Source: Chloroflexi bacterium HGW-Chloroflexi-10 (GTDB lineage: Bacteria; Chloroflexota; Anaerolineae; Anaerolineales; Anaerolineaceae). Taken from it: DNA of 64,000 nt. Location: the NCBI GenBank assembly GCA_002840755.1, contig PHBZ01000002.1, positions 124,001-188,000 on the forward strand. Direction: 5' to 3'. Below are positions 1 through 64,000 of the stretch, piece by piece (the stretch's first letter is position 1; the number at the start of each line of letters is the position of its first letter). Made by a program: the position numbers and the translations under genes. Below the pieces are notes generated by a model, which did no database searches, was not told where the DNA came from, and saw nothing but the letters and a program-made list of their open reading frames with translations.

Positions 1-1023
1 AATGTATAAATCGCGAAAGCCTAACCTTCGAAAATCTTCAAATGTAGCCATGGGGTTTCCATCGCAATGTTCTGCTATTACATTTTTTAGCCAGTGATAA
101 AAATATTCACTGGTATACCACCCGTATTTATTTACCAGACGTTGAGCGGCTTCAAGATCACCAGAAATTTTGGTTATCTCCTTACCAATAAATTTTGGCA
201 ACCATTCCGGGTCTTTTGCTTCGTATTCGGATTTCAATTGTGGTACTTTTCGATAATCCAGGGAATCCAACAACTGAATTGTTTTGTCAATATCTCTGTT
301 GAAGCTAAGCAATGTCGCGGTAATCGCGCCGGCTGAGGATCCCGCAACCCGTTGTACCTGATTCAATATCCCATATTGATGTAACTCACGTAATACGCCT
401 AAATATGCGGTTCCTTTTACGCCGCCACCTTTAAAAACAAGGTTTTTAAAGGGATATTTAGGAATCTTTGGTTCTTTTAGTAACGGTAATAATGGAATAA
501 TTCGTCCTTTAACTCTGGCTTTATATTCTAGATAATAAGGCCCCAATACTTTTTGAATGCTTTCTTCTTCATTCGTTATATGCAAAATTAACCCTGCCCA
601 CCAAATAGGAATAAGTGCCAACCCAATCCAGGATTTGAAAAGGATCGATATTGATAGGGAAAAAAGTATCTCACCAAGGTAAAAAGGATGACGAACAATA
701 CTATATAAACCAGAGGTCTGTAATTTCATACGGGTGCTTGGGGCAGTTAATGGTTGGGTTTTCAGAACTGGAAGAATAAAAATCAATGAAGCAACCCCAA
801 AACCAAATCCTAAAATAAGAGTCGAGATAGAATGTTGGAACCTTGGTTGGGGAATGAATGGCATTACGACAATTAATCGTCCAATAAAAAATAGAAAGGC
901 GGAGATTTTTGCAAAAGCAGGATGTTTTTTGCCATAACTGGTATTAACTGCCGTTGTTGCACCAAACAATCCAAACAAACCAATTACAGCCCAAAAAAAG
1001 GGGTTAAGCGCTAAAATATCCAT
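1..1023 (-). CDS. ICMT-type methyltransferase fused to patatin-like phospholipase (partial, 3' end outside window)
   Basis: One uninterrupted frame of 341 codons runs off the left window edge. Residues 1–165 form several hydrophobic segments with RHPFYLG at 111–117 and a following EEE and LGPYYLEYKARVKGRIIP stretch, the pattern of isoprenylcysteine/phospholipid methyltransferases (ICMT/PEMT). After a short linker a patatin-like hydrolase begins: GGGVKG oxyanion motif at 199–204 and nucleophile elbow GSSAG at 228–232, Ser230 being the predicted nucleophile. The catalytic Asp would lie beyond the window. The start ATG follows an in-frame TGA and an AGGAGT-like ribosome site. It is divergent from udk with only 51 bp between starts. 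The fusion suggests a membrane enzyme acting on lipids, but substrate is unknown. Confidence 0.8.
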   Translation of the reverse strand, partial: MDILALNPFFWAVIGLFGLFGATTAVNTSYGKKHPAFAKISAFLFFIGRLIVVMPFIPQPRFQHSISTLILGFGFGVASLIFILPVLKTQPLTAPSTRMKLQTSGLYSIVRHPFYLGEILFSLSISILFKSWIGLALIPIWWAGLILHITNEEESIQKVLGPYYLEYKARVKGRIIPLLPLLKEPKIPKYPFKNLVFKGGGVKGTAYLGVLRELHQYGILNQVQRVAGSSAGAITATLLSFNRDIDKTIQLLDSLDYRKVPQLKSEYEAKDPEWLPKFIGKEITKISGDLEAAQRLVNKYGWYTSEYFYHWLKNVIAEHCDGNPMATFEDFRRLGFRDLYI

Positions 1024-1062
1024 TCATACTCCTGATCCGTGAGAAAATTCATTATTCTCGAT

Positions 1063-1068
1063 TATAAT
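1063..1068 (+). promoter_or_regulatory. -10 box of udk, predicting a leaderless mRNA
   Basis: A perfect TATAAT ends six bases before the preferred udk ATG (1075), so transcription would begin at or next to the start codon. No ribosome-binding sequence lies in front of this ATG. The -35 region is weak (TGAGAA at the expected place). Confidence 0.45.
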
Positions 1069-1074
1069 TTGAAT

Positions 1075-1707
1075 ATGTCCATTCGAAAAACACCCCTTGT
1101 TATTGCCATTGCCGGAGGTTCCGGCTCTGGAAAAACTACTGTAGCGAATGTCATTTTGGAAAGTGTCGGAAGTCATCGCATTGCTTATTTGCCACACGAT
1201 GCTTATTATCGTGATTTGAGTGAATTGCCTGAAAATCAACGAAAGCTCGTGAATTTTGATCACCCCAATTCCCTTGAATCCGAATTATTAATGGATCATA
1301 TTGTTACTTTAAAAAAATGGAAAACGATCGAACTGCCCATTTATGACTTTACCACACATTCACGCACCAAAGAATCCAAAACGGTTCAACCTCAATTGGT
1401 AATTGTGGTTGAAGGAATCTTGATTTTTGCAGAGCCGGATTTACGAAAACTTTTTGATGTGAAAATATTTGTTGATACAGAGGATGATATTCGTTTTATC
1501 CGGCGCTTGCAGCGTGATATTGCCGAACGCGGCCGGACGATGGACAATGTAATTAATCAGTATTTAACTACTGTTCGACCCATGCATATGGATTTTGTAG
1601 AACCATCCAAACGGTATGCTGATGTTATTATACCGGAAGGTGGACGCAATCAGGTCGCGCTGGATATGGTCATTGCTCGGGTTGAATCTTTACTTAATGA
1701 AAAATAA
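1075..1707 (+). CDS. udk: Uridine kinase
   Basis: A 210-residue P-loop kinase that phosphorylates uridine and cytidine with ATP or GTP in pyrimidine salvage. Walker A is GGSGSGKT at residues 14–21, followed by the family's HDAYYRD nucleoside-binding stretch, the EGILIF strand, the RFIRRLQRDI lid segment and the final IIPEGG motif. An in-frame GTG at 1039 would add 12 residues, but the shorter start matches usual family length and lies just after a TATAAT box. It stands alone, divergent from the methyltransferase/patatin gene and convergent with the DUF4129 gene. Confidence 0.9.
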   Translation: MSIRKTPLVIAIAGGSGSGKTTVANVILESVGSHRIAYLPHDAYYRDLSELPENQRKLVNFDHPNSLESELLMDHIVTLKKWKTIELPIYDFTTHSRTKESKTVQPQLVIVVEGILIFAEPDLRKLFDVKIFVDTEDDIRFIRRLQRDIAERGRTMDNVINQYLTTVRPMHMDFVEPSKRYADVIIPEGGRNQVALDMVIARVESLLNEK

Positions 1708-1729
1708 AAAATGTTTGTTTTTTCTTTAC

Positions 1730-3151
1730 TCATTTCAATTTTTGTTTCTTGGCATAAGCGCGAATTTTGTTTAATGCTATGTGAACGCTATTGATTTTCT
1801 CTTGTGTTTCAGGATATTGGCCATAGCGAATTTTGTTGTAAGCTGAAGTAATTGTTTCCGCTTCTTTTTTTAAATGGGGAATAGTTTGGTTCACCCGAAA
1901 AAGGTACTCATTTGGAGTTTCAGAAGATTCGTGTTTAATATTGAGTTTTTGGCCTTCCATAAGGAAAGCTGAATAGATTTGACGAATCCGATATTCATTA
2001 AATTTGCCTCGGATTGACACCTGTTTTAGCTTTAACCCTTTTTTTTCATTAAAAATATTTTTAATGGATTTGGGTGATACAGAGGCTTTTTCTTCAAATT
2101 GTAGTTCGTTTAATTGCCAGTATTTTTTATGTAAGAATGCCAGAATGAACAAAATCAGAGAGATTGTAACGAGGCCAAATAAAATTAATTCACCAGTACC
2201 TGCATAATCAACCAATACATCAACATTTTCTAATTCAGTTAGCATTTCTTCCACTATTGGGCTTTCGACAAATTTAAATGGGGCAAAAGGTTCAGGTTGA
2301 TAATTTTTGTCAAGTGATTTGACCCAATAAATTATTCCATTAATAACAAACCAGATAGGTGCAAAGGCAAGAAAAAATAGAAGAACTATAAGAATAATGA
2401 CAATAAAATAAAAGGTTTTTACTACACCTGGAAGAGCATTGCTTAACATCCAGCCGGATAGATATCCAATACAGGCTAAAGAAACAGTAATAAGCGAAAG
2501 ATAGAGAATCCATCTTCTGGAAAGATGTGGGAGTTTTCCTCCTTTTTGATAGCCATTTTCTGCAATTTGAGCAAAAAGAAGATTAGGCAATGTAAATATG
2601 ATAAATATAGGGACTAGTTCAAAATTTGAGCTGTGTTTTTGACTATATTCAAAAAAACCGAAAATAATCAAAAGAACAGTACTGATTTGGAATGATTGAA
2701 TTCTGATTGAGGGATCAAGCATTTCTGTAGCTGACCATACGGCTCTAGTGATGATCAGGAGTAGAAAAAAAATTAGGAGTACTTCTTGCGATTGAACATA
2801 GTTTTCAATTAATGATTGAAAAGGATGTGTAATTAATTTGAGTATCGAAATTTGCTCGAAGGGATGAGCAATAAATTTTAGGGTTGCAGCAATTATGAAT
2901 ACGGCTATTAAGAAAAAAAGAGTGTTAATAATTTTTTTCTTAATTTTCAGGCTATTTAACCTGATGGTTAAATAGGCAAAAAGTGTATAAATAGAGAAAC
3001 AGATTCCGAACCAAGTGATCAGAGATTGTTTAGGATAAAGGATTAAATCCATCCATAGGCAGAAAATAAAGGATTCTGATGCAAAAAGAAAAATATTGGC
3101 ATTAGTGAGCCACTTATTAATAAAAATATTTTGATGATTTCGTATGTTCAC
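1730..3151 (-). CDS. Multi-pass membrane protein with C-terminal DUF4129 domain
   Basis: A 473-residue protein with about nine predicted membrane segments over residues 15–345, then a soluble C-terminal part whose TPNEYLFRV ... ITSAYNKIRYGQY pattern matches DUF4129. It is the last gene of a MoxR–DUF58–DUF4129 operon and its start codon overlaps the DUF58 stop by four bases (ATGA). In many bacteria this domain is attached to a transglutaminase core; here no transglutaminase Cys-His-Asp signature is visible, so only the membrane and DUF4129 parts are present. Its molecular role is unknown; the neighbours suggest envelope protein assembly or quality control. Confidence 0.75.
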   Translation of the reverse strand: MNIRNHQNIFINKWLTNANIFLFASESFIFCLWMDLILYPKQSLITWFGICFSIYTLFAYLTIRLNSLKIKKKIINTLFFLIAVFIIAATLKFIAHPFEQISILKLITHPFQSLIENYVQSQEVLLIFFLLLIITRAVWSATEMLDPSIRIQSFQISTVLLIIFGFFEYSQKHSSNFELVPIFIIFTLPNLLFAQIAENGYQKGGKLPHLSRRWILYLSLITVSLACIGYLSGWMLSNALPGVVKTFYFIVIILIVLLFFLAFAPIWFVINGIIYWVKSLDKNYQPEPFAPFKFVESPIVEEMLTELENVDVLVDYAGTGELILFGLVTISLILFILAFLHKKYWQLNELQFEEKASVSPKSIKNIFNEKKGLKLKQVSIRGKFNEYRIRQIYSAFLMEGQKLNIKHESSETPNEYLFRVNQTIPHLKKEAETITSAYNKIRYGQYPETQEKINSVHIALNKIRAYAKKQKLK

Positions 3152-4347
3152 TCTTGCACCTCAGTTGTCAGGGGCAAGTGGATTAATTTAAAAGCAAAAT
3201 TGTCATTTGGTGCATCAGACCCTGTATAAATAATTATTGAATTGAAATGATATTTCTTCAATTGATCAAAGACTTTTATCAATTCTTGAGAAAGATTGGC
3301 TGTGATTGCTATTAGGGTAGCACCATATGGAAATGAGACTGCCTTCTCTAACAAATAGTATGCAAACTTAGTGGTGGTAAATTGAGTCAATCCTGCATGC
3401 GCTTTTAAAATCGCAGGTATCTGTTCCCTTGATCGACTTGGAAAAATACGCGTTGGTTGATCTGAGTAGGATTGACAGCCATTGGAAAAAAAACCAACCG
3501 AAAAATTTTGTTGAAAAAGATAATAAGAAACTGAGGCACTTATCCTGATAAGGTGTTCAAGTTGTTCTGAATTGATTCCATGCCAGAGATGCTGAGTAGT
3601 GGAAACATCCATACAAATCATCACAACATTTTCTGAGACCGGCTGATGTATTTTGACCTGCAACTGGCCGGTCCTGGCTGTGGCATTCCAATGAACTTTT
3701 CGGAGATTATCTTCGGGATGATACTCGCGAATACCAATAAATTGCATTGGATCTTCGAAAATTCTATTTTTGCTATTTATAAGTCCAAAAGGATCCTCAG
3801 TGTTTAGACCAAGTGATTCTAAAGCTATGATTTCAGGATAAACAGTGATGTAGTCATAAGTTTCCTGGGTTTGGGAAATAGGATTAATTCCAAACACATC
3901 ATAGCTTGAAAATTCCACGGGTCCAATACGAAAAATTCCACGAGATTTCAGGGAAATGGTAATGGACCGGCGAATTGTTTCAGAGGGTAAAATAGCGGAA
4001 GAATTCACCCAATATAGATGCTTATCAATGTGACTTGGATAAATGTTTGCCGAATCGGTTGGAGCTATAAATTCTGGCCATGTATCCATTAGTGTTAATT
4101 TTGATACCGGAAGAAATTTGTGATTGGTAATAAAAACTTCACCTTCCAAACACTCGCCTGGAAAACCGCGATTATAACGAAATTTTCTAATATATTTGAT
4201 ACCATCTATGTTGTTTTTGCTGTTTATTTTGGCGAACAGTAAAATTATAAATATCGAAACACAAATAATCCCAATCCAAGGTGCTTGTAAAAAAACACTT
4301 GTGATCAATCCAATAGCAAGTAGGATTGACCAAATCTCGAAGGACAT
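3148..4347 (-). CDS. DUF58 domain protein (MoxR-associated)
   Basis: A 399-residue protein with two hydrophobic helices at residues 5–40 and a large soluble region. The DUF58 signature is clear around residues 205–235: IGIREYHPEDNLRKVHWNA followed by TARTGQLQVK. The following part looks like a von Willebrand A-type fold (VVMICMDVSTT), which commonly partners MoxR ATPases. The gene abuts moxR with no spacer, and overlaps the DUF4129 gene, so the three proteins are very likely made together. Function of the complex is inferred from family context only. Confidence 0.85.
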   Translation of the reverse strand: MSFEIWSILLAIGLITSVFLQAPWIGIICVSIFIILLFAKINSKNNIDGIKYIRKFRYNRGFPGECLEGEVFITNHKFLPVSKLTLMDTWPEFIAPTDSANIYPSHIDKHLYWVNSSAILPSETIRRSITISLKSRGIFRIGPVEFSSYDVFGINPISQTQETYDYITVYPEIIALESLGLNTEDPFGLINSKNRIFEDPMQFIGIREYHPEDNLRKVHWNATARTGQLQVKIHQPVSENVVMICMDVSTTQHLWHGINSEQLEHLIRISASVSYYLFQQNFSVGFFSNGCQSYSDQPTRIFPSRSREQIPAILKAHAGLTQFTTTKFAYYLLEKAVSFPYGATLIAITANLSQELIKVFDQLKKYHFNSIIIYTGSDAPNDNFAFKLIHLPLTTEVQE

Positions 4348-5283
4348 TTAGTCTTCCACCGGAACAGGAACAGAGGAGACAATGTCTTCAATTAATTGCG
4401 ATGGATTTCGCCCGCGAAGTTGAGCTTGCGGAGATATCATTAATCTGTGACCCAGGATATGAGGCGCCATTTTTTTTACATCATCCGGTAATACATAAAT
4501 CCGATCATGGAGAGCTGCCCAGGCTTGCGCTCCGGCGTACAAGGACAGAGTAGCCCTGGGGCTGGCACCAAGTTGAATATCTTGATTGTTTCGGGTTGCT
4601 TCTGAGATCCGCACGATATAGTCGCGAATAGAATCAGCAACTGTGATGTTTGCACGTTCTTTCTGGCAATTAAGAATTTCTGCAACATTCGTTACCGGGG
4701 TCAACAATGGTAATGGGTCTTGTGCGCGGAAACGGTCCAGAATTAGATTTTCTTCGGTTTGTGTTGGATACCCAATTGATAGGCGTATCATAAACCTGTC
4801 GATTTGAGCTTCTGGTAAGGGAAAAGTTCCCTCCAGTTCAATCGGATTCTGCGTAGCAATGACCAGGAATGGTCTGGGAATCGGACGTGCTGTTCCATCG
4901 ATTGTTACTTGTCTTTCTTGCATGGCTTCTAAAAGAGCGGATTGTGTACGGGGAGTCGCGCGGTTTATTTCGTCAGCCAGAATTATATTACTCATGATTG
5001 GCCCGGGTCGAAATTCAAATTCTTGCTTTTTTTGGTTAAACCAGGATAGACCAGTGATATCTGATGGAAGGAGATCTGGAGTGAATTGAATTCTGCCAAA
5101 AGATGCATCCAACGAAGCAGCCAATGCGCGCGCAATGGTTGTTTTTCCGGTTCCTGGAACATCTTCCAATAATACATGGCCTTCGCACAATACAGCTACC
5201 AGAAGTAATTTTAAGGTGTCTTCTTTTCCAACTATGACAGTTTGAATATTATTGATTAGGCGTGTGGCAACAGATGCTATCAT
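4348..5283 (-). CDS. MoxR-family AAA+ ATPase
   Basis: A 311-residue AAA+ chaperone-type ATPase. Walker A is in EDVPGTGKTTIARALA near residues 40–55, Walker B and its extension in ILADEINRATPRTQSALLEAM near 100–120, and sensor 1 in VIATQNPIE. MoxR proteins remodel or load cofactors into VWA-domain partners, here probably the adjacent DUF58 protein. A GAGGA ribosome site precedes the ATG. It is the first gene of the three-gene minus-strand operon, with a TATAAT-like box roughly 25 bases upstream of the start. Confidence 0.9.
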   Translation of the reverse strand: MIASVATRLINNIQTVIVGKEDTLKLLLVAVLCEGHVLLEDVPGTGKTTIARALAASLDASFGRIQFTPDLLPSDITGLSWFNQKKQEFEFRPGPIMSNIILADEINRATPRTQSALLEAMQERQVTIDGTARPIPRPFLVIATQNPIELEGTFPLPEAQIDRFMIRLSIGYPTQTEENLILDRFRAQDPLPLLTPVTNVAEILNCQKERANITVADSIRDYIVRISEATRNNQDIQLGASPRATLSLYAGAQAWAALHDRIYVLPDDVKKMAPHILGHRLMISPQAQLRGRNPSQLIEDIVSSVPVPVED

Positions 5284-6021
5284 TAATTCCTCATGTAAAT
5301 TCTCTCATTTTATTATATTTATTTACGCAGACAATTATTGTTTCTTTAGGAAAATATTTATCTGCTTAGATATATAAGTGTTATGAAGACGATCTTCAAT
5401 TATAATCGGGTTGAGTAACACAGTATTCCTATTATCACCTTAATTTTTTTATTACATTGTCATTTTTTCGGATTCCTTATCCGCTCCTTGGTTGTTTCAA
5501 ACAAACGGCTATATAAATTCTCCTTTCTTAAAAGCAACAGGATGAGATGTTGTCCGTTTCTCGAAATCGTGCCAACCAATAACGGTTTTGGATGGCATTA
5601 TATCTTTTAGCTTCTCTAAAAAAGAATTCCCATGAAACATGCCAGGTTGGTAGATTTTTGTGTTATAAACTGGCCATTTAGCTAGGTTGGTAAAAGGGAA
5701 ATATGTTGTTATAATGATAGTCAAAAATGGAACATAAATTCTAAAAAGTGGAGCATAAAGGATGAAATATTTTATTCCATCTTTGCATCGTTCGGTTAAT
5801 ACTGGGATGAAACCTATCTGGTCGCTGCCACATAAACAAAGAGAAGCGAAGTATATTTTTGTTCCCTTTGCCATATTTGCGACCATAGTTTCCGATTTCT
5901 TTACTCATTCATCTCTATACGTTCCTTATTCGTTCCAAAACGAATGCCTGCAAAAAAAACAGCATATATGGCGTTTTGCTGAAATCACTCCCCACGCAAC
6001 CCGGTAATTTACTAAAAAAAT

Positions 6022-6068
6022 CATTCGTTTCGATTGGAATTTTTTTTACGAATACGCAACGTGCTCCG
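6022..6068 (+). repeat. Dispersed repeat, copy 1
   Basis: A 47-bp sequence running from CATTCGTTTCGATT to CGCAACGTGCTCCG. It recurs in inverted orientation at 23911–23954 with three substitutions and a three-base gap in the T-run. Both copies sit in long gaps upstream of plus-strand genes (mreB, pfkA). Confidence 0.7.
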
Positions 6069-6176
6069 ACGTGAAGGGGTCCGAGATAAAATCGAGGAGG
6101 TAAGCAATCGACAGAATATATCTAGAATGTTTTTTCAGAGATACTTGGTGAAAAAAAGATTGACGAAATTGGCATG

Positions 6177-6185
6177 TGGTATAAT
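6177..6185 (+). promoter_or_regulatory. Extended -10 promoter of mreB
   Basis: TGGTATAAT is a perfect extended -10 element 21 bases before the mreB start. A TTGACG lies upstream at 6160–6165, but its 14-base spacing is too short for a normal -35, so the extended -10 probably carries the promoter. Confidence 0.55.
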
Positions 6186-6206
6186 TCAAAATTGAATTAA
6201 AAATCC

Positions 6207-7271
6207 ATGACAGGAGCATTCAATTTGGCTTTCCGACCTTTAAGTTGGTTTCTAGGTCTTTTTTCACTCGATATCGGCATTGATTTAGGAACGGCAAATA
6301 CCCTGGTTAATGTGCGCGGTAAAGGAATTGTTTTAAACGAACCATCCTGGGTTGTTTTGGATAAAAAGACAAAAATCCCGGTTAAAGTCGGCTTACAAGC
6401 TAAAGAGATGGTTGGAAGAACACCAGCGACTCATATTGCAGTTCGCCCTTTACGTGATGGGGTAATTTCTGAATACGATGTAACCAAAGAAATGATCTCC
6501 TATTTTTTAAGTAAAGCACACCAAATGTCAATAGTTCCATTACCACAACCACGGGTTGTTATTGGAATACCATCTGGGGCTACTAAGGTGGAAAAGAAAG
6601 CTGTATACGATGCGGCACATGAAGCCGGCGCTCGTGAAACATATTTGATTGAAGAACCGATGGCAGCAGCGTTGGGTGCAGGTCTGCCTGTAACAGAAAT
6701 TATAGGCTCAATGATGGTAGATATTGGCGGGGGAACTACGGAAGTGGCTGTTATTTCCATGTTTGGTGTGGTTGTTTCCCGATCTTTACGCGTAGCTGGC
6801 GATGAATTGGATCAGGATATCATTACCTATATTCGCAATAAATATAATTTATTAATTGGTGAGCGAATGGCGGAACAGGTAAAAATAACAATTGGATCAG
6901 CTTATCCTCTGCCTAATGAAAAGACAATGAATGTGCGTGGTAGAAACCTGGTGACTGGTTTACCGGAAGAACTGGAGGTGTCTTCAGTCGAAATCCGTGA
7001 AGCAATCAGTGGTTCGGTGCAGGTTATTGTGGATACAGTTAAGGATGCTCTTGACGAAGCTCCCCCTGAAATTGTGGCTGATTTAATTGAAAATGGGGTT
7101 TGCCTGGCCGGTGGTGGAGCTCTATTGCTTGGATTGAAAGAGCGGCTAATGGATGAAGTGAATTTGCGTGTATGGGTTGCTGAGGATCCACTAACCTGCG
7201 TAGCCAGAGGAGCCGGGATGGTGTTAGAGGATCTGGATAAATTTGAAAACTTATTGGTTGATGTCGATTAA
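6207..7271 (+). CDS. mreB: Rod shape-determining actin homologue MreB
   Basis: A 354-residue actin-fold ATPase that forms membrane-associated filaments guiding lateral wall synthesis. Phosphate 1 motif DIGIDLGTANTLV lies near residues 22–34, phosphate 2 VDIGGGTTEVAVIS near 171–184, and the adenosine motif LAGGGALLLGL near 300. The N-terminus LAFRPLSWFLGLF resembles the amphipathic membrane-binding helix seen in some MreB proteins. It leads the run mreB–mreC–mreD–mrdA–minCDE–rodA, all on the plus strand. Confidence 0.97.
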   Translation: MTGAFNLAFRPLSWFLGLFSLDIGIDLGTANTLVNVRGKGIVLNEPSWVVLDKKTKIPVKVGLQAKEMVGRTPATHIAVRPLRDGVISEYDVTKEMISYFLSKAHQMSIVPLPQPRVVIGIPSGATKVEKKAVYDAAHEAGARETYLIEEPMAAALGAGLPVTEIIGSMMVDIGGGTTEVAVISMFGVVVSRSLRVAGDELDQDIITYIRNKYNLLIGERMAEQVKITIGSAYPLPNEKTMNVRGRNLVTGLPEELEVSSVEIREAISGSVQVIVDTVKDALDEAPPEIVADLIENGVCLAGGGALLLGLKERLMDEVNLRVWVAEDPLTCVARGAGMVLEDLDKFENLLVDVD

Positions 7272-7307
7272 TATTTACCAAATTTTTTCTACTAAGATAT
7301 ATGTAAA

Positions 7308-8153
7308 ATGAAAATATTTCAGTCAGACACCTGGAAAGCAATTGCAATTGGGATTTTTGCTTTGGGTTTGATTGTTTTAGCCCTCAGTGGTTACCTTAGT
7401 CCCATCATTGCGACCGTTTCACGACCATTTTTGGGTGCTCAGGGTTGGTTGACAGAAAGATATACTGCCATCACTCTGGTACTTAACTCTCCCCAGGATG
7501 TTAACGAACTCAGAGTCCGAAATTTAGAATTGGAAAATGAAGTGGCTCGTTTGCGTTCACAAATTGTAAGCTTGGAACAACAATTATCTGAATCGCGTGG
7601 CCTAGAGGAACTTTTAGGTTATGCTAGGTCACAACCCGAATATCAATATACCGCCTCAGCAGTCATAGGAAGAGATCCAAGCCCATTTCTTCACTATATA
7701 ATCATTGATCATGGCAGTGATGATGGTCTGCGTAAGGGGATGCCAGTGATCACTCAATCAGGGCTTGTCGGGCGTATTGATGCGGTTACGGCAGGAGCCT
7801 CTCGAGTTCAACTAATTAATGACCCATCTGCTGTGGTAAATATAAAATTGCAGAAACAAAAAATAGACGCCCAAATTCAAGGTTCTGTAACAGGAGAAAT
7901 TGGGTTGGATATGGTACCACAAGATACTTTACTGGAAGCTGGTGATGTTATTTTGACCTCCGGATTAGGTGGAAATTACCCTGCTGACATATTGATTGGT
8001 CAGGTTATTTCTATTCGCAAGCTGGAAAATGATTTATTCCAAACCGCTACCGTGCAACCTGTAGTAGATTTTTCCCAATTGCAAGCGGTATTAGTAATTA
8101 GAAACTTTAAACCAGTTGATTTAACTCCTTTGATTACTGGAACGAATCAATAA
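7308..8153 (+). CDS. mreC: Rod shape-determining protein MreC
   Basis: A 281-residue bitopic protein with one N-terminal membrane helix (residues 12–30), a coiled coil rich in Leu/Glu at about 63–98 (VRNLELENEVARLRSQIVSLEQQ), and the beta-rich MreC domain from about 110 with VIGRDPSPFLHYIIIDHGSDDGL and GLVGRI. MreC scaffolds the elongasome outside the membrane and regulates PBP2. It lies 36 bases after mreB and three before mreD. Confidence 0.95.
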   Translation: MKIFQSDTWKAIAIGIFALGLIVLALSGYLSPIIATVSRPFLGAQGWLTERYTAITLVLNSPQDVNELRVRNLELENEVARLRSQIVSLEQQLSESRGLEELLGYARSQPEYQYTASAVIGRDPSPFLHYIIIDHGSDDGLRKGMPVITQSGLVGRIDAVTAGASRVQLINDPSAVVNIKLQKQKIDAQIQGSVTGEIGLDMVPQDTLLEAGDVILTSGLGGNYPADILIGQVISIRKLENDLFQTATVQPVVDFSQLQAVLVIRNFKPVDLTPLITGTNQ

Positions 8154-8155
8154 TA

Positions 8156-8662
8156 GTGAAGCGATTATTTGTTCTTTTATCTCTGTTAGTAGCAGTAATG
8201 CTGCAATTAGCGATCTTAGGGCGAATCCAATTGCAATATGGTAATCTGGATGTTTTGCTGCTGGTTGTTATCGCATGGGCATTGCAAAAAAATATTGGAT
8301 TACAGGACGTAATCTGGATTGCGTTGTTTTCGGGAGGATTGATCGGTTTTATTTCTGCTGAAAGTTTCTGGTTGGTTCTCATTATATATCTTCTCTCGGG
8401 CTTGGTCGCTTTTTGGATTAATAATCACGTCTGGCAATTTTCAATTCTGTCCATGTCCCTCTGTGCAGTGTTATTTTCTTTATTACATTTATTAGCGTTT
8501 GCCATCTGGTTGCAATTTTCAGGCGCAAATATTACACTGGCACAAAGTATGGAAACAGTAATTCTTCCAAGTGTATTGTTGGCGTTTTTTGCCAGTATCC
8601 CGGTATATTTGGTTATACGTGAACTATATGTATGGATATTTCCAAGTGAGGAAGAAGTATGA
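8156..8662 (+). CDS. mreD: Rod shape-determining membrane protein MreD
   Basis: A 168-residue hydrophobic protein with about five membrane helices, starting with GTG. Sequence conservation in MreD is weak; the call rests on size, topology, the GNLDVLLLVVIAWAL segment near residue 30, and its place between mreC and mrdA. Its stop overlaps the mrdA start (ATGA), indicating translational coupling. Confidence 0.85.
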   Translation: MKRLFVLLSLLVAVMLQLAILGRIQLQYGNLDVLLLVVIAWALQKNIGLQDVIWIALFSGGLIGFISAESFWLVLIIYLLSGLVAFWINNHVWQFSILSMSLCAVLFSLLHLLAFAIWLQFSGANITLAQSMETVILPSVLLAFFASIPVYLVIRELYVWIFPSEEEV

Positions 8663-10755
8663 GTAGTTACGAAATAATCCGCCCCAAGGTTGATGGATGG
8701 CGTGTCCTAATCTTTTTTGCTGTGATGACAGGTGTTATCCTGTTTTATTTTTACAGGTTGTATACAATGCAAATTGTTGAAGGAGCCTCCTATCTTGCTT
8801 ATGCAAACGAAAACCGAACCCGTGAAATTAGTGTGGTTACACAACGGGGTATCATTTTTGATAGAAATGGCTTCGTGCTGGCAAGAAATATTGCTTCATA
8901 CAATGTTGTGATTACTCCAGCTTTATTACCAGGTGACCCAACTGAAACAAATGGTGATATTCAGAAAATATATCGAGATTTATCCGAATTAATCGATGTT
9001 CCAGTGGACAATGGGGATATAAATGACGCGGAATCTGTCCGTAATTTTACTCCCTGTTATACCGATTTTGGAATCAGCCAAGTGGTGTACATCGGAGATA
9101 CGAATGCGCCGTATAATCCTGTTCGAATAGCCTGTAATATCGATCCACAAATTGCAATGATTATTAAAGAGAAAAAGAGCGATTGGCCTGGTGTGGATAT
9201 TGAGATTCTACCTATTCGTGATTATCCAACTGGTGTGCTTACATCCGAAGTGATTGGTTTTTTAGGACCAATACCTGCGTCTGAAGTAGATATTTATGAA
9301 GAACTTGGGTTTGTCCCGGATCGAGATAAAGTTGGGTATGCTGGTGTTGAACAAAGCCTGGACGATGAACTGATTGGCACAAACGGTAAAAGGATTGTAG
9401 AAGTGGATGGAGCCGGACAAATTATACGGGATCTAGAAGTGCCCGTAGAACCAATGCCAGGAAATAATATTAAACTCACTATTGATACACGCTTACAATC
9501 CGCAGCGAAAACTGCTTTGATAAATAATATGACCCAGAAAAATCGGTTTTTTGAAGAACCAAAATATTTCAATGGTGCCGTACTTGCAATGAATCCTAAA
9601 ACTGGCGAAATCCTGGCATTGGTTTCTCAGCCAACGTATGAAAATAACCGCTTCGCAAGAATCATTCCTTTTGATTATTACAATCAACTTCAGTTGGATC
9701 CTTGGAAACCACTATTTAATACTGCAATATCTGCTGCGCATGCTCCAGGATCTGTATTTAAGATGGCGGCAGCCATTGGAGCTTTGAATGAATCTGTAAT
9801 AAAACCAGAGACGGTTATTAATGATCCTGGAAAAATCACTATAATGCAAAAATTCACCCCGAATGACCCGGGAACTCCTAGGGATTATGTGTGTTATACC
9901 TATAAGGATACCGGTGCCGGACACGGGGATGTGAACTTCTTGCGAGGTGTAGCGCTTTCTTGTAATGTTTATTTTTATAAAATCGGTGGTGGTTTTGGTG
10001 ATGAGGTAACTGATGGAGGGTTAGGCCCCTATAGGTTGGCAGAATATGCCAGAGCTTTAGGCTACGGCTCAACTTCAGGGATTGAATTACCTGGTGAAGC
10101 CACAGGGATAGTTCCTGATCCCAAGTGGAAGCGTCTGACCCAAGGTGAAAACTGGGCTACTGGTGATACCTATATTGCAACGGTTGGACAAGGATTTGTT
10201 ACGGCAACACCTTTACAAGTATTGATCGCTTTTGCGACCCTGGCTAATGATGGCATTATGATGAAACCTACACTTGTAAAAGAAGTGTTGGATTTTGAGG
10301 GGAATGTTATACAACCTTTTACATCTGAGCAAATAAGAGATATTACAAAAGATCCATTAATCCAGGTATTCGATGAATTCGATGTGCCAACAGGTGAAAT
10401 GAAATCGGTTGAACCGTGGGTTATTCAAAAAGCAAAAGAGGGTATGCGTGAGGTGGTTACCAATGGAACGGCTACGGATATTTTTGCTGGTTTTGGGATT
10501 CCTTCAGCCGGCAAAACCGGGACCGCAGAATTTTGTGATGCGTTAGCCCAGAAAAGAAACATTTGTTTACCTGAAAGATGGCCCGCACATGCCTGGTATG
10601 CAGGATACGCACCTTATGATGATCCTGAAATAGTTGTAGTTGCCTTTGTTTACAATGGAGATGAAGGCGCTATTTTGGCAGCCCCGGTAGTTAGAGATGT
10701 TATGGAAGCTTATTTTGAATTGAAGGAAGTTGATGCTGCTGCAGATACGCCTTGA
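8659..10755 (+). CDS. mrdA: Penicillin-binding protein 2, elongasome transpeptidase
   Basis: A 698-residue class B PBP with one N-terminal membrane helix (residues 16–35), a dimerisation/pedestal domain starting at RTREISVVTQRGIIFDRNG, and a C-terminal transpeptidase domain. The active-site motifs are visible: SVFK in APGSVFKM (about 366–369), SCN in LSCNVYFYK, and KTG in AGKTGTAEF. It cross-links peptidoglycan during rod elongation with RodA as the glycosyltransferase partner. The C-terminal tail after the KTG motif is short and ends in an acidic, Ala-rich stretch. Confidence 0.95.
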   Translation: MSSYEIIRPKVDGWRVLIFFAVMTGVILFYFYRLYTMQIVEGASYLAYANENRTREISVVTQRGIIFDRNGFVLARNIASYNVVITPALLPGDPTETNGDIQKIYRDLSELIDVPVDNGDINDAESVRNFTPCYTDFGISQVVYIGDTNAPYNPVRIACNIDPQIAMIIKEKKSDWPGVDIEILPIRDYPTGVLTSEVIGFLGPIPASEVDIYEELGFVPDRDKVGYAGVEQSLDDELIGTNGKRIVEVDGAGQIIRDLEVPVEPMPGNNIKLTIDTRLQSAAKTALINNMTQKNRFFEEPKYFNGAVLAMNPKTGEILALVSQPTYENNRFARIIPFDYYNQLQLDPWKPLFNTAISAAHAPGSVFKMAAAIGALNESVIKPETVINDPGKITIMQKFTPNDPGTPRDYVCYTYKDTGAGHGDVNFLRGVALSCNVYFYKIGGGFGDEVTDGGLGPYRLAEYARALGYGSTSGIELPGEATGIVPDPKWKRLTQGENWATGDTYIATVGQGFVTATPLQVLIAFATLANDGIMMKPTLVKEVLDFEGNVIQPFTSEQIRDITKDPLIQVFDEFDVPTGEMKSVEPWVIQKAKEGMREVVTNGTATDIFAGFGIPSAGKTGTAEFCDALAQKRNICLPERWPAHAWYAGYAPYDDPEIVVVAFVYNGDEGAILAAPVVRDVMEAYFELKEVDAAADTP

Positions 10756-10801
10756 TTATAATAAGATATAATATTGCATTATCATCGATATCGGACAAAT
10801 T

Positions 10802-11491
10802 ATGGTTCTTAAATCACAAACCCAAATACAAATTAAAGGCATTCGTGAAGGATTATTGGTCACTATTGGTGATGGTGATTGGTTAGAGATTCAACGGTTG
10901 CTTTTAGAGCAAATAAAAGAAAAAGGGAAATTTTTTCAAGGAGCCAAGCTTGCTATAGATGTTGGCAATAGAATTGTTCTTGCTGGTGACTTAGGTGGTT
11001 TAAGAGATCGATTATCCGATTATGAAATAGCACTTTGGGCGATATTGTCAAATTCATCTGTTACGGAACAGACAGCGCAGGATTTGGGTCTGGCGACAAA
11101 AATTTCTGTCCCCATACCAGAGCGAAAAATCAGTTCTTTGGAAACGACGATTGCAGGAGATGACGCAGTATTTGTTCAAAAAACAGTAAGATCCGGTTTT
11201 AAAATTGCAACACATGCGCATGTTGTTGTCTTGGGCGATGTAAATCCAGGAGGAGAAATAATAGCCGGTGGTAGTATTGTTGTTTGGGGACGTTGCCGCG
11301 GGATTGTGCATGCCGGTGCAGATGGAAATGAGAAAGCAGTGATATGTGCCTTGGATTTGACTCCTACTCAACTGCGCATAGCTGGACTGATAGCAGTTTC
11401 TCCAAAAAGTAAAGGAAAACCTCAACCAGAAGTCGCTTCTATAGTAGGCGGACAGGTTGTTGCTGAAACATGGAATCTAAAAACGAGGTAA
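10802..11491 (+). CDS. minC: Septum site-determining protein MinC
   Basis: A 229-residue protein with a weakly conserved N-terminal domain (about 1–105) that antagonises FtsZ and a C-terminal beta-helix (about 125–229) with the diagnostic VVLGDVNPGGEIIAGGSIVVWG and GRCRGIVHAGA segments that bind MinD. A TATAAT-like box lies about 30 bases upstream, so the min genes may have their own promoter despite following mrdA closely. Confidence 0.93.
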   Translation: MVLKSQTQIQIKGIREGLLVTIGDGDWLEIQRLLLEQIKEKGKFFQGAKLAIDVGNRIVLAGDLGGLRDRLSDYEIALWAILSNSSVTEQTAQDLGLATKISVPIPERKISSLETTIAGDDAVFVQKTVRSGFKIATHAHVVVLGDVNPGGEIIAGGSIVVWGRCRGIVHAGADGNEKAVICALDLTPTQLRIAGLIAVSPKSKGKPQPEVASIVGGQVVAETWNLKTR

Positions 11492-11501
11492 TTAGAACCG
11501 A

Positions 11502-12305
11502 ATGAGCGCAAAAGTAATCACGATAACATCTGGTAAAGGTGGTGTTGGAAAAACAACAACAACCGCGAATCTTGGAGTTGCCCTGGCTCAGCTTGGACAA
11601 AAAGTAGTCTGTATTGATGGAGATATTGGTTTACGAAACTTAGATGTAATTTTAGGTCTGGAAAATCGTATTGTCTATGATCTTGTTGATGTTATAGAAG
11701 GTCGTTGTAGGTTAAAACAGGCAATGATCCGCGATAAACGTCTTCCTGAACTATATTTGATTCCGGCTGCACAAACCCGGGATAAAAGTGCTGTTTCTCC
11801 AAGCGATATGATTCGTTTGTGTGATGAATTGCGCAGTGATGTTGATTGGATTTTGATCGATTCCCCTGCTGGGATTGAACGTGGTTTTCGTAATTCAGTA
11901 GCGCCTGCTGATCTGATTTATGTTGTTACCAATCCCGAGGTATCCGCCGTTCGCGATGCTGATCGAATCATTGGATTAGTTGAGGCTGAAGAAAAGGGGC
12001 CTCCAAAACTAATTTTAAATAGGGTAAACCAAAATTTGACTAAGCGTGGGGATATGTTAAATCCCGAGGATGTTTTGGAGTTGCTAGCCATTGAACTAAT
12101 AGGTATTATTCCAGAGGACGAATCTGTTGTGATTGGATCTAATCGGGGCCAACCGGTGACATTAACAGATAAGTCTAAAGCTGGCACTGCATATCGCAAT
12201 ATTGCCAAAAGAACGTTGGGAGAATCTGTTCCTTGGATGAATCTGGATGAAAAGGAAGGATTTTTCAACCGTTTGTCACGGATGATGAAGCCTGGAGGTG
12301 ATTGA
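11502..12305 (+). CDS. minD: Septum site-determining ATPase MinD
   Basis: A 267-residue ParA/MinD-type ATPase. The deviant Walker A is SGKGGVGKTTTTANLG at residues 9–24, followed by CIDGDIGLRNLDVILGL and the switch region IDSPAGIERGF. The C-terminus (EGFFNRLSRMMKPGG) can form the amphipathic helix that binds membrane in the ATP state. MinD recruits MinC and is displaced by MinE. Its stop overlaps the minE start by four bases. Confidence 0.97.
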   Translation: MSAKVITITSGKGGVGKTTTTANLGVALAQLGQKVVCIDGDIGLRNLDVILGLENRIVYDLVDVIEGRCRLKQAMIRDKRLPELYLIPAAQTRDKSAVSPSDMIRLCDELRSDVDWILIDSPAGIERGFRNSVAPADLIYVVTNPEVSAVRDADRIIGLVEAEEKGPPKLILNRVNQNLTKRGDMLNPEDVLELLAIELIGIIPEDESVVIGSNRGQPVTLTDKSKAGTAYRNIAKRTLGESVPWMNLDEKEGFFNRLSRMMKPGGD

Positions 12306-12574
12306 TGGATGGTTTTTTGGATCGCCTAATGGGCAAAAAGCAAAAAAGTGCCTCTACTGCGAAAGAACGGTTGAAACTTGTTTTAATTCATGATCGCGCC
12401 GATATCACTCCTGGTCAAATGGACATGATGAAAAACGATTTATTGCATGTGATTTCGAAATATATAGATATTGATCCGGATTTGGTGCAAATTAATATGA
12501 CTCAGGACGGTCGCGAACAGAGATTGGTTGCTGATATTCCAATTTCTTCTACCGTGCGCAAGAGGACGCGTTAA
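12302..12574 (+). CDS. minE: Cell division topological specificity factor MinE
   Basis: A 90-residue protein with the MinE layout: N-terminal membrane-targeting segment (FLDRLMG), the MinD-activating stretch AKERLKLVLIHDRADITPG at about 20–38, and the topological specificity domain DLLHVISKYIDIDPDLVQI. It stimulates MinD ATPase and drives pole-to-pole oscillation. It overlaps minD (ATGG...TGATGG junction), so the two are coupled. Confidence 0.95.
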   Translation: MMDGFLDRLMGKKQKSASTAKERLKLVLIHDRADITPGQMDMMKNDLLHVISKYIDIDPDLVQINMTQDGREQRLVADIPISSTVRKRTR

Positions 12575-12587
12575 CCAATAAAAAATT

Positions 12588-13682
12588 ATGTTTAATCGAA
12601 CTTTTTGGAGACAATTCGACTATCTGTTGTTTGGTAGTGTGTTAATCCTTTGTATATTTGGAATTGCGATGATCCAGTCAGCTGCTGCTGGTAATGAAAA
12701 TATTGCTGAATCCGTACCTAGACAGGTAATTTTTGTTGTTGGTGGTATGGTGGTAATGTTTATGACCGCTCTTATAAATTATCGTTATTACTCATCGCTG
12801 ACCAGAATTATGTATGTTGTATCAGTACTACTATTAGTTGGTATTTATGTAATTGGCACAGCTGTCTATGGTTCTGCTCGTTGGTTTGATACTGGCGTGA
12901 TTTTAATTCAGCCTTCCGAATTGGTTAAAACAATCATGATTGTTATTTTGGCGGATTATTTTGCCAAAACACAAAATCAACCGAAGACAATTAAATGGGT
13001 GGCAATAAGTTTTGGATTGACTGCAGGTGTTGTGATATGGATATTATTACAACCCAATTTGAGTATGTCGATTGTTATTTTCTTCATCTGGTTTATCCTG
13101 CTTTGGTATGCTGGTTTACCAATAAAATTCCTGTTATTGTTTGGAATAATTGGCATAATTGCAATTGCTTTTGGGTTTAGATTTCTTGAAGATTATCAAC
13201 AACAACGGGTGGTTAATTTCTTTTTTCCAGACCCAGCTGCAACCCATGGTGAAACCTATAATATTGAACAGGCGAAAATATCTATCGGTTCAGGTGGATT
13301 GACTGGAATGGGATATGGACATGGAACGCAAGTTCAACTGCGCTTTTTAAAAGTGAGGCATACCGATTTTATTTTTTCTGCCATGGCGAATGAATTTGGC
13401 TTTATAGGGACCGTCATTGTAATTTTATTATTGGTTTTTGTAGTAGTTCGCTGTTTTCGAATTGGACAAAAGGCGGACGACATGTTTGGATCATTAATCG
13501 CTTACGGTGTGGGGACGTTGCTCTTTTTTCAAATGGCGGTTAACATTGGCGTAAATTTAAATGTAATACCTGTAACTGGATTAACTTTACCGTTTGTCAG
13601 TTATGGTGGCAGTTCTTTGGCTTCTTTGTTGTTGGCAGTAGGTTTTGTTGAAAGTGTGGCAGGACATAGAAATTCAAGTTAA
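12588..13682 (+). CDS. rodA: Rod shape-determining glycosyltransferase RodA (SEDS family)
   Basis: A 364-residue polytopic SEDS protein with about ten membrane helices. Family motifs include ARWFDTGVILIQPSELVK near residue 98, the extracellular QQQRVVNFFFPDPAATHGETYNIEQAKISIGSGG loop in two parts, RHTDFIFSAMANEFGFIG, and VTGLTLPFVSYGGSS at about 328–342. It polymerises lipid II with PBP2. Being after minE and next to the mre genes favours RodA over FtsW. Confidence 0.93.
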   Translation: MFNRTFWRQFDYLLFGSVLILCIFGIAMIQSAAAGNENIAESVPRQVIFVVGGMVVMFMTALINYRYYSSLTRIMYVVSVLLLVGIYVIGTAVYGSARWFDTGVILIQPSELVKTIMIVILADYFAKTQNQPKTIKWVAISFGLTAGVVIWILLQPNLSMSIVIFFIWFILLWYAGLPIKFLLLFGIIGIIAIAFGFRFLEDYQQQRVVNFFFPDPAATHGETYNIEQAKISIGSGGLTGMGYGHGTQVQLRFLKVRHTDFIFSAMANEFGFIGTVIVILLLVFVVVRCFRIGQKADDMFGSLIAYGVGTLLFFQMAVNIGVNLNVIPVTGLTLPFVSYGGSSLASLLLAVGFVESVAGHRNSS

Positions 13683-13704
13683 GAAAAACGGAGAGCCATT
13701 GACC

Positions 13705-15186
13705 ATGAAACCCGCTCGTGTACGTTTTGCGCCATCTCCAACCGGGCATATGCATCTTGGCAGTGCTCGAACTGCTTTATATGATTTTTTGTTTGCCAAA
13801 AAAATTGGTGGCCAATTTGTTCTTCGCATTGAAGATACAGATCAGAAGCGTTTTCAAGAAGGTGCCGAGCAGGAATTGATTGATGGTTTGCATTGGTTGG
13901 GTTTGGAATGGGATGAGGGTCCTGATAAAGGTGGTCCTTATGGTCCTTATCGTCAATCAGAACGAAAGGTGATTTACCAGGAATTTGCCCGAAAATTGAT
14001 TGAAAATGGTCATGCATACTATTGTTTTTGCACACCGGAACGTTTACAGCAAGTTCGTGAAACTCAGATGCAAAACAAACAACAAAGCAGATATGATGGA
14101 TTTTGTCGAGATATTCCATTGGAAATTGCAGATAAGCGGATTATTAATGGAGAAAGCCACGTAGTTCGTTTCAGGACACCAGTAGAGGGCTTTACAACTG
14201 TCACCGATTTATTGCGTGGTGATATTATTGTTGAGAATAAAAATTTAGATGATTATATTATCGTAAAATCCGACGGATTGGCTTTGTACCATTTAGCTGC
14301 AGTGATTGATGACCATCTAATGGAAATCACACATGTTTTACGCGGTTCTGAGTGGTTGCCGACTTTTCCATTACACGGATTAATTCATCGCGCCTTTGGG
14401 TGGCAAGAACCTATTTGGGTGCATTTAAGTGTGTTTCTGAAACCCAGTGGGAAAGGCAAAATGAGTAAACGTGAAGCTGCTGATTTGGTGAAAGATGGAA
14501 AATCTATATTTGTTAAAGAATTGAAGAATTTGGGTTACCTTCCGGAAGCGGTTAATAACTGGGTTGCTTTAATGGGTTGGAGTTATGATGACCATACTGA
14601 ATTTTTTTCCATGGAAGAATTGATTGAGAAATTCTCCTTAGAAAAATTGAATCCTTCTCCGGCAGCAATCAATTTTTCCAAATTAGATCATTTTAATGGT
14701 CTACATATTCGTAATTTATCTATAGATGAATTAGTTTTTCGCCTTTCTCCCGTTTTTGAAGAAGCTGGTTATATTATTTATCCGGATAAATTAAAAAGAA
14801 TAGCTCCAATTATCCAGGAACGTTTACAAACACTGGATGACGCAATTGCTTTGGCAGGTTTCTTCTTCAAAGAAGATGTTTATATTCAAAAAAGCGATTT
14901 AGTTATGAAAAATATGACAACAGAAGAAATATATTCTTTGCTGAAAGAAATTCTCACAATTTTATCTGGAATGAAATCCATGGAGAAAGAAATTGTTGAG
15001 CCAGCTTTGCGTGAATGTGTAGTGCAGACCGGATTTAAACCTGCACAAGTTTTTGGTTTGCTGCGTATAGCGATTACCGGTTTGGTGGTGAGTCCGCCTC
15101 TTATGGAAAGCCTGGAGATCATAGGAAAAGAAAAGGTTATTGAGCGTGTGAAAAAAGCTCTTGATATTTTATCCGATAAATTATGA
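13705..15186 (+). CDS. gltX: Glutamyl-tRNA synthetase
   Basis: A 493-residue class I synthetase. The HIGH-type motif is in RFAPSPTGHMHLGSARTAL (residues 5–23) and the KMSKR-type motif in GKGKMSKREAADLV. The ATG at 13705 follows a CGGAGAG ribosome site; longer in-frame starts overlap rodA and add no conserved sequence. It probably makes Glu-tRNA(Glu), and possibly mischarges tRNA(Gln) if the cell uses GatCAB; notably a tRNA-Gln gene follows directly. It ends the long plus-strand run. Confidence 0.97.
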   Translation: MKPARVRFAPSPTGHMHLGSARTALYDFLFAKKIGGQFVLRIEDTDQKRFQEGAEQELIDGLHWLGLEWDEGPDKGGPYGPYRQSERKVIYQEFARKLIENGHAYYCFCTPERLQQVRETQMQNKQQSRYDGFCRDIPLEIADKRIINGESHVVRFRTPVEGFTTVTDLLRGDIIVENKNLDDYIIVKSDGLALYHLAAVIDDHLMEITHVLRGSEWLPTFPLHGLIHRAFGWQEPIWVHLSVFLKPSGKGKMSKREAADLVKDGKSIFVKELKNLGYLPEAVNNWVALMGWSYDDHTEFFSMEELIEKFSLEKLNPSPAAINFSKLDHFNGLHIRNLSIDELVFRLSPVFEEAGYIIYPDKLKRIAPIIQERLQTLDDAIALAGFFFKEDVYIQKSDLVMKNMTTEEIYSLLKEILTILSGMKSMEKEIVEPALRECVVQTGFKPAQVFGLLRIAITGLVVSPPLMESLEIIGKEKVIERVKKALDILSDKL

Positions 15187-15196
15187 AAAAAAGCCC

Positions 15197-15225
15197 TGTA
15201 CAGTGCGACCGACCTGTGATAAACT
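15197..15225 (+). promoter_or_regulatory. Promoter of tRNA-Gln
   Basis: TGTACA and TAAACT are separated by 17 bases, and the -10 is preceded by TG one base away (extended -10). Initiation would fall near 15232, just before the tRNA 5' end. Confidence 0.6.
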
Positions 15226-15234
15226 ATTGGCTGT

Positions 15235-15305
15235 TGGGGGTTCGTCTAATGGCAGGACAGCTGACTCTGGATCAGTAAGTAGAGGTTCGAGTCCTTTACC
15301 CCCAG
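15235..15305 (+). tRNA. tRNA-Gln (anticodon CTG)
   Basis: A 71-base cloverleaf. The seven-base acceptor stem TGGGGGT/ACCCCCA pairs fully, the anticodon stem GCTGA/TCAGT encloses loop CTCTGGA with anticodon CTG (reads CAG), and the T-arm contains GGTTCGAGTCC. The discriminator is G; CCA is not encoded (CCT follows). Its 3' end is part of a long palindrome. Confidence 0.95.
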
Positions 15306-15354
15306 CCTAATAAAAAACACCTGCAAATGACAGGTGTTTTTTATTAGGCTGGGG
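15300..15354. terminator. Long perfect inverted repeat / bidirectional terminator after tRNA-Gln
   Basis: Two 24-base arms (15300–15323 and 15331–15354) are perfectly complementary around a 7-base loop. The inner part, AAAAAACACCTG/CAGGTGTTTTTT, is a standard intrinsic terminator usable from both strands. The outer part repeats the last bases of tRNA-Gln (CCCCAGCC) in inverted form. Confidence 0.85.
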
Positions 15355-15424
15355 AAAAATTTATTAATTGGTGTTTTATATTATTATTTCAGGACCAAAA
15401 CGGACCTATGTGTTCTGTCCTTTT

Positions 15425-15664
15425 TTAGTACTCTTCATCTTCTTCTAACCAGTCGTCGTCATCTTCTTCTTCGAGACTGGATAACTCACTCCATTCTTCC
15501 ACTTCCTCATCGTCCTCATTGTCCCATGATTCTTCAGAGATGGAATCTGCAGATGGAACATAAGTGATACAGCCTTTGTCTGGATCTACCTCAATTAATG
15601 CAGCAGAACAAAATCCTTCATCCAAAAAACCACAATCCTCATAATGACAACGAATTTTCGCCAT
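15425..15664 (-). CDS. Small Cys-rich, highly acidic protein of unknown function
   Basis: A 79-residue protein in two parts. Residues 1–32 carry four cysteines (MAKIRCHYEDCGF, then GFCSAALIEV and DKGC), a plausible metal-binding knuckle. Residues 42–79 are almost entirely Glu, Asp, Ser and Trp. A good ribosome site (AGGAGG-like, TCAGGAGGATTTTT) precedes the ATG. I do not recognise the family. It is isolated between the tRNA terminator and the VKOR gene, on the minus strand. Confidence 0.7.
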   Translation of the reverse strand: MAKIRCHYEDCGFLDEGFCSAALIEVDPDKGCITYVPSADSISEESWDNEDDEEVEEWSELSSLEEEDDDDWLEEDEEY

Positions 15665-15702
15665 AAAAATCCTCCTGAAATAAATTTGTTAAATTCTATA
15701 TC

Positions 15703-16128
15703 CTAAAATTCTTTTTGTTCATTTACTAACCTGACCAAAGTTATTGTGAAAACACTGGTCATTGTTATTGCAGAAATAATACAAAATGGGCAGATGGCTT
15801 TAATAACAGCAATTTGAAGGTATGTCAAGTATATTGAAAATAGAAAACCACATAATGCTATCCCAAAGATAAAAATAGTACCAAAACGGCTTAGGAAGGA
15901 AAACTTACTTTCATAAAGCAGAATACCGATTATCAAGATATATGCAAAAATCCCAAAAAAAGATATTGGTATTCCGTTCCATTCAGAAAATGAGCTATTA
16001 TTTACAGTCCAACAATCCCCAATTCCAGGTACACAAAGGGTTTTATTTTCTGTCAATTTAATAATTGATAGATAAATTGCATCGGCAATGCCAAGTATTG
16101 CCAGAATTATTGTGATTTTTCTAGTCAT
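15703..16128 (-). CDS. Vitamin K epoxide reductase (VKOR) family protein
   Basis: A 141-residue membrane protein with four helices. It has the loop cysteines in CVPGIGDCWTVNNSSFSEWNGIPISFFG (read as two pieces around residues 32–58) and the CPFC active-site pair near residues 117–120. Bacterial VKOR reoxidises periplasmic or extracytoplasmic thioredoxin-like proteins to support disulfide formation, using quinone. No thioredoxin-fold partner is fused or adjacent. It ends nine bases after moeA on the same strand orientation (moeA is upstream). Confidence 0.88.
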   Translation of the reverse strand: MTRKITIILAILGIADAIYLSIIKLTENKTLCVPGIGDCWTVNNSSFSEWNGIPISFFGIFAYILIIGILLYESKFSFLSRFGTIFIFGIALCGFLFSIYLTYLQIAVIKAICPFCIISAITMTSVFTITLVRLVNEQKEF

Positions 16129-16137
16129 GGATCGTCT

Positions 16138-17373
16138 CTAAATTTCAATAAATTTTGCCTTGCTACCTTTAGGGAGCGATTTTACACCAGCAGGGATAAT
16201 CAGTAAAGCATTTGCACAAACTAATGAAAAAATGTTTCCGGAGCCTTGATGTGTAGGAAAAAAAGCTGAATTAATCCCATTTTCATTCTTAATCACTGTT
16301 CGCATATAAGATTCTCGGCCATCCGATTCGATAGATTCGGTTATGACTGCCTCGCCCGATGATGCACTAAAGGTTTTTCCCATCCAGGTGAAAATCAGGG
16401 GTTTGATAAATAGACAAGAAGTTACAAAAGATGATACTGGGTTACCTGGGAGTCCGATAAAGGGGATATTTTTGTATTGGCCAAAAGCCAAGGGTTTGCC
16501 TGGGCGCATATTCACCCTCCAAAAATTTATTTTTCCATGTTTTTGGATAATTTGTCGGACAGGATCATAAGCGCCAACACTAACTCCTGCTGATGAAACC
16601 AACAAATCTATATCAGCATTTTCTGCTTTTTGAAAATGTTGATATGCTAATTCGTAATCATCCTTGGCGGTTCCAAGTTTTGTTACATTGGCACCAAATT
16701 GTTCTAATAATGAATACAACATGGGTGTATTGATATCGTAAATTTTTCCTGGGGTTAGCGGTTCCCCTGGTTGAATAATTTCATCGCCTGAAGAGAGCAA
16801 GCCAATGCGGATGCGTGGATACACAAAAATTTTCTCAATCCCTAAACCTGCAAGCATTCCAATGTCCTGTGGACGCAAAAAATGACCTTTTGAGAAGATT
16901 TTCTGCCCTATATGCAAATCTTGTCCAATGGGCCGAATAAAATCATCTGAGTGGACATATTTATAAACCAGGATGGTGTCCGGTAATTCTTTTTCTGAAT
17001 AACGGTTTGAAAAATTTGTATATTCAACAGGAACAACAGCATTCGCACCTTGTGGTAAAGGAGCCCCGGTCATTATTCGGGATGCTTGACCATGCTGTAT
17101 TGTTTTTTGGGGAAATGTTCCGGCGGGGATATCTTCAATAATTTTTAATGAAATTGGTGATTGTTTACTAGCTTTAAGAATATCTTCGGATTTGACTGCA
17201 AAGCCGTCCATACTTGAATTATCAAATCCAGGAAGATTGAAATTAGAGAATATATCTTCATAGAGAACAAACCCCAATCCATCTTTCGGATTGATTCCTA
17301 AAGGCGTTGATGGTGTTACTGCATTGAGAATTATTTCACGGGCTTCGCTGACGGATAACAGATTAGTTTTCAC
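16138..17373 (-). CDS. moeA: Molybdopterin molybdotransferase MoeA
   Basis: A 411-residue enzyme that inserts molybdate into adenylated molybdopterin. Family hallmarks are LPGFDNSSMDGFAV near residues 48–61, IMTGAPLPQGANAVVPVE near 95–112, the MoCF_biosynth segment SSGDEI ... SSAGVSVGAYDPV, and MRPGKPLAFG with FIGLPGNPVSSFV. It implies molybdoenzymes elsewhere in the genome. It starts 17 bases after the rel stop codon, so may be cotranscribed with it. Confidence 0.95.
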   Translation of the reverse strand: MKTNLLSVSEAREIILNAVTPSTPLGINPKDGLGFVLYEDIFSNFNLPGFDNSSMDGFAVKSEDILKASKQSPISLKIIEDIPAGTFPQKTIQHGQASRIMTGAPLPQGANAVVPVEYTNFSNRYSEKELPDTILVYKYVHSDDFIRPIGQDLHIGQKIFSKGHFLRPQDIGMLAGLGIEKIFVYPRIRIGLLSSGDEIIQPGEPLTPGKIYDINTPMLYSLLEQFGANVTKLGTAKDDYELAYQHFQKAENADIDLLVSSAGVSVGAYDPVRQIIQKHGKINFWRVNMRPGKPLAFGQYKNIPFIGLPGNPVSSFVTSCLFIKPLIFTWMGKTFSASSGEAVITESIESDGRESYMRTVIKNENGINSAFFPTHQGSGNIFSLVCANALLIIPAGVKSLPKGSKAKFIEI

Positions 17374-17390
17374 AATTAGGTCCTAGTCAT

Positions 17391-19607
17391 TTATGCTGAC
17401 CGCATACGATATGCTTCCATAACATTGGGAAGATTTTCAATCCGGGATAATAGCCTACTTAATTGCGAAATATCACTGACTTCAACTGTTAGTTTTATGC
17501 TAGCAAGATTGTGCATAACTTTTAATTGGATATCGATTAAGTTGCCGCCTTCGTTACTAAGAACAGTTGATATGTCACCCATTAATCCCTGGCGGTCATA
17601 CGCCTTCACCTGAATAGCAACGGGATAGGTTTTTTGTAATTCTCCCCAGGATACTTTCACAATACGTTCACGGTCCTCCAACCTGAGAACATTTGGGCAA
17701 TCAGCTCGATGAATTGTTGCACCTCGTCCTCTGGTGATATATCCGACAATATCGTCCCCGGGAGCTGGCTTACAGCATCGTGCTAATGCCGTTAAAAGTC
17801 CTTTAAGTCCTAGGACTGTAACCGAATCGCTGCTGAGGTTTTTATCAGAGGGTGGTTTAGTAATAAGTAACGGGTCTTCAGCTTCCTGATCATCAGCAAT
17901 TAAACTATTTATTATTTTACCAAGGGAAAGATCACCACAGCCAATTGCCTCATATAAATCATCATGATTTTTAAATTCATAGGAATGGACAATTTGATCA
18001 AAATCCACATTTTTTAAACCAAGGCGTTTGATTTCACGTTCCAACATAATTTTGCCTTGTGCAGCATTTTGATCCCGATCTTGTTTTTTGAACCAATTCC
18101 GAATTTTTGACTTTGCTCGTTGGGTTCTTACCAAACCGAGATTTGAATTTAACCAATCACGGCTGGGTCCCCCTTGTTTAGAAGTTAATATTTCTACTTG
18201 GTCACCGGTCTTAAGCGCATAATCTAGAGATACTAATTTGGTATTGATTTTTGCACCTCTACAGCGATGTCCGATTTCTGTATGTACGTGATAAGCGAAA
18301 TCAATCGGGGTAGCGCCTGAGGGCAGATCAATGATATCCCCTCTAGGTGTAAAAATGTAAACACGGTCTTGAAATACGTCGCTTTTCATTCCATCAACAA
18401 ATTCTTGGGCATCTTCAACATCTTGACGCCATTCCATGAGGCGACGAAGCCAATTGATGCGTTGTTCATAGGTTTGGTCTCTGGGACCGCGTTCTTTATA
18501 TCGCCAATGCGCCGCAATACCGTATTCTGCATTTTGATGCATTTCATTTGTCCGAATTTGTACTTCGAGAGGTTTGCCATCTTCATAAAGGATGGCAGTA
18601 TGCAAGCTTTGGTAAAAATTGTCTTTTGGCGCTGCAATATAATCATCAAATTCATGCGGAATAGGACGCCAATGGGTATGAATAACGCCCAATGCTGCAT
18701 AACAACTGGGAATATCAGGGACCATTAAACGAACGCCACGTAAATCCATCAGCATTTCAAATGGTTTATCTTTTTCCTTCATTTTTCGATAAATGGAATA
18801 GATGTGCTTGGAGCGACCGGTTATCTCAGCTTTTATTCCAACGTCTAAAAGTAATTTAATTAATTTCTCTTCAATGGCGTTAATTTCAGCTTCACGATCT
18901 TTACGTCTTGAGGCTAAATTATTGGCTATTTCCTTGTATTTTTCTGGATTAACATAGCGAAAAGCTAGGTCTTCCAATTCCCATTTAATTTGCCAGATAC
19001 CAAGGCGGTTGGCCAATGGAGCAAAAATATCTAGAGTTTCTTTTGCGATACGTTTACGTTTCGCTTCTGGCATATAACCAAGCGTTCGCATATTATGCAA
19101 ACGGTCCGCCAATTTTATTAATACTACGCGGATGTCGTCTCCCATTGCCAGAAAGACTTTTCGTAAGGTTTCATTAGAAAGATCGTTGCGTTTCGTTTTT
19201 GTCGCAGCAGATCCGGTTTGGGTTTCTTCTTCCTCTTCTTCTGTTAATTGCGAAGATTCATTTGAGATTTGATCTCCCCTGGAAACCCGTGGAAGGTTGG
19301 TGAGTTTTGTTACCCCATCTACCAGGCGAGCAATTTCTTCACCGAAATTGTTCTTTACATCCTGCAATGTGATTGGCGTATCTTCTACCGTGTCATGAAT
19401 AAGCCCCGCTATAACGACTGCCGGAGGAACTTTCATTTCGGCCAATATGGATGCTACAGCGACACAGTGGGTAATGTATGGTTCTCCGGATGCACGAATT
19501 TGACCTTCGTGTGCGCGTTCAGCAAATGAATACGCATTCAGGACCATTTCTCGGTCTACGAAGTTGTAATTATCCGGCAAAATATCTATTAAAGCTTCAA
19601 TTTTCAT
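17391..19607 (-). CDS. rel: Bifunctional (p)ppGpp synthetase/hydrolase Rel
   Basis: A 738-residue RSH protein controlling the stringent response. The HD hydrolase domain (about 25–200) is intact: THCVAVA, GLIHDTVEDT and LIKLADRLHNMRTL are all present. The synthetase domain (about 255–370) has RGVRLMV and HEFDDYIAAPKDNFYQSLHT. TGS (about 410–470) and C-terminal ACT (about 660–738) domains follow. The synthetase carries EFDD where bifunctional enzymes usually have RxKD. An acidic Ser/Thr-rich insert (EESSQL...EEEEETQTG region near 118–135) is unusual and separates parts of the HD domain. Confidence 0.95.
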   Translation of the reverse strand: MKIEALIDILPDNYNFVDREMVLNAYSFAERAHEGQIRASGEPYITHCVAVASILAEMKVPPAVVIAGLIHDTVEDTPITLQDVKNNFGEEIARLVDGVTKLTNLPRVSRGDQISNESSQLTEEEEEETQTGSAATKTKRNDLSNETLRKVFLAMGDDIRVVLIKLADRLHNMRTLGYMPEAKRKRIAKETLDIFAPLANRLGIWQIKWELEDLAFRYVNPEKYKEIANNLASRRKDREAEINAIEEKLIKLLLDVGIKAEITGRSKHIYSIYRKMKEKDKPFEMLMDLRGVRLMVPDIPSCYAALGVIHTHWRPIPHEFDDYIAAPKDNFYQSLHTAILYEDGKPLEVQIRTNEMHQNAEYGIAAHWRYKERGPRDQTYEQRINWLRRLMEWRQDVEDAQEFVDGMKSDVFQDRVYIFTPRGDIIDLPSGATPIDFAYHVHTEIGHRCRGAKINTKLVSLDYALKTGDQVEILTSKQGGPSRDWLNSNLGLVRTQRAKSKIRNWFKKQDRDQNAAQGKIMLEREIKRLGLKNVDFDQIVHSYEFKNHDDLYEAIGCGDLSLGKIINSLIADDQEAEDPLLITKPPSDKNLSSDSVTVLGLKGLLTALARCCKPAPGDDIVGYITRGRGATIHRADCPNVLRLEDRERIVKVSWGELQKTYPVAIQVKAYDRQGLMGDISTVLSNEGGNLIDIQLKVMHNLASIKLTVEVSDISQLSRLLSRIENLPNVMEAYRMRSA

Positions 19608-19666
19608 GGGTAGGTTAAGTATATCTATAATTCTATATCGGTGTTTTTATTTGTATCTGCTTTGTC

Positions 19667-20326
19667 TCATGATTGAAATATCTTGACCAGTTGTTCTGGT
19701 TGTATATTATTAAGCCCAGTCAAAATAAGGTCTGCTCCGGAAAGATCCATTTGTTTAGTAAGTTGATTAGGTATTGCAATAGCAAATTGATGAGCTAGAG
19801 TAGCAGCTTTTATACCATTTTGGGAATCTTCGAAAATTAAAGCCTCGTAACTGGAAATTCCAATGGCTTGAGCCGCTTTTAAAAATAATTCAGGATCAGG
19901 CTTTACATTATGAACATCATCAGATGTCATTATTGCATTAAAATATGGAAGAACCCCCAGATCAGAAAGATGTGACAATACCCAATTTCTATTGGAAGAT
20001 GAAGCTACGGCTAATTTAATCTGATTGGATTTTGCCCAATCTAAATAATTTTGAATACCAGGCATGAGTGGCAGTTTTTTTGTAACTGCTCGATATGCTC
20101 GTTGATGAAGTTGATATGTGTTTATTCTGTCCAGGTTTTTTCCTGTCTTATCTATTAAATAATTAAATGGATCAAAAGCTAATTCCGAAGTTCCAATACA
20201 TTTAGAATATTCTAAAAAAGGTAGATCTGCATTGAATTGTCCGTAAATGTCTAACCATGCCTGGTAACAAGCAATTTCAGTATCGACCATCAATCCGTCA
20301 AAATCAAAGATAAATGCTTTGATCAA
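19667..20326 (-). CDS. HAD-superfamily phosphatase (beta-phosphoglucomutase-like)
   Basis: A 219-residue HAD subclass IA enzyme with helical cap. Motif I is FDFDGLMVDTE (residues 8–18), motif II ASSSN (about 109–113), motif III Lys in VKPDPELFLKAA (about 145), and motif IV FEDSQNGIKAA. The DGLMVDTE form and cap are like beta-phosphoglucomutases and sugar-phosphate phosphatases; the substrate cannot be told. It lies 59 bases upstream of nothing on its strand except rel downstream. Confidence 0.85.
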   Translation of the reverse strand: MIKAFIFDFDGLMVDTEIACYQAWLDIYGQFNADLPFLEYSKCIGTSELAFDPFNYLIDKTGKNLDRINTYQLHQRAYRAVTKKLPLMPGIQNYLDWAKSNQIKLAVASSSNRNWVLSHLSDLGVLPYFNAIMTSDDVHNVKPDPELFLKAAQAIGISSYEALIFEDSQNGIKAATLAHQFAIAIPNQLTKQMDLSGADLILTGLNNIQPEQLVKIFQS

Positions 20327-20423
20327 AATAAATTCGCCTTCCTTGAAAAAGAGAATTCACGAATTTTATCATGATATCGGATTATCAAAAGGCGAAATCA
20401 CTTCCCGATTGATTGTATAGATA

Positions 20424-21590
20424 TTACTTTAATAATTCTTGACCGCTAAAATCTCTATAAGGGGATAAAAAGGGTAATATCTCTTTATCTGATTCACTGA
20501 GCTGATCTTGTATGATCCGTGTGAGTAATTCACCAAGTCCTGGACCCAGCATAAAGCCTTGTCCACACGTTCCAGCCGCTAATAAAAAGCCTTCCACTTC
20601 TTTTGACCATCCCACGATTGGGAAACCATCTGGAGTCATAGGATATAATCCACGCCAAGTGCGCCGCACACGGATATTTTTGAGACGAGGCATTACTTCA
20701 ATCATTCTTTTAGCAACCATAGGCAAGAATTCACTAGTTTCTTCCACGTTGTACCCCCAAATATTTGGTTTAGGTGTGATACAGAAGATTATTTGTCCGG
20801 TTGAATGCTGATAAAAATAAAAATTTGAAGATCCGGGTCCTGGTCGAATATCAACTACCATGGGCTTTAGAAATGGCGCAACAGATTCAGTAATCGCTGC
20901 TTCGTGTGAATCCGGATCGACAGGCACTACCATTCTTACCAATTCACCCACCTGGCGAGCCCAAGGGCCAGCCGCGTTAATTACTGTTTTACAATTATAA
21001 ACTCCCTGGTCTGTTATGATGGCGGTAATTTTCCCGTTTTTGACAATGATTTCTAAAAGGGTCTCATTAAAATGAAATTCTGCACCTAATCTGGTTGCTT
21101 GATTGTAAAAAGCGTGGGTGGCCAGTAAGGGTGATGCTGATCCATCCTCCGGGGAGTACGTGCCTCCGACAAGGTTTTCAGGATTGATATCCGGAACCAC
21201 TTCTAAGAAATCCTGTTTATTCAGCCAGGATATATTTAGTCCGAATTGTTGTTGTATATTTAATAAATTTTTCAGGCTTTTTTCTTCATCTTCCCGAAAA
21301 GCAACAAAAGTATACCCACCTTTTTGCCAATCGATATCATCCCCATATTCGGCTTGCCAATTGGAAAAGATATCGATAGATCGTAAACACAATCTGATTT
21401 TTGCAGGATCAGAATGGGTAGCACGGATTCCCCCAATCGCTCGTTTGCTTGAACCCTGACCAACGCTGGGGAATTTATCTATAACCAATGTCTTAAACCC
21501 TGCTTTTGCAAGGGAAAAGGCCGTAGGAGCACCAATTGATCCTGCGCCGATGACGATCACATCAAAGTTAGTTCTTGAAGCACTTGACAT
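20424..21590 (-). CDS. FAD-dependent amino-acid oxidoreductase, sarcosine oxidase beta-like subunit
   Basis: A 388-residue DAO-family flavoprotein with N-terminal dinucleotide fold VIVIGAGSIGAPTAFSLAKAG (residues 10–30 in two motifs), SSKRAIGGIRATHSD typical of covalent or tight FAD site of SoxB-like proteins, and C-terminal LAAGTCGQGFMLGPGLGELL. It follows the large iron-sulfur flavoprotein gene by two bases, so the pair probably forms one dehydrogenase acting on a secondary or N-methyl amine such as sarcosine, proline or hydroxyproline. The exact substrate is not determinable. Confidence 0.85.
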   Translation of the reverse strand: MSSASRTNFDVIVIGAGSIGAPTAFSLAKAGFKTLVIDKFPSVGQGSSKRAIGGIRATHSDPAKIRLCLRSIDIFSNWQAEYGDDIDWQKGGYTFVAFREDEEKSLKNLLNIQQQFGLNISWLNKQDFLEVVPDINPENLVGGTYSPEDGSASPLLATHAFYNQATRLGAEFHFNETLLEIIVKNGKITAIITDQGVYNCKTVINAAGPWARQVGELVRMVVPVDPDSHEAAITESVAPFLKPMVVDIRPGPGSSNFYFYQHSTGQIIFCITPKPNIWGYNVEETSEFLPMVAKRMIEVMPRLKNIRVRRTWRGLYPMTPDGFPIVGWSKEVEGFLLAAGTCGQGFMLGPGLGELLTRIIQDQLSESDKEILPFLSPYRDFSGQELLK

Positions 21591-21592
21591 TG

Positions 21593-23680
21593 TTATTTTT
21601 TCTCCGTTTGCACACCAGCGAATAGGGCAAGTGGAATTTCCATAAAAATTGGACGTTTTGTTTGATCCGTAACTTCTTCTTCAGGAATACCTTCCTCCCT
21701 AAAAATTCTGCGAATAATTGATGTGCATGTTTTTCCACCACATGACCCCATTCCAGCTCTGGTCATTGTTTTGATTTCATTAAAATCACGATAACCCTGA
21801 TGGATTAAATTGCGGATATCACCAGCTTTAACCCGTTCACACCGGCAAACGATCATATCATCTTCAATATGCGGTATGTAGTGATCCATGGGTTGGCTGA
21901 TCTGAATTTCTTGAATACGCAAACCTGCGATCTGTGAGGCTATTTCTTGTGGTGCTTGAATTTGAACAACAAATGTTCGATCACTTGTGGGGATGCTATG
22001 TACGGAAAGAACATCGAATTCTCCCAGGGGATTTCCTTCTATATCCATTGCCATTACGTGGTCGAGTTCTTGTAAAGGCTGGCGGTTAAATTCGTAAGGA
22101 ATCGAAACGATTGGATGATGATGGCTATTCCGATAATCAACCAATGTTATTGCCAATCCAGGACAACCCACAACACATTGTTCACAAACTTCGCAGCAAA
22201 ACCCATTTCCTAGGAAAGTGGGTATCTGTCGAATATCTTTTTGATCAACGTAAATTAGCCCATGTGGGCAGAGACTGGCGCATGGATTACAAGGTATTTC
22301 CTGGACACAGTGAATTACTGGTAGAACACCTTCCAATTCTTCAGGAAGTTTTTCTTCGGTTTTGGCTCCAGGACGCGATTTTAGAATTTCTGAGGTTCTA
22401 TACCAGGACTGAGGAATCTCGGGAAGATCCAGACCAAGTTTTTTGGCAATTTCCATACCTCGGATTTTGCCAGAAAAAATCGCGGCAGACGCTTCTGCAA
22501 TTTCTTCAGCATCACCACCAACAAAGGTGTCAATGCCGTATTGCACTCCTTTTTTATAAAATTCATCGACCGAATCTAAACCAACAGCAATCAAGACAGT
22601 ATCGCATTCAAAAGATTTCTCTGTTCCGGGTATAGGTTGAAATTGATCGTTGACTTTGGCAATAGTTACTGATTCCACGTGATCTGATCCGTTTGCACTC
22701 AATATTGTATGCGAATTCATGATTTGAACCCCCATGCGAACCAACTTGTCTTTATGAACTTTATAACCACCACATTCGGGTAATGCTTCAACCAATCCCA
22801 CAACGTTTATGCCTGCCTGCAAGGCATGATAACCAGCGATAAGGCCCACATTGCCACCACCAACAATAAACAGTCGTTCTGCCGGTCGTACCAAATCTCG
22901 ATTAACCAGGGTCTGAAATGCTCCAGCTCCATATACTCCTGGGATTGTGTTACCTTTAAAGGACAAAAATTTTTCTCTTGCTCCAGAAACTACCAAAAGA
23001 ATTTGCGGCTTAACTAAAACATATTCATTGGATTTTTTTTGAATACCAACTTTTCTATCAGAAAACACTGCTAATGCAGTACTTTGTAACCAAATTTCCA
23101 CACTTTCGAGTTGTCTGATTTCAGCTTCCAATTTGGTTGCGATATCGATACCACGTGTACCTGCAAATACGGCCTGTGTTGAGCCAAAAAACCGGTGGGT
23201 TTGTAAAACCAGTTTTCCACCTAATTTGTGTTTATCGTCGATTATTAAGGTTTTAATACCCAGCTTTCCCAACTCGATAGCCGCTGAAAGGCCAGCAGGA
23301 CCACCACCTATAACAAGTACTGGGACATCAATTTCACTTATCTGATTCATAACTGGTGCTTGGGCTATTTTTGGTAGTTCAGGTAGACCATCGGCTGGAA
23401 ATACGACCATGTTTTCTTCAATTTCAACCATGCATGATTTTACCGGGGTTCCGTTTGCAATCACCATGCATTGAGCACATTGTCCATTTGCACAAAAAAT
23501 CCCTTGAGGAGAACCATCTTTGTGATGGTGTCCAAAAATTCTAACCCCATTGGCAAAAAGAGCAGATGATATGGTTTCGCCTACATTTGCGGATAATGCC
23601 ACACCATTCCAGGTAAATTGAATTCCTTTTTTTTCGGGTATGGGCAGGATTGGGTGTTTTTTGATACGGAAATTGGACAT
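21593..23680 (-). CDS. Multi-domain iron-sulfur flavoprotein, partner of the DAO-like subunit
   Basis: A 695-residue fusion. In order: an N-terminal [2Fe-2S] ferredoxin-like domain (Cys in GIFCANGQCAQC and SCM, near 60–85); a pyridine nucleotide-disulfide reductase core with FAD motif VLVIGGGPAGLSAAIELG and NAD-type motif LFIVGGGNVGLIAGYHAL; a ferredoxin segment rich in Cys (CNPCASLCP and CCEVCEQCVVGCP) for Fe-S clusters; and a BFD-type [2Fe-2S] domain (CRCERV ... GSCGGKTC). It resembles fused HcnA/HcnB or SoxA/D-type subunits. The start at 23680 follows AAAGGA at good distance; the in-frame ATG at 23698 has no ribosome site. Confidence 0.85.
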   Translation of the reverse strand: MSNFRIKKHPILPIPEKKGIQFTWNGVALSANVGETISSALFANGVRIFGHHHKDGSPQGIFCANGQCAQCMVIANGTPVKSCMVEIEENMVVFPADGLPELPKIAQAPVMNQISEIDVPVLVIGGGPAGLSAAIELGKLGIKTLIIDDKHKLGGKLVLQTHRFFGSTQAVFAGTRGIDIATKLEAEIRQLESVEIWLQSTALAVFSDRKVGIQKKSNEYVLVKPQILLVVSGAREKFLSFKGNTIPGVYGAGAFQTLVNRDLVRPAERLFIVGGGNVGLIAGYHALQAGINVVGLVEALPECGGYKVHKDKLVRMGVQIMNSHTILSANGSDHVESVTIAKVNDQFQPIPGTEKSFECDTVLIAVGLDSVDEFYKKGVQYGIDTFVGGDAEEIAEASAAIFSGKIRGMEIAKKLGLDLPEIPQSWYRTSEILKSRPGAKTEEKLPEELEGVLPVIHCVQEIPCNPCASLCPHGLIYVDQKDIRQIPTFLGNGFCCEVCEQCVVGCPGLAITLVDYRNSHHHPIVSIPYEFNRQPLQELDHVMAMDIEGNPLGEFDVLSVHSIPTSDRTFVVQIQAPQEIASQIAGLRIQEIQISQPMDHYIPHIEDDMIVCRCERVKAGDIRNLIHQGYRDFNEIKTMTRAGMGSCGGKTCTSIIRRIFREEGIPEEEVTDQTKRPIFMEIPLALFAGVQTEKK

Positions 23681-24100
23681 ACGAATTCCTTTTTGCATGA
23701 GTAAACTTAGAAACAGTCCAGAATCATTATATTTATAGTTTAAAATGGTTGCTAAGATTCATATTACTCAAAAAATCAATTAACCAAAACTGATGGAATG
23801 CTTAATTTACTGAATGTGCTGTCATCAAAAATATGTTATTTCTTGCGCAAATTGGTTTTGAAATATTACATACTCTCACAAAAAGACGTTCGGGACAATG
23901 TCGCTACGATCGGAGCACGTTGCGTTTTCGTAAAAATTCAAATCGGAACGAATGGTATTTTGAAAAATGGTTCGTATCCAATGGGATTTTCTAAAAATAG
24001 CAGCAAATATGGCGTTATTTATTTGTATTTGTAAATTTAATTTTATTGTGGCCTATGGTAGAATTTAAATAATTATTGATGAAGCATGTCGGAGGGTAAA
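23681..24100. other. Intergenic region upstream of pfkA
   Basis: About 420 bases between divergent genes. It holds a dispersed repeat copy (23911–23954) and a probable pfkA promoter: TAGAAT preceded by TGG (extended -10 type) at 24054–24062. A 78-codon open frame at 23798–24034 runs through the repeat, has no ribosome site and is not credible as a gene. Confidence 0.5.
23911..23954 (-). repeat. Dispersed repeat, copy 2 (inverted relative to copy 1)
   Basis: A 44-bp match to 6022–6068 on the opposite strand: 41 of 44 aligned positions agree, with a three-base length difference in the T-run. It begins CGGAGCACGTTGCGT on the plus strand. Confidence 0.7.
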
Positions 24101-25069
24101 ATGAAGAGAATTGCTGTGTTGACGAGTGGTGGTGATGCGCCTGGAATGAATGCTGCTATTAGATCGGTTGTTAGGACTGGTATATCTAAAGGATTTGAAA
24201 TATTTGGGGTACGCAATGGATACGCTGGTCTAATTGCTGGTAACCTTAATCCTTTGGGCCCTCGCGATGTCGGTGGTATTATGCAAAAGGGCGGAACAAT
24301 TTTGGGCAGTGCGCGTTCATTGGAATTTAAAACACCTGAAGGTCAAAGAATGGCAATTCGGAATCTGAATTCGTTTGGTGTAGAAGGGTTGGTTGTGATC
24401 GGGGGGAATGGGTCGCAGACCGGTGGGCATGCCTTATGGAAATTAGGATATCCAGTTGTAGGAGTTGCTTCCACAATTGATAATGATTTATATGGTTCTG
24501 ATATTACTATAGGTGTTGATACAGCTTTAAATGTTGCTTTGGAAGCAGTTGATCGATTAAAAGTAACAGCCTCTTCTCATCAGCGCGCATTTTTACTTGA
24601 AGTAATGGGCAGGGATTGCGGTTACCTGGCTTTAATGACTGCACTGGCCGGTGGAGCTGAAGCAGTGTTGATCCCTGAAGTAAAAGTAACACCCGAAGAA
24701 GTAGCAAAAATAATTTCAGAAGCATACGAAAAGGGGAAAGCCCATGCTATTGTCATTGTGGCTGAGGGAGCAGAATATAACGCTGAACGATTATCCAATT
24801 ATTTTAAAGAACATCAAGGTAGAATGGGCTTTGATTTGCGCGTAGCCATACTTGGGCATATTCAAAGGGGGGGAACACCTTCCGCTTACGACCGAATATT
24901 AGGTAGTCGTTTGGGGGCTGGTGCAGTTGAAGCCATAGCACGGGGAGAATATGGTGTTTTATGCGGATGGGTAAATTCTGCGTTGAAATATACACCTTAT
25001 GAAGATGTGGTTAATAAAAAGAAAGAGCTGGATACAAGTCTGGTTGAATTGGCTAGAATACTGGATTAA
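24101..25069 (+). CDS. pfkA: 6-phosphofructokinase
   Basis: A 322-residue glycolytic kinase converting fructose 6-phosphate to fructose 1,6-bisphosphate. Motifs: LTSGGDAPGMNAAIR (residues 7–21), the nucleotide loop VVIGGNGSQTGG (99–110), catalytic STIDNDLYGSD, and EVMGRDCGYLA, GHIQRGGTPSAYDR. Gly104 fits ATP use rather than pyrophosphate use, but residue 103 is Asn where E. coli PfkA has Asp103. The ATG at 24101 has GGAGG five bases upstream; the ATG at 24086 would place that site inside the gene. Confidence 0.95.
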   Translation: MKRIAVLTSGGDAPGMNAAIRSVVRTGISKGFEIFGVRNGYAGLIAGNLNPLGPRDVGGIMQKGGTILGSARSLEFKTPEGQRMAIRNLNSFGVEGLVVIGGNGSQTGGHALWKLGYPVVGVASTIDNDLYGSDITIGVDTALNVALEAVDRLKVTASSHQRAFLLEVMGRDCGYLALMTALAGGAEAVLIPEVKVTPEEVAKIISEAYEKGKAHAIVIVAEGAEYNAERLSNYFKEHQGRMGFDLRVAILGHIQRGGTPSAYDRILGSRLGAGAVEAIARGEYGVLCGWVNSALKYTPYEDVVNKKKELDTSLVELARILD

Positions 25070-25070
25070 T

Positions 25071-25107
25071 AAAAAAGATGGTTCTGGAAAAAAGAACCAT
25101 CTTTTTT
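25071..25107. terminator. Bidirectional terminator between pfkA and prfB
   Basis: Arms AAAAAAGATGGTTCT and AGAACCATCTTTTTT pair perfectly over 15 bases around a 7-base loop, with A- and T-runs serving both convergent genes. Confidence 0.9.
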
Positions 25108-25108
25108 A

Positions 25109-26189
25109 TTATTGTGCTTTTAAATATGCTTCAATAAACCCATTCAGGTCACCATCCAGCACACTATTGACATTACCCACTTCATGTTCAGTGCGGTGAT
25201 CTTTAGCCAACTGATAGGGGTGAAGTACATAAGAACGTATCTGGCTTCCCCATTCAGCTTTTTGATATACACCACGAAGTTGAGCGCGTTCTTTTTCCTG
25301 TTCTTGTTGTTTGATTTCGAGGAGCTTAGCTCTTAATACCCGGAAAGCATTTTCTCGATTTTGTAAGAGCGATCTTTCGTTTTGGCAGGTGACAATGATG
25401 CCTGTAGGAATATGCATTAATCGGATTGCCGTAGAGTTTTTCTGAACATTTTGACCGCCTGCACCTGAAGATTTAAAAACATCAATGCGAACATCGTCAA
25501 CGGGGATTTGGATGCTCTCATCGTCTTCTTCAACCTCGGGTAATATTTCAACCATTGCAAACGACGTATGTCTACGGTGATTTGCATCAAATGGAGAAAG
25601 GCGTACCAACCTGTGAACACCTTTTTCAGATTTCAGGTATCCATAAGCATACTTACCAGTTATGGACATTGTAACGCTCTTTATACCAGCTTCTTCACCT
25701 ATGGATCTGTCGAGAATTTCTACAGCACAACTATTTTGGTCGGCCCAACGCAAATACATTCTTTCCAACATTGCAGCCCAATCCTGGGAATCAGTACCAC
25801 CAGCGCCGGCGTGAATTCCCAAAAAGGCATTTCCCCGGTCGTACTTTTCAGATAATAATACACTAAGTTCTCGTTGGCTTAAATCTTTTTCAATTGCATT
25901 TATTTCAATAAGAATCTCTTCCCGATAGCTTTCGTCTTTCAGGTCGGCCAGCTCTACAATATCAGAAATTTTCTTTTCAAGTTTTTTCCAACTCTGAATT
26001 TCATCACGCAGGTCAACAAGATTTTTCATCAATTGATGCGCTCTGGTTTGATTACTCCAGAGATTTGGATCTTCAGTTTCTCTTTCGAGAATGATTAATT
26101 GAGTTTCTTTTCCTGGCAAGTCAAAGGTGCACCAGGAGATCATTAATTTTGGCAGTGGAATTTGCCAAGCGATCAATTAGGTCTTGCAT
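25109..26189 (-). CDS. prfB: Peptide chain release factor 2, with +1 programmed frameshift
   Basis: A 359-residue class I release factor for UGA and UAA. Translation starts at ATG 26189 (MQDLIDRLANSTAKIND...), runs 22 codons to CTT, meets in-frame TGA at 26123–26121, and continues in the +1 frame as GAC at 26122, giving LDLPGKETQL. The slippery site CTT-TGA-C is the classical RF2 autoregulatory signal. Only a weak purine stretch lies upstream of it. The SPF codon-recognition motif (RLSPFDANHRRH) and GGQ motif (SSGAGGQNVQK) are present. It follows ftsY by 15 bases. Confidence 0.95.
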
Positions 26190-26204
26190 ATTGTTTTCTC
26201 CGTA

Positions 26205-27113
26205 TCAGGATAGTAAACTATTTACAAATTCTTCAGGATTAAATTCCTGCAAATCTTCTGGCTTTTCTCCCAAACCCGCATAAAAAATTGGCACATTAAG
26301 CTCTTTTTGTATTGCAAATGCCATTCCACCTTTAGCTGAACTGTCTAGTTTGGTTAAAATTACACCATTAATATTGACAGCGTCTTTAAAAGCACGCGCT
26401 TGCATCAGAGCGTTTTGCCCTGTAGTTGCATCCAAAACCAGCCAAGTCGCATGGGGAGCGCCAGGTAGTGCTTTGCGCACAACCCGATCAACTTTTTTTA
26501 ATTCTTCCATTAGATTAAAGCGTGTATGAAGACGACCGGCAGTATCTATAAAAACCATATCCATTCCTCTGGCCACCCCAGCCTGAACTGCATCAAATGC
26601 TACAGCTCCTGGGTCACCATCAGGCTGTCCAGCTATTACAGGTATGTTTAATCGATCTGCCCAAACCTGCAATTGATCTACTGCAGCAGCACGAAATGTA
26701 TCTGCTGCTGCAAAAAGAATTTTTTTGTTTTGTTTTTTGAACTTTTGCCCTAATTTTGCCAGGGTCGTAGTTTTGCCTGAACCGTTTACACCTACAACCA
26801 TGATTACTGCCGGATGAAATTCAGCCAAATTGGGGAACTGGGGCAAGATAAGACGGCTTAGAAGTTCTTTTTTAAAATATTCTCGTAATTCATCTGAGCG
26901 TGTAATACCTTCCCGATCAACTGTTTTCATCAAACTGAGAATTATTTGCTGTGTCGTTTCAATGCCCATATCAGCCTGAACCATCATGGCTTCCAATTCA
27001 TCCCATGTTTGGACAGTAACCTCAGTTGCCCCAAACATATTGGAAATACGTCCAAAAGCAACTTTTCGTGTCTTTTCCAGACCAGAAAACCATTTATTGA
27101 ATAAGTCAGCCAT
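26205..27113 (-). CDS. ftsY: Signal recognition particle receptor FtsY
   Basis: A 302-residue SRP GTPase lacking the long acidic N-terminal domain of E. coli FtsY. The helical N domain covers about residues 10–95, and the G domain has GVNGSGKTTTLAKLG (G1), DTFRAAAVDQLQVWA, DTAGRLHTRFNLMEEL (G3) and TKLDSSAKGG (G4). It docks SRP-ribosome complexes at the membrane translocon. It lies between rlmN and prfB on the same strand with 9- and 15-base gaps, so they likely share a transcript. Confidence 0.95.
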   Translation of the reverse strand: MADLFNKWFSGLEKTRKVAFGRISNMFGATEVTVQTWDELEAMMVQADMGIETTQQIILSLMKTVDREGITRSDELREYFKKELLSRLILPQFPNLAEFHPAVIMVVGVNGSGKTTTLAKLGQKFKKQNKKILFAAADTFRAAAVDQLQVWADRLNIPVIAGQPDGDPGAVAFDAVQAGVARGMDMVFIDTAGRLHTRFNLMEELKKVDRVVRKALPGAPHATWLVLDATTGQNALMQARAFKDAVNINGVILTKLDSSAKGGMAFAIQKELNVPIFYAGLGEKPEDLQEFNPEEFVNSLLS

Positions 27114-27122
27114 AAGCGCGAA

Positions 27123-28193
27123 TTATATCATATTGGTGGGAGGATTGTGTTTGATCGCCAATTGCCCACATCCGGCTTGAATATCTATTCCACGGCGCAA
27201 ACGAATAGTGCAAGGGATACCGTTATTTTCTAAAGTTTGTTGGAATATTATTGTTTGTTCTTTGGTTGGAGCTTTCAAGTTCGGATTTGCTGTAGGATTC
27301 AACGGAATGACATTCACATGACAAAGTAACCCTTTTAATAATTCTGCTAATTTTTTGGCTGTATCTACGTCATCATTGTAACCAGCAATTAAAGCCCACT
27401 CAAAAGTGATCCTACGGTTAGTTTTTTCAATGTAATAACGACACACATCTAACAAAGTTCGAATTGGGTATTTTTTGTTAACCGGCAATAACTTACTGCG
27501 TTCTTCATCAGTGGCTTCATGGAGTGAAATAGCCAGGTTTACCTGTCTATTTTCATCGGCGAATTTTTTAATCATAGGCACCAATCCAACTGTAGAAATG
27601 GTAAATCGCCGTGCACCGAGATTAAAACCATCAGCATCATTGAGCGTGTTAATGGCTTGCATGGTTGACTCGTAATTATGAAAAGGTTCTCCCATTCCCA
27701 TTAAAACAATATTTGTTACTCGTTCACCATCTTGTTGTAACAATCGGGCATAATGAAGAACCTGTTCGATTATTTCTCCTGCGGTCAGGTTTCTTTGAAA
27801 ACCCATTTGACCGGTTGCACAGAATACACACCCCATGGCACAACCAGCCTGAGTGGAAATGCAAAGTGTACGCCTTTGGTCGTATTTCATTAAAACCGCT
27901 TCAATGGCTCTGCCATCATAAAGCTTTAGTAATGTTTTGACCGTTTCGTGGTCTGATGATTGCAGGATTTTTTCAGGAATCATAGAATCGAAGGAAAATG
28001 TATTAAATAACTTGTCTCTTAAGGTTTTTGGAAAATTAGTAAACTGGTCAGGCTTGTTCCATAATTGTATATAGATACCCTGCCAGAGTTGTTTTACCCG
28101 GAATTTAGGCTCATTTAAGTCTGAAAAAATCGCTTCCAATTGCCCAAAGCTGAAATCAAAGATTAGCGGTAGAGACAGCTTTAAATCTTCCAT
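27123..28193 (-). CDS. rlmN: Dual-specificity 23S rRNA/tRNA adenine-C2 methyltransferase RlmN
   Basis: A 356-residue radical SAM enzyme methylating A2503 of 23S rRNA and A37 of some tRNAs. The cluster-binding motif is CISTQAGCAMGCVFCATG, the three Cys following CxxxCxxC. Also present are GMGEPFHNYES, the LNPTANPNLKAP segment and the C-terminal IRLRRGIDIQAGCGQLA containing the mechanistic Cys. Its first 13 bases overlap the end of the upstream HAD gene. Confidence 0.96.
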   Translation of the reverse strand: MEDLKLSLPLIFDFSFGQLEAIFSDLNEPKFRVKQLWQGIYIQLWNKPDQFTNFPKTLRDKLFNTFSFDSMIPEKILQSSDHETVKTLLKLYDGRAIEAVLMKYDQRRTLCISTQAGCAMGCVFCATGQMGFQRNLTAGEIIEQVLHYARLLQQDGERVTNIVLMGMGEPFHNYESTMQAINTLNDADGFNLGARRFTISTVGLVPMIKKFADENRQVNLAISLHEATDEERSKLLPVNKKYPIRTLLDVCRYYIEKTNRRITFEWALIAGYNDDVDTAKKLAELLKGLLCHVNVIPLNPTANPNLKAPTKEQTIIFQQTLENNGIPCTIRLRRGIDIQAGCGQLAIKHNPPTNMI

Positions 28194-28972
28194 TGATTTT
28201 GTTCCATTTTTTTGATTAATTCACCCAAGTTATTTGCAACCACTTCAGGGTAAATAGATTGTTTTAGTATGTCCTTTTCTGAAGAGATACCAGAAAGCAC
28301 TAACGCCGTTTTGCAACCAGCATTTTTGCCGCCCAGGATATCAGTTTCCAAACGATCCCCTATCACAAGGGTTTCCTCTGGTTGCGTTTTGAGACGATGA
28401 ATTGCCTGAAGGAGCATGTATGGCTCCGGTTTTCCAGCTACGATCGCTTTGGTTCCACTGCTTTTTTCCAATTTGGCTAAAAGAGCTCCTGCACCGGGGA
28501 TAATGCCATGCGGGGTTGGAAAAGTAGAGTCCATGTTTGAAAAAAAGAAATCCGCACCTTTTTTAATGAGCGAAGAAGCTTTGTCAAGCTTTTCAGAATT
28601 CAGATTGTGTTCCATACCACCAACCACAGCAATGACATTCGATTCGGAATGAAAAAAACCATATTCTTCGAGAGCTTTTATCAGACCTTCTTCTCCAATG
28701 ATATATACAGGACCACCCTGGGGGTACTTCTTTGCTAATTCAAATGCAACTGTGGCACCTGACGTAATAACTTGATTTGCCGATATTGATACATTAAATG
28801 TTGCCAATTTTTGTTGGTATTGTTCAGGCGTTTTTGTACTGTTGTTAGTGGCGAATATATATTGGATAGGAACTTTTTTCAGGTGTTCAAAATAAGCGAA
28901 TAATTCCCCAATCGGTTCCTGGTCCTTCCATAAAACGCCATCCATATCACAAATTATTGCTTTTATTTTCAT
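28181..28972 (-). CDS. HAD-IIA family hydrolase (NagD-like)
   Basis: A 263-residue HAD subclass IIA phosphatase. Motif I is ICDMDGVLWKD (residues 7–17), motif II FATNNSTKTPEQY, then the large alpha/beta cap, and motif III/IV in GKPEPYMLLQAI and GDRLETDILGGKNAG. Members dephosphorylate nucleotides or sugar phosphates, often in metabolite repair; the substrate here is unknown. It overlaps rlmN, so the two are cotranscribed. Confidence 0.88.
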   Translation of the reverse strand: MKIKAIICDMDGVLWKDQEPIGELFAYFEHLKKVPIQYIFATNNSTKTPEQYQQKLATFNVSISANQVITSGATVAFELAKKYPQGGPVYIIGEEGLIKALEEYGFFHSESNVIAVVGGMEHNLNSEKLDKASSLIKKGADFFFSNMDSTFPTPHGIIPGAGALLAKLEKSSGTKAIVAGKPEPYMLLQAIHRLKTQPEETLVIGDRLETDILGGKNAGCKTALVLSGISSEKDILKQSIYPEVVANNLGELIKKMEQNQWKI

Positions 28973-28987
28973 CTTTTCACTTAATCT

Positions 28988-29019
28988 ACAAGCCGGATAG
29001 TGGTCACCATCCGGCTTGT
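28988..29019. terminator. Strong hairpin between clpP and the HAD gene
   Basis: ACAAGCCGGAT and ATCCGGCTTGT form an 11-bp perfect stem with a 10-base loop. On the minus strand the following sequence AGATTAAG is not a good U-run, so termination would be partial or factor-assisted. Confidence 0.55.
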
Positions 29020-29039
29020 GGAGTACTAAATTTTGTTGA

Positions 29040-29648
29040 TTATTTCTTGACGGGTGGTTCTAACACTTTGTCAACCAGTCCATATTCAACAGCCTGTTGA
29101 GCATCCAGGAAATAATCCCGTTCAGTATCTTTTTCGATTGTTTCAATCGTTTGGTTCGTGGCATCAGCCATGATTTTAGTTAATCTGACTTTTAAGCGTA
29201 GAATTTCTTTTGCCTGGATCTCAATATCCGTTGCCTGCCCCTGTGCACCTCCCAGGGGTTGATGCATGTGGATTGTTGAGTGAGGCAATGTATAACGCTG
29301 GCCTTTTTCACCAGCAGCCAGAATTACAGTTCCAAAAGAGGCTGTCATTCCAACAGCCATAGTGGAAATTTTATTAGGGATCATTTTCATTGTGTCATAA
29401 ATCGCCATGCCAGCATAAATTTGTCCACCAGGCGAATTTATGTACATTTGAATACCTGCATCAGGGTCCTCACGACTTAAAAACAACAACTGGGCGACAA
29501 TCAAATTAGCTACCTGATCATTTATGGGTGTACCCAATAAAATGATACGATTTTTTAACAGCAATGAAAAAATATCATACGCCCGTTCACCACGGCCATT
29601 TGATTCAATAACCATAGGGATTAACGAAGTAAAATCTGGGATGTTCAT
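29040..29648 (-). CDS. clpP: ATP-dependent Clp protease proteolytic subunit
   Basis: A 202-residue serine protease of the ClpP family that degrades proteins unfolded by ClpX/ClpA-type ATPases. The catalytic triad can be placed: Ser in [14 protein letters not shown] (near 101), His in [14 protein letters not shown] (near 126) and Asp in [18 protein letters not shown] (near 175). The usual GQAASM around the Ser is GMTASF here. A GGAGGG ribosome site precedes the start. It lies 40 bases after tig, the common tig–clpP order. Confidence 0.95.
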
Positions 29649-29688
29649 GTTCCCTCCAAAGCTCCTTTAATTATTAGTACCAGATCAT

Positions 29689-31101
29689 TTAGGATTCTGA
29701 TTCGGCAGTTTCAATCTCTGCTTCATCATTCTTGTTTGTTTCTGGTTTTATGGATTCTTCAACTGGTTGATCCACTATTTCTGCCAGGCCGGATGCGACA
29801 GCTTTCATCCGAGCCAGAGTTTTTTGATTATAGAGACGACTAATGGCATTGAGTGTCATATTGTTCATTGTTTCACCCGACGTTTTGGATTTTTTGCCTT
29901 TTTCCCCTGGCTTCTCTTCCAACATCATCCGGGTTTCACTTACAATAGCATCGTAATCATCTTTCCCTATTTCGATCTTCTCCATCTGGCCATATTTGTC
30001 AATAATCAATGAATTAACCAATCTGTTTTCTGCCGCCTGGCGAACATTTTCTTCGATATATTTTTCACGATCTGATTTAACTAATTTTAAGTAGGTTTCT
30101 AAATCCATGTTCTGTTGTTTGAGGTTAGTTTCCAGATTTTGTAAAATATGTTCGATTTCTTCATCAACCATAAACGACGGATACTTAACTGTAGCCTGAG
30201 CCGCAATTTTTTCCAAGAGATCTGTATAGTATTTATCTTCGTATTCGTGATTTTTGGTGCTTTCTAATTGTTCACGAACAGCTTTTTTTAATGAATCTAA
30301 GTCATCAAATTGACCAAGATTTTTTGCAAATTCATCGTTCAATTCGGGAAGTGTCAAGGACTTGACAGATTGAACCGTGACAAGGAATTTAACTTCTTTT
30401 CCTTTGAATTCATCATCAGCTTCTTCGTCAAATTTATGTGTTAGTGATTTTTCATCACCTTCATTAAGACCCAATAGTTCATTCGCAAAATTTTCAAAAG
30501 GCCAATTATCATCTTGGGTTTTATCACCTATGACAAACTGCACGGGTGTTTCTTTTAATATTTCATTTTCATCATTTTCAACATTTATATCAACACCGGA
30601 TACTTTGATATAAACAAGGTCACCATTTTCTATAGGACGTTCTACTGGTTCTGCCGAAGCATAATTTTGTTGGAGTCGTTTTAAGAAATCTTCAACTTCA
30701 GATTCTTCAATAACTTCAGGAACATATTCCAATCGGATGGATTTGTAATCACCTAAATCAACATCAGGCTGCAAAGGCACAAGGAATGCAAAGGTTGGGG
30801 GATCCAGATTTACAATTTCACTTAATGAACCAGGACCAGAAGGATTGATATTCGCTTCTAAAAGAACGTTTCGGTATTGGTCGTCAATTAATAAATCGAC
30901 AGCTTCTTCAACGATAGCACCTTCACCAACCATGCGAGCAATAAATTCGTATGGCGCCTTACCGGGGCGAAATCCGGGGATTTTGGTTTGATTGGAAATT
31001 TTTTTGGCGGCTTTACGTTTATATGTTTCAAAAACATCAGCATCAAATTCTGCAACGATTTTTACCTGATGGTTTTCATGGGGGGTGGTTTCGATCTTCA
31101 A
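29689..31101 (-). CDS. tig: Trigger factor
   Basis: A 470-residue ribosome-bound chaperone with peptidyl-prolyl isomerase activity. The N-terminal ribosome-binding domain includes the signature IPGFRPGKAPYEFIARMVG near residues 40–58; an FKBP-like insert and helical C-terminal arms follow. The tail is rich in Glu, Asn and Lys. I chose the TTG at 31101 (KIETTPHENHQ... N-terminus, AAAAGGA eight bases upstream); the longer frame beginning at 31179 would be read through the tRNA-Leu gene. Confidence 0.92.
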   Translation of the reverse strand: MKIETTPHENHQVKIVAEFDADVFETYKRKAAKKISNQTKIPGFRPGKAPYEFIARMVGEGAIVEEAVDLLIDDQYRNVLLEANINPSGPGSLSEIVNLDPPTFAFLVPLQPDVDLGDYKSIRLEYVPEVIEESEVEDFLKRLQQNYASAEPVERPIENGDLVYIKVSGVDINVENDENEILKETPVQFVIGDKTQDDNWPFENFANELLGLNEGDEKSLTHKFDEEADDEFKGKEVKFLVTVQSVKSLTLPELNDEFAKNLGQFDDLDSLKKAVREQLESTKNHEYEDKYYTDLLEKIAAQATVKYPSFMVDEEIEHILQNLETNLKQQNMDLETYLKLVKSDREKYIEENVRQAAENRLVNSLIIDKYGQMEKIEIGKDDYDAIVSETRMMLEEKPGEKGKKSKTSGETMNNMTLNAISRLYNQKTLARMKAVASGLAEIVDQPVEESIKPETNKNDEAEIETAESES

Positions 31102-31140
31102 GGTTATTGTCCTTTTCTGTAAAAAAATTTTGTGATTGAG

Positions 31141-31222
31141 TAGGGAAGGAGGGGTTCGAACCCTCACGCCTTTCGGCACATGATCCTAAGTCATGCCTGT
31201 CTGCCAATTCCAGCACTTCCCC
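31141..31222 (-). tRNA. tRNA-Leu (anticodon TAG)
   Basis: An 82-base class II tRNA. Acceptor GGGGAAG pairs with CTTCCCT (first pair G·U), the anticodon stem CATGA/TCATG encloses CTTAGGA with anticodon TAG (reads CTA), a variable stem TGCCGAAAGGCG is present, and the T-arm has GGTTCGAACC. CCA is not encoded. Confidence 0.95.
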
Positions 31223-31233
31223 ACAGCCAAAGA

Positions 31234-31262
31234 ATTATAAGCGGATAATTTTTGAGCGTCAA
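31234..31262 (-). promoter_or_regulatory. Promoter of tRNA-Leu
   Basis: On the minus strand TTGACG (31262–31257) and TATAAT (31239–31234) are 17 bases apart. Initiation would fall about five bases before the tRNA 5' end. The tig gene may be read through from here. Confidence 0.75.
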
Positions 31263-31319
31263 TAATCAGATATAATGATGTTTGTTGAACATTGATTTTT
31301 CATTAATCAGGAGGTCATT

Positions 31320-31730
31320 TTGTCTCGGGTAATTAATCCGGATAGCAGCGGAAAAGAGAGAACCAAACTAACAAAAGCGGTAGTAAAGGCTATCAGAACG
31401 TTGATGTCACAAACCGAACCTAATCAGATCACAAGAGATTTGGCTGCATATATATCCATTTCTCTGGATGAGATATATCAAACTGTGGATGTATCTGTTA
31501 TTGCCTGGGAAAAGCGGGGATATTGGATTAAGGCAGATCGTTTCCGGTTGGACTGGGAATGGACGGAGCAATATTCTAAAAACATGCGAGAAAGTGTATT
31601 GAAAGAAGATTGGGGTAACATAGCACTACTTTGCGCAAAAATTGCCCAAAGGTTTTCTAATATTCAAATCCCCTTGAATAATCGGATAGGCGAACCCTGG
31701 GTGGGGGCTTGGGCAAAATTACAGAAATAA
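31320..31730 (+). CDS. Conserved-looking hypothetical protein
   Basis: A 136-residue soluble protein starting with TTG after a clear AGGAGG site; a TATAAT box lies at 31271–31276. Residues 15–50 look helical and include a possible helix-turn-helix-like stretch (ITRDLAAYISISLDEIYQTV), followed by a Trp-rich region (EKRGYWIKADRFRLDWEWTEQY). I do not recognise the family. It shares its promoter region back to back with tRNA-Leu. Its 3' terminator was split by an insertion sequence. Confidence 0.7.
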   Translation: MSRVINPDSSGKERTKLTKAVVKAIRTLMSQTEPNQITRDLAAYISISLDEIYQTVDVSVIAWEKRGYWIKADRFRLDWEWTEQYSKNMRESVLKEDWGNIALLCAKIAQRFSNIQIPLNNRIGEPWVGAWAKLQK

Positions 31731-31742
31731 AAAAATCCTCCC
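31722..31742 (+). terminator. Left half of a terminator split by the IS
   Basis: The sequence ending in AAAAAAATCCTCCC is complementary to 33288–33310 on the other side of the IS. Removing the IS and one AACA copy restores a stem CCTCCC/GGGAGG with a 6-base loop AACAAA and long A/T runs, a classical bidirectional terminator. Confidence 0.8.
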
Positions 31743-31753
31743 AACATAAAATG

Positions 31754-31817
31754 GACCCTATAAAATAGACAGGCAAAAAAAGAGGCAAAATAACGAACAG
31801 GCCCTATTTTATAGGGT
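31754..31817. repeat. Inverted repeat at the IS left end
   Basis: GACCCTATAAAATAG (31754–31768) and CTATTTTATAGGGTC (31803–31817) are perfect 15-base complements. The hairpin lies between the left terminus and orfA, in the leader of any transposase transcript entering from outside. Confidence 0.8.
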
Positions 31818-31860
31818 CTGATTTGTTATACTCAAGCAAGAGGAAAAGGAGCGTGAAAAG

Positions 31861-32315
31861 ATGGGGAAGAACTATTTTACAGAGAGACAACTTGGGGAAT
31901 TGGAAAAGAATCCATATATCCAAAAAGTCAGCGACAAGTCAATTACCTATGGAAAGGCGTTCAAAGAGAAATTTATAGAAGAATATCAAAGTGGGAAATC
32001 ACCAAGGGAAATTTTGGCAGATATGGGGCTAGACACTATCAGGTATTAGGGGAGAGCCGAGTAGACGGGGTAATTACACGCATGAAACAATATGCGGCGC
32101 GTGCAGAAGGATGTAGAGATAACAGAACAAATAATTCAGGGCGGCCATCCACTAAAGAATATACACAGACCGAAAAAATTGAGCGTTTAGAACAGAAGAT
32201 AGCGTACTTAACGCAAGAGAATGAATTTCTAAAAAAAAATATACAGATGGATTATCAGGCAAGCAGAGCAGGCAAGCAAAACCAGCGAACAAATACAAAC
32301 TCATCCAAGAAATGA
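31861..32315 (+). pseudogene. IS3-family transposase orfA, frameshifted
   Basis: The first 60 codons (MGKNYFTERQLGELEKNPYI...) read as the HTH part of an IS3 orfA, ending at a premature stop at 32047–32049. The remainder continues one base earlier in frame: VLGESRVDGVITRMKQY, then RPSTKEYTQTEKIERLEQKI, a leucine-zipper-like coiled coil and NEFLKK. A single-base deletion near 32040–32046 explains this. Its end overlaps the orfB start by ATGA. Confidence 0.8.
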
Positions 32316-33195
32316 TTGGACGAACACATAACCATTTTCGGATCAACTGGCTTTGCGAAACAGCCGGAGTATCACGCTCCGGATATTATAGGTGGCTCAA
32401 TACGGCGGAGAAAAGAGAAGAAAAGGAAGCAAGGGACAAAAAATATTTTGAACAAATCCTGGTAGCATACAAATTTCGCGGATACGATAAAGGTTCGCGT
32501 GGGATCTATATGCGGTTTTTGAATCAAGGGAGCCGAATGAACCGGAAGAAAAAACAACGGCTTATGGGGAAATTTGGATTACTCTGCCCGATCCGCAAGG
32601 CAAATCCAAACAGGCGTATGGCAAAAGCCATGAAGACCAACTGTGTTTCTGACAATATAGTCAACCGTGAGTTTCAGGGGCAGAATCCGGGGACGATACT
32701 TCTTACGGATATTACATACCTTTTCTACAATCATGGGCAGAAGGCATACTTATCTGTCATTAAGGATGTCTGCACAAAACAGGTGATGGCATATGTTACG
32801 AGCAAATCCCTGGCTGTCGATTTTGTCCTGGAAACCGTCAACCTACTCATCCAAAATCACGGGATTTCACTAAATACCAAGACAATACTCCATTCAGATC
32901 AGGGATGCCTTACACAAGTACATCTTTTCGACAGCTGCTAAAAGACAAGAAACTGCGCCAATCTATGTCCAGACGAGGGAATTGTTGGGATAATGCCCCA
33001 CAGGAATCCTTTTTCGGTCATATGAAGGACGAAATTCACCTGGAAAAATGTTCAACCTTTACGGATCTGGAACTGGTTATCGATGATTACATGGATTATT
33101 ACAATAATGACCGTTATCAATGGGGGCTTGCAAAACTATCTCCAAACCGTTATGCCTCATATCTAAAAACTGGTGAATACCCTATTTGTTGTTAA
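32312..33195 (+). pseudogene. IS3-family transposase orfB, frameshifted
   Basis: A DDE integrase-fold transposase. The HTH_21-type segment (YDKGSRGIYMRFLNQG) and catalytic residues are visible: Asp in LLTDITYLF, Asp in LHSDQG, Glu in CWDNAPQESFFGHMKDE. The frame breaks just after HSDQGC: the expected HYTSTSF requires one more base at about 32909–32910. After the break the frame runs intact to RYASYLKTGEYP and TAA. Confidence 0.85.
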
Positions 33196-33287
33196 CAAAA
33201 ATCCTCACACCAGATTATTGGCATGAGGATTATCTGTACTTACCTTTTTTTCTATTGTGTCCTTGACATAGGGTCCACTTTAACAAA

Positions 33288-33310
33288 GGGAGGATTTTTT
33301 TTTATTTCTG
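33288..33310 (+). terminator. Right half of the split terminator
   Basis: GGGAGGATTTTTTTTT and the following ATTTCTG complement 31722–31742, differing only in T-run length. Before the insertion it also served the convergent acyl-CoA synthetase gene, whose stop codon is seven bases away. Confidence 0.75.
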
Positions 33311-33316
33311 TTGTAC

Positions 33317-35431
33317 TTACTTCTTTTTCAGAATTATACGAGCATCCGCAACTTTAAGTCCTTTGCCTTCTTCGTAGACTAATACGGGGTTAGCATCTGA
33401 TTCGCTTATTTCTTCACTGAGATCGACGATCATTTGTGCATAAGAGCTGATCGTTTCAGATAATTTGACGCGATCTCGGGGAGCCTCACCGCGGACACCA
33501 GCCAAAATTGGAGCGCCACGGATTTCTGAAATCATCCGCAAGGCGGATTTTTTTGAAACTGGTGCCACACGGAATGTCACATCTTTGAGGACTTCAACAA
33601 AGATACCACCAAGACCGAACATCATTGTTGGGCCAAATGTTGAATCATTTACAGAGCCAAGGATTACTTCAGTTCCCCAAGGAGCCATTTCCTGGATTGC
33701 GACACCGTGAATATTCGCATCGGCCTTGTAAGCTTTTGCGTTTGTCAAAATTGTCTTGTATGCATCTCGGCAACCAGCCTCGTCTTTAATGTTTACTTTT
33801 ACACCGCCAGCATCTGACTTGTGTAATATGTCTGGAGAAACAATCTTCATTACGATGGGAAAGCCGATTTCTTTAGCCAATTTAATAGCATCTTCTTCAG
33901 ATTTTGCCAAATACGTTGTTGTAACCGGAAGCCCATAAGCAGAAAAAACTTGCTTGGCTTCGATTTCAGTTAATGAATCCCGACCATCATCCCTCGCTGC
34001 TTTTATGGCTTTCAAAGCGATTTCTTTGTTTGCTGTAGTGATTGTCTCTTCTGGTTCCGATATAATTTCTTTCATTCGATCGTATTCACGCAAAGCAGAG
34101 ATAGCATGAACTGCTAAATCAGGTGCGCCGTATGCTGGAATTTCATTTTCTACCAACCACTGCATCGCCTTTTCAGATTTATCGCCACCAACAAATGAGA
34201 CGGTTACCGGTTTCTTACCAAGCATTCCGGATTCATCAAGTGCTTTTTTAATTCCTTGTGCAATTTCCATTGGTTCGGTCATGGCGGTTTCGCAGTATAA
34301 AACTACCAATCCGTCTGCCCAATCATGGGAAAAGACAAACTTTGTAGAATCGTGGTACCAATCATATCCAGCCATGCCGGTCAGATCAACAGGATTCTTA
34401 GCAGATCCAAATACCGGCATATGTTTCTTCAATTCTTCTTGAACATCTTTAGGAGCAAATTTTAGTGGAAGGTCAAATCGCTCAGCGGCATCCGTTGCTA
34501 AAACGCCAACACCACCACCATTCGTGATAATTACAAGGTTGTCGCCCTTCATAGGAGGTTGCAAAGAAAGTGCTAAAGAAAGATCAAATAAATTTCCGAG
34601 ATCGGTTGCCTGAACGACACCCGCCTGCTGGAAGGCGGCTCCGTACACTTTTGCGGCACCAGCCAAGGATCCGGTATGGGAAGCAGCAGCTGCTGCACCA
34701 TGGGCGGAAACACCAGCTTTTAGCGCTATAACAGGTTTTGTAGCCTTTTTAGCAGCATTCATGAACTTCCGTCCATCCTTGATGCCTTCAATGTAAAGTG
34801 TAATACAGCTAGTGGTCTCATCTTTATCGAGCCACTCAACCAGATCAGCAAAATCAACATCAGACATATTGCCTATGGAAATTAATTTTTCAAACCCAAC
34901 ACGCCTAGTAAAAGTAGCCATGTCCATGGCGATTAACAGAGCACCACTTTGGGAAACCAATGCACCTTTTCCGGGAAGCGGTAGCAGAGGAGCAAAAGAC
35001 GCATTCAATTTTTCAGAATTAGATAATGTACCAACGATATTTGGCCCAAGAATACGCATGCCATATTCATGAGCTTTTGCAACCACAGTCGCTTCCAGTT
35101 CTTTGTTGCCAACTTCACCAAAACCTGAAGTGATGATAATTAATCCCTTGACTCCTTTTTTGCCAGCTTCATCAACTACTTCCAAAACAAACTTTGATGG
35201 CACAGTGATAACAGCAGCATCAACTTCGCCAGGAATCTCCTGAAGTGATTTGTAGCTTTTTAATCCAAGGATTTCATCTGCTTTTGGGTTAACAGGGTAA
35301 ATTGAACCTTCATAACCACCCTTAATAATGTTGTTAACAACGGTGTAACCTATTTTGGTGGGATCTGTTGAAGCACCAATAATTGCAATTGACTTTGGGC
35401 GCATAAGGCCGTCTAAAACTTTACTTTCCAC
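33317..35431 (-). CDS. Acetate/acyl-CoA ligase (ADP-forming), fused alpha-beta
   Basis: A 704-residue enzyme making ATP from acyl-CoA, ADP and phosphate, typical of energy-yielding acetate formation in fermentative anaerobes. The CoA-binding domain starts at RPKSIAIIGASTDPTKIG (residues 11–28). The ligase part follows with GALVSQSGALL, the candidate phospho-His in ASHTGSLAGA, and the ATP-grasp beta portion from about 470 (KQVFSAYGLPVTTTYLAKSEEDA, DILHKSDAGGVKVN). It starts with GTG preceded by AGGAGG. A possible regulatory leader lies upstream. Confidence 0.92.
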   Translation of the reverse strand: MESKVLDGLMRPKSIAIIGASTDPTKIGYTVVNNIIKGGYEGSIYPVNPKADEILGLKSYKSLQEIPGEVDAAVITVPSKFVLEVVDEAGKKGVKGLIIITSGFGEVGNKELEATVVAKAHEYGMRILGPNIVGTLSNSEKLNASFAPLLPLPGKGALVSQSGALLIAMDMATFTRRVGFEKLISIGNMSDVDFADLVEWLDKDETTSCITLYIEGIKDGRKFMNAAKKATKPVIALKAGVSAHGAAAAASHTGSLAGAAKVYGAAFQQAGVVQATDLGNLFDLSLALSLQPPMKGDNLVIITNGGGVGVLATDAAERFDLPLKFAPKDVQEELKKHMPVFGSAKNPVDLTGMAGYDWYHDSTKFVFSHDWADGLVVLYCETAMTEPMEIAQGIKKALDESGMLGKKPVTVSFVGGDKSEKAMQWLVENEIPAYGAPDLAVHAISALREYDRMKEIISEPEETITTANKEIALKAIKAARDDGRDSLTEIEAKQVFSAYGLPVTTTYLAKSEEDAIKLAKEIGFPIVMKIVSPDILHKSDAGGVKVNIKDEAGCRDAYKTILTNAKAYKADANIHGVAIQEMAPWGTEVILGSVNDSTFGPTMMFGLGGIFVEVLKDVTFRVAPVSKKSALRMISEIRGAPILAGVRGEAPRDRVKLSETISSYAQMIVDLSEEISESDANPVLVYEEGKGLKVADARIILKKK

Positions 35432-35543
35432 GATTGATCCTCCTAATTATTATTTATAAACCCAAACCATTTATATGGTAATCGGTATGCGTTACAAACG
35501 AGTTTCATTACTACCAATAAAAAAATTTTTTATAGACCCTCCC

Positions 35544-35684
35544 AAAAATAATAAAATAACCTCCCGGTACAGTTCACCCAAGGAGGTTGAGTTCCAATCA
35601 AAACCAATAAATGTGTTTGTATAAAATAAAGGGAACTAATATTCATTCAAATAGTCCGACCCGAATTACCGGTTAAGCAGTTCC
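35544..35684 (-). promoter_or_regulatory. Candidate attenuator leader of the acyl-CoA ligase gene
   Basis: Reading on the minus strand: GGAACT (35684–35679), AGTTCC (35637–35632), GGAACT (35595–35590), AACCTCC (35588–35582) and GGAGGTT (35564–35558) followed by ATTTTATTATTTTT. The middle AGTTCC can pair with either GGAACT copy, while the last two segments form a terminator. A TTGTAA–18–TAAAAT promoter lies immediately upstream (within 35687–35716). This is a mutually exclusive pairing pattern; no known riboswitch class was recognised. Confidence 0.4.
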
Positions 35685-35792
35685 TATTTTATCAGATAAT
35701 ATTAATGTCTTACAACACTTCTATTCTAACGTTTTTTTTGTAAACAAATGTACTCAATTGTTTGGTATTTTTATCATCCATTTGAATGATTT

Positions 35793-35828
35793 TTCAGGAT
35801 CGGATATGTTTTTATATCCGATCCTGAA
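35793..35828. terminator. Hairpin directly after htpG
   Basis: TTCAGGATCGGATAT and ATATCCGATCCTGAA form a perfect 15-bp stem with a 6-base loop, four bases past the htpG stop. There is no U-run on the htpG strand, so it may act as mRNA 3' stabiliser or factor-dependent terminator. Confidence 0.6.
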
Positions 35829-35831
35829 TAT

Positions 35832-37697
35832 TTAATCCAGAGCCGTTTCTATCAGCCGGTTAATTCTTTTAATCATCGTGTTGGTATCCGGTTGAATTCC
35901 TTCAGCTAACAAACAATTTTCGTAAAGTTGTTCAATAATTATTTCCCTCAAAGGGTTTATTCCCTGTAATCCGGAAAGTTTTAGCATAATAGGATGCTGA
36001 GGATTAATTTCCAGAATTTTTTGAGGGACTTCAAATTCTTTTTGCAAATAGCGGTAAGCTTTTTGCATCTCAGGGCTGGGGCTGCCTTCCGAATCTACCA
36101 ACCGCGCTGGTGATTCAACCAATTTTTGAGTGGTGTTGACTGCCTTGATTCGATCTCCTAAAATAGTTTTGAAGAATGTTAACAGTTCTGGTAAATTTTC
36201 CGGTTGTTTCTGATCTGTTTCAGATTTTGATTCTTCTTCAGTATCCGGAGGAAGATCTATATCCTGAGCAGTTACATTAACTAAATCAAAGTCTTTATAT
36301 TTATTAACTCGCATCAGCATGAATGGATCTATTGGATCTGTAAAAAGTATCACATCAATATTTCGTTTTTTGAATATTTCAAGGTGAGGAGATTGATCGA
36401 CTGATGAATTATTTTCGCTTATGTAATAGTAAATTTTATTTTGTTCAGGAAGAAAGGTTTCAATATACTCATCCAGCGTTTGCAAGATCTCTTTTTTATA
36501 AATGGTTTTCACCCTTAGAAGAGATAGTAATTGTTCTTCGTTTTCTTGGGTTGTTGCTAAACCTTCCTTGATGAAAATCCCAAATTCCTTCCAGAAAATC
36601 AAATATTGATCGTTTTTATTTTTTGCTATATTTGTGAGTAAATCGAGAATCTTGGAAGTGAGGATTTTTTTAATTTGAAGGATTGTTTTTGTTGATTGAA
36701 AAGCTTCCCTGGATACATTCAAAGGAATATCTTCAGAATCTACAACGCCTTGAATAAAACGCAAGTAATCGGGTAATAGCTCTTTAGTAAACTCTTGAAT
36801 TAGAACTTTTCTTGCGTATAACTTTAATCCAAAATCTTTGCGATCAGAAAACACATTGGGTTCCGGAGAAGAGGGAATAAAGAGTAAAGCATACAATTGA
36901 ATTGGTGCATCAATGGATAGATGCAAGTGGTGAATAGGATCCGTGAAATCAAAAGTAAATTGTTTGTAAAATTCTTTATACTCCTCTTCTTTTACCTGGT
37001 TGGGTTGTTGTCGCCATATTGCAGTTTGCCTGTTGATTTGTTCTTCTTCAACTTCAAAGAAAATTGGGTAGGGAATATAGTCCGAATGTCGCTTAATGAT
37101 TTGGCGTAAACGGTAATTCTCAAGATATTCTGTAGCATCCTCTTTCAGATATAGAGTGATTTCTGTGCCACGGTTTTCTTTTGTTCCTGGCATTATTTGA
37201 TAAGTTTCTCCGCCATCGGAGATCCACAGAGCTGCTTTGTCATCCAATCTATAAGAACGTGAAAGAACTTCGATTTTTTCGGCCACCATAAAAGCTGAAT
37301 AAAAGCCCACTCCAAATTGGCCGATAATATTAGCCAGATCACCTTCCTTATGGTTTGAAGCAGCCTCAATAAAGGCTTTTGCTCCTGAATGCGCAATTGT
37401 TCCTAGATTTTCAGCTAACTCTGCTGAATTCATGCCGATGCCAGTATCCTGGATTGTAATTGTTTTCAGATCTTTATTAATCTTGATACGTATTTCTCCA
37501 GCTACATCTGCATCAAGCACTTCTTTGTTGGTGAGTATTTCGAAATTTAACCTGGAAATTGCATCAGAAGCATTGGATATCAATTCGCGTAAAAAAATAT
37601 CTTTGTCAGTGTAAAGAGAATGGATCAGTATATTGAGTAATTGCTTGGTTTCCGCTTTAAACGGATTAGTTGTTGTTTCATTTGTAGAAACGTCCAT
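35832..37697 (-). CDS. htpG: Molecular chaperone HtpG (Hsp90)
   Basis: A 621-residue Hsp90 homologue. The N-terminal GHKL ATPase domain contains FLRELISNASDAISRL (N-box), DTGIGMN (G1) and IGQFGVGFYSAFMVA (G2); the middle domain and C-terminal dimerisation domain follow. The ATG at 37697 has GGAGG six bases upstream; a longer frame to 37748 has no support and covers the promoter region. A TATAAT box at 37758–37753 (minus strand) is the likely -10. Confidence 0.95.
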   Translation of the reverse strand: MDVSTNETTTNPFKAETKQLLNILIHSLYTDKDIFLRELISNASDAISRLNFEILTNKEVLDADVAGEIRIKINKDLKTITIQDTGIGMNSAELAENLGTIAHSGAKAFIEAASNHKEGDLANIIGQFGVGFYSAFMVAEKIEVLSRSYRLDDKAALWISDGGETYQIMPGTKENRGTEITLYLKEDATEYLENYRLRQIIKRHSDYIPYPIFFEVEEEQINRQTAIWRQQPNQVKEEEYKEFYKQFTFDFTDPIHHLHLSIDAPIQLYALLFIPSSPEPNVFSDRKDFGLKLYARKVLIQEFTKELLPDYLRFIQGVVDSEDIPLNVSREAFQSTKTILQIKKILTSKILDLLTNIAKNKNDQYLIFWKEFGIFIKEGLATTQENEEQLLSLLRVKTIYKKEILQTLDEYIETFLPEQNKIYYYISENNSSVDQSPHLEIFKKRNIDVILFTDPIDPFMLMRVNKYKDFDLVNVTAQDIDLPPDTEEESKSETDQKQPENLPELLTFFKTILGDRIKAVNTTQKLVESPARLVDSEGSPSPEMQKAYRYLQKEFEVPQKILEINPQHPIMLKLSGLQGINPLREIIIEQLYENCLLAEGIQPDTNTMIKRINRLIETALD

Positions 37698-37761
37698 ATT
37701 TTGCCTCCATTTATTTTTATGTCCGAAGCTATCATAAGCCATATTCATAAGAATTATATAA

Positions 37762-37790
37762 AAATTGCCCCTGAATCAATGGGGCAATTT
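37762..37790 (-). terminator. Terminator of the threonine dehydrogenase gene
   Basis: AAATTGCCCC and GGGGCAATTT pair over 10 bases with a 9-base loop; on the minus strand the stem is followed by a short T-run. It also separates that gene from the htpG promoter. Confidence 0.8.
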
Positions 37791-37811
37791 ATTTTTGATG
37801 AGGTAATTATG

Positions 37812-38828
37812 TTATTTGTAACGATTTTTTACAGCTGGAATTAAATATTCATTAAAGGCACGTTCCTGATTGTAATCTGGCGCCCATCCCCAATCTTTCG
37901 TTGCCGCGGAATCGTCAATATCTTCCGGCCAGGAGTCAACTATACCCTGACGAGAGAGATCCGGAATAAAGGAAATATCTGCCTTTGGAAAAGCCATCAT
38001 TACCTGGTCATAAAACTCTTGTGCGGATGGATTGAAACTGGTAACGTTATAGACTAATTTGGAAAGGTTTTCTTTTGGAGCAGCCTCCAATAATAACAAT
38101 GCTTTAACTGCGTCGGGCATTGCCATAAAAGGTAAACGTGTATCCGGACGTACAAAACAATTATAAGGAATATTCATTGCTGCATGATGTAGCATTTCAG
38201 GACCGTAATCACTGGTGCCACCGGTAGGTGTGGTTACCGCTGAAATTAATCCTGGAAAACGAATTGCGCGGAAGTCTATGCCGCTGGGTGTGCGGTCTGC
38301 TGCCAGCTGGCGGTAATGTTTGGTGTAATAACGACCAAGGTGTTCACAATACAATTTGTTACAACCATACATGGTTGTTGGATTACACCAATCCTCTTCC
38401 TTGATTTTTCCTGAATTATTTTTCTGCTCAAGAGTTGGTAACCCATACGCCGCTATGGAGCTGGGATAAAGAAATTTTACTGGCCTACCCTGCCAACCGG
38501 CTTGTTCAACAGCCAGACGTAACAAGTTGAGCGTACCTTCAACGTTGACTTTGTGTCCGGTTTCAGGATTGTATTCTGCTTTTGTGGACAAAATTGATGC
38601 CAAGTGATAAATAGCCCTGATTTCATATTCAGCTACCAATCTACCCAGCAACATATTATCTAAAATGTCTCCCTGAATAAAGCGTTCACATAATGGACGT
38701 AGGGCTTCATCAATCGGCATTACATCCAATGCCAGAATATTTGCTTTTTCTTTGTGTGCCAGGTGCGTTATCAATCCATGACCGATTTCACCGTTTGCGC
38801 CAGTAATTAATACTACTTCTTTTCTCAT
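37812..38828 (-). CDS. L-threonine 3-dehydrogenase, SDR type (NAD-dependent)
   Basis: A 338-residue extended short-chain dehydrogenase. The NAD-binding motif is ITGANGEIGHGLITHL (residues 8–23), the catalytic pair is YGCNK (YxxxK) near 154–158 with the upstream YPSSIAAYG serine region. The stretch RFPGLISAVTTPTGGTSDYGPEM is characteristic of the UDP-galactose-epimerase-like threonine dehydrogenases, which oxidise threonine to 2-amino-3-oxobutyrate. The usual partner ligase Kbl is not in the window. A different sugar epimerase activity cannot be excluded. Confidence 0.75.
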   Translation of the reverse strand: MRKEVVLITGANGEIGHGLITHLAHKEKANILALDVMPIDEALRPLCERFIQGDILDNMLLGRLVAEYEIRAIYHLASILSTKAEYNPETGHKVNVEGTLNLLRLAVEQAGWQGRPVKFLYPSSIAAYGLPTLEQKNNSGKIKEEDWCNPTTMYGCNKLYCEHLGRYYTKHYRQLAADRTPSGIDFRAIRFPGLISAVTTPTGGTSDYGPEMLHHAAMNIPYNCFVRPDTRLPFMAMPDAVKALLLLEAAPKENLSKLVYNVTSFNPSAQEFYDQVMMAFPKADISFIPDLSRQGIVDSWPEDIDDSAATKDWGWAPDYNQERAFNEYLIPAVKNRYK

Positions 38829-38910
38829 CTATTGGACTCCTCTTGTAACCGAAAATAATGTTCTGTTGAGTAAGGAATTGGCATAATCATCTTATTGGGG
38901 ATATTAATTA

Positions 38911-38951
38911 ATAAAACAGGCTCTGTAAAATTATCTCAGAACCTGTTTTAT
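38911..38951. terminator. Terminator downstream of secF
   Basis: AAAACAGG-C-TCTG pairs with CAGA-A-CCTGTTTT apart from one C·A mismatch, with an 11-base loop; U-rich sequence follows on both strands. Confidence 0.8.
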
Positions 38952-39021
38952 TCTACAATTGTCAATGATAAGCGATTTATTGTGATGAGTTTCCCATTTC
39001 AAAGAATGATATGGTTATAGC

Positions 39022-39951
39022 TCATGTTGCAGATTTCTTAAACCACGTTTTCCATTCTCGTTTTTCCCAAACAACAAGAATGGGAGCAGCAACAAAAATT
39101 GATGAATAAGTACCACTGAACAAACCGACCAGCAATATAATAGCGAATTCGCGTAATGTGACGCCGCCAAATAAAGCCAAGGCCAAGAGCATAAATTCCA
39201 CTGTCATTAATTGTGTATTAATGGAGCGTTGCAATGTTTGAACAATTGAATGGTTAACTAATTTTTCAAATTCTAACTTACGGAAAATAATTGAATTTTC
39301 TCGTATTCTGTCAAAAACCACGATTTTGTCCTGGACAGAGAAACCAATCACTGTTAACAACGCTGTTAAAAACATCGAATCAACTTGCCAGCCAAACAAC
39401 TTCCCACCAATTGCAGCCAGGCTGATCACGATTAGAACATCATGGAACATAGCTAAAATACCGCAAATACCATAACGAAATGCATGAGGGATACCTTTGA
39501 AAGCATATGTTATATACAAGACAACAGCAAGTGCTGCAAATGCGACTGCCAAACCGGCGCGTTGTGTGACTTGTTGGGCAATTACAGGGCCGACGCTTTC
39601 AAATCGATTGACAACGGCTGATTCAGTATTAACTGATGCCTTAAGTGCATTTACAATATCAATTTTCTGTTGTTCATCCATAAAAGGTGAACGAATAACC
39701 AAAATAGAGCGGATATTATTTTGATCAAGTGCTGTTTGCACGGTGACTTCATTAAATTGGTATTGGTCGTAAATATCCTTAACCTGTTCAGATGAAGGTA
39801 AATTGGTGTCAGAAAATTGTACTTCCAACAGTGACCCACCTTTAAAATCTACAGCAAGTGGTAGTCCATCAAAAGCCAGAATTACCATACCAACCAGAAT
39901 GAAGACAATTGATATTGCAAAAAAGAGGTAGCGTTTTCCTAGAATATTCAT
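39022..39951 (-). CDS. secF: Protein translocase subunit SecF
   Basis: A 309-residue membrane protein of the RND-related SecDF complex, which uses the proton gradient to pull exported proteins through. It has an N-terminal helix, the FKGGSLLEVQF motif near residue 35, an extracytoplasmic domain, and five further helices with DKIVVFDRIREN and the SFATLLVG-like FAIILLVGLFSGTYSSIFVA. An upstream in-frame start at 39981 would overlap secD; the ATG at 39951 begins the typical MNILGKRYLFF N-terminus. Confidence 0.92.
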   Translation of the reverse strand: MNILGKRYLFFAISIVFILVGMVILAFDGLPLAVDFKGGSLLEVQFSDTNLPSSEQVKDIYDQYQFNEVTVQTALDQNNIRSILVIRSPFMDEQQKIDIVNALKASVNTESAVVNRFESVGPVIAQQVTQRAGLAVAFAALAVVLYITYAFKGIPHAFRYGICGILAMFHDVLIVISLAAIGGKLFGWQVDSMFLTALLTVIGFSVQDKIVVFDRIRENSIIFRKLEFEKLVNHSIVQTLQRSINTQLMTVEFMLLALALFGGVTLREFAIILLVGLFSGTYSSIFVAAPILVVWEKREWKTWFKKSAT

Positions 39952-39965
39952 GTTATCTGCCTTAC

Positions 39966-41348
39966 CTATATTCCAAACCATTTCAAATGGTTTTCAGGAT
40001 GTTTTATTAAATCCAAAGCGACGGACAGGAATGTTCGCGTAACGAAAATAGCGGTGAACAAACTGACTGCAACACCCAACAATAGTGTGATGGCAAATCC
40101 TTTGACAAAGCTTGCGCCAAATGTGGAGCCGAACCACCATAAAATAATACTTGTAATAATGGTTGAGATATTGGAGTCGCGGATGGATGGCCAGGCTCGT
40201 TTCCAGCCCAGATCAATCGCTTGAGCAAGTGTGCGTCCGTTGCGCAATTCTTCTTTAAGTCTTTCAAAAATCAAGATGTTCGCATCAAGAGCACTGCCTG
40301 TTGATAACAAGAAGCCCGCAATACCAGGTAAAGTTAATGTGACTGGTATTAATCTAAATAAAGCGAAAGCAATTAACGCATAGATAATAATTGAAAGGTC
40401 AGCCATTAGTCCCGGTAATTTATAGAAGATTGCCATAAATAAAGCAACCAGGGCGAAACCTATCAAGCCAGCAACCATACTTTTATCTAATGAATCCTGG
40501 CCCAGTGTAGGACCAATGGTGCGAATTTGTTCGATAACGAGGGGAATAGGGAGTGAACCGTATCGCAGATTTACAGCCAAGGTGTTAGCCTCTTCGCGGG
40601 TGAAGCTGCCTGTGATACTGCCCTGACCATCAGGGATCGCACTGCCAATGGAAGGGGCAGAAACGATTTTGTTGTCCAAAACAATGGCAAGGTATTTATT
40701 GATATTGTTGGCTGTATGTGTGGCAAAGATATCTTTGCCTTCCGGCGTGAGTTCAAAGAGGATTTGATAATTGTTTGCAACTGGGCTATCGACACTAACA
40801 CCTTTTAAATCGGTGCCGGTCATAATTGTATGAAAGATCGGTTCAACAACTGTACTATCTATTGTTTCTTCTGTTGAAATTGGGCCAAGATATTCAGGAA
40901 CACCTGTAACCTTTTCAGGTGAATTGAAATCTGTTTTGATAGGCATGCCTTGAACGAAATTCCAGGGATTATCACCGATATCAACAAACTCGAGAACACC
41001 AGTTTGTTTAATTTGGTTAGTGATCGATTCTGCATCCGAAGCACCTGGAAATTCGCCAACAATGCGGTCTTCACCGGCCACTTGAAATTGAACTTCACTG
41101 ACACCTAAACCATTGGTGCGGTTTTCTAATATTTGTTTGGCGATTTGAAGTGATTCGGCAGTGACTTTTGAGCCATCTTCAAGGTTAGCTTTGAAAATGA
41201 TTTGCATACCACCACGCAAATCCAAACCCAACACTGTTGAAACTGATTTATTGACCAAAGGAATTTGTGTTGTTGAGGGAAGATCGATCCATATAGCGGC
41301 GGCCAAAATAACCACGATAAGGATCAAGTTGATATAGCGTCGATTCAT
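39966..41348 (-). CDS. secD: Protein translocase subunit SecD
   Basis: A 460-residue partner of SecF with six membrane helices and a large extracytoplasmic domain. Motifs: LGLDLRGGMQIIF near residue 42, LRYGSLPIPL, and the C-terminal SALDANILIFERLKEELRNG with ASFVKGFAITLLLGV. The preferred ATG (41348) has GGAGG ten bases upstream; a TTG six codons earlier is less likely. It is 14 bases upstream of secF. Confidence 0.94.
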   Translation of the reverse strand: MNRRYINLILIVVILAAAIWIDLPSTTQIPLVNKSVSTVLGLDLRGGMQIIFKANLEDGSKVTAESLQIAKQILENRTNGLGVSEVQFQVAGEDRIVGEFPGASDAESITNQIKQTGVLEFVDIGDNPWNFVQGMPIKTDFNSPEKVTGVPEYLGPISTEETIDSTVVEPIFHTIMTGTDLKGVSVDSPVANNYQILFELTPEGKDIFATHTANNINKYLAIVLDNKIVSAPSIGSAIPDGQGSITGSFTREEANTLAVNLRYGSLPIPLVIEQIRTIGPTLGQDSLDKSMVAGLIGFALVALFMAIFYKLPGLMADLSIIIYALIAFALFRLIPVTLTLPGIAGFLLSTGSALDANILIFERLKEELRNGRTLAQAIDLGWKRAWPSIRDSNISTIITSIILWWFGSTFGASFVKGFAITLLLGVAVSLFTAIFVTRTFLSVALDLIKHPENHLKWFGI

Positions 41349-41512
41349 TGCTTGAAAGGCCTCCAATTTTTCTCCGATTTTTCTAGTGCATAACGGAAAG
41401 ATTATACTCCCTTAAGAATGATATGAGTAGGTAAAAATTTTTATCCCTTATCATGGCATATTTGGTTGGATTATGTTAGTGCGATTGATAATTGTGGGAA
41501 AAGAAAAATGGC

Positions 41513-41542
41513 TTGACAGCTATTACAGCCTGCTAGTATAAT
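41513..41542 (+). promoter_or_regulatory. Strong sigma-70-type promoter of rpmF
   Basis: A perfect TTGACA and a perfect TATAAT are separated by 18 bases, about 55 bases upstream of rpmF. It is the closest match to the housekeeping consensus seen in this window. Confidence 0.88.
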
Positions 41543-41598
41543 GTAGCGGCTTAATAATATAGTCAATAACTGAAATATTTCAGACAGGAGTACGAAAA

Positions 41599-41793
41599 AT
41601 GGGCCCACTTCCAAAGAGAAAATTGTCAAAAGGTCGTCGTGACCGCCGCCGCGCGCATGATTCTATCCGTGCAGCAGTTCTGGTTCAGTGCAGCAATTGT
41701 GGTGAAATGCGTTTGCAGCATAATGTTTGCCCCAATTGTGGTCATTACCAGGGTCGCGAAGTGATCCAGGTCGAAAAAGAAAAGAAAAGTTAG
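41599..41793 (+). CDS. rpmF: 50S ribosomal protein L32
   Basis: A 64-residue ribosomal protein. The Arg/Lys-rich N-terminus (PKRKLSKGRRDRRRAHDS) is followed by a zinc ribbon with CSNC and CPNC pairs, so this is the zinc-binding (C+) form. An AGGAG site lies before the ATG. It is a single-gene unit bounded by its own promoter and terminator. Confidence 0.96.
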   Translation: MGPLPKRKLSKGRRDRRRAHDSIRAAVLVQCSNCGEMRLQHNVCPNCGHYQGREVIQVEKEKKS

Positions 41794-41800
41794 TGATAAT

Positions 41801-41833
41801 AAAAAAAACCTCCCAAATCGGGAGGTTTTTTTT
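41801..41833. terminator. Bidirectional terminator after rpmF
   Basis: AAAAAAAACCTCCC and GGGAGGTTTTTTTT form a perfect 14-bp stem with loop AAATC. Its right edge overlaps the stop codon of the convergent small membrane protein gene. Confidence 0.93.
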
Positions 41834-42035
41834 ACAGTGCCCAGGCAAGCATAAAACCGAATATAGCTATGATAATACCAAAATGCAGGAATATATCCGA
41901 TTGTGCCCACCATCCTGAAGATATCTGGGAAATTACAAAATTAATTAAAACCAAGCAAATGCCAATTATTGGCAGTAAGCCTTTTTTTGCTGCAAAAAAA
42001 TTTGAAAGTTTATCCAATATTTTCGATAAAGCCAT
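41832..42035 (-). CDS. Small two-helix membrane protein
   Basis: A 67-residue protein with two membrane helices (about residues 18–38 and 46–66: LLPIIGICLVLINFVI and IFLHFGIIIAIFGFMLAWAL). The chosen ATG follows GGAAG and lies within the end of hflX, so expression is coupled; another in-frame ATG is at 42047. Family unknown. It ends at the rpmF terminator. Confidence 0.65.
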   Translation of the reverse strand: MALSKILDKLSNFFAAKKGLLPIIGICLVLINFVISQISSGWWAQSDIFLHFGIIIAIFGFMLAWAL

Positions 42036-43380
42036 TTTCTTCCGCATCCTCTATTTCATCTTGCAGTTTAAAAAAGGGTTCAAATGTGTTCAAATATCGA
42101 AATGGGATACTACCTGTAATCATAACACCGGTTCTTTTGTGATCGATAGCATCGATTTTGCCCTGTTCATGAAAAATGGAAATTGTGCGACCATGCTGGT
42201 AGGGAATGAAAACAGTAACAGGTATATACCGAAAAAACAATTCTTTTTCAGCAACCTGCAACAAATTTGAAACCCCCATGCCGTCTAAAGCTGAAATAGC
42301 TACAGCGTCTTTAAAGCTAGATATAACAGTTTCTGCAGTTTCAGGGTTGGTTAGTTTATCGATTTTATTCAAAACGGTAATACAAGGTATTTGATCTGCT
42401 TCGATCAATTGTAAGGTCTCCTGGACTGACTGCCATTGTGACTGGGCATTTGGATGGGTAATATCGACAACATGGAAAAGCAAATCAGCTTCAGAGATTT
42501 CTTCCAGTGTTGCTCGAAAAGCAGCAATCAGTTGAGTTGGCAATTTTTGAATAAATCCTACTGTATCTGTCAATAGGCAGGCATGGCCATCGGGCAATTG
42601 GACTCTTCTGGTAGTTGGATCCATTGTGGCGAATAGTTGATTGGCAACATATACTGACGCGTCTGTTAGTTTGTTTAGCAAGGTAGATTTACCTGCATTC
42701 GTATAACCAACGAGCGCAATGGTGGGAATTTGTGAACGTTTACGTTGCAAACGATACCTACTGCGATGCGAGCGTACTTTTTCCAATTCTTGTTTTAAAT
42801 TCGATATTTTTGTTCGGATTTCGCGGCGGTCAATTTCCAGTTGCGTTTCGCCTGGTCCACGCAATCCTACACCACCTACGCTTCCTGTTCTCCCACCTCC
42901 ACCACCAGCCTGTCGCGCAAGGTGAGTCCAGGCCCGGGTTAATCTTGGCAATCTATATTCATACTGGGCTAATTCTACCTGGAGTATACCTTCACGCGTG
43001 CTGGCATGTTGGGCAAATATATCTAAAATCAATGCAGTCCTATCAATGACACGTACTTCATCTAGAAACCTTTTTTCTAATTCTCTCTGGTGACGGGGTG
43101 AGAGCTCGTTATCAAAGATGACAATTTGAGCACTTGTTTCCCGGACCAAAGCACGAATTTCTTCAATTTTTCCTGAGCCTATGTAAGTATCTGCATGTGG
43201 TTGGGAAAGAGATTGGTAGGTTTCTCCAACAACATCGAGGCCAGCAGTATCTGCAAGAAGACTAAGTTCTTCGAGAGAGTCTTCAACAGTGAGCCAGTTA
43301 TGTTGATTGTAGATATCCACACCAACCAAGAATGCATTTTCTTTAATCATCCTTGTGTTTTCTGGTGTTTTCTTAGCCAT
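42010..43380 (-). CDS. hflX: Ribosome-associated GTPase HflX
   Basis: A 456-residue GTPase that splits stalled or hibernating ribosomes. The N-terminal HflX domain covers about 20–195, with DNELSPRHQRELEKRF and the glycine-rich linker GRTGSVGGVGLRGPGETQLE. The G domain has GYTNAGKSTLLNKL (G1), DTVGFIQKLP (G3) and LNKIDK (G4). It starts three bases after the aminotransferase stop. Confidence 0.95.
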   Translation of the reverse strand: MAKKTPENTRMIKENAFLVGVDIYNQHNWLTVEDSLEELSLLADTAGLDVVGETYQSLSQPHADTYIGSGKIEEIRALVRETSAQIVIFDNELSPRHQRELEKRFLDEVRVIDRTALILDIFAQHASTREGILQVELAQYEYRLPRLTRAWTHLARQAGGGGGRTGSVGGVGLRGPGETQLEIDRREIRTKISNLKQELEKVRSHRSRYRLQRKRSQIPTIALVGYTNAGKSTLLNKLTDASVYVANQLFATMDPTTRRVQLPDGHACLLTDTVGFIQKLPTQLIAAFRATLEEISEADLLFHVVDITHPNAQSQWQSVQETLQLIEADQIPCITVLNKIDKLTNPETAETVISSFKDAVAISALDGMGVSNLLQVAEKELFFRYIPVTVFIPYQHGRTISIFHEQGKIDAIDHKRTGVMITGSIPFRYLNTFEPFFKLQDEIEDAEENGFIENIG

Positions 43381-43383
43381 TAG

Positions 43384-44574
43384 TTAATCCTGTTTTTTCA
43401 TCCAATCCTTAATCCGGTCTATGGCTTCTTTTATCCGTTCTGTTTTTGTTCCTAAAGAAATTCTTAAATACCCTTCACCATATTTACCATAAACCAGACC
43501 TGGAGTTGTACTTACCCCGGTTTTTTCTAATAATAAATCGCAAAAATACATACTGTCCGAGAAACCTTGGGGAAGTTGTGCCCAGATATATATTGCTGCT
43601 GGAGGAGTGTCTACGATAAAACCTGCTTCTACTAATCCGGCAACAACAATATCTCTTCTTTCTTTATAAATGAGATTGCGTTTCTTTAACCATGTTTGAT
43701 CTCCAGATAATGCGGTTATTCCAGCTTCTAAAATAGGGGCAAAACTGGATGAATCCAGTTGACTTTTGTAAGTATGAATATAACGAATGATATCGGGATT
43801 GCCAACCACCATACCTAATCGCCATCCCGCCATGTTGTATGTTTTCGAAAGGGAATTAAATTCAACCGCTACATCTTTTGCACCAGATACTTGAAGTATA
43901 CTAGGGGCTATATAATTGTCAAAACAAATGTCCACATATGGTGCATCATTTGCAATGAAAATTTGATATTCTTTCGCAAACTCGATCAACTTTTCAAAAA
44001 AGGCCAGTGTAGCAACAGCACCAGTGGGGTTGTTGGGATAATTGACCCACATCAACTTAGCTTTACGGGCGATATTTGCGGGAATTGAATCTAAATCTGG
44101 CAGGAAGCCGTTTTCTTTAAGAACAGGGAGGCTGTAAATTTCACCACCAGCTATTGTAGTGCTGGCAGAATAGACAGGGTAACCAGGATCCGGAACAATC
44201 ACCAGATCTCCTGGGTTGATTAATATCTGGGCCAGGTGAAATAACCCTTCCTTGGATCCGATCAAGCCTATAGACTCTGTTTGGGGATCTAATTCTACAT
44301 TAAATCGATTTTTATAATAATCGACGATTGCTTTTCGATACGCCATCGATCCACCATTTGGTGTGTAACCATGCGTATCTGATTTGTAAGCTGATTCTAC
44401 TAACCTGTCTATAATGAATTTTTCCGGTGGAAGGTCGGGTGAGCCCATATCAATGCGAATGATATCCAATCCTTTTTCTTGCAAGGAGGATATTTTCTTT
44501 GCCAAACCAGCAAAGAAGTAGGGTTTAAATGAAGCGATTCGTTCGGCCGGTTTAAAAAAAGATTTGTTTTCCAT
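43384..44574 (-). CDS. Class I/II PLP aminotransferase, DapL-like
   Basis: A 396-residue fold-type I aminotransferase. The PLP lysine lies in NSLSKTYNMAGWRLG near 235–249; WVNYPNNPTGA and the aspartate in FIANDAPYVD are also present. The N-terminal DIIRIDMGSPDLPP and the HGYTPNGGSMAYRKAIVDYY segment resemble LL-diaminopimelate aminotransferase, which would make lysine and peptidoglycan precursors in one step, but related alanine or aspartate aminotransferases are alternatives. It lies five bases after the histidine kinase gene. Confidence 0.75.
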   Translation of the reverse strand: MENKSFFKPAERIASFKPYFFAGLAKKISSLQEKGLDIIRIDMGSPDLPPEKFIIDRLVESAYKSDTHGYTPNGGSMAYRKAIVDYYKNRFNVELDPQTESIGLIGSKEGLFHLAQILINPGDLVIVPDPGYPVYSASTTIAGGEIYSLPVLKENGFLPDLDSIPANIARKAKLMWVNYPNNPTGAVATLAFFEKLIEFAKEYQIFIANDAPYVDICFDNYIAPSILQVSGAKDVAVEFNSLSKTYNMAGWRLGMVVGNPDIIRYIHTYKSQLDSSSFAPILEAGITALSGDQTWLKKRNLIYKERRDIVVAGLVEAGFIVDTPPAAIYIWAQLPQGFSDSMYFCDLLLEKTGVSTTPGLVYGKYGEGYLRISLGTKTERIKEAIDRIKDWMKKQD

Positions 44575-44579
44575 TATAT

Positions 44580-45812
44580 TTATTTTAAATTCTCACTTTG
44601 TTTTATATTTTCAAAAAGTTTGGATGATAAATCATCCGGTGGTGTTTCTCGCAAGGGTAATAATATATGAAAAGTGCTACCAGGGCAACAGGTTTCGTCA
44701 TAGCCAATGGATTCTGCCCAAATTGCTCCGCCATGTGCTTCAATAATTCCTTTGGCAATATGTAACCCTAAACCGGGTCCACCACCTTTGAACTTTGTTT
44801 TACCACTTGAATGTAGTGCTGGGCTTGCAATACGAGAAAATTTCTCAAAAATAATGGATTGATCTTCAGCTGCTATACCGATCCCCGTATCTGTAATGCG
44901 TGTTTCCACAAATCCCGGGAGCTTTCGACCATCTATTTTTATACTTCCGCCATCCGGTGTAAATTTTATGGCATTTAAGATAACATTTCTTAATACCTGT
45001 AATAATCTTTCAGGATCACCAAAATTTACCTCTTCGAATCCATCAAATTTTTCGATATGTAAATTCAATTTTCTTTCTTCTATAATGTTATGTAATTCAA
45101 AAAAGAGAACATCCAGCAAACGGTTCAACCAAAATGGTTGAAAATTTAAATTCAATAGGTTATTATCGATAAGAGATACATCGACCATATCATCAATAAT
45201 AGTCTTTAGACGATGGGTACCTTTTTCGATCCCTTCTAAAAATGAATATTGTGATTGTGAGTCGCTTTTTCCACGGAGGCTATCGCGTAGCATGGCTGTG
45301 TATCCATCCACTAATGTTAGCGGTGTTTTTAGTTCGTGAGCTGCAACTGCGATAAAACCACTTTTTGATCGGTCCAACTTTTCCAATGTGGTGCGCACTT
45401 GTTCCAATTGCTTGGTAACATAACCAACTTTAGCTTCGGTTTCATAAAAAGCAGATTTTTCCAAAATATACGCATAGATGGGCAGTAATCCATCTAATAA
45501 GATTACTGCTTGTTCTGCAGTTAATATTTCAATACATAGACTATGGGTGATCAACATCAGTTCTTTGACGAATTGAGTGAGCGTATTCAGTTCGCCTTCT
45601 AAATCACTCTGGGTTAATGAAGCTGCCCATGTATTTAGCAAAGGATCAAACCATCCGGGATCACCTGTTTCTATAGATTGTTGTAATTGGTTAAAAAATA
45701 GTTCGAATTGATCCGTCAGGTCTTCTTTTACCTGGGAGCCTCTGGCTAAAGAGAGAACTACTCTTTTTAGCCAAGCAGGTTTGATAGAGAGTAATATTTC
45801 TACGGGTGTCAT
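44580..45812 (-). CDS. Soluble sensor histidine kinase
   Basis: A 410-residue kinase without membrane helices. The first 150 residues are helical and not assignable; the H-box is FIAVAAHELKTPLTLVDGY near 157, and the ATPase domain has NVILNAIKFTPDGGSI (N), DTGIGIA (G1) and GGGPGLGLHIAKGI (G2). No response regulator is adjacent, so it is an orphan kinase. It sits between the M28 peptidase and the aminotransferase on one strand. Confidence 0.88.
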   Translation of the reverse strand: MTPVEILLSIKPAWLKRVVLSLARGSQVKEDLTDQFELFFNQLQQSIETGDPGWFDPLLNTWAASLTQSDLEGELNTLTQFVKELMLITHSLCIEILTAEQAVILLDGLLPIYAYILEKSAFYETEAKVGYVTKQLEQVRTTLEKLDRSKSGFIAVAAHELKTPLTLVDGYTAMLRDSLRGKSDSQSQYSFLEGIEKGTHRLKTIIDDMVDVSLIDNNLLNLNFQPFWLNRLLDVLFFELHNIIEERKLNLHIEKFDGFEEVNFGDPERLLQVLRNVILNAIKFTPDGGSIKIDGRKLPGFVETRITDTGIGIAAEDQSIIFEKFSRIASPALHSSGKTKFKGGGPGLGLHIAKGIIEAHGGAIWAESIGYDETCCPGSTFHILLPLRETPPDDLSSKLFENIKQSENLK

Positions 45813-45854
45813 GATGTTTTAAGTTTAAGAGTATTTTTGTTAATTTCCAATATT

Positions 45855-46724
45855 TTAAGGGAGCAATAACCAATGGTATATTGTTTTGCCTACTTTTTCC
45901 AGACTCTCACCAGAAATTTTGTCCATCGTGTCCTGACTGGTGTGCCAATAGGGGTAATCAAAATCAATTATATCGATAGCGACGATCCCTTTGTTTACGA
46001 AGGGAATGTGGTCATCTAATATTGCAAATTTAAATTCAGGAATAAAAGAATCCTCATATCCAAGGTCTTTTGCTATTGACCAAATTTCTTCTTGTAATGT
46101 CTTATCAGAATTCTTTTCATAGTAAATATTCAAATCTTTATCACCAATCATGTCCAAAATGATTACTGCATTCGGTTTCCCTGAAAGCTGATTAACAAAA
46201 CTTTGTGAACCCAAAATCCAATCCCAATTTTCTATTCTTCCTTGATCCTCTGCATCAAAAAAGACTAACCAAACATTTTTTTGAATTTCCTTTGGAAGTA
46301 CACGAGCCAGTTCCAGTAAAACCGAGACTCCGGAGGCACCATCATTGGCTCCCGGAACGGGGATTTGCTGGAAATTTGCATTGGAATCTTGGTCGGAAAA
46401 AAATCTAGAATCGTAATGAGCTGCGATTATAACCCAGGGACCATTATTGGGATCTCTTTTTGCAACAATGTTTTGGATTTTTGTTACGGATAACGTTTCA
46501 GTTTGGATCTCAGATTCCCACCCAAACTCCTCCAATTTGGTTTGTATCCAATCTATTGTGTCAGCGTGAGCCTGGCTGCCAGGTACACGAGGACCGAAAT
46601 CCATTTGATTTTGAGCAAACTGTAAAGCGGATTGTCCGTCAAACTCAATGTTTTCTGCTTTGCAAGAAGTGAGTATCAAAAGAGATGAAAAAATAAATAA
46701 TAGTTTAAAAATTGAATTTTTCAT
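45855..46724 (-). CDS. Lipoprotein M28 metallopeptidase, glutaminyl-cyclase-like
   Basis: A 289-residue exported protein. The signal peptide ends in lipobox LTSC (Cys21), so it is probably lipid-anchored. Zinc-site residues can be picked out: His in IAAHYDSRF, Asp in GANDGASG, Glu in FFDAEDQG, and the C-terminal LDDHIPF with YPYWHTSQDTMD. The ending WHTSQD and the WDWILGSQSF segment are like glutaminyl-peptide cyclotransferases, which make N-terminal pyroglutamate; a general aminopeptidase is the alternative. Its start overlaps the trmFO stop (ATGA). Confidence 0.8.
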   Translation of the reverse strand: MKNSIFKLLFIFSSLLILTSCKAENIEFDGQSALQFAQNQMDFGPRVPGSQAHADTIDWIQTKLEEFGWESEIQTETLSVTKIQNIVAKRDPNNGPWVIIAAHYDSRFFSDQDSNANFQQIPVPGANDGASGVSVLLELARVLPKEIQKNVWLVFFDAEDQGRIENWDWILGSQSFVNQLSGKPNAVIILDMIGDKDLNIYYEKNSDKTLQEEIWSIAKDLGYEDSFIPEFKFAILDDHIPFVNKGIVAIDIIDFDYPYWHTSQDTMDKISGESLEKVGKTIYHWLLLP

Positions 46725-48073
46725 TCAACTAAGCCCTTTTCTAAAAATGACTTCATTATTTGCATAGAACGGTCAGCATATGCTTTGTAGCGCTCTCGTT
46801 TAGTTTTTATTTGCATTTCCAAGGGAGGCAAGATACCAAAGTTCGCTTTCATAGGTTGAAAATCTTTCTGGTTAGCATGGGTTATGTAATGGCACAATGC
46901 CCCCACCATTGTTTCTTGGGGTAGTACCAATAGCGGCTCGTGACGAAGGTATTTTGCTAAATTAATGCCTGCAAGCAGTCCAGTAGCGATATTTCCAACA
47001 TACCCTTCTACGCCCGTTATTTGTCCTGCGAAAAAAAGATTCTGACGTCCATTCGACTGCATACTAGGTTTCAATAATTTTGGAGAAGCAATGAAAGTGT
47101 TGCGATGCATTTGACCATATCTAGCAAACTCAGCATTTTCCAGGCCAGGGATTATGCGAAATACGCGGCGTTGTTCCGGGAAGGTAAGATTGGTCTGAAA
47201 ACCAACCAAATTGTATAAATCCCCAGCAAGATTATCCTGACGCAATTGCAATATTGCAAATGGGCGTTTACCTGATCGTGGATCCTTTAAGCCAACAGGT
47301 CTTAGAGGTCCAAAAGCCATAGCCATTTCTCCGCGAGAAGCAAGTATTTCCACCGGCAAACAGCCTTCAAAAAAAAGTGGATCCCCAGCATTTACACCAG
47401 TTTCTATTTGTTTTTCAAACGATTTTAGCTGGATACGTTTGGCTTTGGTTAATTCGGATATAAACGTAATATATTGATCCTTGTCCATCGGACAATTAAT
47501 GTAATCTCCTTCGGCATCTTCATCAGAATATCTGGATGCTCGAAAAGCAATTTCAAAATTAATTGATTCGATTTGGACAATTGGAGCAATTGCATCAAAA
47601 AAATAGAGATTTTCGGTATTGGTCAGTTCGATGATTTTGGCAGTTAATTTCGCAGAAGTCAATGGTCCGGAGGCGATAATCACCGGTCCATCAGGGATTT
47701 CAATACATTCTTCACGGATGATTTTGATATTCGGATGATTTTCCAACTCATATGTGACTTTAGCCGAAAACAATTCGCGATCAACAGCGAGAGCACCTCC
47801 AGCGGGAATGGCCGTTTTATCAGCAACCTCCATAAGTTTGGATTTGAGTAACCTGATTTCGTTTTTCAAAAGACCCGAAGAACGGTCGTAAAGATTGGAA
47901 CCTAGAGAGTTCGAACAGATTAACTCAGCAAAGTTTCCTGAAATATGCGCACCAGTTTCGCGTAGTGGTCGCATCTCGTACAATTCAACATGAATATCTC
48001 GTTGCGCCAATTGCCAGGCTGCTTCACTTCCAGCTAAACCAGCGCCAATTACAGTGACACTTATATTTTTCAT
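46721..48073 (-). CDS. trmFO: Folate-dependent tRNA m5U54 methyltransferase TrmFO
   Basis: A 450-residue FAD enzyme that makes m5U54 in tRNA using methylenetetrahydrofolate. The FAD motif is VIGAGLAGSEAAWQLA (residues 8–23), followed by ELYEMRPLRETGAH and ELICSNSLGS, then the C-terminal FAGQITGVEGYVGNIATGLLAG. It is divergent from rpoN, whose promoters lie in the 95-base gap. It begins a minus-strand operon reaching to position 41832. Confidence 0.96.
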   Translation of the reverse strand: MKNISVTVIGAGLAGSEAAWQLAQRDIHVELYEMRPLRETGAHISGNFAELICSNSLGSNLYDRSSGLLKNEIRLLKSKLMEVADKTAIPAGGALAVDRELFSAKVTYELENHPNIKIIREECIEIPDGPVIIASGPLTSAKLTAKIIELTNTENLYFFDAIAPIVQIESINFEIAFRASRYSDEDAEGDYINCPMDKDQYITFISELTKAKRIQLKSFEKQIETGVNAGDPLFFEGCLPVEILASRGEMAMAFGPLRPVGLKDPRSGKRPFAILQLRQDNLAGDLYNLVGFQTNLTFPEQRRVFRIIPGLENAEFARYGQMHRNTFIASPKLLKPSMQSNGRQNLFFAGQITGVEGYVGNIATGLLAGINLAKYLRHEPLLVLPQETMVGALCHYITHANQKDFQPMKANFGILPPLEMQIKTKRERYKAYADRSMQIMKSFLEKGLVE

Positions 48074-48110
48074 GCTAACCTCATTGTTATTTTACCTTAC
48101 AAAATCTGCT

Positions 48111-48126
48111 TGGCACATAACTTGCA
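48111..48126 (+). promoter_or_regulatory. Sigma-54 promoter of rpoN
   Basis: TGGCAC-N5-TTGCA matches the -24/-12 consensus, with the GG and GC pairs exactly 12 bases apart (48112 and 48124). Initiation would fall near 48137, 32 bases before the rpoN start codon. Confidence 0.8.
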
Positions 48127-48150
48127 ACAATCACTTTGTCACGCTATACT
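48122..48150 (+). promoter_or_regulatory. Sigma-70-type promoter of rpoN overlapping the sigma-54 -12 box
   Basis: TTGCAA (48122–48127) and TATACT (48145–48150) are 17 bases apart. The -35 hexamer is made of the sigma-54 -12 element, so the two holoenzymes cannot bind at once. Confidence 0.6.
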
Positions 48151-48168
48151 TCTTTGTGAGGGATGAAC

Positions 48169-49566
48169 ATGTTCCAATTTCAGTATCAAGTCCAAAAACC
48201 TATGACGACAGCGCATCTTGCGCAAACAATGACGTTGTTGAGTCTATCTGCTTTTGAATTAAAGCAGCAAATTGAAGCTGAATTGGCAGCAAATCCGGCA
48301 CTTGAAATTGTCGAAGAGCGAAGATGTCCACATTGTCACCGATTTTTACCTGGTGGCGGATCTTGCCCGATATGTTCTCGCCCATCAAATTTGGATGTTT
48401 TGGAACCAGTTGTATATGTTTCTCCTATGGATGATTTTTACCCGAAGTCTGATTACTCCGGCGGTGAGATTCCGGACGAACCGATTTCTCCAGCTACCGA
48501 AGATCTACCAACATACGTTTTGCGACAAATCGCCACGGAATTAGACACACAGCAACAATTAATTGCTGCCCATTTATTGACAAATTTGGATGATGATGGA
48601 TTTTTGACGGTCAATCTGATGGAGGTTGCCCGCTACTTTCATATACCAGTTTCTAGGGTTGAAGCTGTTCAATTATTAATCCAACACGCTGAACCTGTCG
48701 GAGTGGGTTCAACCGGACCCAAACAAGCATTGTTGGTTCAGTTGGAAATTCTTTCAGAAACGGGAACAGTGCCGGAATATGCTTTTGAGATCATCGCTGA
48801 TTATTTGGATCTTCTAAGTCGAAGGCAGCACCCTGATATTGCCAAACATTTAGGGATCAGCGTACAACGCGTTGAGAGAATTGCCAGCTATATTGGTGAA
48901 AACTTAAACCCTTTTCCTGGAAGATCGCATTGGGGAAATGTTCGTAATCCTTCATCGGACGCTACTTCTGTATACCGGCAACCTGATGTAATTATCCAAT
49001 TTCTAAATAATGATCCGAAATCGCAGGTTGTTGTTGAAATTGTGATGCCAATGGGCGGAACTTTGCAAGTTAGCCAATTATATAAGCAGGCGATAAAAGA
49101 AAGTGAAGGCGATTCTAAAGAAGCAATGCGGGAAGATATGGATAAAGCTTCACTTTTTGTCAAATGCTTGCAGCAGCGAAACCACACCATGCAAAGACTG
49201 ATGCAGAGATTGGTGGTTATACAAAGGCCATACCTGGCAAATGGAGAAAAATTTTTAATACCAATTACACGAGCCAGCCTGGCTGAAGAATTAGGTGTAC
49301 ACGAATCGACTATTTCCAGAGCTGTTTCTTCAAAGTCTGTTCAATTACCTAACCGGAGGATCGTTCCGATGGCGGCATTTTTTGACCGCAGCTTATCAGC
49401 ACGCACAATATTACGAGAAATCATTGCAAATGAAAAAAAGCCGCTAAGTGACACAGAAATTCAAAAAAGATTAACGGAAAGGGGAATACAGGTTGCCAGA
49501 AGAACGGTAGCAAAATATCGGGCTATGGAAGGTATTTTACCAGCACATTTAAGGCAAACCATATGA
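48169..49566 (+). CDS. rpoN: RNA polymerase sigma-54 factor with zinc-ribbon insert
   Basis: A 465-residue sigma-54. Region I is Gln/Leu-rich (FQFQYQVQKPMTT ... LKQQIEAELAANPALEIVE). It is followed by a four-Cys ribbon, Cys53/56/66/69 (CPHCHRF ... GSCPICSRP), which classical RpoN lacks. The core-binding domain, the HTH-type region (ASLAEELGVHESTISRAVSSK) and the RpoN box ARRTVAKYR near the C-terminus are intact. The ATG at 48169 has GAGG seven bases upstream; an ATG two codons earlier overlaps that site. It leads an operon with the kinase and activator. Confidence 0.95.
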   Translation: MFQFQYQVQKPMTTAHLAQTMTLLSLSAFELKQQIEAELAANPALEIVEERRCPHCHRFLPGGGSCPICSRPSNLDVLEPVVYVSPMDDFYPKSDYSGGEIPDEPISPATEDLPTYVLRQIATELDTQQQLIAAHLLTNLDDDGFLTVNLMEVARYFHIPVSRVEAVQLLIQHAEPVGVGSTGPKQALLVQLEILSETGTVPEYAFEIIADYLDLLSRRQHPDIAKHLGISVQRVERIASYIGENLNPFPGRSHWGNVRNPSSDATSVYRQPDVIIQFLNNDPKSQVVVEIVMPMGGTLQVSQLYKQAIKESEGDSKEAMREDMDKASLFVKCLQQRNHTMQRLMQRLVVIQRPYLANGEKFLIPITRASLAEELGVHESTISRAVSSKSVQLPNRRIVPMAAFFDRSLSARTILREIIANEKKPLSDTEIQKRLTERGIQVARRTVAKYRAMEGILPAHLRQTI

Positions 49567-49572
49567 TAATTT

Positions 49573-51555
49573 ATGTTAAGTAACTCCTCAAATTGGCTTA
49601 AGGATGCTATTTTTGGTAAATCGCAGAATAATCAGACAACGGTTTATCGAAATATATTAAATTTGTTGCCCAACCCAGCTTGTTTAATCGATATGAGCAA
49701 CAATGTGATTGTTTGCAGTAATGCTGACTTTAATAAAATGTCTGCATATGCTGTTAATGAGTTATCTGAAATAAAAGCTGATATTTTGTTTGATTTGGAA
49801 AAAGTGAATTTAGCTGCTCCAGCAGAATTATTTTCTATTGACCTGGTGCGCCGAAATAAATTAGTGATTAATGGGTATTCATGGAAGTATTTATTAGATG
49901 ATAAAGGATATCTGGTTGTTTTAGTGTTTGTGAGTGAGCAACAATACATAGAACAACAACATTCCTGGCAAGATCGATTATTTGGAATTATGTTGGATTT
50001 GTTAAGGTTGATTGATCTTGAATCTTTAGAGGTAGCATTTCAGACTGCAATAACGAGAATTGGTACTTTTTTTGATACACCCCATGTATATATTTATCAA
50101 TCCAGAAGTGAGTATCCGGAACTAGTATTGGCAATCCGAGGAGGAAATGAAACTATATTTCCTCCAACATTGCCTATACACGAAATCAGCACAGAAAATT
50201 CTACAATGATTTGGACTCCTGGTCATAGAGTCCAGTCTGAAATACAAAAAACAGCCAGAGTTGGAAATTTGGCATATGTAGGCACAACCTTATTAGGGCC
50301 AAGTAAAGGTGCTTCGGCTATTTTGGTAATTGCTCACGAAAAAAAGCAACCCACAAAGAATTTGTCAGCTGTTTTGGATGTATTTGGATCAACATTATCT
50401 GCAGTAATGCAATATTTTATATTGGTAGGCACATTGCGTCACCGGATTATCGAGCAGGAGTTTAAGATTGCTGTTCAAAATGATATATTAAATCATGTCC
50501 AGGAAGGTATCCTGGTAGTACAAAGGGACTTAAAGATATGGACTATTAACCCCAGCGCAGAGATATTGTTAGGTTACCAGGCAAAAGAGGTGGTTGGTTT
50601 GCTTTTGGAAAATATTTTAATCGGCCCGGAGAGTCTATCACCTTTATTAGAATCTTCTAGAAATGAATTTATTTCACATCGATTGGGAATCGTCCATATC
50701 CATAGGAGAAATGGCGATGCAATGCCAGTAGAGATGAGAATCTCGCCAGTTGAACAAGATGGTCAAATCTCTGCACTACTCATTTTTTTGAGAGATGTAA
50801 GTGAAAATGAGGAAATTCGGATGAGGGCACAGCAATTAGAACACCGAGCAGTGTTGGGTGAATTCACCGCAGTATTTGCTCATGAAGTCCGTAATCCGAT
50901 CAACAATATATCAATGGGCTTGCAAATTTTATCCAGGGCATTAACAGCCGATCCGAAACAAAAAGACATGGTCGATAGAATGCTAGGTGATTGCGATCGG
51001 TTAACGCATCAAATGGAAGCTGTGTTAGCATATTCGAAACCTTTTGATCCAAAATATGAAAATGTGGATATTGGATTACTTGTTCAAAAGGTGGTCGATC
51101 GATGGAAACCCCGAATGATTCGGGTAGGGGTTAAAGACTATGTACAAAAACCAGAGCAATTACCGATTGTTTTAGCTGATCCACGCCTTTTGGAACAAGT
51201 TTTTGTAAATTTAATAGGAAATGCTGTCGAGGCGATGACTTCACAAAATACAGGGACACTAGCTGTACATATCCAGATAATTAAACAAATTGCCAGTCAC
51301 CCTCAAATTGAGGTTAAGATTATTGATAGTGGTCCAGGTATCCCCGAAGATGTTAGAGGCAGGATTTTTGAACCGTTTGTGACGACGAAAAAGACCGGTA
51401 CTGGTTTGGGATTAGCAATCAGCAAACGTATTGTTACAGCCCATAGAGGAAATATTACTGTGGAATCATACCCAGGTGGCGGTACTGTATTTACAGTCTT
51501 TTTGCCAATCAAACAAGGAGAGGAAACAGATGGGAATTACAGTTCTGATCGTTGA
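49573..51555 (+). CDS. Soluble PAS/GAF sensor histidine kinase (NtrB-type)
   Basis: A 660-residue kinase without membrane segments. Recognisable parts: a PAS-like domain (about 25–115), a GAF-like domain (about 140–285), a second PAS (about 300–415, with ILNHVQEGILVVQRDL and the VEMRISPV ending), the H-box EFTAVFAHEVRNPINNI with His437, and an ATPase domain with DSGPGIPEDVRGRIFEPF and KKTGTGLGLAISK. It lies six bases after rpoN and overlaps the activator gene by 26 bases, so it is the likely cognate kinase. It should sense a cytoplasmic signal. Confidence 0.93.
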   Translation: MLSNSSNWLKDAIFGKSQNNQTTVYRNILNLLPNPACLIDMSNNVIVCSNADFNKMSAYAVNELSEIKADILFDLEKVNLAAPAELFSIDLVRRNKLVINGYSWKYLLDDKGYLVVLVFVSEQQYIEQQHSWQDRLFGIMLDLLRLIDLESLEVAFQTAITRIGTFFDTPHVYIYQSRSEYPELVLAIRGGNETIFPPTLPIHEISTENSTMIWTPGHRVQSEIQKTARVGNLAYVGTTLLGPSKGASAILVIAHEKKQPTKNLSAVLDVFGSTLSAVMQYFILVGTLRHRIIEQEFKIAVQNDILNHVQEGILVVQRDLKIWTINPSAEILLGYQAKEVVGLLLENILIGPESLSPLLESSRNEFISHRLGIVHIHRRNGDAMPVEMRISPVEQDGQISALLIFLRDVSENEEIRMRAQQLEHRAVLGEFTAVFAHEVRNPINNISMGLQILSRALTADPKQKDMVDRMLGDCDRLTHQMEAVLAYSKPFDPKYENVDIGLLVQKVVDRWKPRMIRVGVKDYVQKPEQLPIVLADPRLLEQVFVNLIGNAVEAMTSQNTGTLAVHIQIIKQIASHPQIEVKIIDSGPGIPEDVRGRIFEPFVTTKKTGTGLGLAISKRIVTAHRGNITVESYPGGGTVFTVFLPIKQGEETDGNYSSDR

Positions 51556-52702
51556 TGATGAAGAAAATGCACGAAACAATTTGGAAACATTTTTGTCACC
51601 TTCCGGTTATGAGGTGATTGGCGTTGGAACGTTGTCTGAAGCACGCGAACAACTGAAATTAGGAAATGCTGATATTGTATTATTGGATGTTCAGTTGCCA
51701 GATGGTTTTGGTCCAAACCTTCTTTATGAAACCATGCATATACCAAACCGCCCACCGATTATTTTAATCACCGGATTTCCAGATATTGAGATCGCTGTTG
51801 AAGCTATGAGAAATGGAGCACATGATTTTTTGATTAAACCCATAAAATTGGATCAGCTTGAGCTGTCTATGCAGCGAGCTAAAGAATTGGTAGCCATGCG
51901 AAGAGAGTTAGCTATGTATCGCGATAATCAAAAAAATAGTGTTCAGTTTGTAGCTGGCTCGAGTAAAAAAATGCAATTGGTGTTGAATCAAGCGGAACGA
52001 GCTGCTCAAATGTCGGTCTCTGTATTAATTACAGGAGAAACGGGTGTTGGAAAAGATGTGTTAGCCCAATATATTCACAAGTCTGGTCCTCGCTCAAATC
52101 GACCGTTTGTTGCTATCAATTGTGCCGCAATTCAAAGTACAATGCTGGAATCAGAACTATTTGGACATGAGGCGGGTGCTTTTACCAGCGCGGATAAACG
52201 AAAAATTGGCTTAATGGAAACAGCTGATAATGGTGTTTTGTTTCTGGATGAAATTTCATCCATGCCGTTGGATATGCAAGCAAAATTATTGCGTGCTATT
52301 GAAGCAAAAAACTTTCGCAGAGTTGGTGGTAATACATTGATTAATGTGGATGTTCAGGTTGTGGCTGCCTCTAATCGCAATTTAAGACAGATGATAGAGA
52401 AAAATGAATTTAGAGAAGATTTATACTACCGTTTGAAAGTTGTAGATTTGCATTTGCCATCATTAAGGGAACGTAAAGAAGATATTCCTGAACTGGTTGG
52501 TTTTTTTATCAAAACTAAGAATGCAAAAATGGGGGTTAATATTGAGGATGTATCTACTTTGTCTATGCAGAAATTGATGGAATACAAGTGGCCAGGAAAT
52601 ATTCGCGAACTCAGTAATGCGATCGAAAGTGCCATGCTTTTTTGTGATACAGGCGTGATTGAAATGGCGGATCTACCTTATAACATCACGGAACAGTGCT
52701 AA
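51530..52702 (+). CDS. NtrC-type sigma-54 activator lacking a DNA-binding domain
   Basis: A 390-residue response regulator. The receiver domain (1–120) has phosphoacceptor Asp53 (VLLDVQLPDG). The AAA+ domain has Walker A GETGVGKD (169–176), GAFTSA (216–221; the usual motif is GAFTGA), Walker B LFLDEIS and the sensor region. The protein ends 30 or so residues after the WPGNIRELSNAIESA motif with no Fis-type helix-turn-helix, so it should activate from solution rather than from an enhancer. The ATG follows GGAGAGG. A sigma-54 promoter starts six bases after its stop codon. Confidence 0.93.
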   Translation: MGITVLIVDDEENARNNLETFLSPSGYEVIGVGTLSEAREQLKLGNADIVLLDVQLPDGFGPNLLYETMHIPNRPPIILITGFPDIEIAVEAMRNGAHDFLIKPIKLDQLELSMQRAKELVAMRRELAMYRDNQKNSVQFVAGSSKKMQLVLNQAERAAQMSVSVLITGETGVGKDVLAQYIHKSGPRSNRPFVAINCAAIQSTMLESELFGHEAGAFTSADKRKIGLMETADNGVLFLDEISSMPLDMQAKLLRAIEAKNFRRVGGNTLINVDVQVVAASNRNLRQMIEKNEFREDLYYRLKVVDLHLPSLRERKEDIPELVGFFIKTKNAKMGVNIEDVSTLSMQKLMEYKWPGNIRELSNAIESAMLFCDTGVIEMADLPYNITEQC

Positions 52703-52707
52703 AGGCC

Positions 52708-52723
52708 TGGCACTAATCTTGCA
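52708..52723 (+). promoter_or_regulatory. Sigma-54 promoter of the TPR/caspase-like operon
   Basis: TGGCAC-N5-TTGCA with GG (52709) and GC (52721) 12 bases apart, a near-consensus -24/-12 element. Initiation is predicted at about 52734, 26 bases before the next start codon. Confidence 0.85.
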
Positions 52724-52727
52724 CCAT

Positions 52728-52759
52728 ACCTCCTAATGGACTTTTTAGGAGGTTTTTTT
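52728..52759 (+). terminator. Terminator-like hairpin containing the ribosome site
   Basis: ACCTCCTAA (52728–52736) and TTAGGAGGT (52745–52753) pair perfectly and are followed by six more T. The right arm is the Shine-Dalgarno sequence of the gene at 52760. The predicted sigma-54 start lies inside the left arm, so only read-through RNA could form the full stem. Confidence 0.7.
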
Positions 52760-53074
52760 ATGGACTTTAATCAAACGTTTGTTATCCTTTCCTTAGTTTT
52801 ATTAGTTCTAGGTGCAATCTCATTTTTTTCAGGATTAATTGTGCTTTTAACCAGGGTGCTGGGGGGAGGAATAAATAAAATTGCTGCTGAAACCAAGAAA
52901 ATAGTACAAAAAGGGATTGCTGAGGAGATGGCTGGCCTTGTTGGAAACGCCTCAGTCCTTATTGAATCCGTAAATCAACTGGTAAAAACGGCAGCGGGCA
53001 TTGGCGTATTTTTAATGGTAATTGGATTGATTATGATGACGGGCGCAATAGTTCTTTTGATGAATTTGCACTAA
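52760..53074 (+). CDS. Small membrane protein, first gene of the sigma-54 operon
   Basis: A 104-residue protein with two membrane helices (about residues 5–32 and 78–102) separated by a soluble, Lys/Glu-rich loop that looks helical (GGGINKIAAETKKIVQKGI). AGGAGG lies seven bases before the ATG. I do not recognise the family. Its position between the sigma-54 promoter and the giant TPR gene suggests it anchors or senses for the other two products at the membrane; this is inference. Confidence 0.8.
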   Translation: MDFNQTFVILSLVLLVLGAISFFSGLIVLLTRVLGGGINKIAAETKKIVQKGIAEEMAGLVGNASVLIESVNQLVKTAAGIGVFLMVIGLIMMTGAIVLLMNLH

Positions 53075-53096
53075 TTGATTTTGATTGGGAGAGAAG

Positions 53097-56000
53097 ATGA
53101 ATACTTCTGAGTTTTTTAATCTCGTTTCAAATACATTTTCCCAAGTTGAAAACCGAATATTTTTAGAGTCACTCCATTTGGACTCCTATTTATGGGAAGC
53201 GGTACAGGATGTAGCCTTCTTTAAAAAAAATATTGAGAAAAATGGAAATCTATTGGTCAATTGGTCATTGGGTAAAATTGCATTATCCCTTGTAAACATC
53301 CATGAAGATATCCTATATAAATCTATTTATGAGAAACCTTACTTAAAAAAATCAATTCAAATTTATGATGCAGTCCGTGCCAGTGGCGAAATTATTGCAG
53401 ACGGTTGCGAACCTGTTTATTTGGCTTTGGCATTATTAGAAAGATTTAATAAGTTGCAAAAATGGGATGGTATTTATTATGAAATAAATTCCCATGCGAA
53501 AAGGAATAGATTTGAAGTCTATCAAAAATGGCGTACACCGTTTGCAATAGTCTATCAATGGTTGCCTAACCCTGATGATCTCATCAAAACATTACTAACT
53601 GAAATGGATGCCTTTTTAGCTATTTCCATTATTAATCACATGGTTAGTACTCAATTAACTGGTAAAAAAGAAAAAGTTCGTACTTTAAGACGTCACATTG
53701 AACAGTGCTCTTCTGATAATCAGTTGGTTTGGAATCAATTGATTTCTTCTCAAATATCCTTTTTAAAAAAAGAGTTTGCTGCAAGTATGCGCGAATTGAC
53801 GGTTTTGCAGTTGAAGCCTGTCTCAGAGTTGGTTAATGATTACTCCATTTTGACAGACACGCTAACAAAGAATTTGTATTATGCTCTTGCGAATATGATG
53901 GATGATTCTTGTGCTCAAGCAAACTCCTATTTGCATTCAGCAAAATTAATTTTAAATGATTTATTGGTATCGGTAAATTTGTTGTCAGCTCAAAATGATT
54001 TGGTGGAATCAGATCTGGACTTTTCCATAAATCCAATGCTTCAGGATGTGGTCTTTTTACGTGAAGAAAAAAACAATCAACCAGATAATGCTTTTGAAGT
54101 AAAGGGACTGGTGGTGCAACTAAAAGAATGTTTGGAAATAAAAGAAAAAGGTGAAATCGTACTCGCTAAAGAAATGGGTGGCCGTCTGTTTCAACAATGG
54201 TTTGGGCTGAGAAAAAAGAATTGGCCGGCATTTAATGAAATAGCATATTTACAAGGCTTGCAACATGAAAAGTTATTGCAGTTGCTTTTTGATTTGAATC
54301 TTTATGATTGTGTTCGTGACTATATAAATTTTTTGGATATGACACAATTATCATTGGTACCAAAAAAGCGTTTGGAGTTTTTTGAAAAGAATATTAAGAA
54401 ATTTTCACCAGATCTTTACACTGGTTTGAAATTAATATTGGTACATGATCCTGAGGATCCTTTTGCGTGGAATAGTTTACTTTTGCTTTTAGAGAACGAA
54501 AATGATTGGGAAAACCTTTATGAAGAACTGGGTAAAAAAGAAGGTGAACGGACCCTCAATTCTGTTGAACGGGTCTTATTTGCCAGATCAGCAATGGAAT
54601 CATCACATTTCGAATCAGCCAAACATAATTGCAAACAACTCCTTGAAGAGGATTATGAATTAGGAGAGGTTTATGCAATTTTAGGTGGTGTTTATTTGAA
54701 GGAAAATGATTACGAGTTAGCAAAAGAGAATTTAGAACAAGCTATAAAAATATCGCCAGAAAATTCTAACGCTTGGCTTCTTCTCTCTTCCATTCATCAA
54801 ATTGAAGGTAATGATGAAGAAGCATTATCTATTTTACGGTCATCAGTTTTAGCAGCCCCAGATTCGCCAGATATTTACTTTTCTTTATCTCAGTTTTGTT
54901 TGAAAAAGGATCTATATTCCGAAGCCTATCCTTATTTAAAAAAAGCTTTGTCTTTAGATTCAGAAAATCCGAAATATCAAATAGAATTAATAAAAATTCT
55001 AAAAACACTTGGTCGAGAAGATGAGGCCACCCAATTATTGGAAAAGGCAAGGCTCACATGGCCAGAAAATTCCGATCTGGCATATCTTGCAGCCTTAAAT
55101 TTCATTGATATTAATGATACTGAAGCTGCGCTGAACACCTTAGAAATTGCAATAACAAAAAGAACGGCAGCTCCTTATGAGTGGTATTTGCTATATGTAA
55201 AGATATTATTAAAGGATAATCCGTATCAATTATTGATATCTGATTCAAATAATCTCGGGTATTCACAATTGATTCAAGCTCAAAAATATTTACAAATTGG
55301 ATTACGAAACAATACTAAAGATCCAATTGGCCAAGAATTGTTAGCAGAGGTTTTTTATTTGGCGGGAGAGTATGAGGCAGCGCATTCGATTTATTCCACA
55401 CTTGTAAACCAAATTAAGGATAATTCTGAATGTATTGAGATAAAGTGGAAAATATTAGCTGGATTGGGTTTTTCCAAAATTGCATTGGGGGAAGTAGAAA
55501 GCGGATTGGTTGTGTTGCATGATGCAACACAAGCTAATCAAAAACATTTAGGCATTAAACATCGTTTGGCCGAAAGCTATTATGCAATTGGGTTAAATGA
55601 AGATGCCACTCGCATAGCAAATGATGCTTTCGCCAGCGCCGGGACTAATGTTGGAAACTTGATCTGGTATGCGAATTTTATGGAAACAATGGGGCGAAAT
55701 GAAGAAGTTGTCAGGGCATTGGAGCAAGCGTTACATTTTGCGTATGATGATGCTAGTTTACAAATCCGATTGGCTGGTGAATATATTTCGTTAGGGAAGC
55801 AATCCGAAGCATTTCAAGCATTAATTAGTTTGAAGGATAATCCGAAGGCTACAGCGCAAAACCATCGACAAGCTGCCATCGAGTTCTTAAGATTGTCGCG
55901 TCCAGACGCTGCCTTAGATTTTTTCCGGCGAACATTGGATATGCAAGAAAAAACTCCATCATTTTACGAAAATGTGGAATTGATTTACTTATTTATGCAA

Positions 56001-58439
56001 AATGGGGAATGGGAACAGGCAATTCATCGCATAACACAAATAATCTTAGAAAAACCGAACTTATCGGTTCTTTATGTGGTGGAAGCAGAATGTTTCCTGG
56101 GATTAGAGGATAATATTGCAGCGTTAACAGCGCTGGAACACGCTGTAGCCGTAAGAGAAAAAATTGCCATGGATATTTTACCAACGGGTTTTCTTGTTCC
56201 ACAGGATTGGATTCAGAAATATGAACAGATAGATTCTGTTTATTTGCAAATTGCCGAGATTGTTTATGAACAAAAAGATATTAATCGGTGCATTCAATTT
56301 GTTGAAATGGCATCCAAACAAAATCCGGAAAACATTCAATACAAGGTTATTCTTACAGATCTTGCGCTGCAATTATTAGATTATGACCAGGTTAATCAAT
56401 ATCTATTGACGATTTCTAATCAATTAATTAATTATACTGAAAGTAGTATCATTTTTAGTTTGGTCTCCGGGATGGATTATGTCCAATCTTATTTTTGTGG
56501 ACGAGAGATAAAAAATTTTATAAATAAAAATGATGCCGGCTACCCTGTGTCTGATTTGTTGCAGGTGTTATGGTTGTTAGATAAAAACCAATTCAATCAA
56601 GCGTCTGTTTTAATTAAGGAGCTTTCAACGGTTGATTCAACAATTACAAATTTACAGATCAGTGAAAAGTATCCTGCTTTACTGAAACGGGCACAAACAA
56701 ATATTATATATAGACTGATTGTGTTGGCGTACATGCGCATGGTGCAATACCCTGAGGCTGAAGAATTTTTAGATCGTTGGGAAGCTCAGAGTTTAGTTAA
56801 CTTTGAGACAAAGTTTTACAGATATGTGCTTAAGTTAGAGCAAACCAATTTGCAAAATATATATTTGGAATTAGGTTTAAGTGCGAAGCGATATACGCTA
56901 AAGCAAACAATGCCTCTTGATGTGATTCTTGACCAATTAAATTCATATGCTGAAAAATTGGGAAAATCAAAAATTATAAGTCAATTTGAAACAATTCAAA
57001 ATGCATTATTTTCCGGAAATATTGCAAGAGCACAATCTCTTTTGTATTCACTCCAAATTCCACGCGGATTTAAATACCCTTTGGCTGATTTTCTTATGAG
57101 AAATCAAGCTGGGTCTTCCGTGGAACAATATTTAGCCACCTTTGATGGAACAATTATTGATCGGCTCGTGTTTTCATATCATCAAAAAGAAAAATTTGGA
57201 CATTTAGCAATCGCATCATTGGAAAATATTTCTTTTTTAGATCATCCTGTTATTAATGCAATGATTTCAAAATGCTATGAATCTATCGACAATTTAGATG
57301 AGGCAGTTGCTTATGCACAAAAAGCATTATTGATCTGGCCTAACGAGACCAATTGGTTGGTAAGGTACGCTTCTTTATTAGAAAAGAAGGGATTAATTGA
57401 TCTAGCGCTTGAACAATGGAATTTGATAGTTGAGTGTTCAGAAAATAAGGAACAGGTCATTTATACTTATTTTTCTTTATTGATTAAATTACAAGAGTAC
57501 CAGTTGATCCTGGAAAAACTGGATAAGTACAAAAAACAGCTATACGGTTCGTATAATTATTATTTTGCTTATTTACAAGCCAGCTACGGCCTGAAAGCTT
57601 ATGATCAGGCATTACGTGCAGCGAGTGCAGCAAAAAAAGTAAATCCGGATAAGAAAGAAGTTATCCTAATTGAGGGAAAAATATATTATGAGACTCAGCA
57701 TCTAGAGAGAGCAAAGCAAAATGCTGAAGCCGTTTTGCAATCGGAACCAGAAAATGAAGAGGCTTATTTACTCTTGACCGCCGTCCTAGAGGAAAACGGC
57801 ATGTTCAATGAGGCACTTAATGTAGTAAATAAGGGTATTGAACATTGCCCGGATAGTATTCAGTTATATATTAATAAAGTCTGGATTTTGCGTTCGGCGG
57901 GATTTACAACTGAAGCACTTGCATTAGCTTCCCAATTGAGTGTTAATCACCCTGATCAGGGAGAAATTATTGGATGCCTGGCGATACTATATAACGACCT
58001 GAATGATCTAAAAAGCGCTGAAGAAACTGCTAGGAAGGCATTAAAGGTAAATCCAGATCAAGCGGAGATACAGTTATTATTGGGAAAGATCATAAAAAAA
58101 CATGGTCATTTAGACCAAGCACTGAACTTTTTTGTAAAAGCATCAAACCAAACCACCGAATCTTCTGAACCCTGGCTGGAGATGGGTGAAATATATGAAG
58201 ATCAGGAAGATTTGTCCAAAGCAATGGAATCTTATCATATGGCGATAAAAGCAAACGCCAAAGATTATCGTGCTTACCTTAAAGTCGGAATGTTGCTAAA
58301 AGAAATCAAAGATTATCAAGGTGCAGAACAAATGCTACACATGGCCGTGGAATTAAATCCAAAGGACGCCAATATTCGCAGACAATTGGCTGGAGTAACA
58401 GCTCTTAGTTTCGTGCATAGCCCTAAGGAGGCAAAATAA
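53097..58439 (+). CDS. Giant TPR-repeat protein
   Basis: A 1780-residue soluble protein without signal peptide. Residues 1–510 are helical without clear repeats. Three TPR blocks follow at about 520–690, 730–1010 and 1385–1778, with repeats such as AILGGVYLKENDYELAKENL and LEMGEIYEDQEDLSKAMESY. The gap near 1010–1385 is also helical and less regular. TPR arrays bind partners and peptides, so a scaffold or sensor role is likely. The ATG follows GGGAGAG; it ends in TAATG, overlapping the protease gene. Lys-, Asn- and Ile-rich codon use matches the AT-rich neighbourhood, with no sign of transfer. Confidence 0.9.
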   Translation: MNTSEFFNLVSNTFSQVENRIFLESLHLDSYLWEAVQDVAFFKKNIEKNGNLLVNWSLGKIALSLVNIHEDILYKSIYEKPYLKKSIQIYDAVRASGEIIADGCEPVYLALALLERFNKLQKWDGIYYEINSHAKRNRFEVYQKWRTPFAIVYQWLPNPDDLIKTLLTEMDAFLAISIINHMVSTQLTGKKEKVRTLRRHIEQCSSDNQLVWNQLISSQISFLKKEFAASMRELTVLQLKPVSELVNDYSILTDTLTKNLYYALANMMDDSCAQANSYLHSAKLILNDLLVSVNLLSAQNDLVESDLDFSINPMLQDVVFLREEKNNQPDNAFEVKGLVVQLKECLEIKEKGEIVLAKEMGGRLFQQWFGLRKKNWPAFNEIAYLQGLQHEKLLQLLFDLNLYDCVRDYINFLDMTQLSLVPKKRLEFFEKNIKKFSPDLYTGLKLILVHDPEDPFAWNSLLLLLENENDWENLYEELGKKEGERTLNSVERVLFARSAMESSHFESAKHNCKQLLEEDYELGEVYAILGGVYLKENDYELAKENLEQAIKISPENSNAWLLLSSIHQIEGNDEEALSILRSSVLAAPDSPDIYFSLSQFCLKKDLYSEAYPYLKKALSLDSENPKYQIELIKILKTLGREDEATQLLEKARLTWPENSDLAYLAALNFIDINDTEAALNTLEIAITKRTAAPYEWYLLYVKILLKDNPYQLLISDSNNLGYSQLIQAQKYLQIGLRNNTKDPIGQELLAEVFYLAGEYEAAHSIYSTLVNQIKDNSECIEIKWKILAGLGFSKIALGEVESGLVVLHDATQANQKHLGIKHRLAESYYAIGLNEDATRIANDAFASAGTNVGNLIWYANFMETMGRNEEVVRALEQALHFAYDDASLQIRLAGEYISLGKQSEAFQALISLKDNPKATAQNHRQAAIEFLRLSRPDAALDFFRRTLDMQEKTPSFYENVELIYLFMQNGEWEQAIHRITQIILEKPNLSVLYVVEAECFLGLEDNIAALTALEHAVAVREKIAMDILPTGFLVPQDWIQKYEQIDSVYLQIAEIVYEQKDINRCIQFVEMASKQNPENIQYKVILTDLALQLLDYDQVNQYLLTISNQLINYTESSIIFSLVSGMDYVQSYFCGREIKNFINKNDAGYPVSDLLQVLWLLDKNQFNQASVLIKELSTVDSTITNLQISEKYPALLKRAQTNIIYRLIVLAYMRMVQYPEAEEFLDRWEAQSLVNFETKFYRYVLKLEQTNLQNIYLELGLSAKRYTLKQTMPLDVILDQLNSYAEKLGKSKIISQFETIQNALFSGNIARAQSLLYSLQIPRGFKYPLADFLMRNQAGSSVEQYLATFDGTIIDRLVFSYHQKEKFGHLAIASLENISFLDHPVINAMISKCYESIDNLDEAVAYAQKALLIWPNETNWLVRYASLLEKKGLIDLALEQWNLIVECSENKEQVIYTYFSLLIKLQEYQLILEKLDKYKKQLYGSYNYYFAYLQASYGLKAYDQALRAASAAKKVNPDKKEVILIEGKIYYETQHLERAKQNAEAVLQSEPENEEAYLLLTAVLEENGMFNEALNVVNKGIEHCPDSIQLYINKVWILRSAGFTTEALALASQLSVNHPDQGEIIGCLAILYNDLNDLKSAEETARKALKVNPDQAEIQLLLGKIIKKHGHLDQALNFFVKASNQTTESSEPWLEMGEIYEDQEDLSKAMESYHMAIKANAKDYRAYLKVGMLLKEIKDYQGAEQMLHMAVELNPKDANIRRQLAGVTALSFVHSPKEAK

Positions 58440-60970
58440 TGCAAAACAGCACACTCTCTCACGGACAAACATTGAGTCGCGGAACGGTTATCCAGTTACT
58501 TATCTCTTCACTGCAACATAAAAAAATAATATTTGGCCGTCAATTAGCTTTGAAATGGCTAGGATCATTTCCTGGGGATCTGGTTGTTGAACTTTTCCTA
58601 GCGCGCTTTTATTTATATGAAACCAAAGTTGAAAAAGCCATTGAGCTTGTTGAGCAAATTTTAATAATTGACCCGGAGTTCCAGGAAGCTTATGATTTTT
58701 TAGCTCAGTTGCCAATTTCTGATGCTAAAAAGGAGGAGTGCTTAGCTTGTTCTCATGCATTAGGTGGGTTAGTACAAAATAAACGATCCTTGCCATCCTG
58801 GAGCCCAGCATTACATGCCGTTCAAAATTCAATTGCTAATGAAAAAATTGAAGATGCTTCCGAATTAATTTTTAGGATTTTATCCATTCAAAAAGAGATT
58901 CCATTAATCCATATTGTCCATTTGCGAACAGTTTACCTGAACCAGGATATTAATTCGATTTTAAATCTGGTTGAACTTTATTATCAAAAATGGCCTGAAA
59001 CCCTTGCATTCAAATTGATTCTAGCAGAACAATTATTGGAGGTTGGTGAAGAAGAAAAAGCTGTAAATTTATTACATGATTGTGTATCCAAGGATTCTGC
59101 CGGACAAGTTGCTAGAAAATGGTGGGGTGATCAACATGTGTTTTTGCCATTATGGCCAGAGCGAATGGAGATCTCTTCAGAGTTGCAAGTGCCTTTGGAG
59201 GTTGCTTATGATTTGGGTTGGAATAGGCTGCCTGAAGGAAAAATAGAAGAAGCGATCAATAACGATTCGGATCTAATGGAACCCCATGAAAATTTTGCAG
59301 AAATTCCATCATCTGACTTTAGAATAAGATCAGAAATTGGGATCGAAGTACAGAAAGAGTTTGAAAGAATCGCAAAAAAATTAAAAAAAGATTTTTCCGG
59401 AAAATTGGATGGGCGTTTTCCGTGTTATGTAATATTCTCTACAAAAACCGGTTTGATAAAAAAATATGGTGAGCAAACTTACAAGATAGTTATTCAATTG
59501 TTATCCCAAATGAGACTTATTATTCAAAGCAAACCTGGTTGGGATTGTTTTTTGTTCATACCTGATGATGAAAATACTCAAAAAGCTATCAACTTGCCTG
59601 TAGTAACTTCAATTGATCCTGCAAAGTTAAAAAAAGCTATCTTTGATTTGGATAGGGGGCTTTCTAAACGCGGTGAACGTATAGGCGCAATGTTAATTGT
59701 TGGTGGGGATGAAATTGTTCCGTTCCATAGGTTGCCAAATCCGACAGATGATATGGATGAAGAAATATATTCAGACAATCCTTATGCAACCATTGAAACC
59801 AACTATTTTGTTCCTGAATGGCCTTTAGGACGGATAATCGGTGAAAAAGGACAGGATGCCGGGCTCTTAATTCAACAAATCAGAGGCATCATAAAATACC
59901 ATACCCAACCTAAGTCGGTTCGTCAGTTGTGGGAAAGAATTTATCGGACTTTTAATCTTGTTTTGAAACCGACATCATTACCCAGTTTTGGTTATTCTGC
60001 ATCTGTTTGGAAAAGATCATCGATGGCTGTGTATCGAACGATAGGCGATCCTAATAAATTAACTATTTCTCCAAATGGAAATAAACAAACATTAAAACAA
60101 CAAGACTTTACTCAAAACGACTTAAATTATTTCAACTTACATGGAATGATAGATCGATCTGAGTGGTATGGACAACGAGATCATTTAGATCCTCCAGGCG
60201 TAGATTATCCAGTGGCTGTAACACCTGGCGATTTAATTCAAAACGGGAAATCACCAAAAATTGTTTTTACTGAAGCATGTTATGGTGGACATGTATTTGA
60301 TAAACTTGAAAATGAATCAATAGCCTTAAAATACCTGGCAATAGGGACGCCAATATTCATTGGATCCACCTGTACATCATACGGTTCTGTGAATACACCA
60401 CTTATCGCTGCTGATTTGTTGGCAAAATATTTTTGGCAATACATTCACGAAGGTTGTTGGGCTGGCGAGGCATTGCAACGCGCAAAAATTTCTTTGGTAC
60501 AGGAAATGATGAAACGGCAAGGTTATCTTGATGGAGAGGATCAAAAAACTTTGATTCAATTTGTTTTATATGGTGATCCCTTCTTTGCCTATGAAGTAAA
60601 AGATGTTCAGAAAAAAAGGTTTAACATGCTTTCACAGCCAGCAAAAATTAAGACAATATGCGATATCGAATCGACAGAACTTAATTCGCTTACCATAAAC
60701 CCTGAAATGATGGCGCAAGTAAAAGCAGTTTTACAGCCCTATTTGCCAGGAATTGACCACGCATCTGTCAAATTGACTCAATTACAGGTGGGCATAGATC
60801 GTAGTTCCAAGAACAAAGATAAGACACCGTATGGTTTAAAAACTATCAAAGACAAAGTTGTAGTAAATATTCAAAATCCAGTTCAAATAAATAAAACGCG
60901 ATATTTCCAATTTGCCAGGGTTACAGTCGATTCTAAAGGTAATGTAATGAAGATGACCGTATCGCGGTAA
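58439..60970 (+). CDS. TPR-like protein with caspase-fold (C25/CHAT-like) protease domain
   Basis: An 843-residue protein. Residues 1–260 look like degenerate TPR helices; a linker follows, then a clan CD-type protease domain at about 330–730. The catalytic dyad is placed at His568 (YFNLHGM) and Cys614 (FTEACYGGH), 46 residues apart, followed by GTPIFIGSTCTSYG, GEALQRAKISL and FVLYGDPFFAYE, an arrangement shared by gingipain-like and CHAT proteases. There is no signal peptide, so unlike secreted gingipains it is cytoplasmic. Residues 740–843 form a separate C-terminal domain. It is translationally coupled to the giant TPR protein, its likely partner. Confidence 0.8.
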   Translation: MQNSTLSHGQTLSRGTVIQLLISSLQHKKIIFGRQLALKWLGSFPGDLVVELFLARFYLYETKVEKAIELVEQILIIDPEFQEAYDFLAQLPISDAKKEECLACSHALGGLVQNKRSLPSWSPALHAVQNSIANEKIEDASELIFRILSIQKEIPLIHIVHLRTVYLNQDINSILNLVELYYQKWPETLAFKLILAEQLLEVGEEEKAVNLLHDCVSKDSAGQVARKWWGDQHVFLPLWPERMEISSELQVPLEVAYDLGWNRLPEGKIEEAINNDSDLMEPHENFAEIPSSDFRIRSEIGIEVQKEFERIAKKLKKDFSGKLDGRFPCYVIFSTKTGLIKKYGEQTYKIVIQLLSQMRLIIQSKPGWDCFLFIPDDENTQKAINLPVVTSIDPAKLKKAIFDLDRGLSKRGERIGAMLIVGGDEIVPFHRLPNPTDDMDEEIYSDNPYATIETNYFVPEWPLGRIIGEKGQDAGLLIQQIRGIIKYHTQPKSVRQLWERIYRTFNLVLKPTSLPSFGYSASVWKRSSMAVYRTIGDPNKLTISPNGNKQTLKQQDFTQNDLNYFNLHGMIDRSEWYGQRDHLDPPGVDYPVAVTPGDLIQNGKSPKIVFTEACYGGHVFDKLENESIALKYLAIGTPIFIGSTCTSYGSVNTPLIAADLLAKYFWQYIHEGCWAGEALQRAKISLVQEMMKRQGYLDGEDQKTLIQFVLYGDPFFAYEVKDVQKKRFNMLSQPAKIKTICDIESTELNSLTINPEMMAQVKAVLQPYLPGIDHASVKLTQLQVGIDRSSKNKDKTPYGLKTIKDKVVVNIQNPVQINKTRYFQFARVTVDSKGNVMKMTVSR

Positions 60971-60976
60971 TCTTCA

Positions 60977-61005
60977 TTGCGGGTCACAGGTTGATCATTT
61001 ATAAT
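60977..61005 (+). promoter_or_regulatory. Promoter of alaS
   Basis: TTGCGG (60977–60982) and a perfect TATAAT (61000–61005) are 17 bases apart. Initiation would be near 61012. It separates alaS from the sigma-54 operon. Confidence 0.75.
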
Positions 61006-61008
61006 CAT

Positions 61009-61029
61009 GGGCAAGAGACATTCTTGCCC
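61009..61029 (+). promoter_or_regulatory. Hairpin at the 5' end of the alaS leader
   Basis: GGGCAAGA and TCTTGCCC pair perfectly (8 bp, loop GACAT) and are followed by AATTTTATT. It can act as terminator for the sigma-54 operon or as a 5' leader structure of alaS. Confidence 0.55.
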
Positions 61030-61054
61030 AATTTTATTGAATCAGGGAGCCGAT

Positions 61055-63790
61055 ATGGTGAAAAAGTTAACCGGTAATCAAATCCGACAGTCGTTTGTTG
61101 AATTCTTCAAAGAAAGAGGGCATACATTTGTAGCATCTTCTTCGCTTGTACCGGGAGGAGATGCAACTTTGTTGTTTACGAATGCAGGTATGGTGCAATT
61201 TAAGGATGTTTTTTTAGGAACAGATCAAAGACCCTATACCCGGGCTGTAAATTCACAAAAATGTATGCGCGTAGCCGGAAAACATAACGACCTGGATGAT
61301 GTGGGGCGAGATGATTGGCATCATACATTTTTTGAGATGTTGGGAAATTGGTCTTTTGGGGATTATTATAAAGAGGATGCCATTGCATGGGCATGGGAGT
61401 TATTAACTGATGTGTGGGAGATTGACAAGTCGGCTTTGTGGGTAACAGTTTTTCGGGATGAAAAAGATGAAATTCCTACTGACGAAGAAGCGGCTCAAAT
61501 TTGGCGGAAGCAACCAGGGATTAACCAAGATCAGATCAAGTATTTTGGCAGAAAAGAAAATTTTTGGGAAATGGCCGATACCGGCCCTTGCGGACCTTGC
61601 TCCGAAATTCATATTGATCGCGGTCTTTCATTCTGTGATTTACAGAGTAATAGTGGCCATGTGTGCGCGGTTAATGGAGATTGCAAACGTTTTTTGGAAC
61701 TATGGAATAATGTTTTTATTCAATACAATCGGATAGATGCCTCCCATTTGGAACCTTTGCCAGCTACGCATGTGGATACGGGTATGGGATTCGAACGCAT
61801 CGTTTCAGTTTTACAGGATGTGAATTCTAATTATAAAACCGATTTATTGGCACCTTTAGTTAGAAAAGTACAAGAGATAACTCAAAAAACTGATACTGAA
61901 ATCTTGGAAAATTACACACCATACCGGGTGATAGCTGATCATGTTCGTGCTGTGTCTTTTTTGATCGCAGATGGGGTTGTTCCAGGTAACACAGGAAGAA
62001 ATTATGTCTGCCGAATGATTATCCGCCGCGCGGCTCGGTTTGCTGGAAAAATTGGTATACATGATCCATTTATGGCATCAATAGCCGCTGCGGTTATTGA
62101 AGAATACGGGCAGGCTTACCCTGAATTGGTGAAGCATAAGAAACAAATACTGGATAACATAACTCGAGAAGAAGAACGTTTCCAAAAGACACTTGATGCA
62201 GGTCTTTCTTATCTTGAAGAAGTATTTGCTGCTATGCGCGAAAATAATCAAACTATTCTTAATGGCGTAGTAGTCTTTGACTTATACGCAACTCACGGAT
62301 TACCTTTGGAGTTATCCAGAGATATTGCCAGAGAAAATGGTTTTGAGGTGGATGAAAGTGGCTTCCGGATGGCAATGGATCAACACCGGTTGGATTCAGG
62401 TGCAGGGAAGGTGTTTGGTCTTTTTGCTGGTGATGATGTTGAAATATTTCGGTTTGTGTTTGAACGTTTACGTGCCGAAAAATTATTATCAGATAGCGGT
62501 GTGTTTTATGATCCCTATTCAAGAGATTTAATTGAAGGGAGGGTTTTGGCATTGTTCCATAATGGAGAAGAAGTTTCACAGGTAAGAGAAGGTGATATTG
62601 TTGAAATCTTATTACCAGAAACTTGCTTTTACGTGGAATCTGGCGGACAAGTTTCAGATACCGGGACAATTTCTGCCAAGGATGGCGCAACTTGGGTCAT
62701 AGAAGTAACAGGTATGCGAAAACCTGCGGCTGGGATCATTGTACATCAGGGAAGGGTTGTTTCAGGACATCCAAGAACCGGTGATAAAACAGTGGCTGCA
62801 GTAGATGCAGACCGCAGAAAAGATATTATGAGGAACCATACGGGTACCCATTTGCTTCATGCCGCTTTACATAAAGTGCTCGGTGACCATGCCCGACAGG
62901 CAGGTTCTTTGGTTGCTCCTGATAGATTGCGCTTTGATTTTACCCACCCTGAAGGTTTATCTTTTCATGAGATAGAAGAAATTGAAAGAATTGTTAATCA
63001 AGCTATATTGGCTAGTTTTACATTAAATATCAAAGAAAAGTCACTACAAGAAGCAATTTCTGATGGCGCTATGGCATTGTTTGGTGAAAAATATGGAGAG
63101 CGAGTTCGTACCATTACTATTGGTGATAATGATCACTTTTCTTATGAATTGTGCGGTGGGACGCATGTAGAGAATACGGGCGATATAGGCACTTTCTTAA
63201 TTGTCAGTGAAGGTAGTGCAGCCGCTGGAATTCGTCGGATTGAAGCTATTACTGGGAGAGAGGCTTTTGTATTAATCCAAAAAAGATTTGCCCTCCTCAA
63301 GCAATTGTCTGGGCAATTGAGTTCAACTCCGGATGTTTTACTTGAAAAAGTGATTGCACTTCAAAATGAAATAGATCTGGAACGAAAAGAAAATGCAAAA
63401 ATCCGTATGGAAATGGTTTCTGAATCATTTTTGCGTGATCTTGTTAATGTTAATGTAATTAAAGGGGCTTCTATCTATATAAAGGTATTTCCAAATGCCG
63501 ATGGTGATACATTACGTGTTATGACAGACATATTCAGAGAAAAATTTGATACTGGTGTAATAGTATTGGCCAGTGTATTGAATGGCAAACCAACCATCAT
63601 CGCTGCGGTAACCGAAAACCTAATTTCTCGCGGAATGAATGCCGGCAACCTGGTCAAACATGTTGCTGGGTTCGTTGGTGGCGGTGGGGGTGGGAAGCCT
63701 ACTCTGGCTCAAGCCGGTGGAAAGGACCCGGAAAAATTACCTCTGGCTATGGAATCCGTAACTCCTTATATTGAGTCAAATTTAATATAA
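61055..63790 (+). CDS. alaS: Alanyl-tRNA synthetase
   Basis: A 911-residue class II synthetase. The catalytic domain begins with IRQSFVEFFKERGHTFVASSSLVP and contains FTNAGMVQFKDVFLG and the class II motifs; it carries an insert with Cys residues after EIHIDRG (CDLQSN ... CAVNGDCKRF). The editing domain has the zinc motif HTGTHLLHAAL and CGGTHVENTGDIG, and the C-terminal DHHA1 part ends GFVGGGGGGKPTLAQAGG. The ATG at 61055 has GGGAG upstream; an earlier ATG at 61007 lies at or before the predicted transcript start. Confidence 0.96.
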   Translation: MVKKLTGNQIRQSFVEFFKERGHTFVASSSLVPGGDATLLFTNAGMVQFKDVFLGTDQRPYTRAVNSQKCMRVAGKHNDLDDVGRDDWHHTFFEMLGNWSFGDYYKEDAIAWAWELLTDVWEIDKSALWVTVFRDEKDEIPTDEEAAQIWRKQPGINQDQIKYFGRKENFWEMADTGPCGPCSEIHIDRGLSFCDLQSNSGHVCAVNGDCKRFLELWNNVFIQYNRIDASHLEPLPATHVDTGMGFERIVSVLQDVNSNYKTDLLAPLVRKVQEITQKTDTEILENYTPYRVIADHVRAVSFLIADGVVPGNTGRNYVCRMIIRRAARFAGKIGIHDPFMASIAAAVIEEYGQAYPELVKHKKQILDNITREEERFQKTLDAGLSYLEEVFAAMRENNQTILNGVVVFDLYATHGLPLELSRDIARENGFEVDESGFRMAMDQHRLDSGAGKVFGLFAGDDVEIFRFVFERLRAEKLLSDSGVFYDPYSRDLIEGRVLALFHNGEEVSQVREGDIVEILLPETCFYVESGGQVSDTGTISAKDGATWVIEVTGMRKPAAGIIVHQGRVVSGHPRTGDKTVAAVDADRRKDIMRNHTGTHLLHAALHKVLGDHARQAGSLVAPDRLRFDFTHPEGLSFHEIEEIERIVNQAILASFTLNIKEKSLQEAISDGAMALFGEKYGERVRTITIGDNDHFSYELCGGTHVENTGDIGTFLIVSEGSAAAGIRRIEAITGREAFVLIQKRFALLKQLSGQLSSTPDVLLEKVIALQNEIDLERKENAKIRMEMVSESFLRDLVNVNVIKGASIYIKVFPNADGDTLRVMTDIFREKFDTGVIVLASVLNGKPTIIAAVTENLISRGMNAGNLVKHVAGFVGGGGGGKPTLAQAGGKDPEKLPLAMESVTPYIESNLI

Positions 63791-63827
63791 AAAAAAGGCT
63801 GCCGAAATAATCAGGCAGCCTTTTTTT
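63790..63827. terminator. Bidirectional terminator between alaS and the aminopeptidase gene
   Basis: AAAAAAAGGCTGCC and GGCAGCCTTTTTTT form a perfect 14-bp stem with a 10-base loop, immediately after the alaS stop. Confidence 0.92.
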
Positions 63828-63836
63828 GACCAAATT

Positions 63837-64000
63837 TTATTTGAGGCTTTTTAACCAGTCAATAGTGAGTCTTACACCAAAGCCATTTGCTCCTTTTGGT
63901 TGATAATTTTCGGCTTTTGTTGATTCAGCAGTTCCAGCGATATCCAGATGGACCCAGGGAGTATTATTTTGTACAAATTGCTTTAAAAATATTCCCCCCA
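63837..64000 (-). CDS. pepA: Leucyl aminopeptidase, C-terminal end (partial, 5' part outside window)
   Basis: The last 54 codons of a minus-strand gene. The stretch FLKQFVQNNTPWVHLDIAGTA and the following YQPKGANGFGVRLTIDWL match the C-terminus of M17 leucyl aminopeptidases, where this part borders the active site. Metal ligands lie outside the window. It converges with alaS on a shared terminator. Confidence 0.85.
   Translation of the reverse strand, partial: GGIFLKQFVQNNTPWVHLDIAGTAESTKAENYQPKGANGFGVRLTIDWLKSLK

Follow-up and report, generated by a model that had tools for sequence, protein, structure and literature searches.

A Shine-Dalgarno hairpin split by a predicted sigma-54 start site in an Anaerolineaceae bacterium and its relatives: a probable translational safety catch against read-through

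Layout of the locus and its leader

In Chloroflexi bacterium HGW-Chloroflexi-10 (Anaerolineaceae), an operon encoding sigma-54, a histidine kinase and an activator is followed, in the same direction, by an operon that includes a putative protease, which raises the question of how the second operon could be kept silent if RNA polymerase enters it from the first. The stretch of DNA analyzed here, referred to as the window, comprises 64,000 nt (positions 124,001 to 188,000, forward strand, of contig PHBZ01000002.1, assembly GCA_002840755.1), and the features discussed are listed in Table 1.

Table 1. Features of the regulator operon, the leader and the protease operon (window coordinates).
Feature	Position	Strand	Basis or remark
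rpoN promoter: sigma-54 site (48111-48126) overlapping sigma-A-type promoter TTGCAA-17-TATACT (48122-48150)	48111-48150	+	likely source of read-through
rpoN (sigma-54)	48169-49566	+	Pfam Sigma54_DBD, CBD, AID
PAS histidine kinase	49573-51555	+	
NtrC-type sigma-54 activator, receiver and AAA+, without DNA-binding domain	51530-52702	+	
Sigma-54 promoter, -24/-12 elements TGGCACTAATCTTGCA, near-consensus	52708-52723	+	read directly; precedes the same gene in 110 genomes
Hairpin left arm (anti-SD) ACCTCCTAA	52728-52736	+	covaries with right arm
Predicted sigma-54 transcription start, nominal +1 at 52734	52733-52736	+	inferred from fixed -12 to +1 geometry; unmapped
Hairpin right arm TTAGGAGGT, SD inside	52745-52753	+	covaries with left arm
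Shine-Dalgarno (SD) GGAGG	52748-52752	+	columns invariant in alignments A2 and A3; 7 nt to ATG
T7 run, terminator-like tail, lineage-specific	52753-52759	+	TTTT in 13/33 genera and 6/6 sequences of own genus
First gene of controlled operon, 104-aa membrane-type protein without known family	52760-53074	+	found in 125/147 family genomes
TPR-repeat protein, ~1780 aa	53097-58439	+	Pfam TPR matches
TPR and clan-CD (gingipain/separase-like) protease, 843 aa	58439-60970	+	invariant residues and structure model; activity inferred

Two strict sigma-54 sites are present in the window, one of which, TGGCACTAATCTTGCA at 52708-52723, fulfils the definition of a sigma-54 promoter (TGGCAc-N5-TTGCa with fixed spacing, together with rpoN and an activator in the genome) and has its -12 C at 52722. 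The arms ACCTCCTAA and TTAGGAGGT form a 9-bp stem with a loop of 8, and the ATG of the first protease-operon gene is at 52760. A previous sequence-only reading of this DNA had described both arms, the SD in the right arm and the T-run, all of which proved exact on direct reading; the start that it placed at about 52734, 12 bases past the -12 C and inside the left arm, agrees with sigma-54 geometry, the start being inferred and unmapped. Translational coupling from the activator stop codon (52700-52702) was considered and judged unlikely; the stop ends 25 nt ahead of the left arm.

The gene order rpoN, kinase, activator, membrane protein, TPR protein, protease was kept across the family. The activator belongs to the class without a DNA-binding domain, with no C-terminal HTH and a protein end directly after the AAA lid domain, and no other protein encoded in the 6.57-Mb genome matched Sigma54_activat strongly (234.5 bits for the activator; at most 33 bits for six others). 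Because this lone strong activator lacks a DNA-binding domain and sits inside the rpoN operon, the genes under sigma-54 seem to form one self-contained module.

No Pfam or NCBIfam match was obtained for the protease part of the protein encoded at 58439-60970. Residues H568-G569 and C614 were invariant among 15 homologues. A model of the whole-length protein returned TPR matches only, whereas the C-terminal part modelled alone gave a protease fold: the model of residues 310-725, of moderate confidence (pLDDT 72.8, pTM 0.80), matched gingipain K in a Foldseek search (E 2.4e-9), as well as gingipain R, separase and TPR-CHAT/SAVED-CHAT proteases. By its motifs and predicted fold, the product qualifies as a clan-CD cysteine protease, with proteolytic activity inferred.

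The hairpin among relatives

The window alone provided little support for a special structure. Its hairpin was the best terminator-like site within 46000-60000, terminator-like sites as a class were not enriched in that interval (9 found versus 10.6 expected from shuffles), and the fold of this one leader alone was unexceptional (z -1.56). Single-sequence evidence is weak, or only suggestive, and significance rests on comparison.

Leaders were collected via a profile of the 104-aa protein, whose gene was found in 125 of the 147 family genomes. A sigma-54 site just 5' of the gene and the activator just upstream were present at 125 loci (110 genomes, 33 genera), yielding 99 distinct promoter-to-ATG sequences; many of the compared genomes are probably metagenome-assembled. 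Nearly all 99 leaders contained a hairpin with its left arm across +1 and its right arm holding the SD. The arm sequences differed widely, with ACCTCCTAA/TTAGGAGGT in the window, GTTGCCTCCCGA/TCGGGAGGCAAC in L055, TCCCATC/GATGGGA in L050, CCTTCC/GGAAGG in L032 and AGTAACT/AGTTACT in L043.

Arms from the same genome paired with a mean of -15.7 kcal/mol, compared with -9.8 when arms were swapped between genera; 5000 arm permutations gave a mean of -10.2, and none went beyond -11.1 kcal/mol. When one sequence per genus was used (33 sequences), the values were -16.7 for own arms and -12.3 for shuffled arms. In the MAFFT alignment A3 (47 sequences), an 11-pair helix had 89.9% of its cells paired versus 76.5 ± 1.0 after shuffling, and its covariation was 0.394 versus 0.172 (0/500 shuffles), with 77 doubly changed cells; helices slid along the same alignment as controls reached a covariation of at most 0.098. 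The promoter-anchored alignment A2 agreed with A3. Pairs facing the SD varied almost solely from C-G to U-G, in line with an SD that is not free to change, and the double changes sat in the flanking pairs.

On the evidence of these alignments, the conservation of the hairpin is not a matter of chance. The sequence-only reading had staked its case on relatives keeping the complementarity of the arms and the distance to the promoter; complementarity was kept through compensatory changes, and the promoter offset was kept too. Clear SD pairing was missing in 11 of the 99 leaders under a strict test, and leaders without a clear hairpin include L037, L115, L116 and L123. Genus g112 (L176, L178, L179, L181 and L182) has a compact form, with about 40 nt from promoter to ATG, a tiny loop and short stems such as AATATCTC/GAGATATT, at an unchanged offset.

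The occurrence of the hairpin was compared across sigma-54 promoters and gene arrangements. It was found in none of 15 rpoN sigma-54 promoters and in none of 27 ftsZ-paralogue sigma-54 promoters, which rules it out as a general property of sigma-54 promoters in family genomes. Where the gene lies next to the activator, the hairpin was present in 88% of f1 leaders and in all six of family f5, and the other activator-adjacent cases were mixed (f11, 1/3; f15, 1/4; f8, 0/2). Families f8, f9, f13 and f14 include loci at which this gene and a sigma-54 promoter occupy another genomic site; a strong duplex, defined as -9 kcal/mol or better, occurred in 2 of 20 such cases. At these relocated operons, open frames by themselves left the orientation of the upstream gene ambiguous, and it was excluded from the evidence. 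Genus g4 has no sigma-54 site between activator and gene, a gap of about 25 nt and no hairpin. These presence and absence controls indicate that the hairpin of f1 and f5 goes together with an operon that both has its own promoter and lies inside a read-through path. Comparison thus established a predicted RNA helix in a fixed register to the sigma-54 promoter, present in the read-through context and absent at other sigma-54 promoters.

The g4 loci lacking promoter and hairpin are L068, L069, L070, L177 and L185-L187; in L068-L070, the protease gene directly follows the 104-aa gene, without the large TPR gene between them. At two f14 loci outside the family (L042 and L266), where the operon lies elsewhere, a terminator-like hairpin without an SD straddles the sigma-54 start, a different solution from the SD hairpin.

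Register, release and rival readings

In read-through RNA, 88 of the 99 sequences had four or all five SD bases paired. Of these 88, 69 had the SD partner centred on position -2, counted from the start as +1 (interquartile range -2 to -2). This register puts the anti-SD immediately ahead of the start, in DNA that polymerase opens but transcribes little or not at all. With 5' ends between -60 and -12, the computed median cost of opening the SD was 12-13 kcal/mol; it was 9.5 at -5, 5.6 at -3 and 3.4 kcal/mol at +1, reaching 2.7-3.0 kcal/mol for 5' ends at +2 to +6, with the drop falling at -5 to -1. The conclusion is insensitive to a shift of the start by a few bases.

For the window, opening the SD was computed to cost about 12 kcal/mol in read-through RNA versus about 4.8 in sigma-54 RNA, in which the upper stem persists and the SD is 0.21 unpaired. 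Release by the sigma-54 start is, by computation, partial: the earlier description of sigma-54 RNA as free was right in that this RNA is much freer and went too far in that it is still structured. Two of the features that define a promoter-split SD hairpin are supported, as the helix sequesters the SD on upstream-started RNA (opening cost, covariation) and, by sigma-54 geometry, the dedicated start, which is inferred and unmapped, removes the left arm; the entry of transcription from upstream and the translational repression of the long RNA, which also belong to the definition, are inferred.

A source of read-through can be proposed from the promoter of the upstream operon. A conserved sigma-54 site also belongs to the rpoN operon (48111-48126 in the window) and in 27 of 40 relatives overlaps a sigma-A-type promoter with 15-17 nt spacing, the sigma-54 box doubling as the -35 hexamer; only 1 of the 99 protease-operon promoters showed such an overlap. 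This dual arrangement suggests that sigma-54 polymerase competes with the housekeeping polymerase on rpoN. The overlapping sigma-A-type promoter also makes it likely that sensor, activator and sigma factor are supplied at a basal level, and hence that polymerase travels toward the protease operon, both being inferred. Induction of the rpoN sigma-54 promoter would make part of the read-through coincide with induction of the protease operon, which counts against a lock. In the dual promoters, examined in the window and at the rpoN loci L031-L070, the -12 box supplies the -35 element as TTGCAA; in other families the -24 box supplies it as TGGCAC.

We consider it highly probable, on comparative and computational grounds and without mapped 5' ends, expression measurements or structure probing, that the leader acts as a safety catch on translation that guards against read-through and is released when the operon's own promoter is used. 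Polymerase entering from the rpoN-kinase-activator operon would transcribe both arms, and the left arm would pair with the SD of the first protease-operon gene and block ribosomes; in the genus of the window, the T-run probably also stops part of the read-through transcription. Upon activation of the NtrC-type protein by the kinase, sigma-54 polymerase would start about 12 nt past the -12 C, within the left arm, leaving most of the anti-SD untranscribed and the SD largely exposed, so that the operon could be translated. The sequence-only reading had likewise held that the sigma-54 start splits the hairpin, silencing read-through RNA and releasing sigma-54 RNA, and the compensatory changes and kept offset support it, the effect on translation being inferred. 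Also inferred are the occurrence of read-through, the precise start site, how strongly translation is affected, the benefit (no leaky protease synthesis) and the very low background that had been claimed.

The structure could instead simply be the intrinsic terminator at the end of the rpoN-kinase-activator operon, abutting the next promoter and SD by chance, with termination as the selected function. The window satisfies the definition of an intrinsic terminator, a stable stem followed by a T-run, and resembles known examples in its GC-containing stem and T7; the 9-bp stem with T7 is the region's best terminator-like site, no other lies between the two operons, and all six distinct own-genus sequences have the TTTT tail. 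However, the T-run is not conserved with the hairpin. TTTT between SD and ATG was found in 39 of the 99 sequences and 13 of the 33 genera and is missing from the other 60 sequences and 20 genera, while the stem keeps on co-varying. The SD-containing arm and the register to +1, neither of which a plain terminator requires, are the conserved parts, the SD lying in the right arm in every case. Termination as the selected function is accordingly unlikely in our assessment. Given a TTTT tail in no more than 13 of the 33 genera, termination can be no more than something added locally, and the conserved function is hiding of the SD; the earlier designation as an intrinsic terminator fits the window, with its stem and T7, and, as judged from the TTTT tail, its genus, but does not extend to most genera.

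An inverted repeat across a start site is also a common operator layout, and the arms might be a DNA site bound by a repressor or activator. This reading was rejected on the complete turnover of arm sequences between genera (L043, L050 and L055) and the variable loop lengths; moreover, the SD-facing pairs drift to G-U, which RNA tolerates and which breaks DNA symmetry, and the activator of the operon has no DNA-binding domain. We give it almost no credence. Scarcely more plausible is a regulated switch of the read-through RNA (a thermometer, or a ligand or small-RNA target) in place of a constitutive lock. Heat, a ligand or another RNA can in principle open any SD hairpin, and the sequence does not exclude this, but opening would cost about 12-13 kcal/mol and the alignments contain no conserved loop motif. 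In addition, g4, without an intervening sigma-54 promoter, is also without the hairpin, and this joint absence implies that the hairpin serves the promoter arrangement.

Known systems and the sigma-54 module

Hairpins of this kind are classical in T4-type phages. In T4 gene e (lysozyme), and also in soc and gene 49, RNA started upstream hides the SD and a late promoter inside the structure releases it, with an approximately 100-fold effect for gene e (PMC3014915). The T-even genes for I-TevI, I-TevII, I-TevIII and segB, as well as Aeh1 mobE, form an SD hairpin only in early/middle read-through RNA, the position of the late promoter preventing the hairpin in these homing endonuclease leaders (PMC2988022). 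In its predicted behaviour, the present leader resembles that of gene e: the SD is hidden on upstream-started RNA, a dedicated promoter starting in or after the left arm gives translatable RNA, and both would serve to prevent read-through from yielding a harmful product. It differs in using sigma-54 and an ATP-dependent activator instead of a phage late sigma factor (gp55) promoter, and in its bacterial chromosomal setting, fixed register and covariation over 33 genera; the homing endonucleases, for their part, are phage mobile elements with other promoters and genes. By analogy, the leader would work like the gene e type; there is no evidence of common descent, and none is expected given the other promoter class and genes. 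In IS10 and IS50, transcripts that enter from outside promoters fold so that the transposase SD is hidden, and those from the inside promoter do not, but these are mobile elements with sigma-70 promoters.

Within the collection of papers searched, there was no report of SD sequestration at sigma-54 promoters, nor of a promoter-split SD hairpin kept by compensatory evolution across a bacterial family. Promoter-split SD hairpins themselves are already known; the novelty here lies in the coupling to sigma-54, in a register that is fixed, in the occurrence in bacteria and in the evidence from evolution. Sigma-54 activators without a DNA-binding domain, such as FlgR and CtcC, have been described (PMC7175178). 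The activator shares with them a receiver and AAA+ domain and the lack of an HTH, and differs in being encoded with its own rpoN and kinase, with its target operon directly downstream.

Further sigma-54 sites were sought genome-wide by pattern searches, not promoter scoring, and most other strict matches in the genome fell inside genes. The family genomes searched mostly carry two ftsZ genes, one of which has a sigma-54 promoter about 40 nt 5' of its ATG in 27 of 30 loci (L268-L296, and L217/L267 at G000 contig C29:69670-70809, minus strand). A sigma-54-controlled second FtsZ would be unusual. Sigma-54 itself was present in only some Chloroflexi in an earlier survey (PMC3162934).

On balance, and with more reserve than for the catch itself, we favour a class of start-split RNA locks shared throughout this bacterial family, the constant spacing between the -12 element and the start setting the anti-SD in the melted, untranscribed region. 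One short element would thereby combine near-zero leak with strong induction of the TPR/clan-CD protease operon; the module around it, self-contained through its rpoN, kinase and activator, would drive a second ftsZ as well. If true, this would explain how a protease operon with the potential to do harm can lie directly beside a regulator operon, in the same direction, without leakage; it would also represent a compact low-leak promoter design and provide a sequence signature with which read-through-insulated operons could be found elsewhere. For the biology of Chloroflexota, the finding points to a dedicated sigma-54 programme comprising a protease, a TPR scaffold and a second FtsZ.
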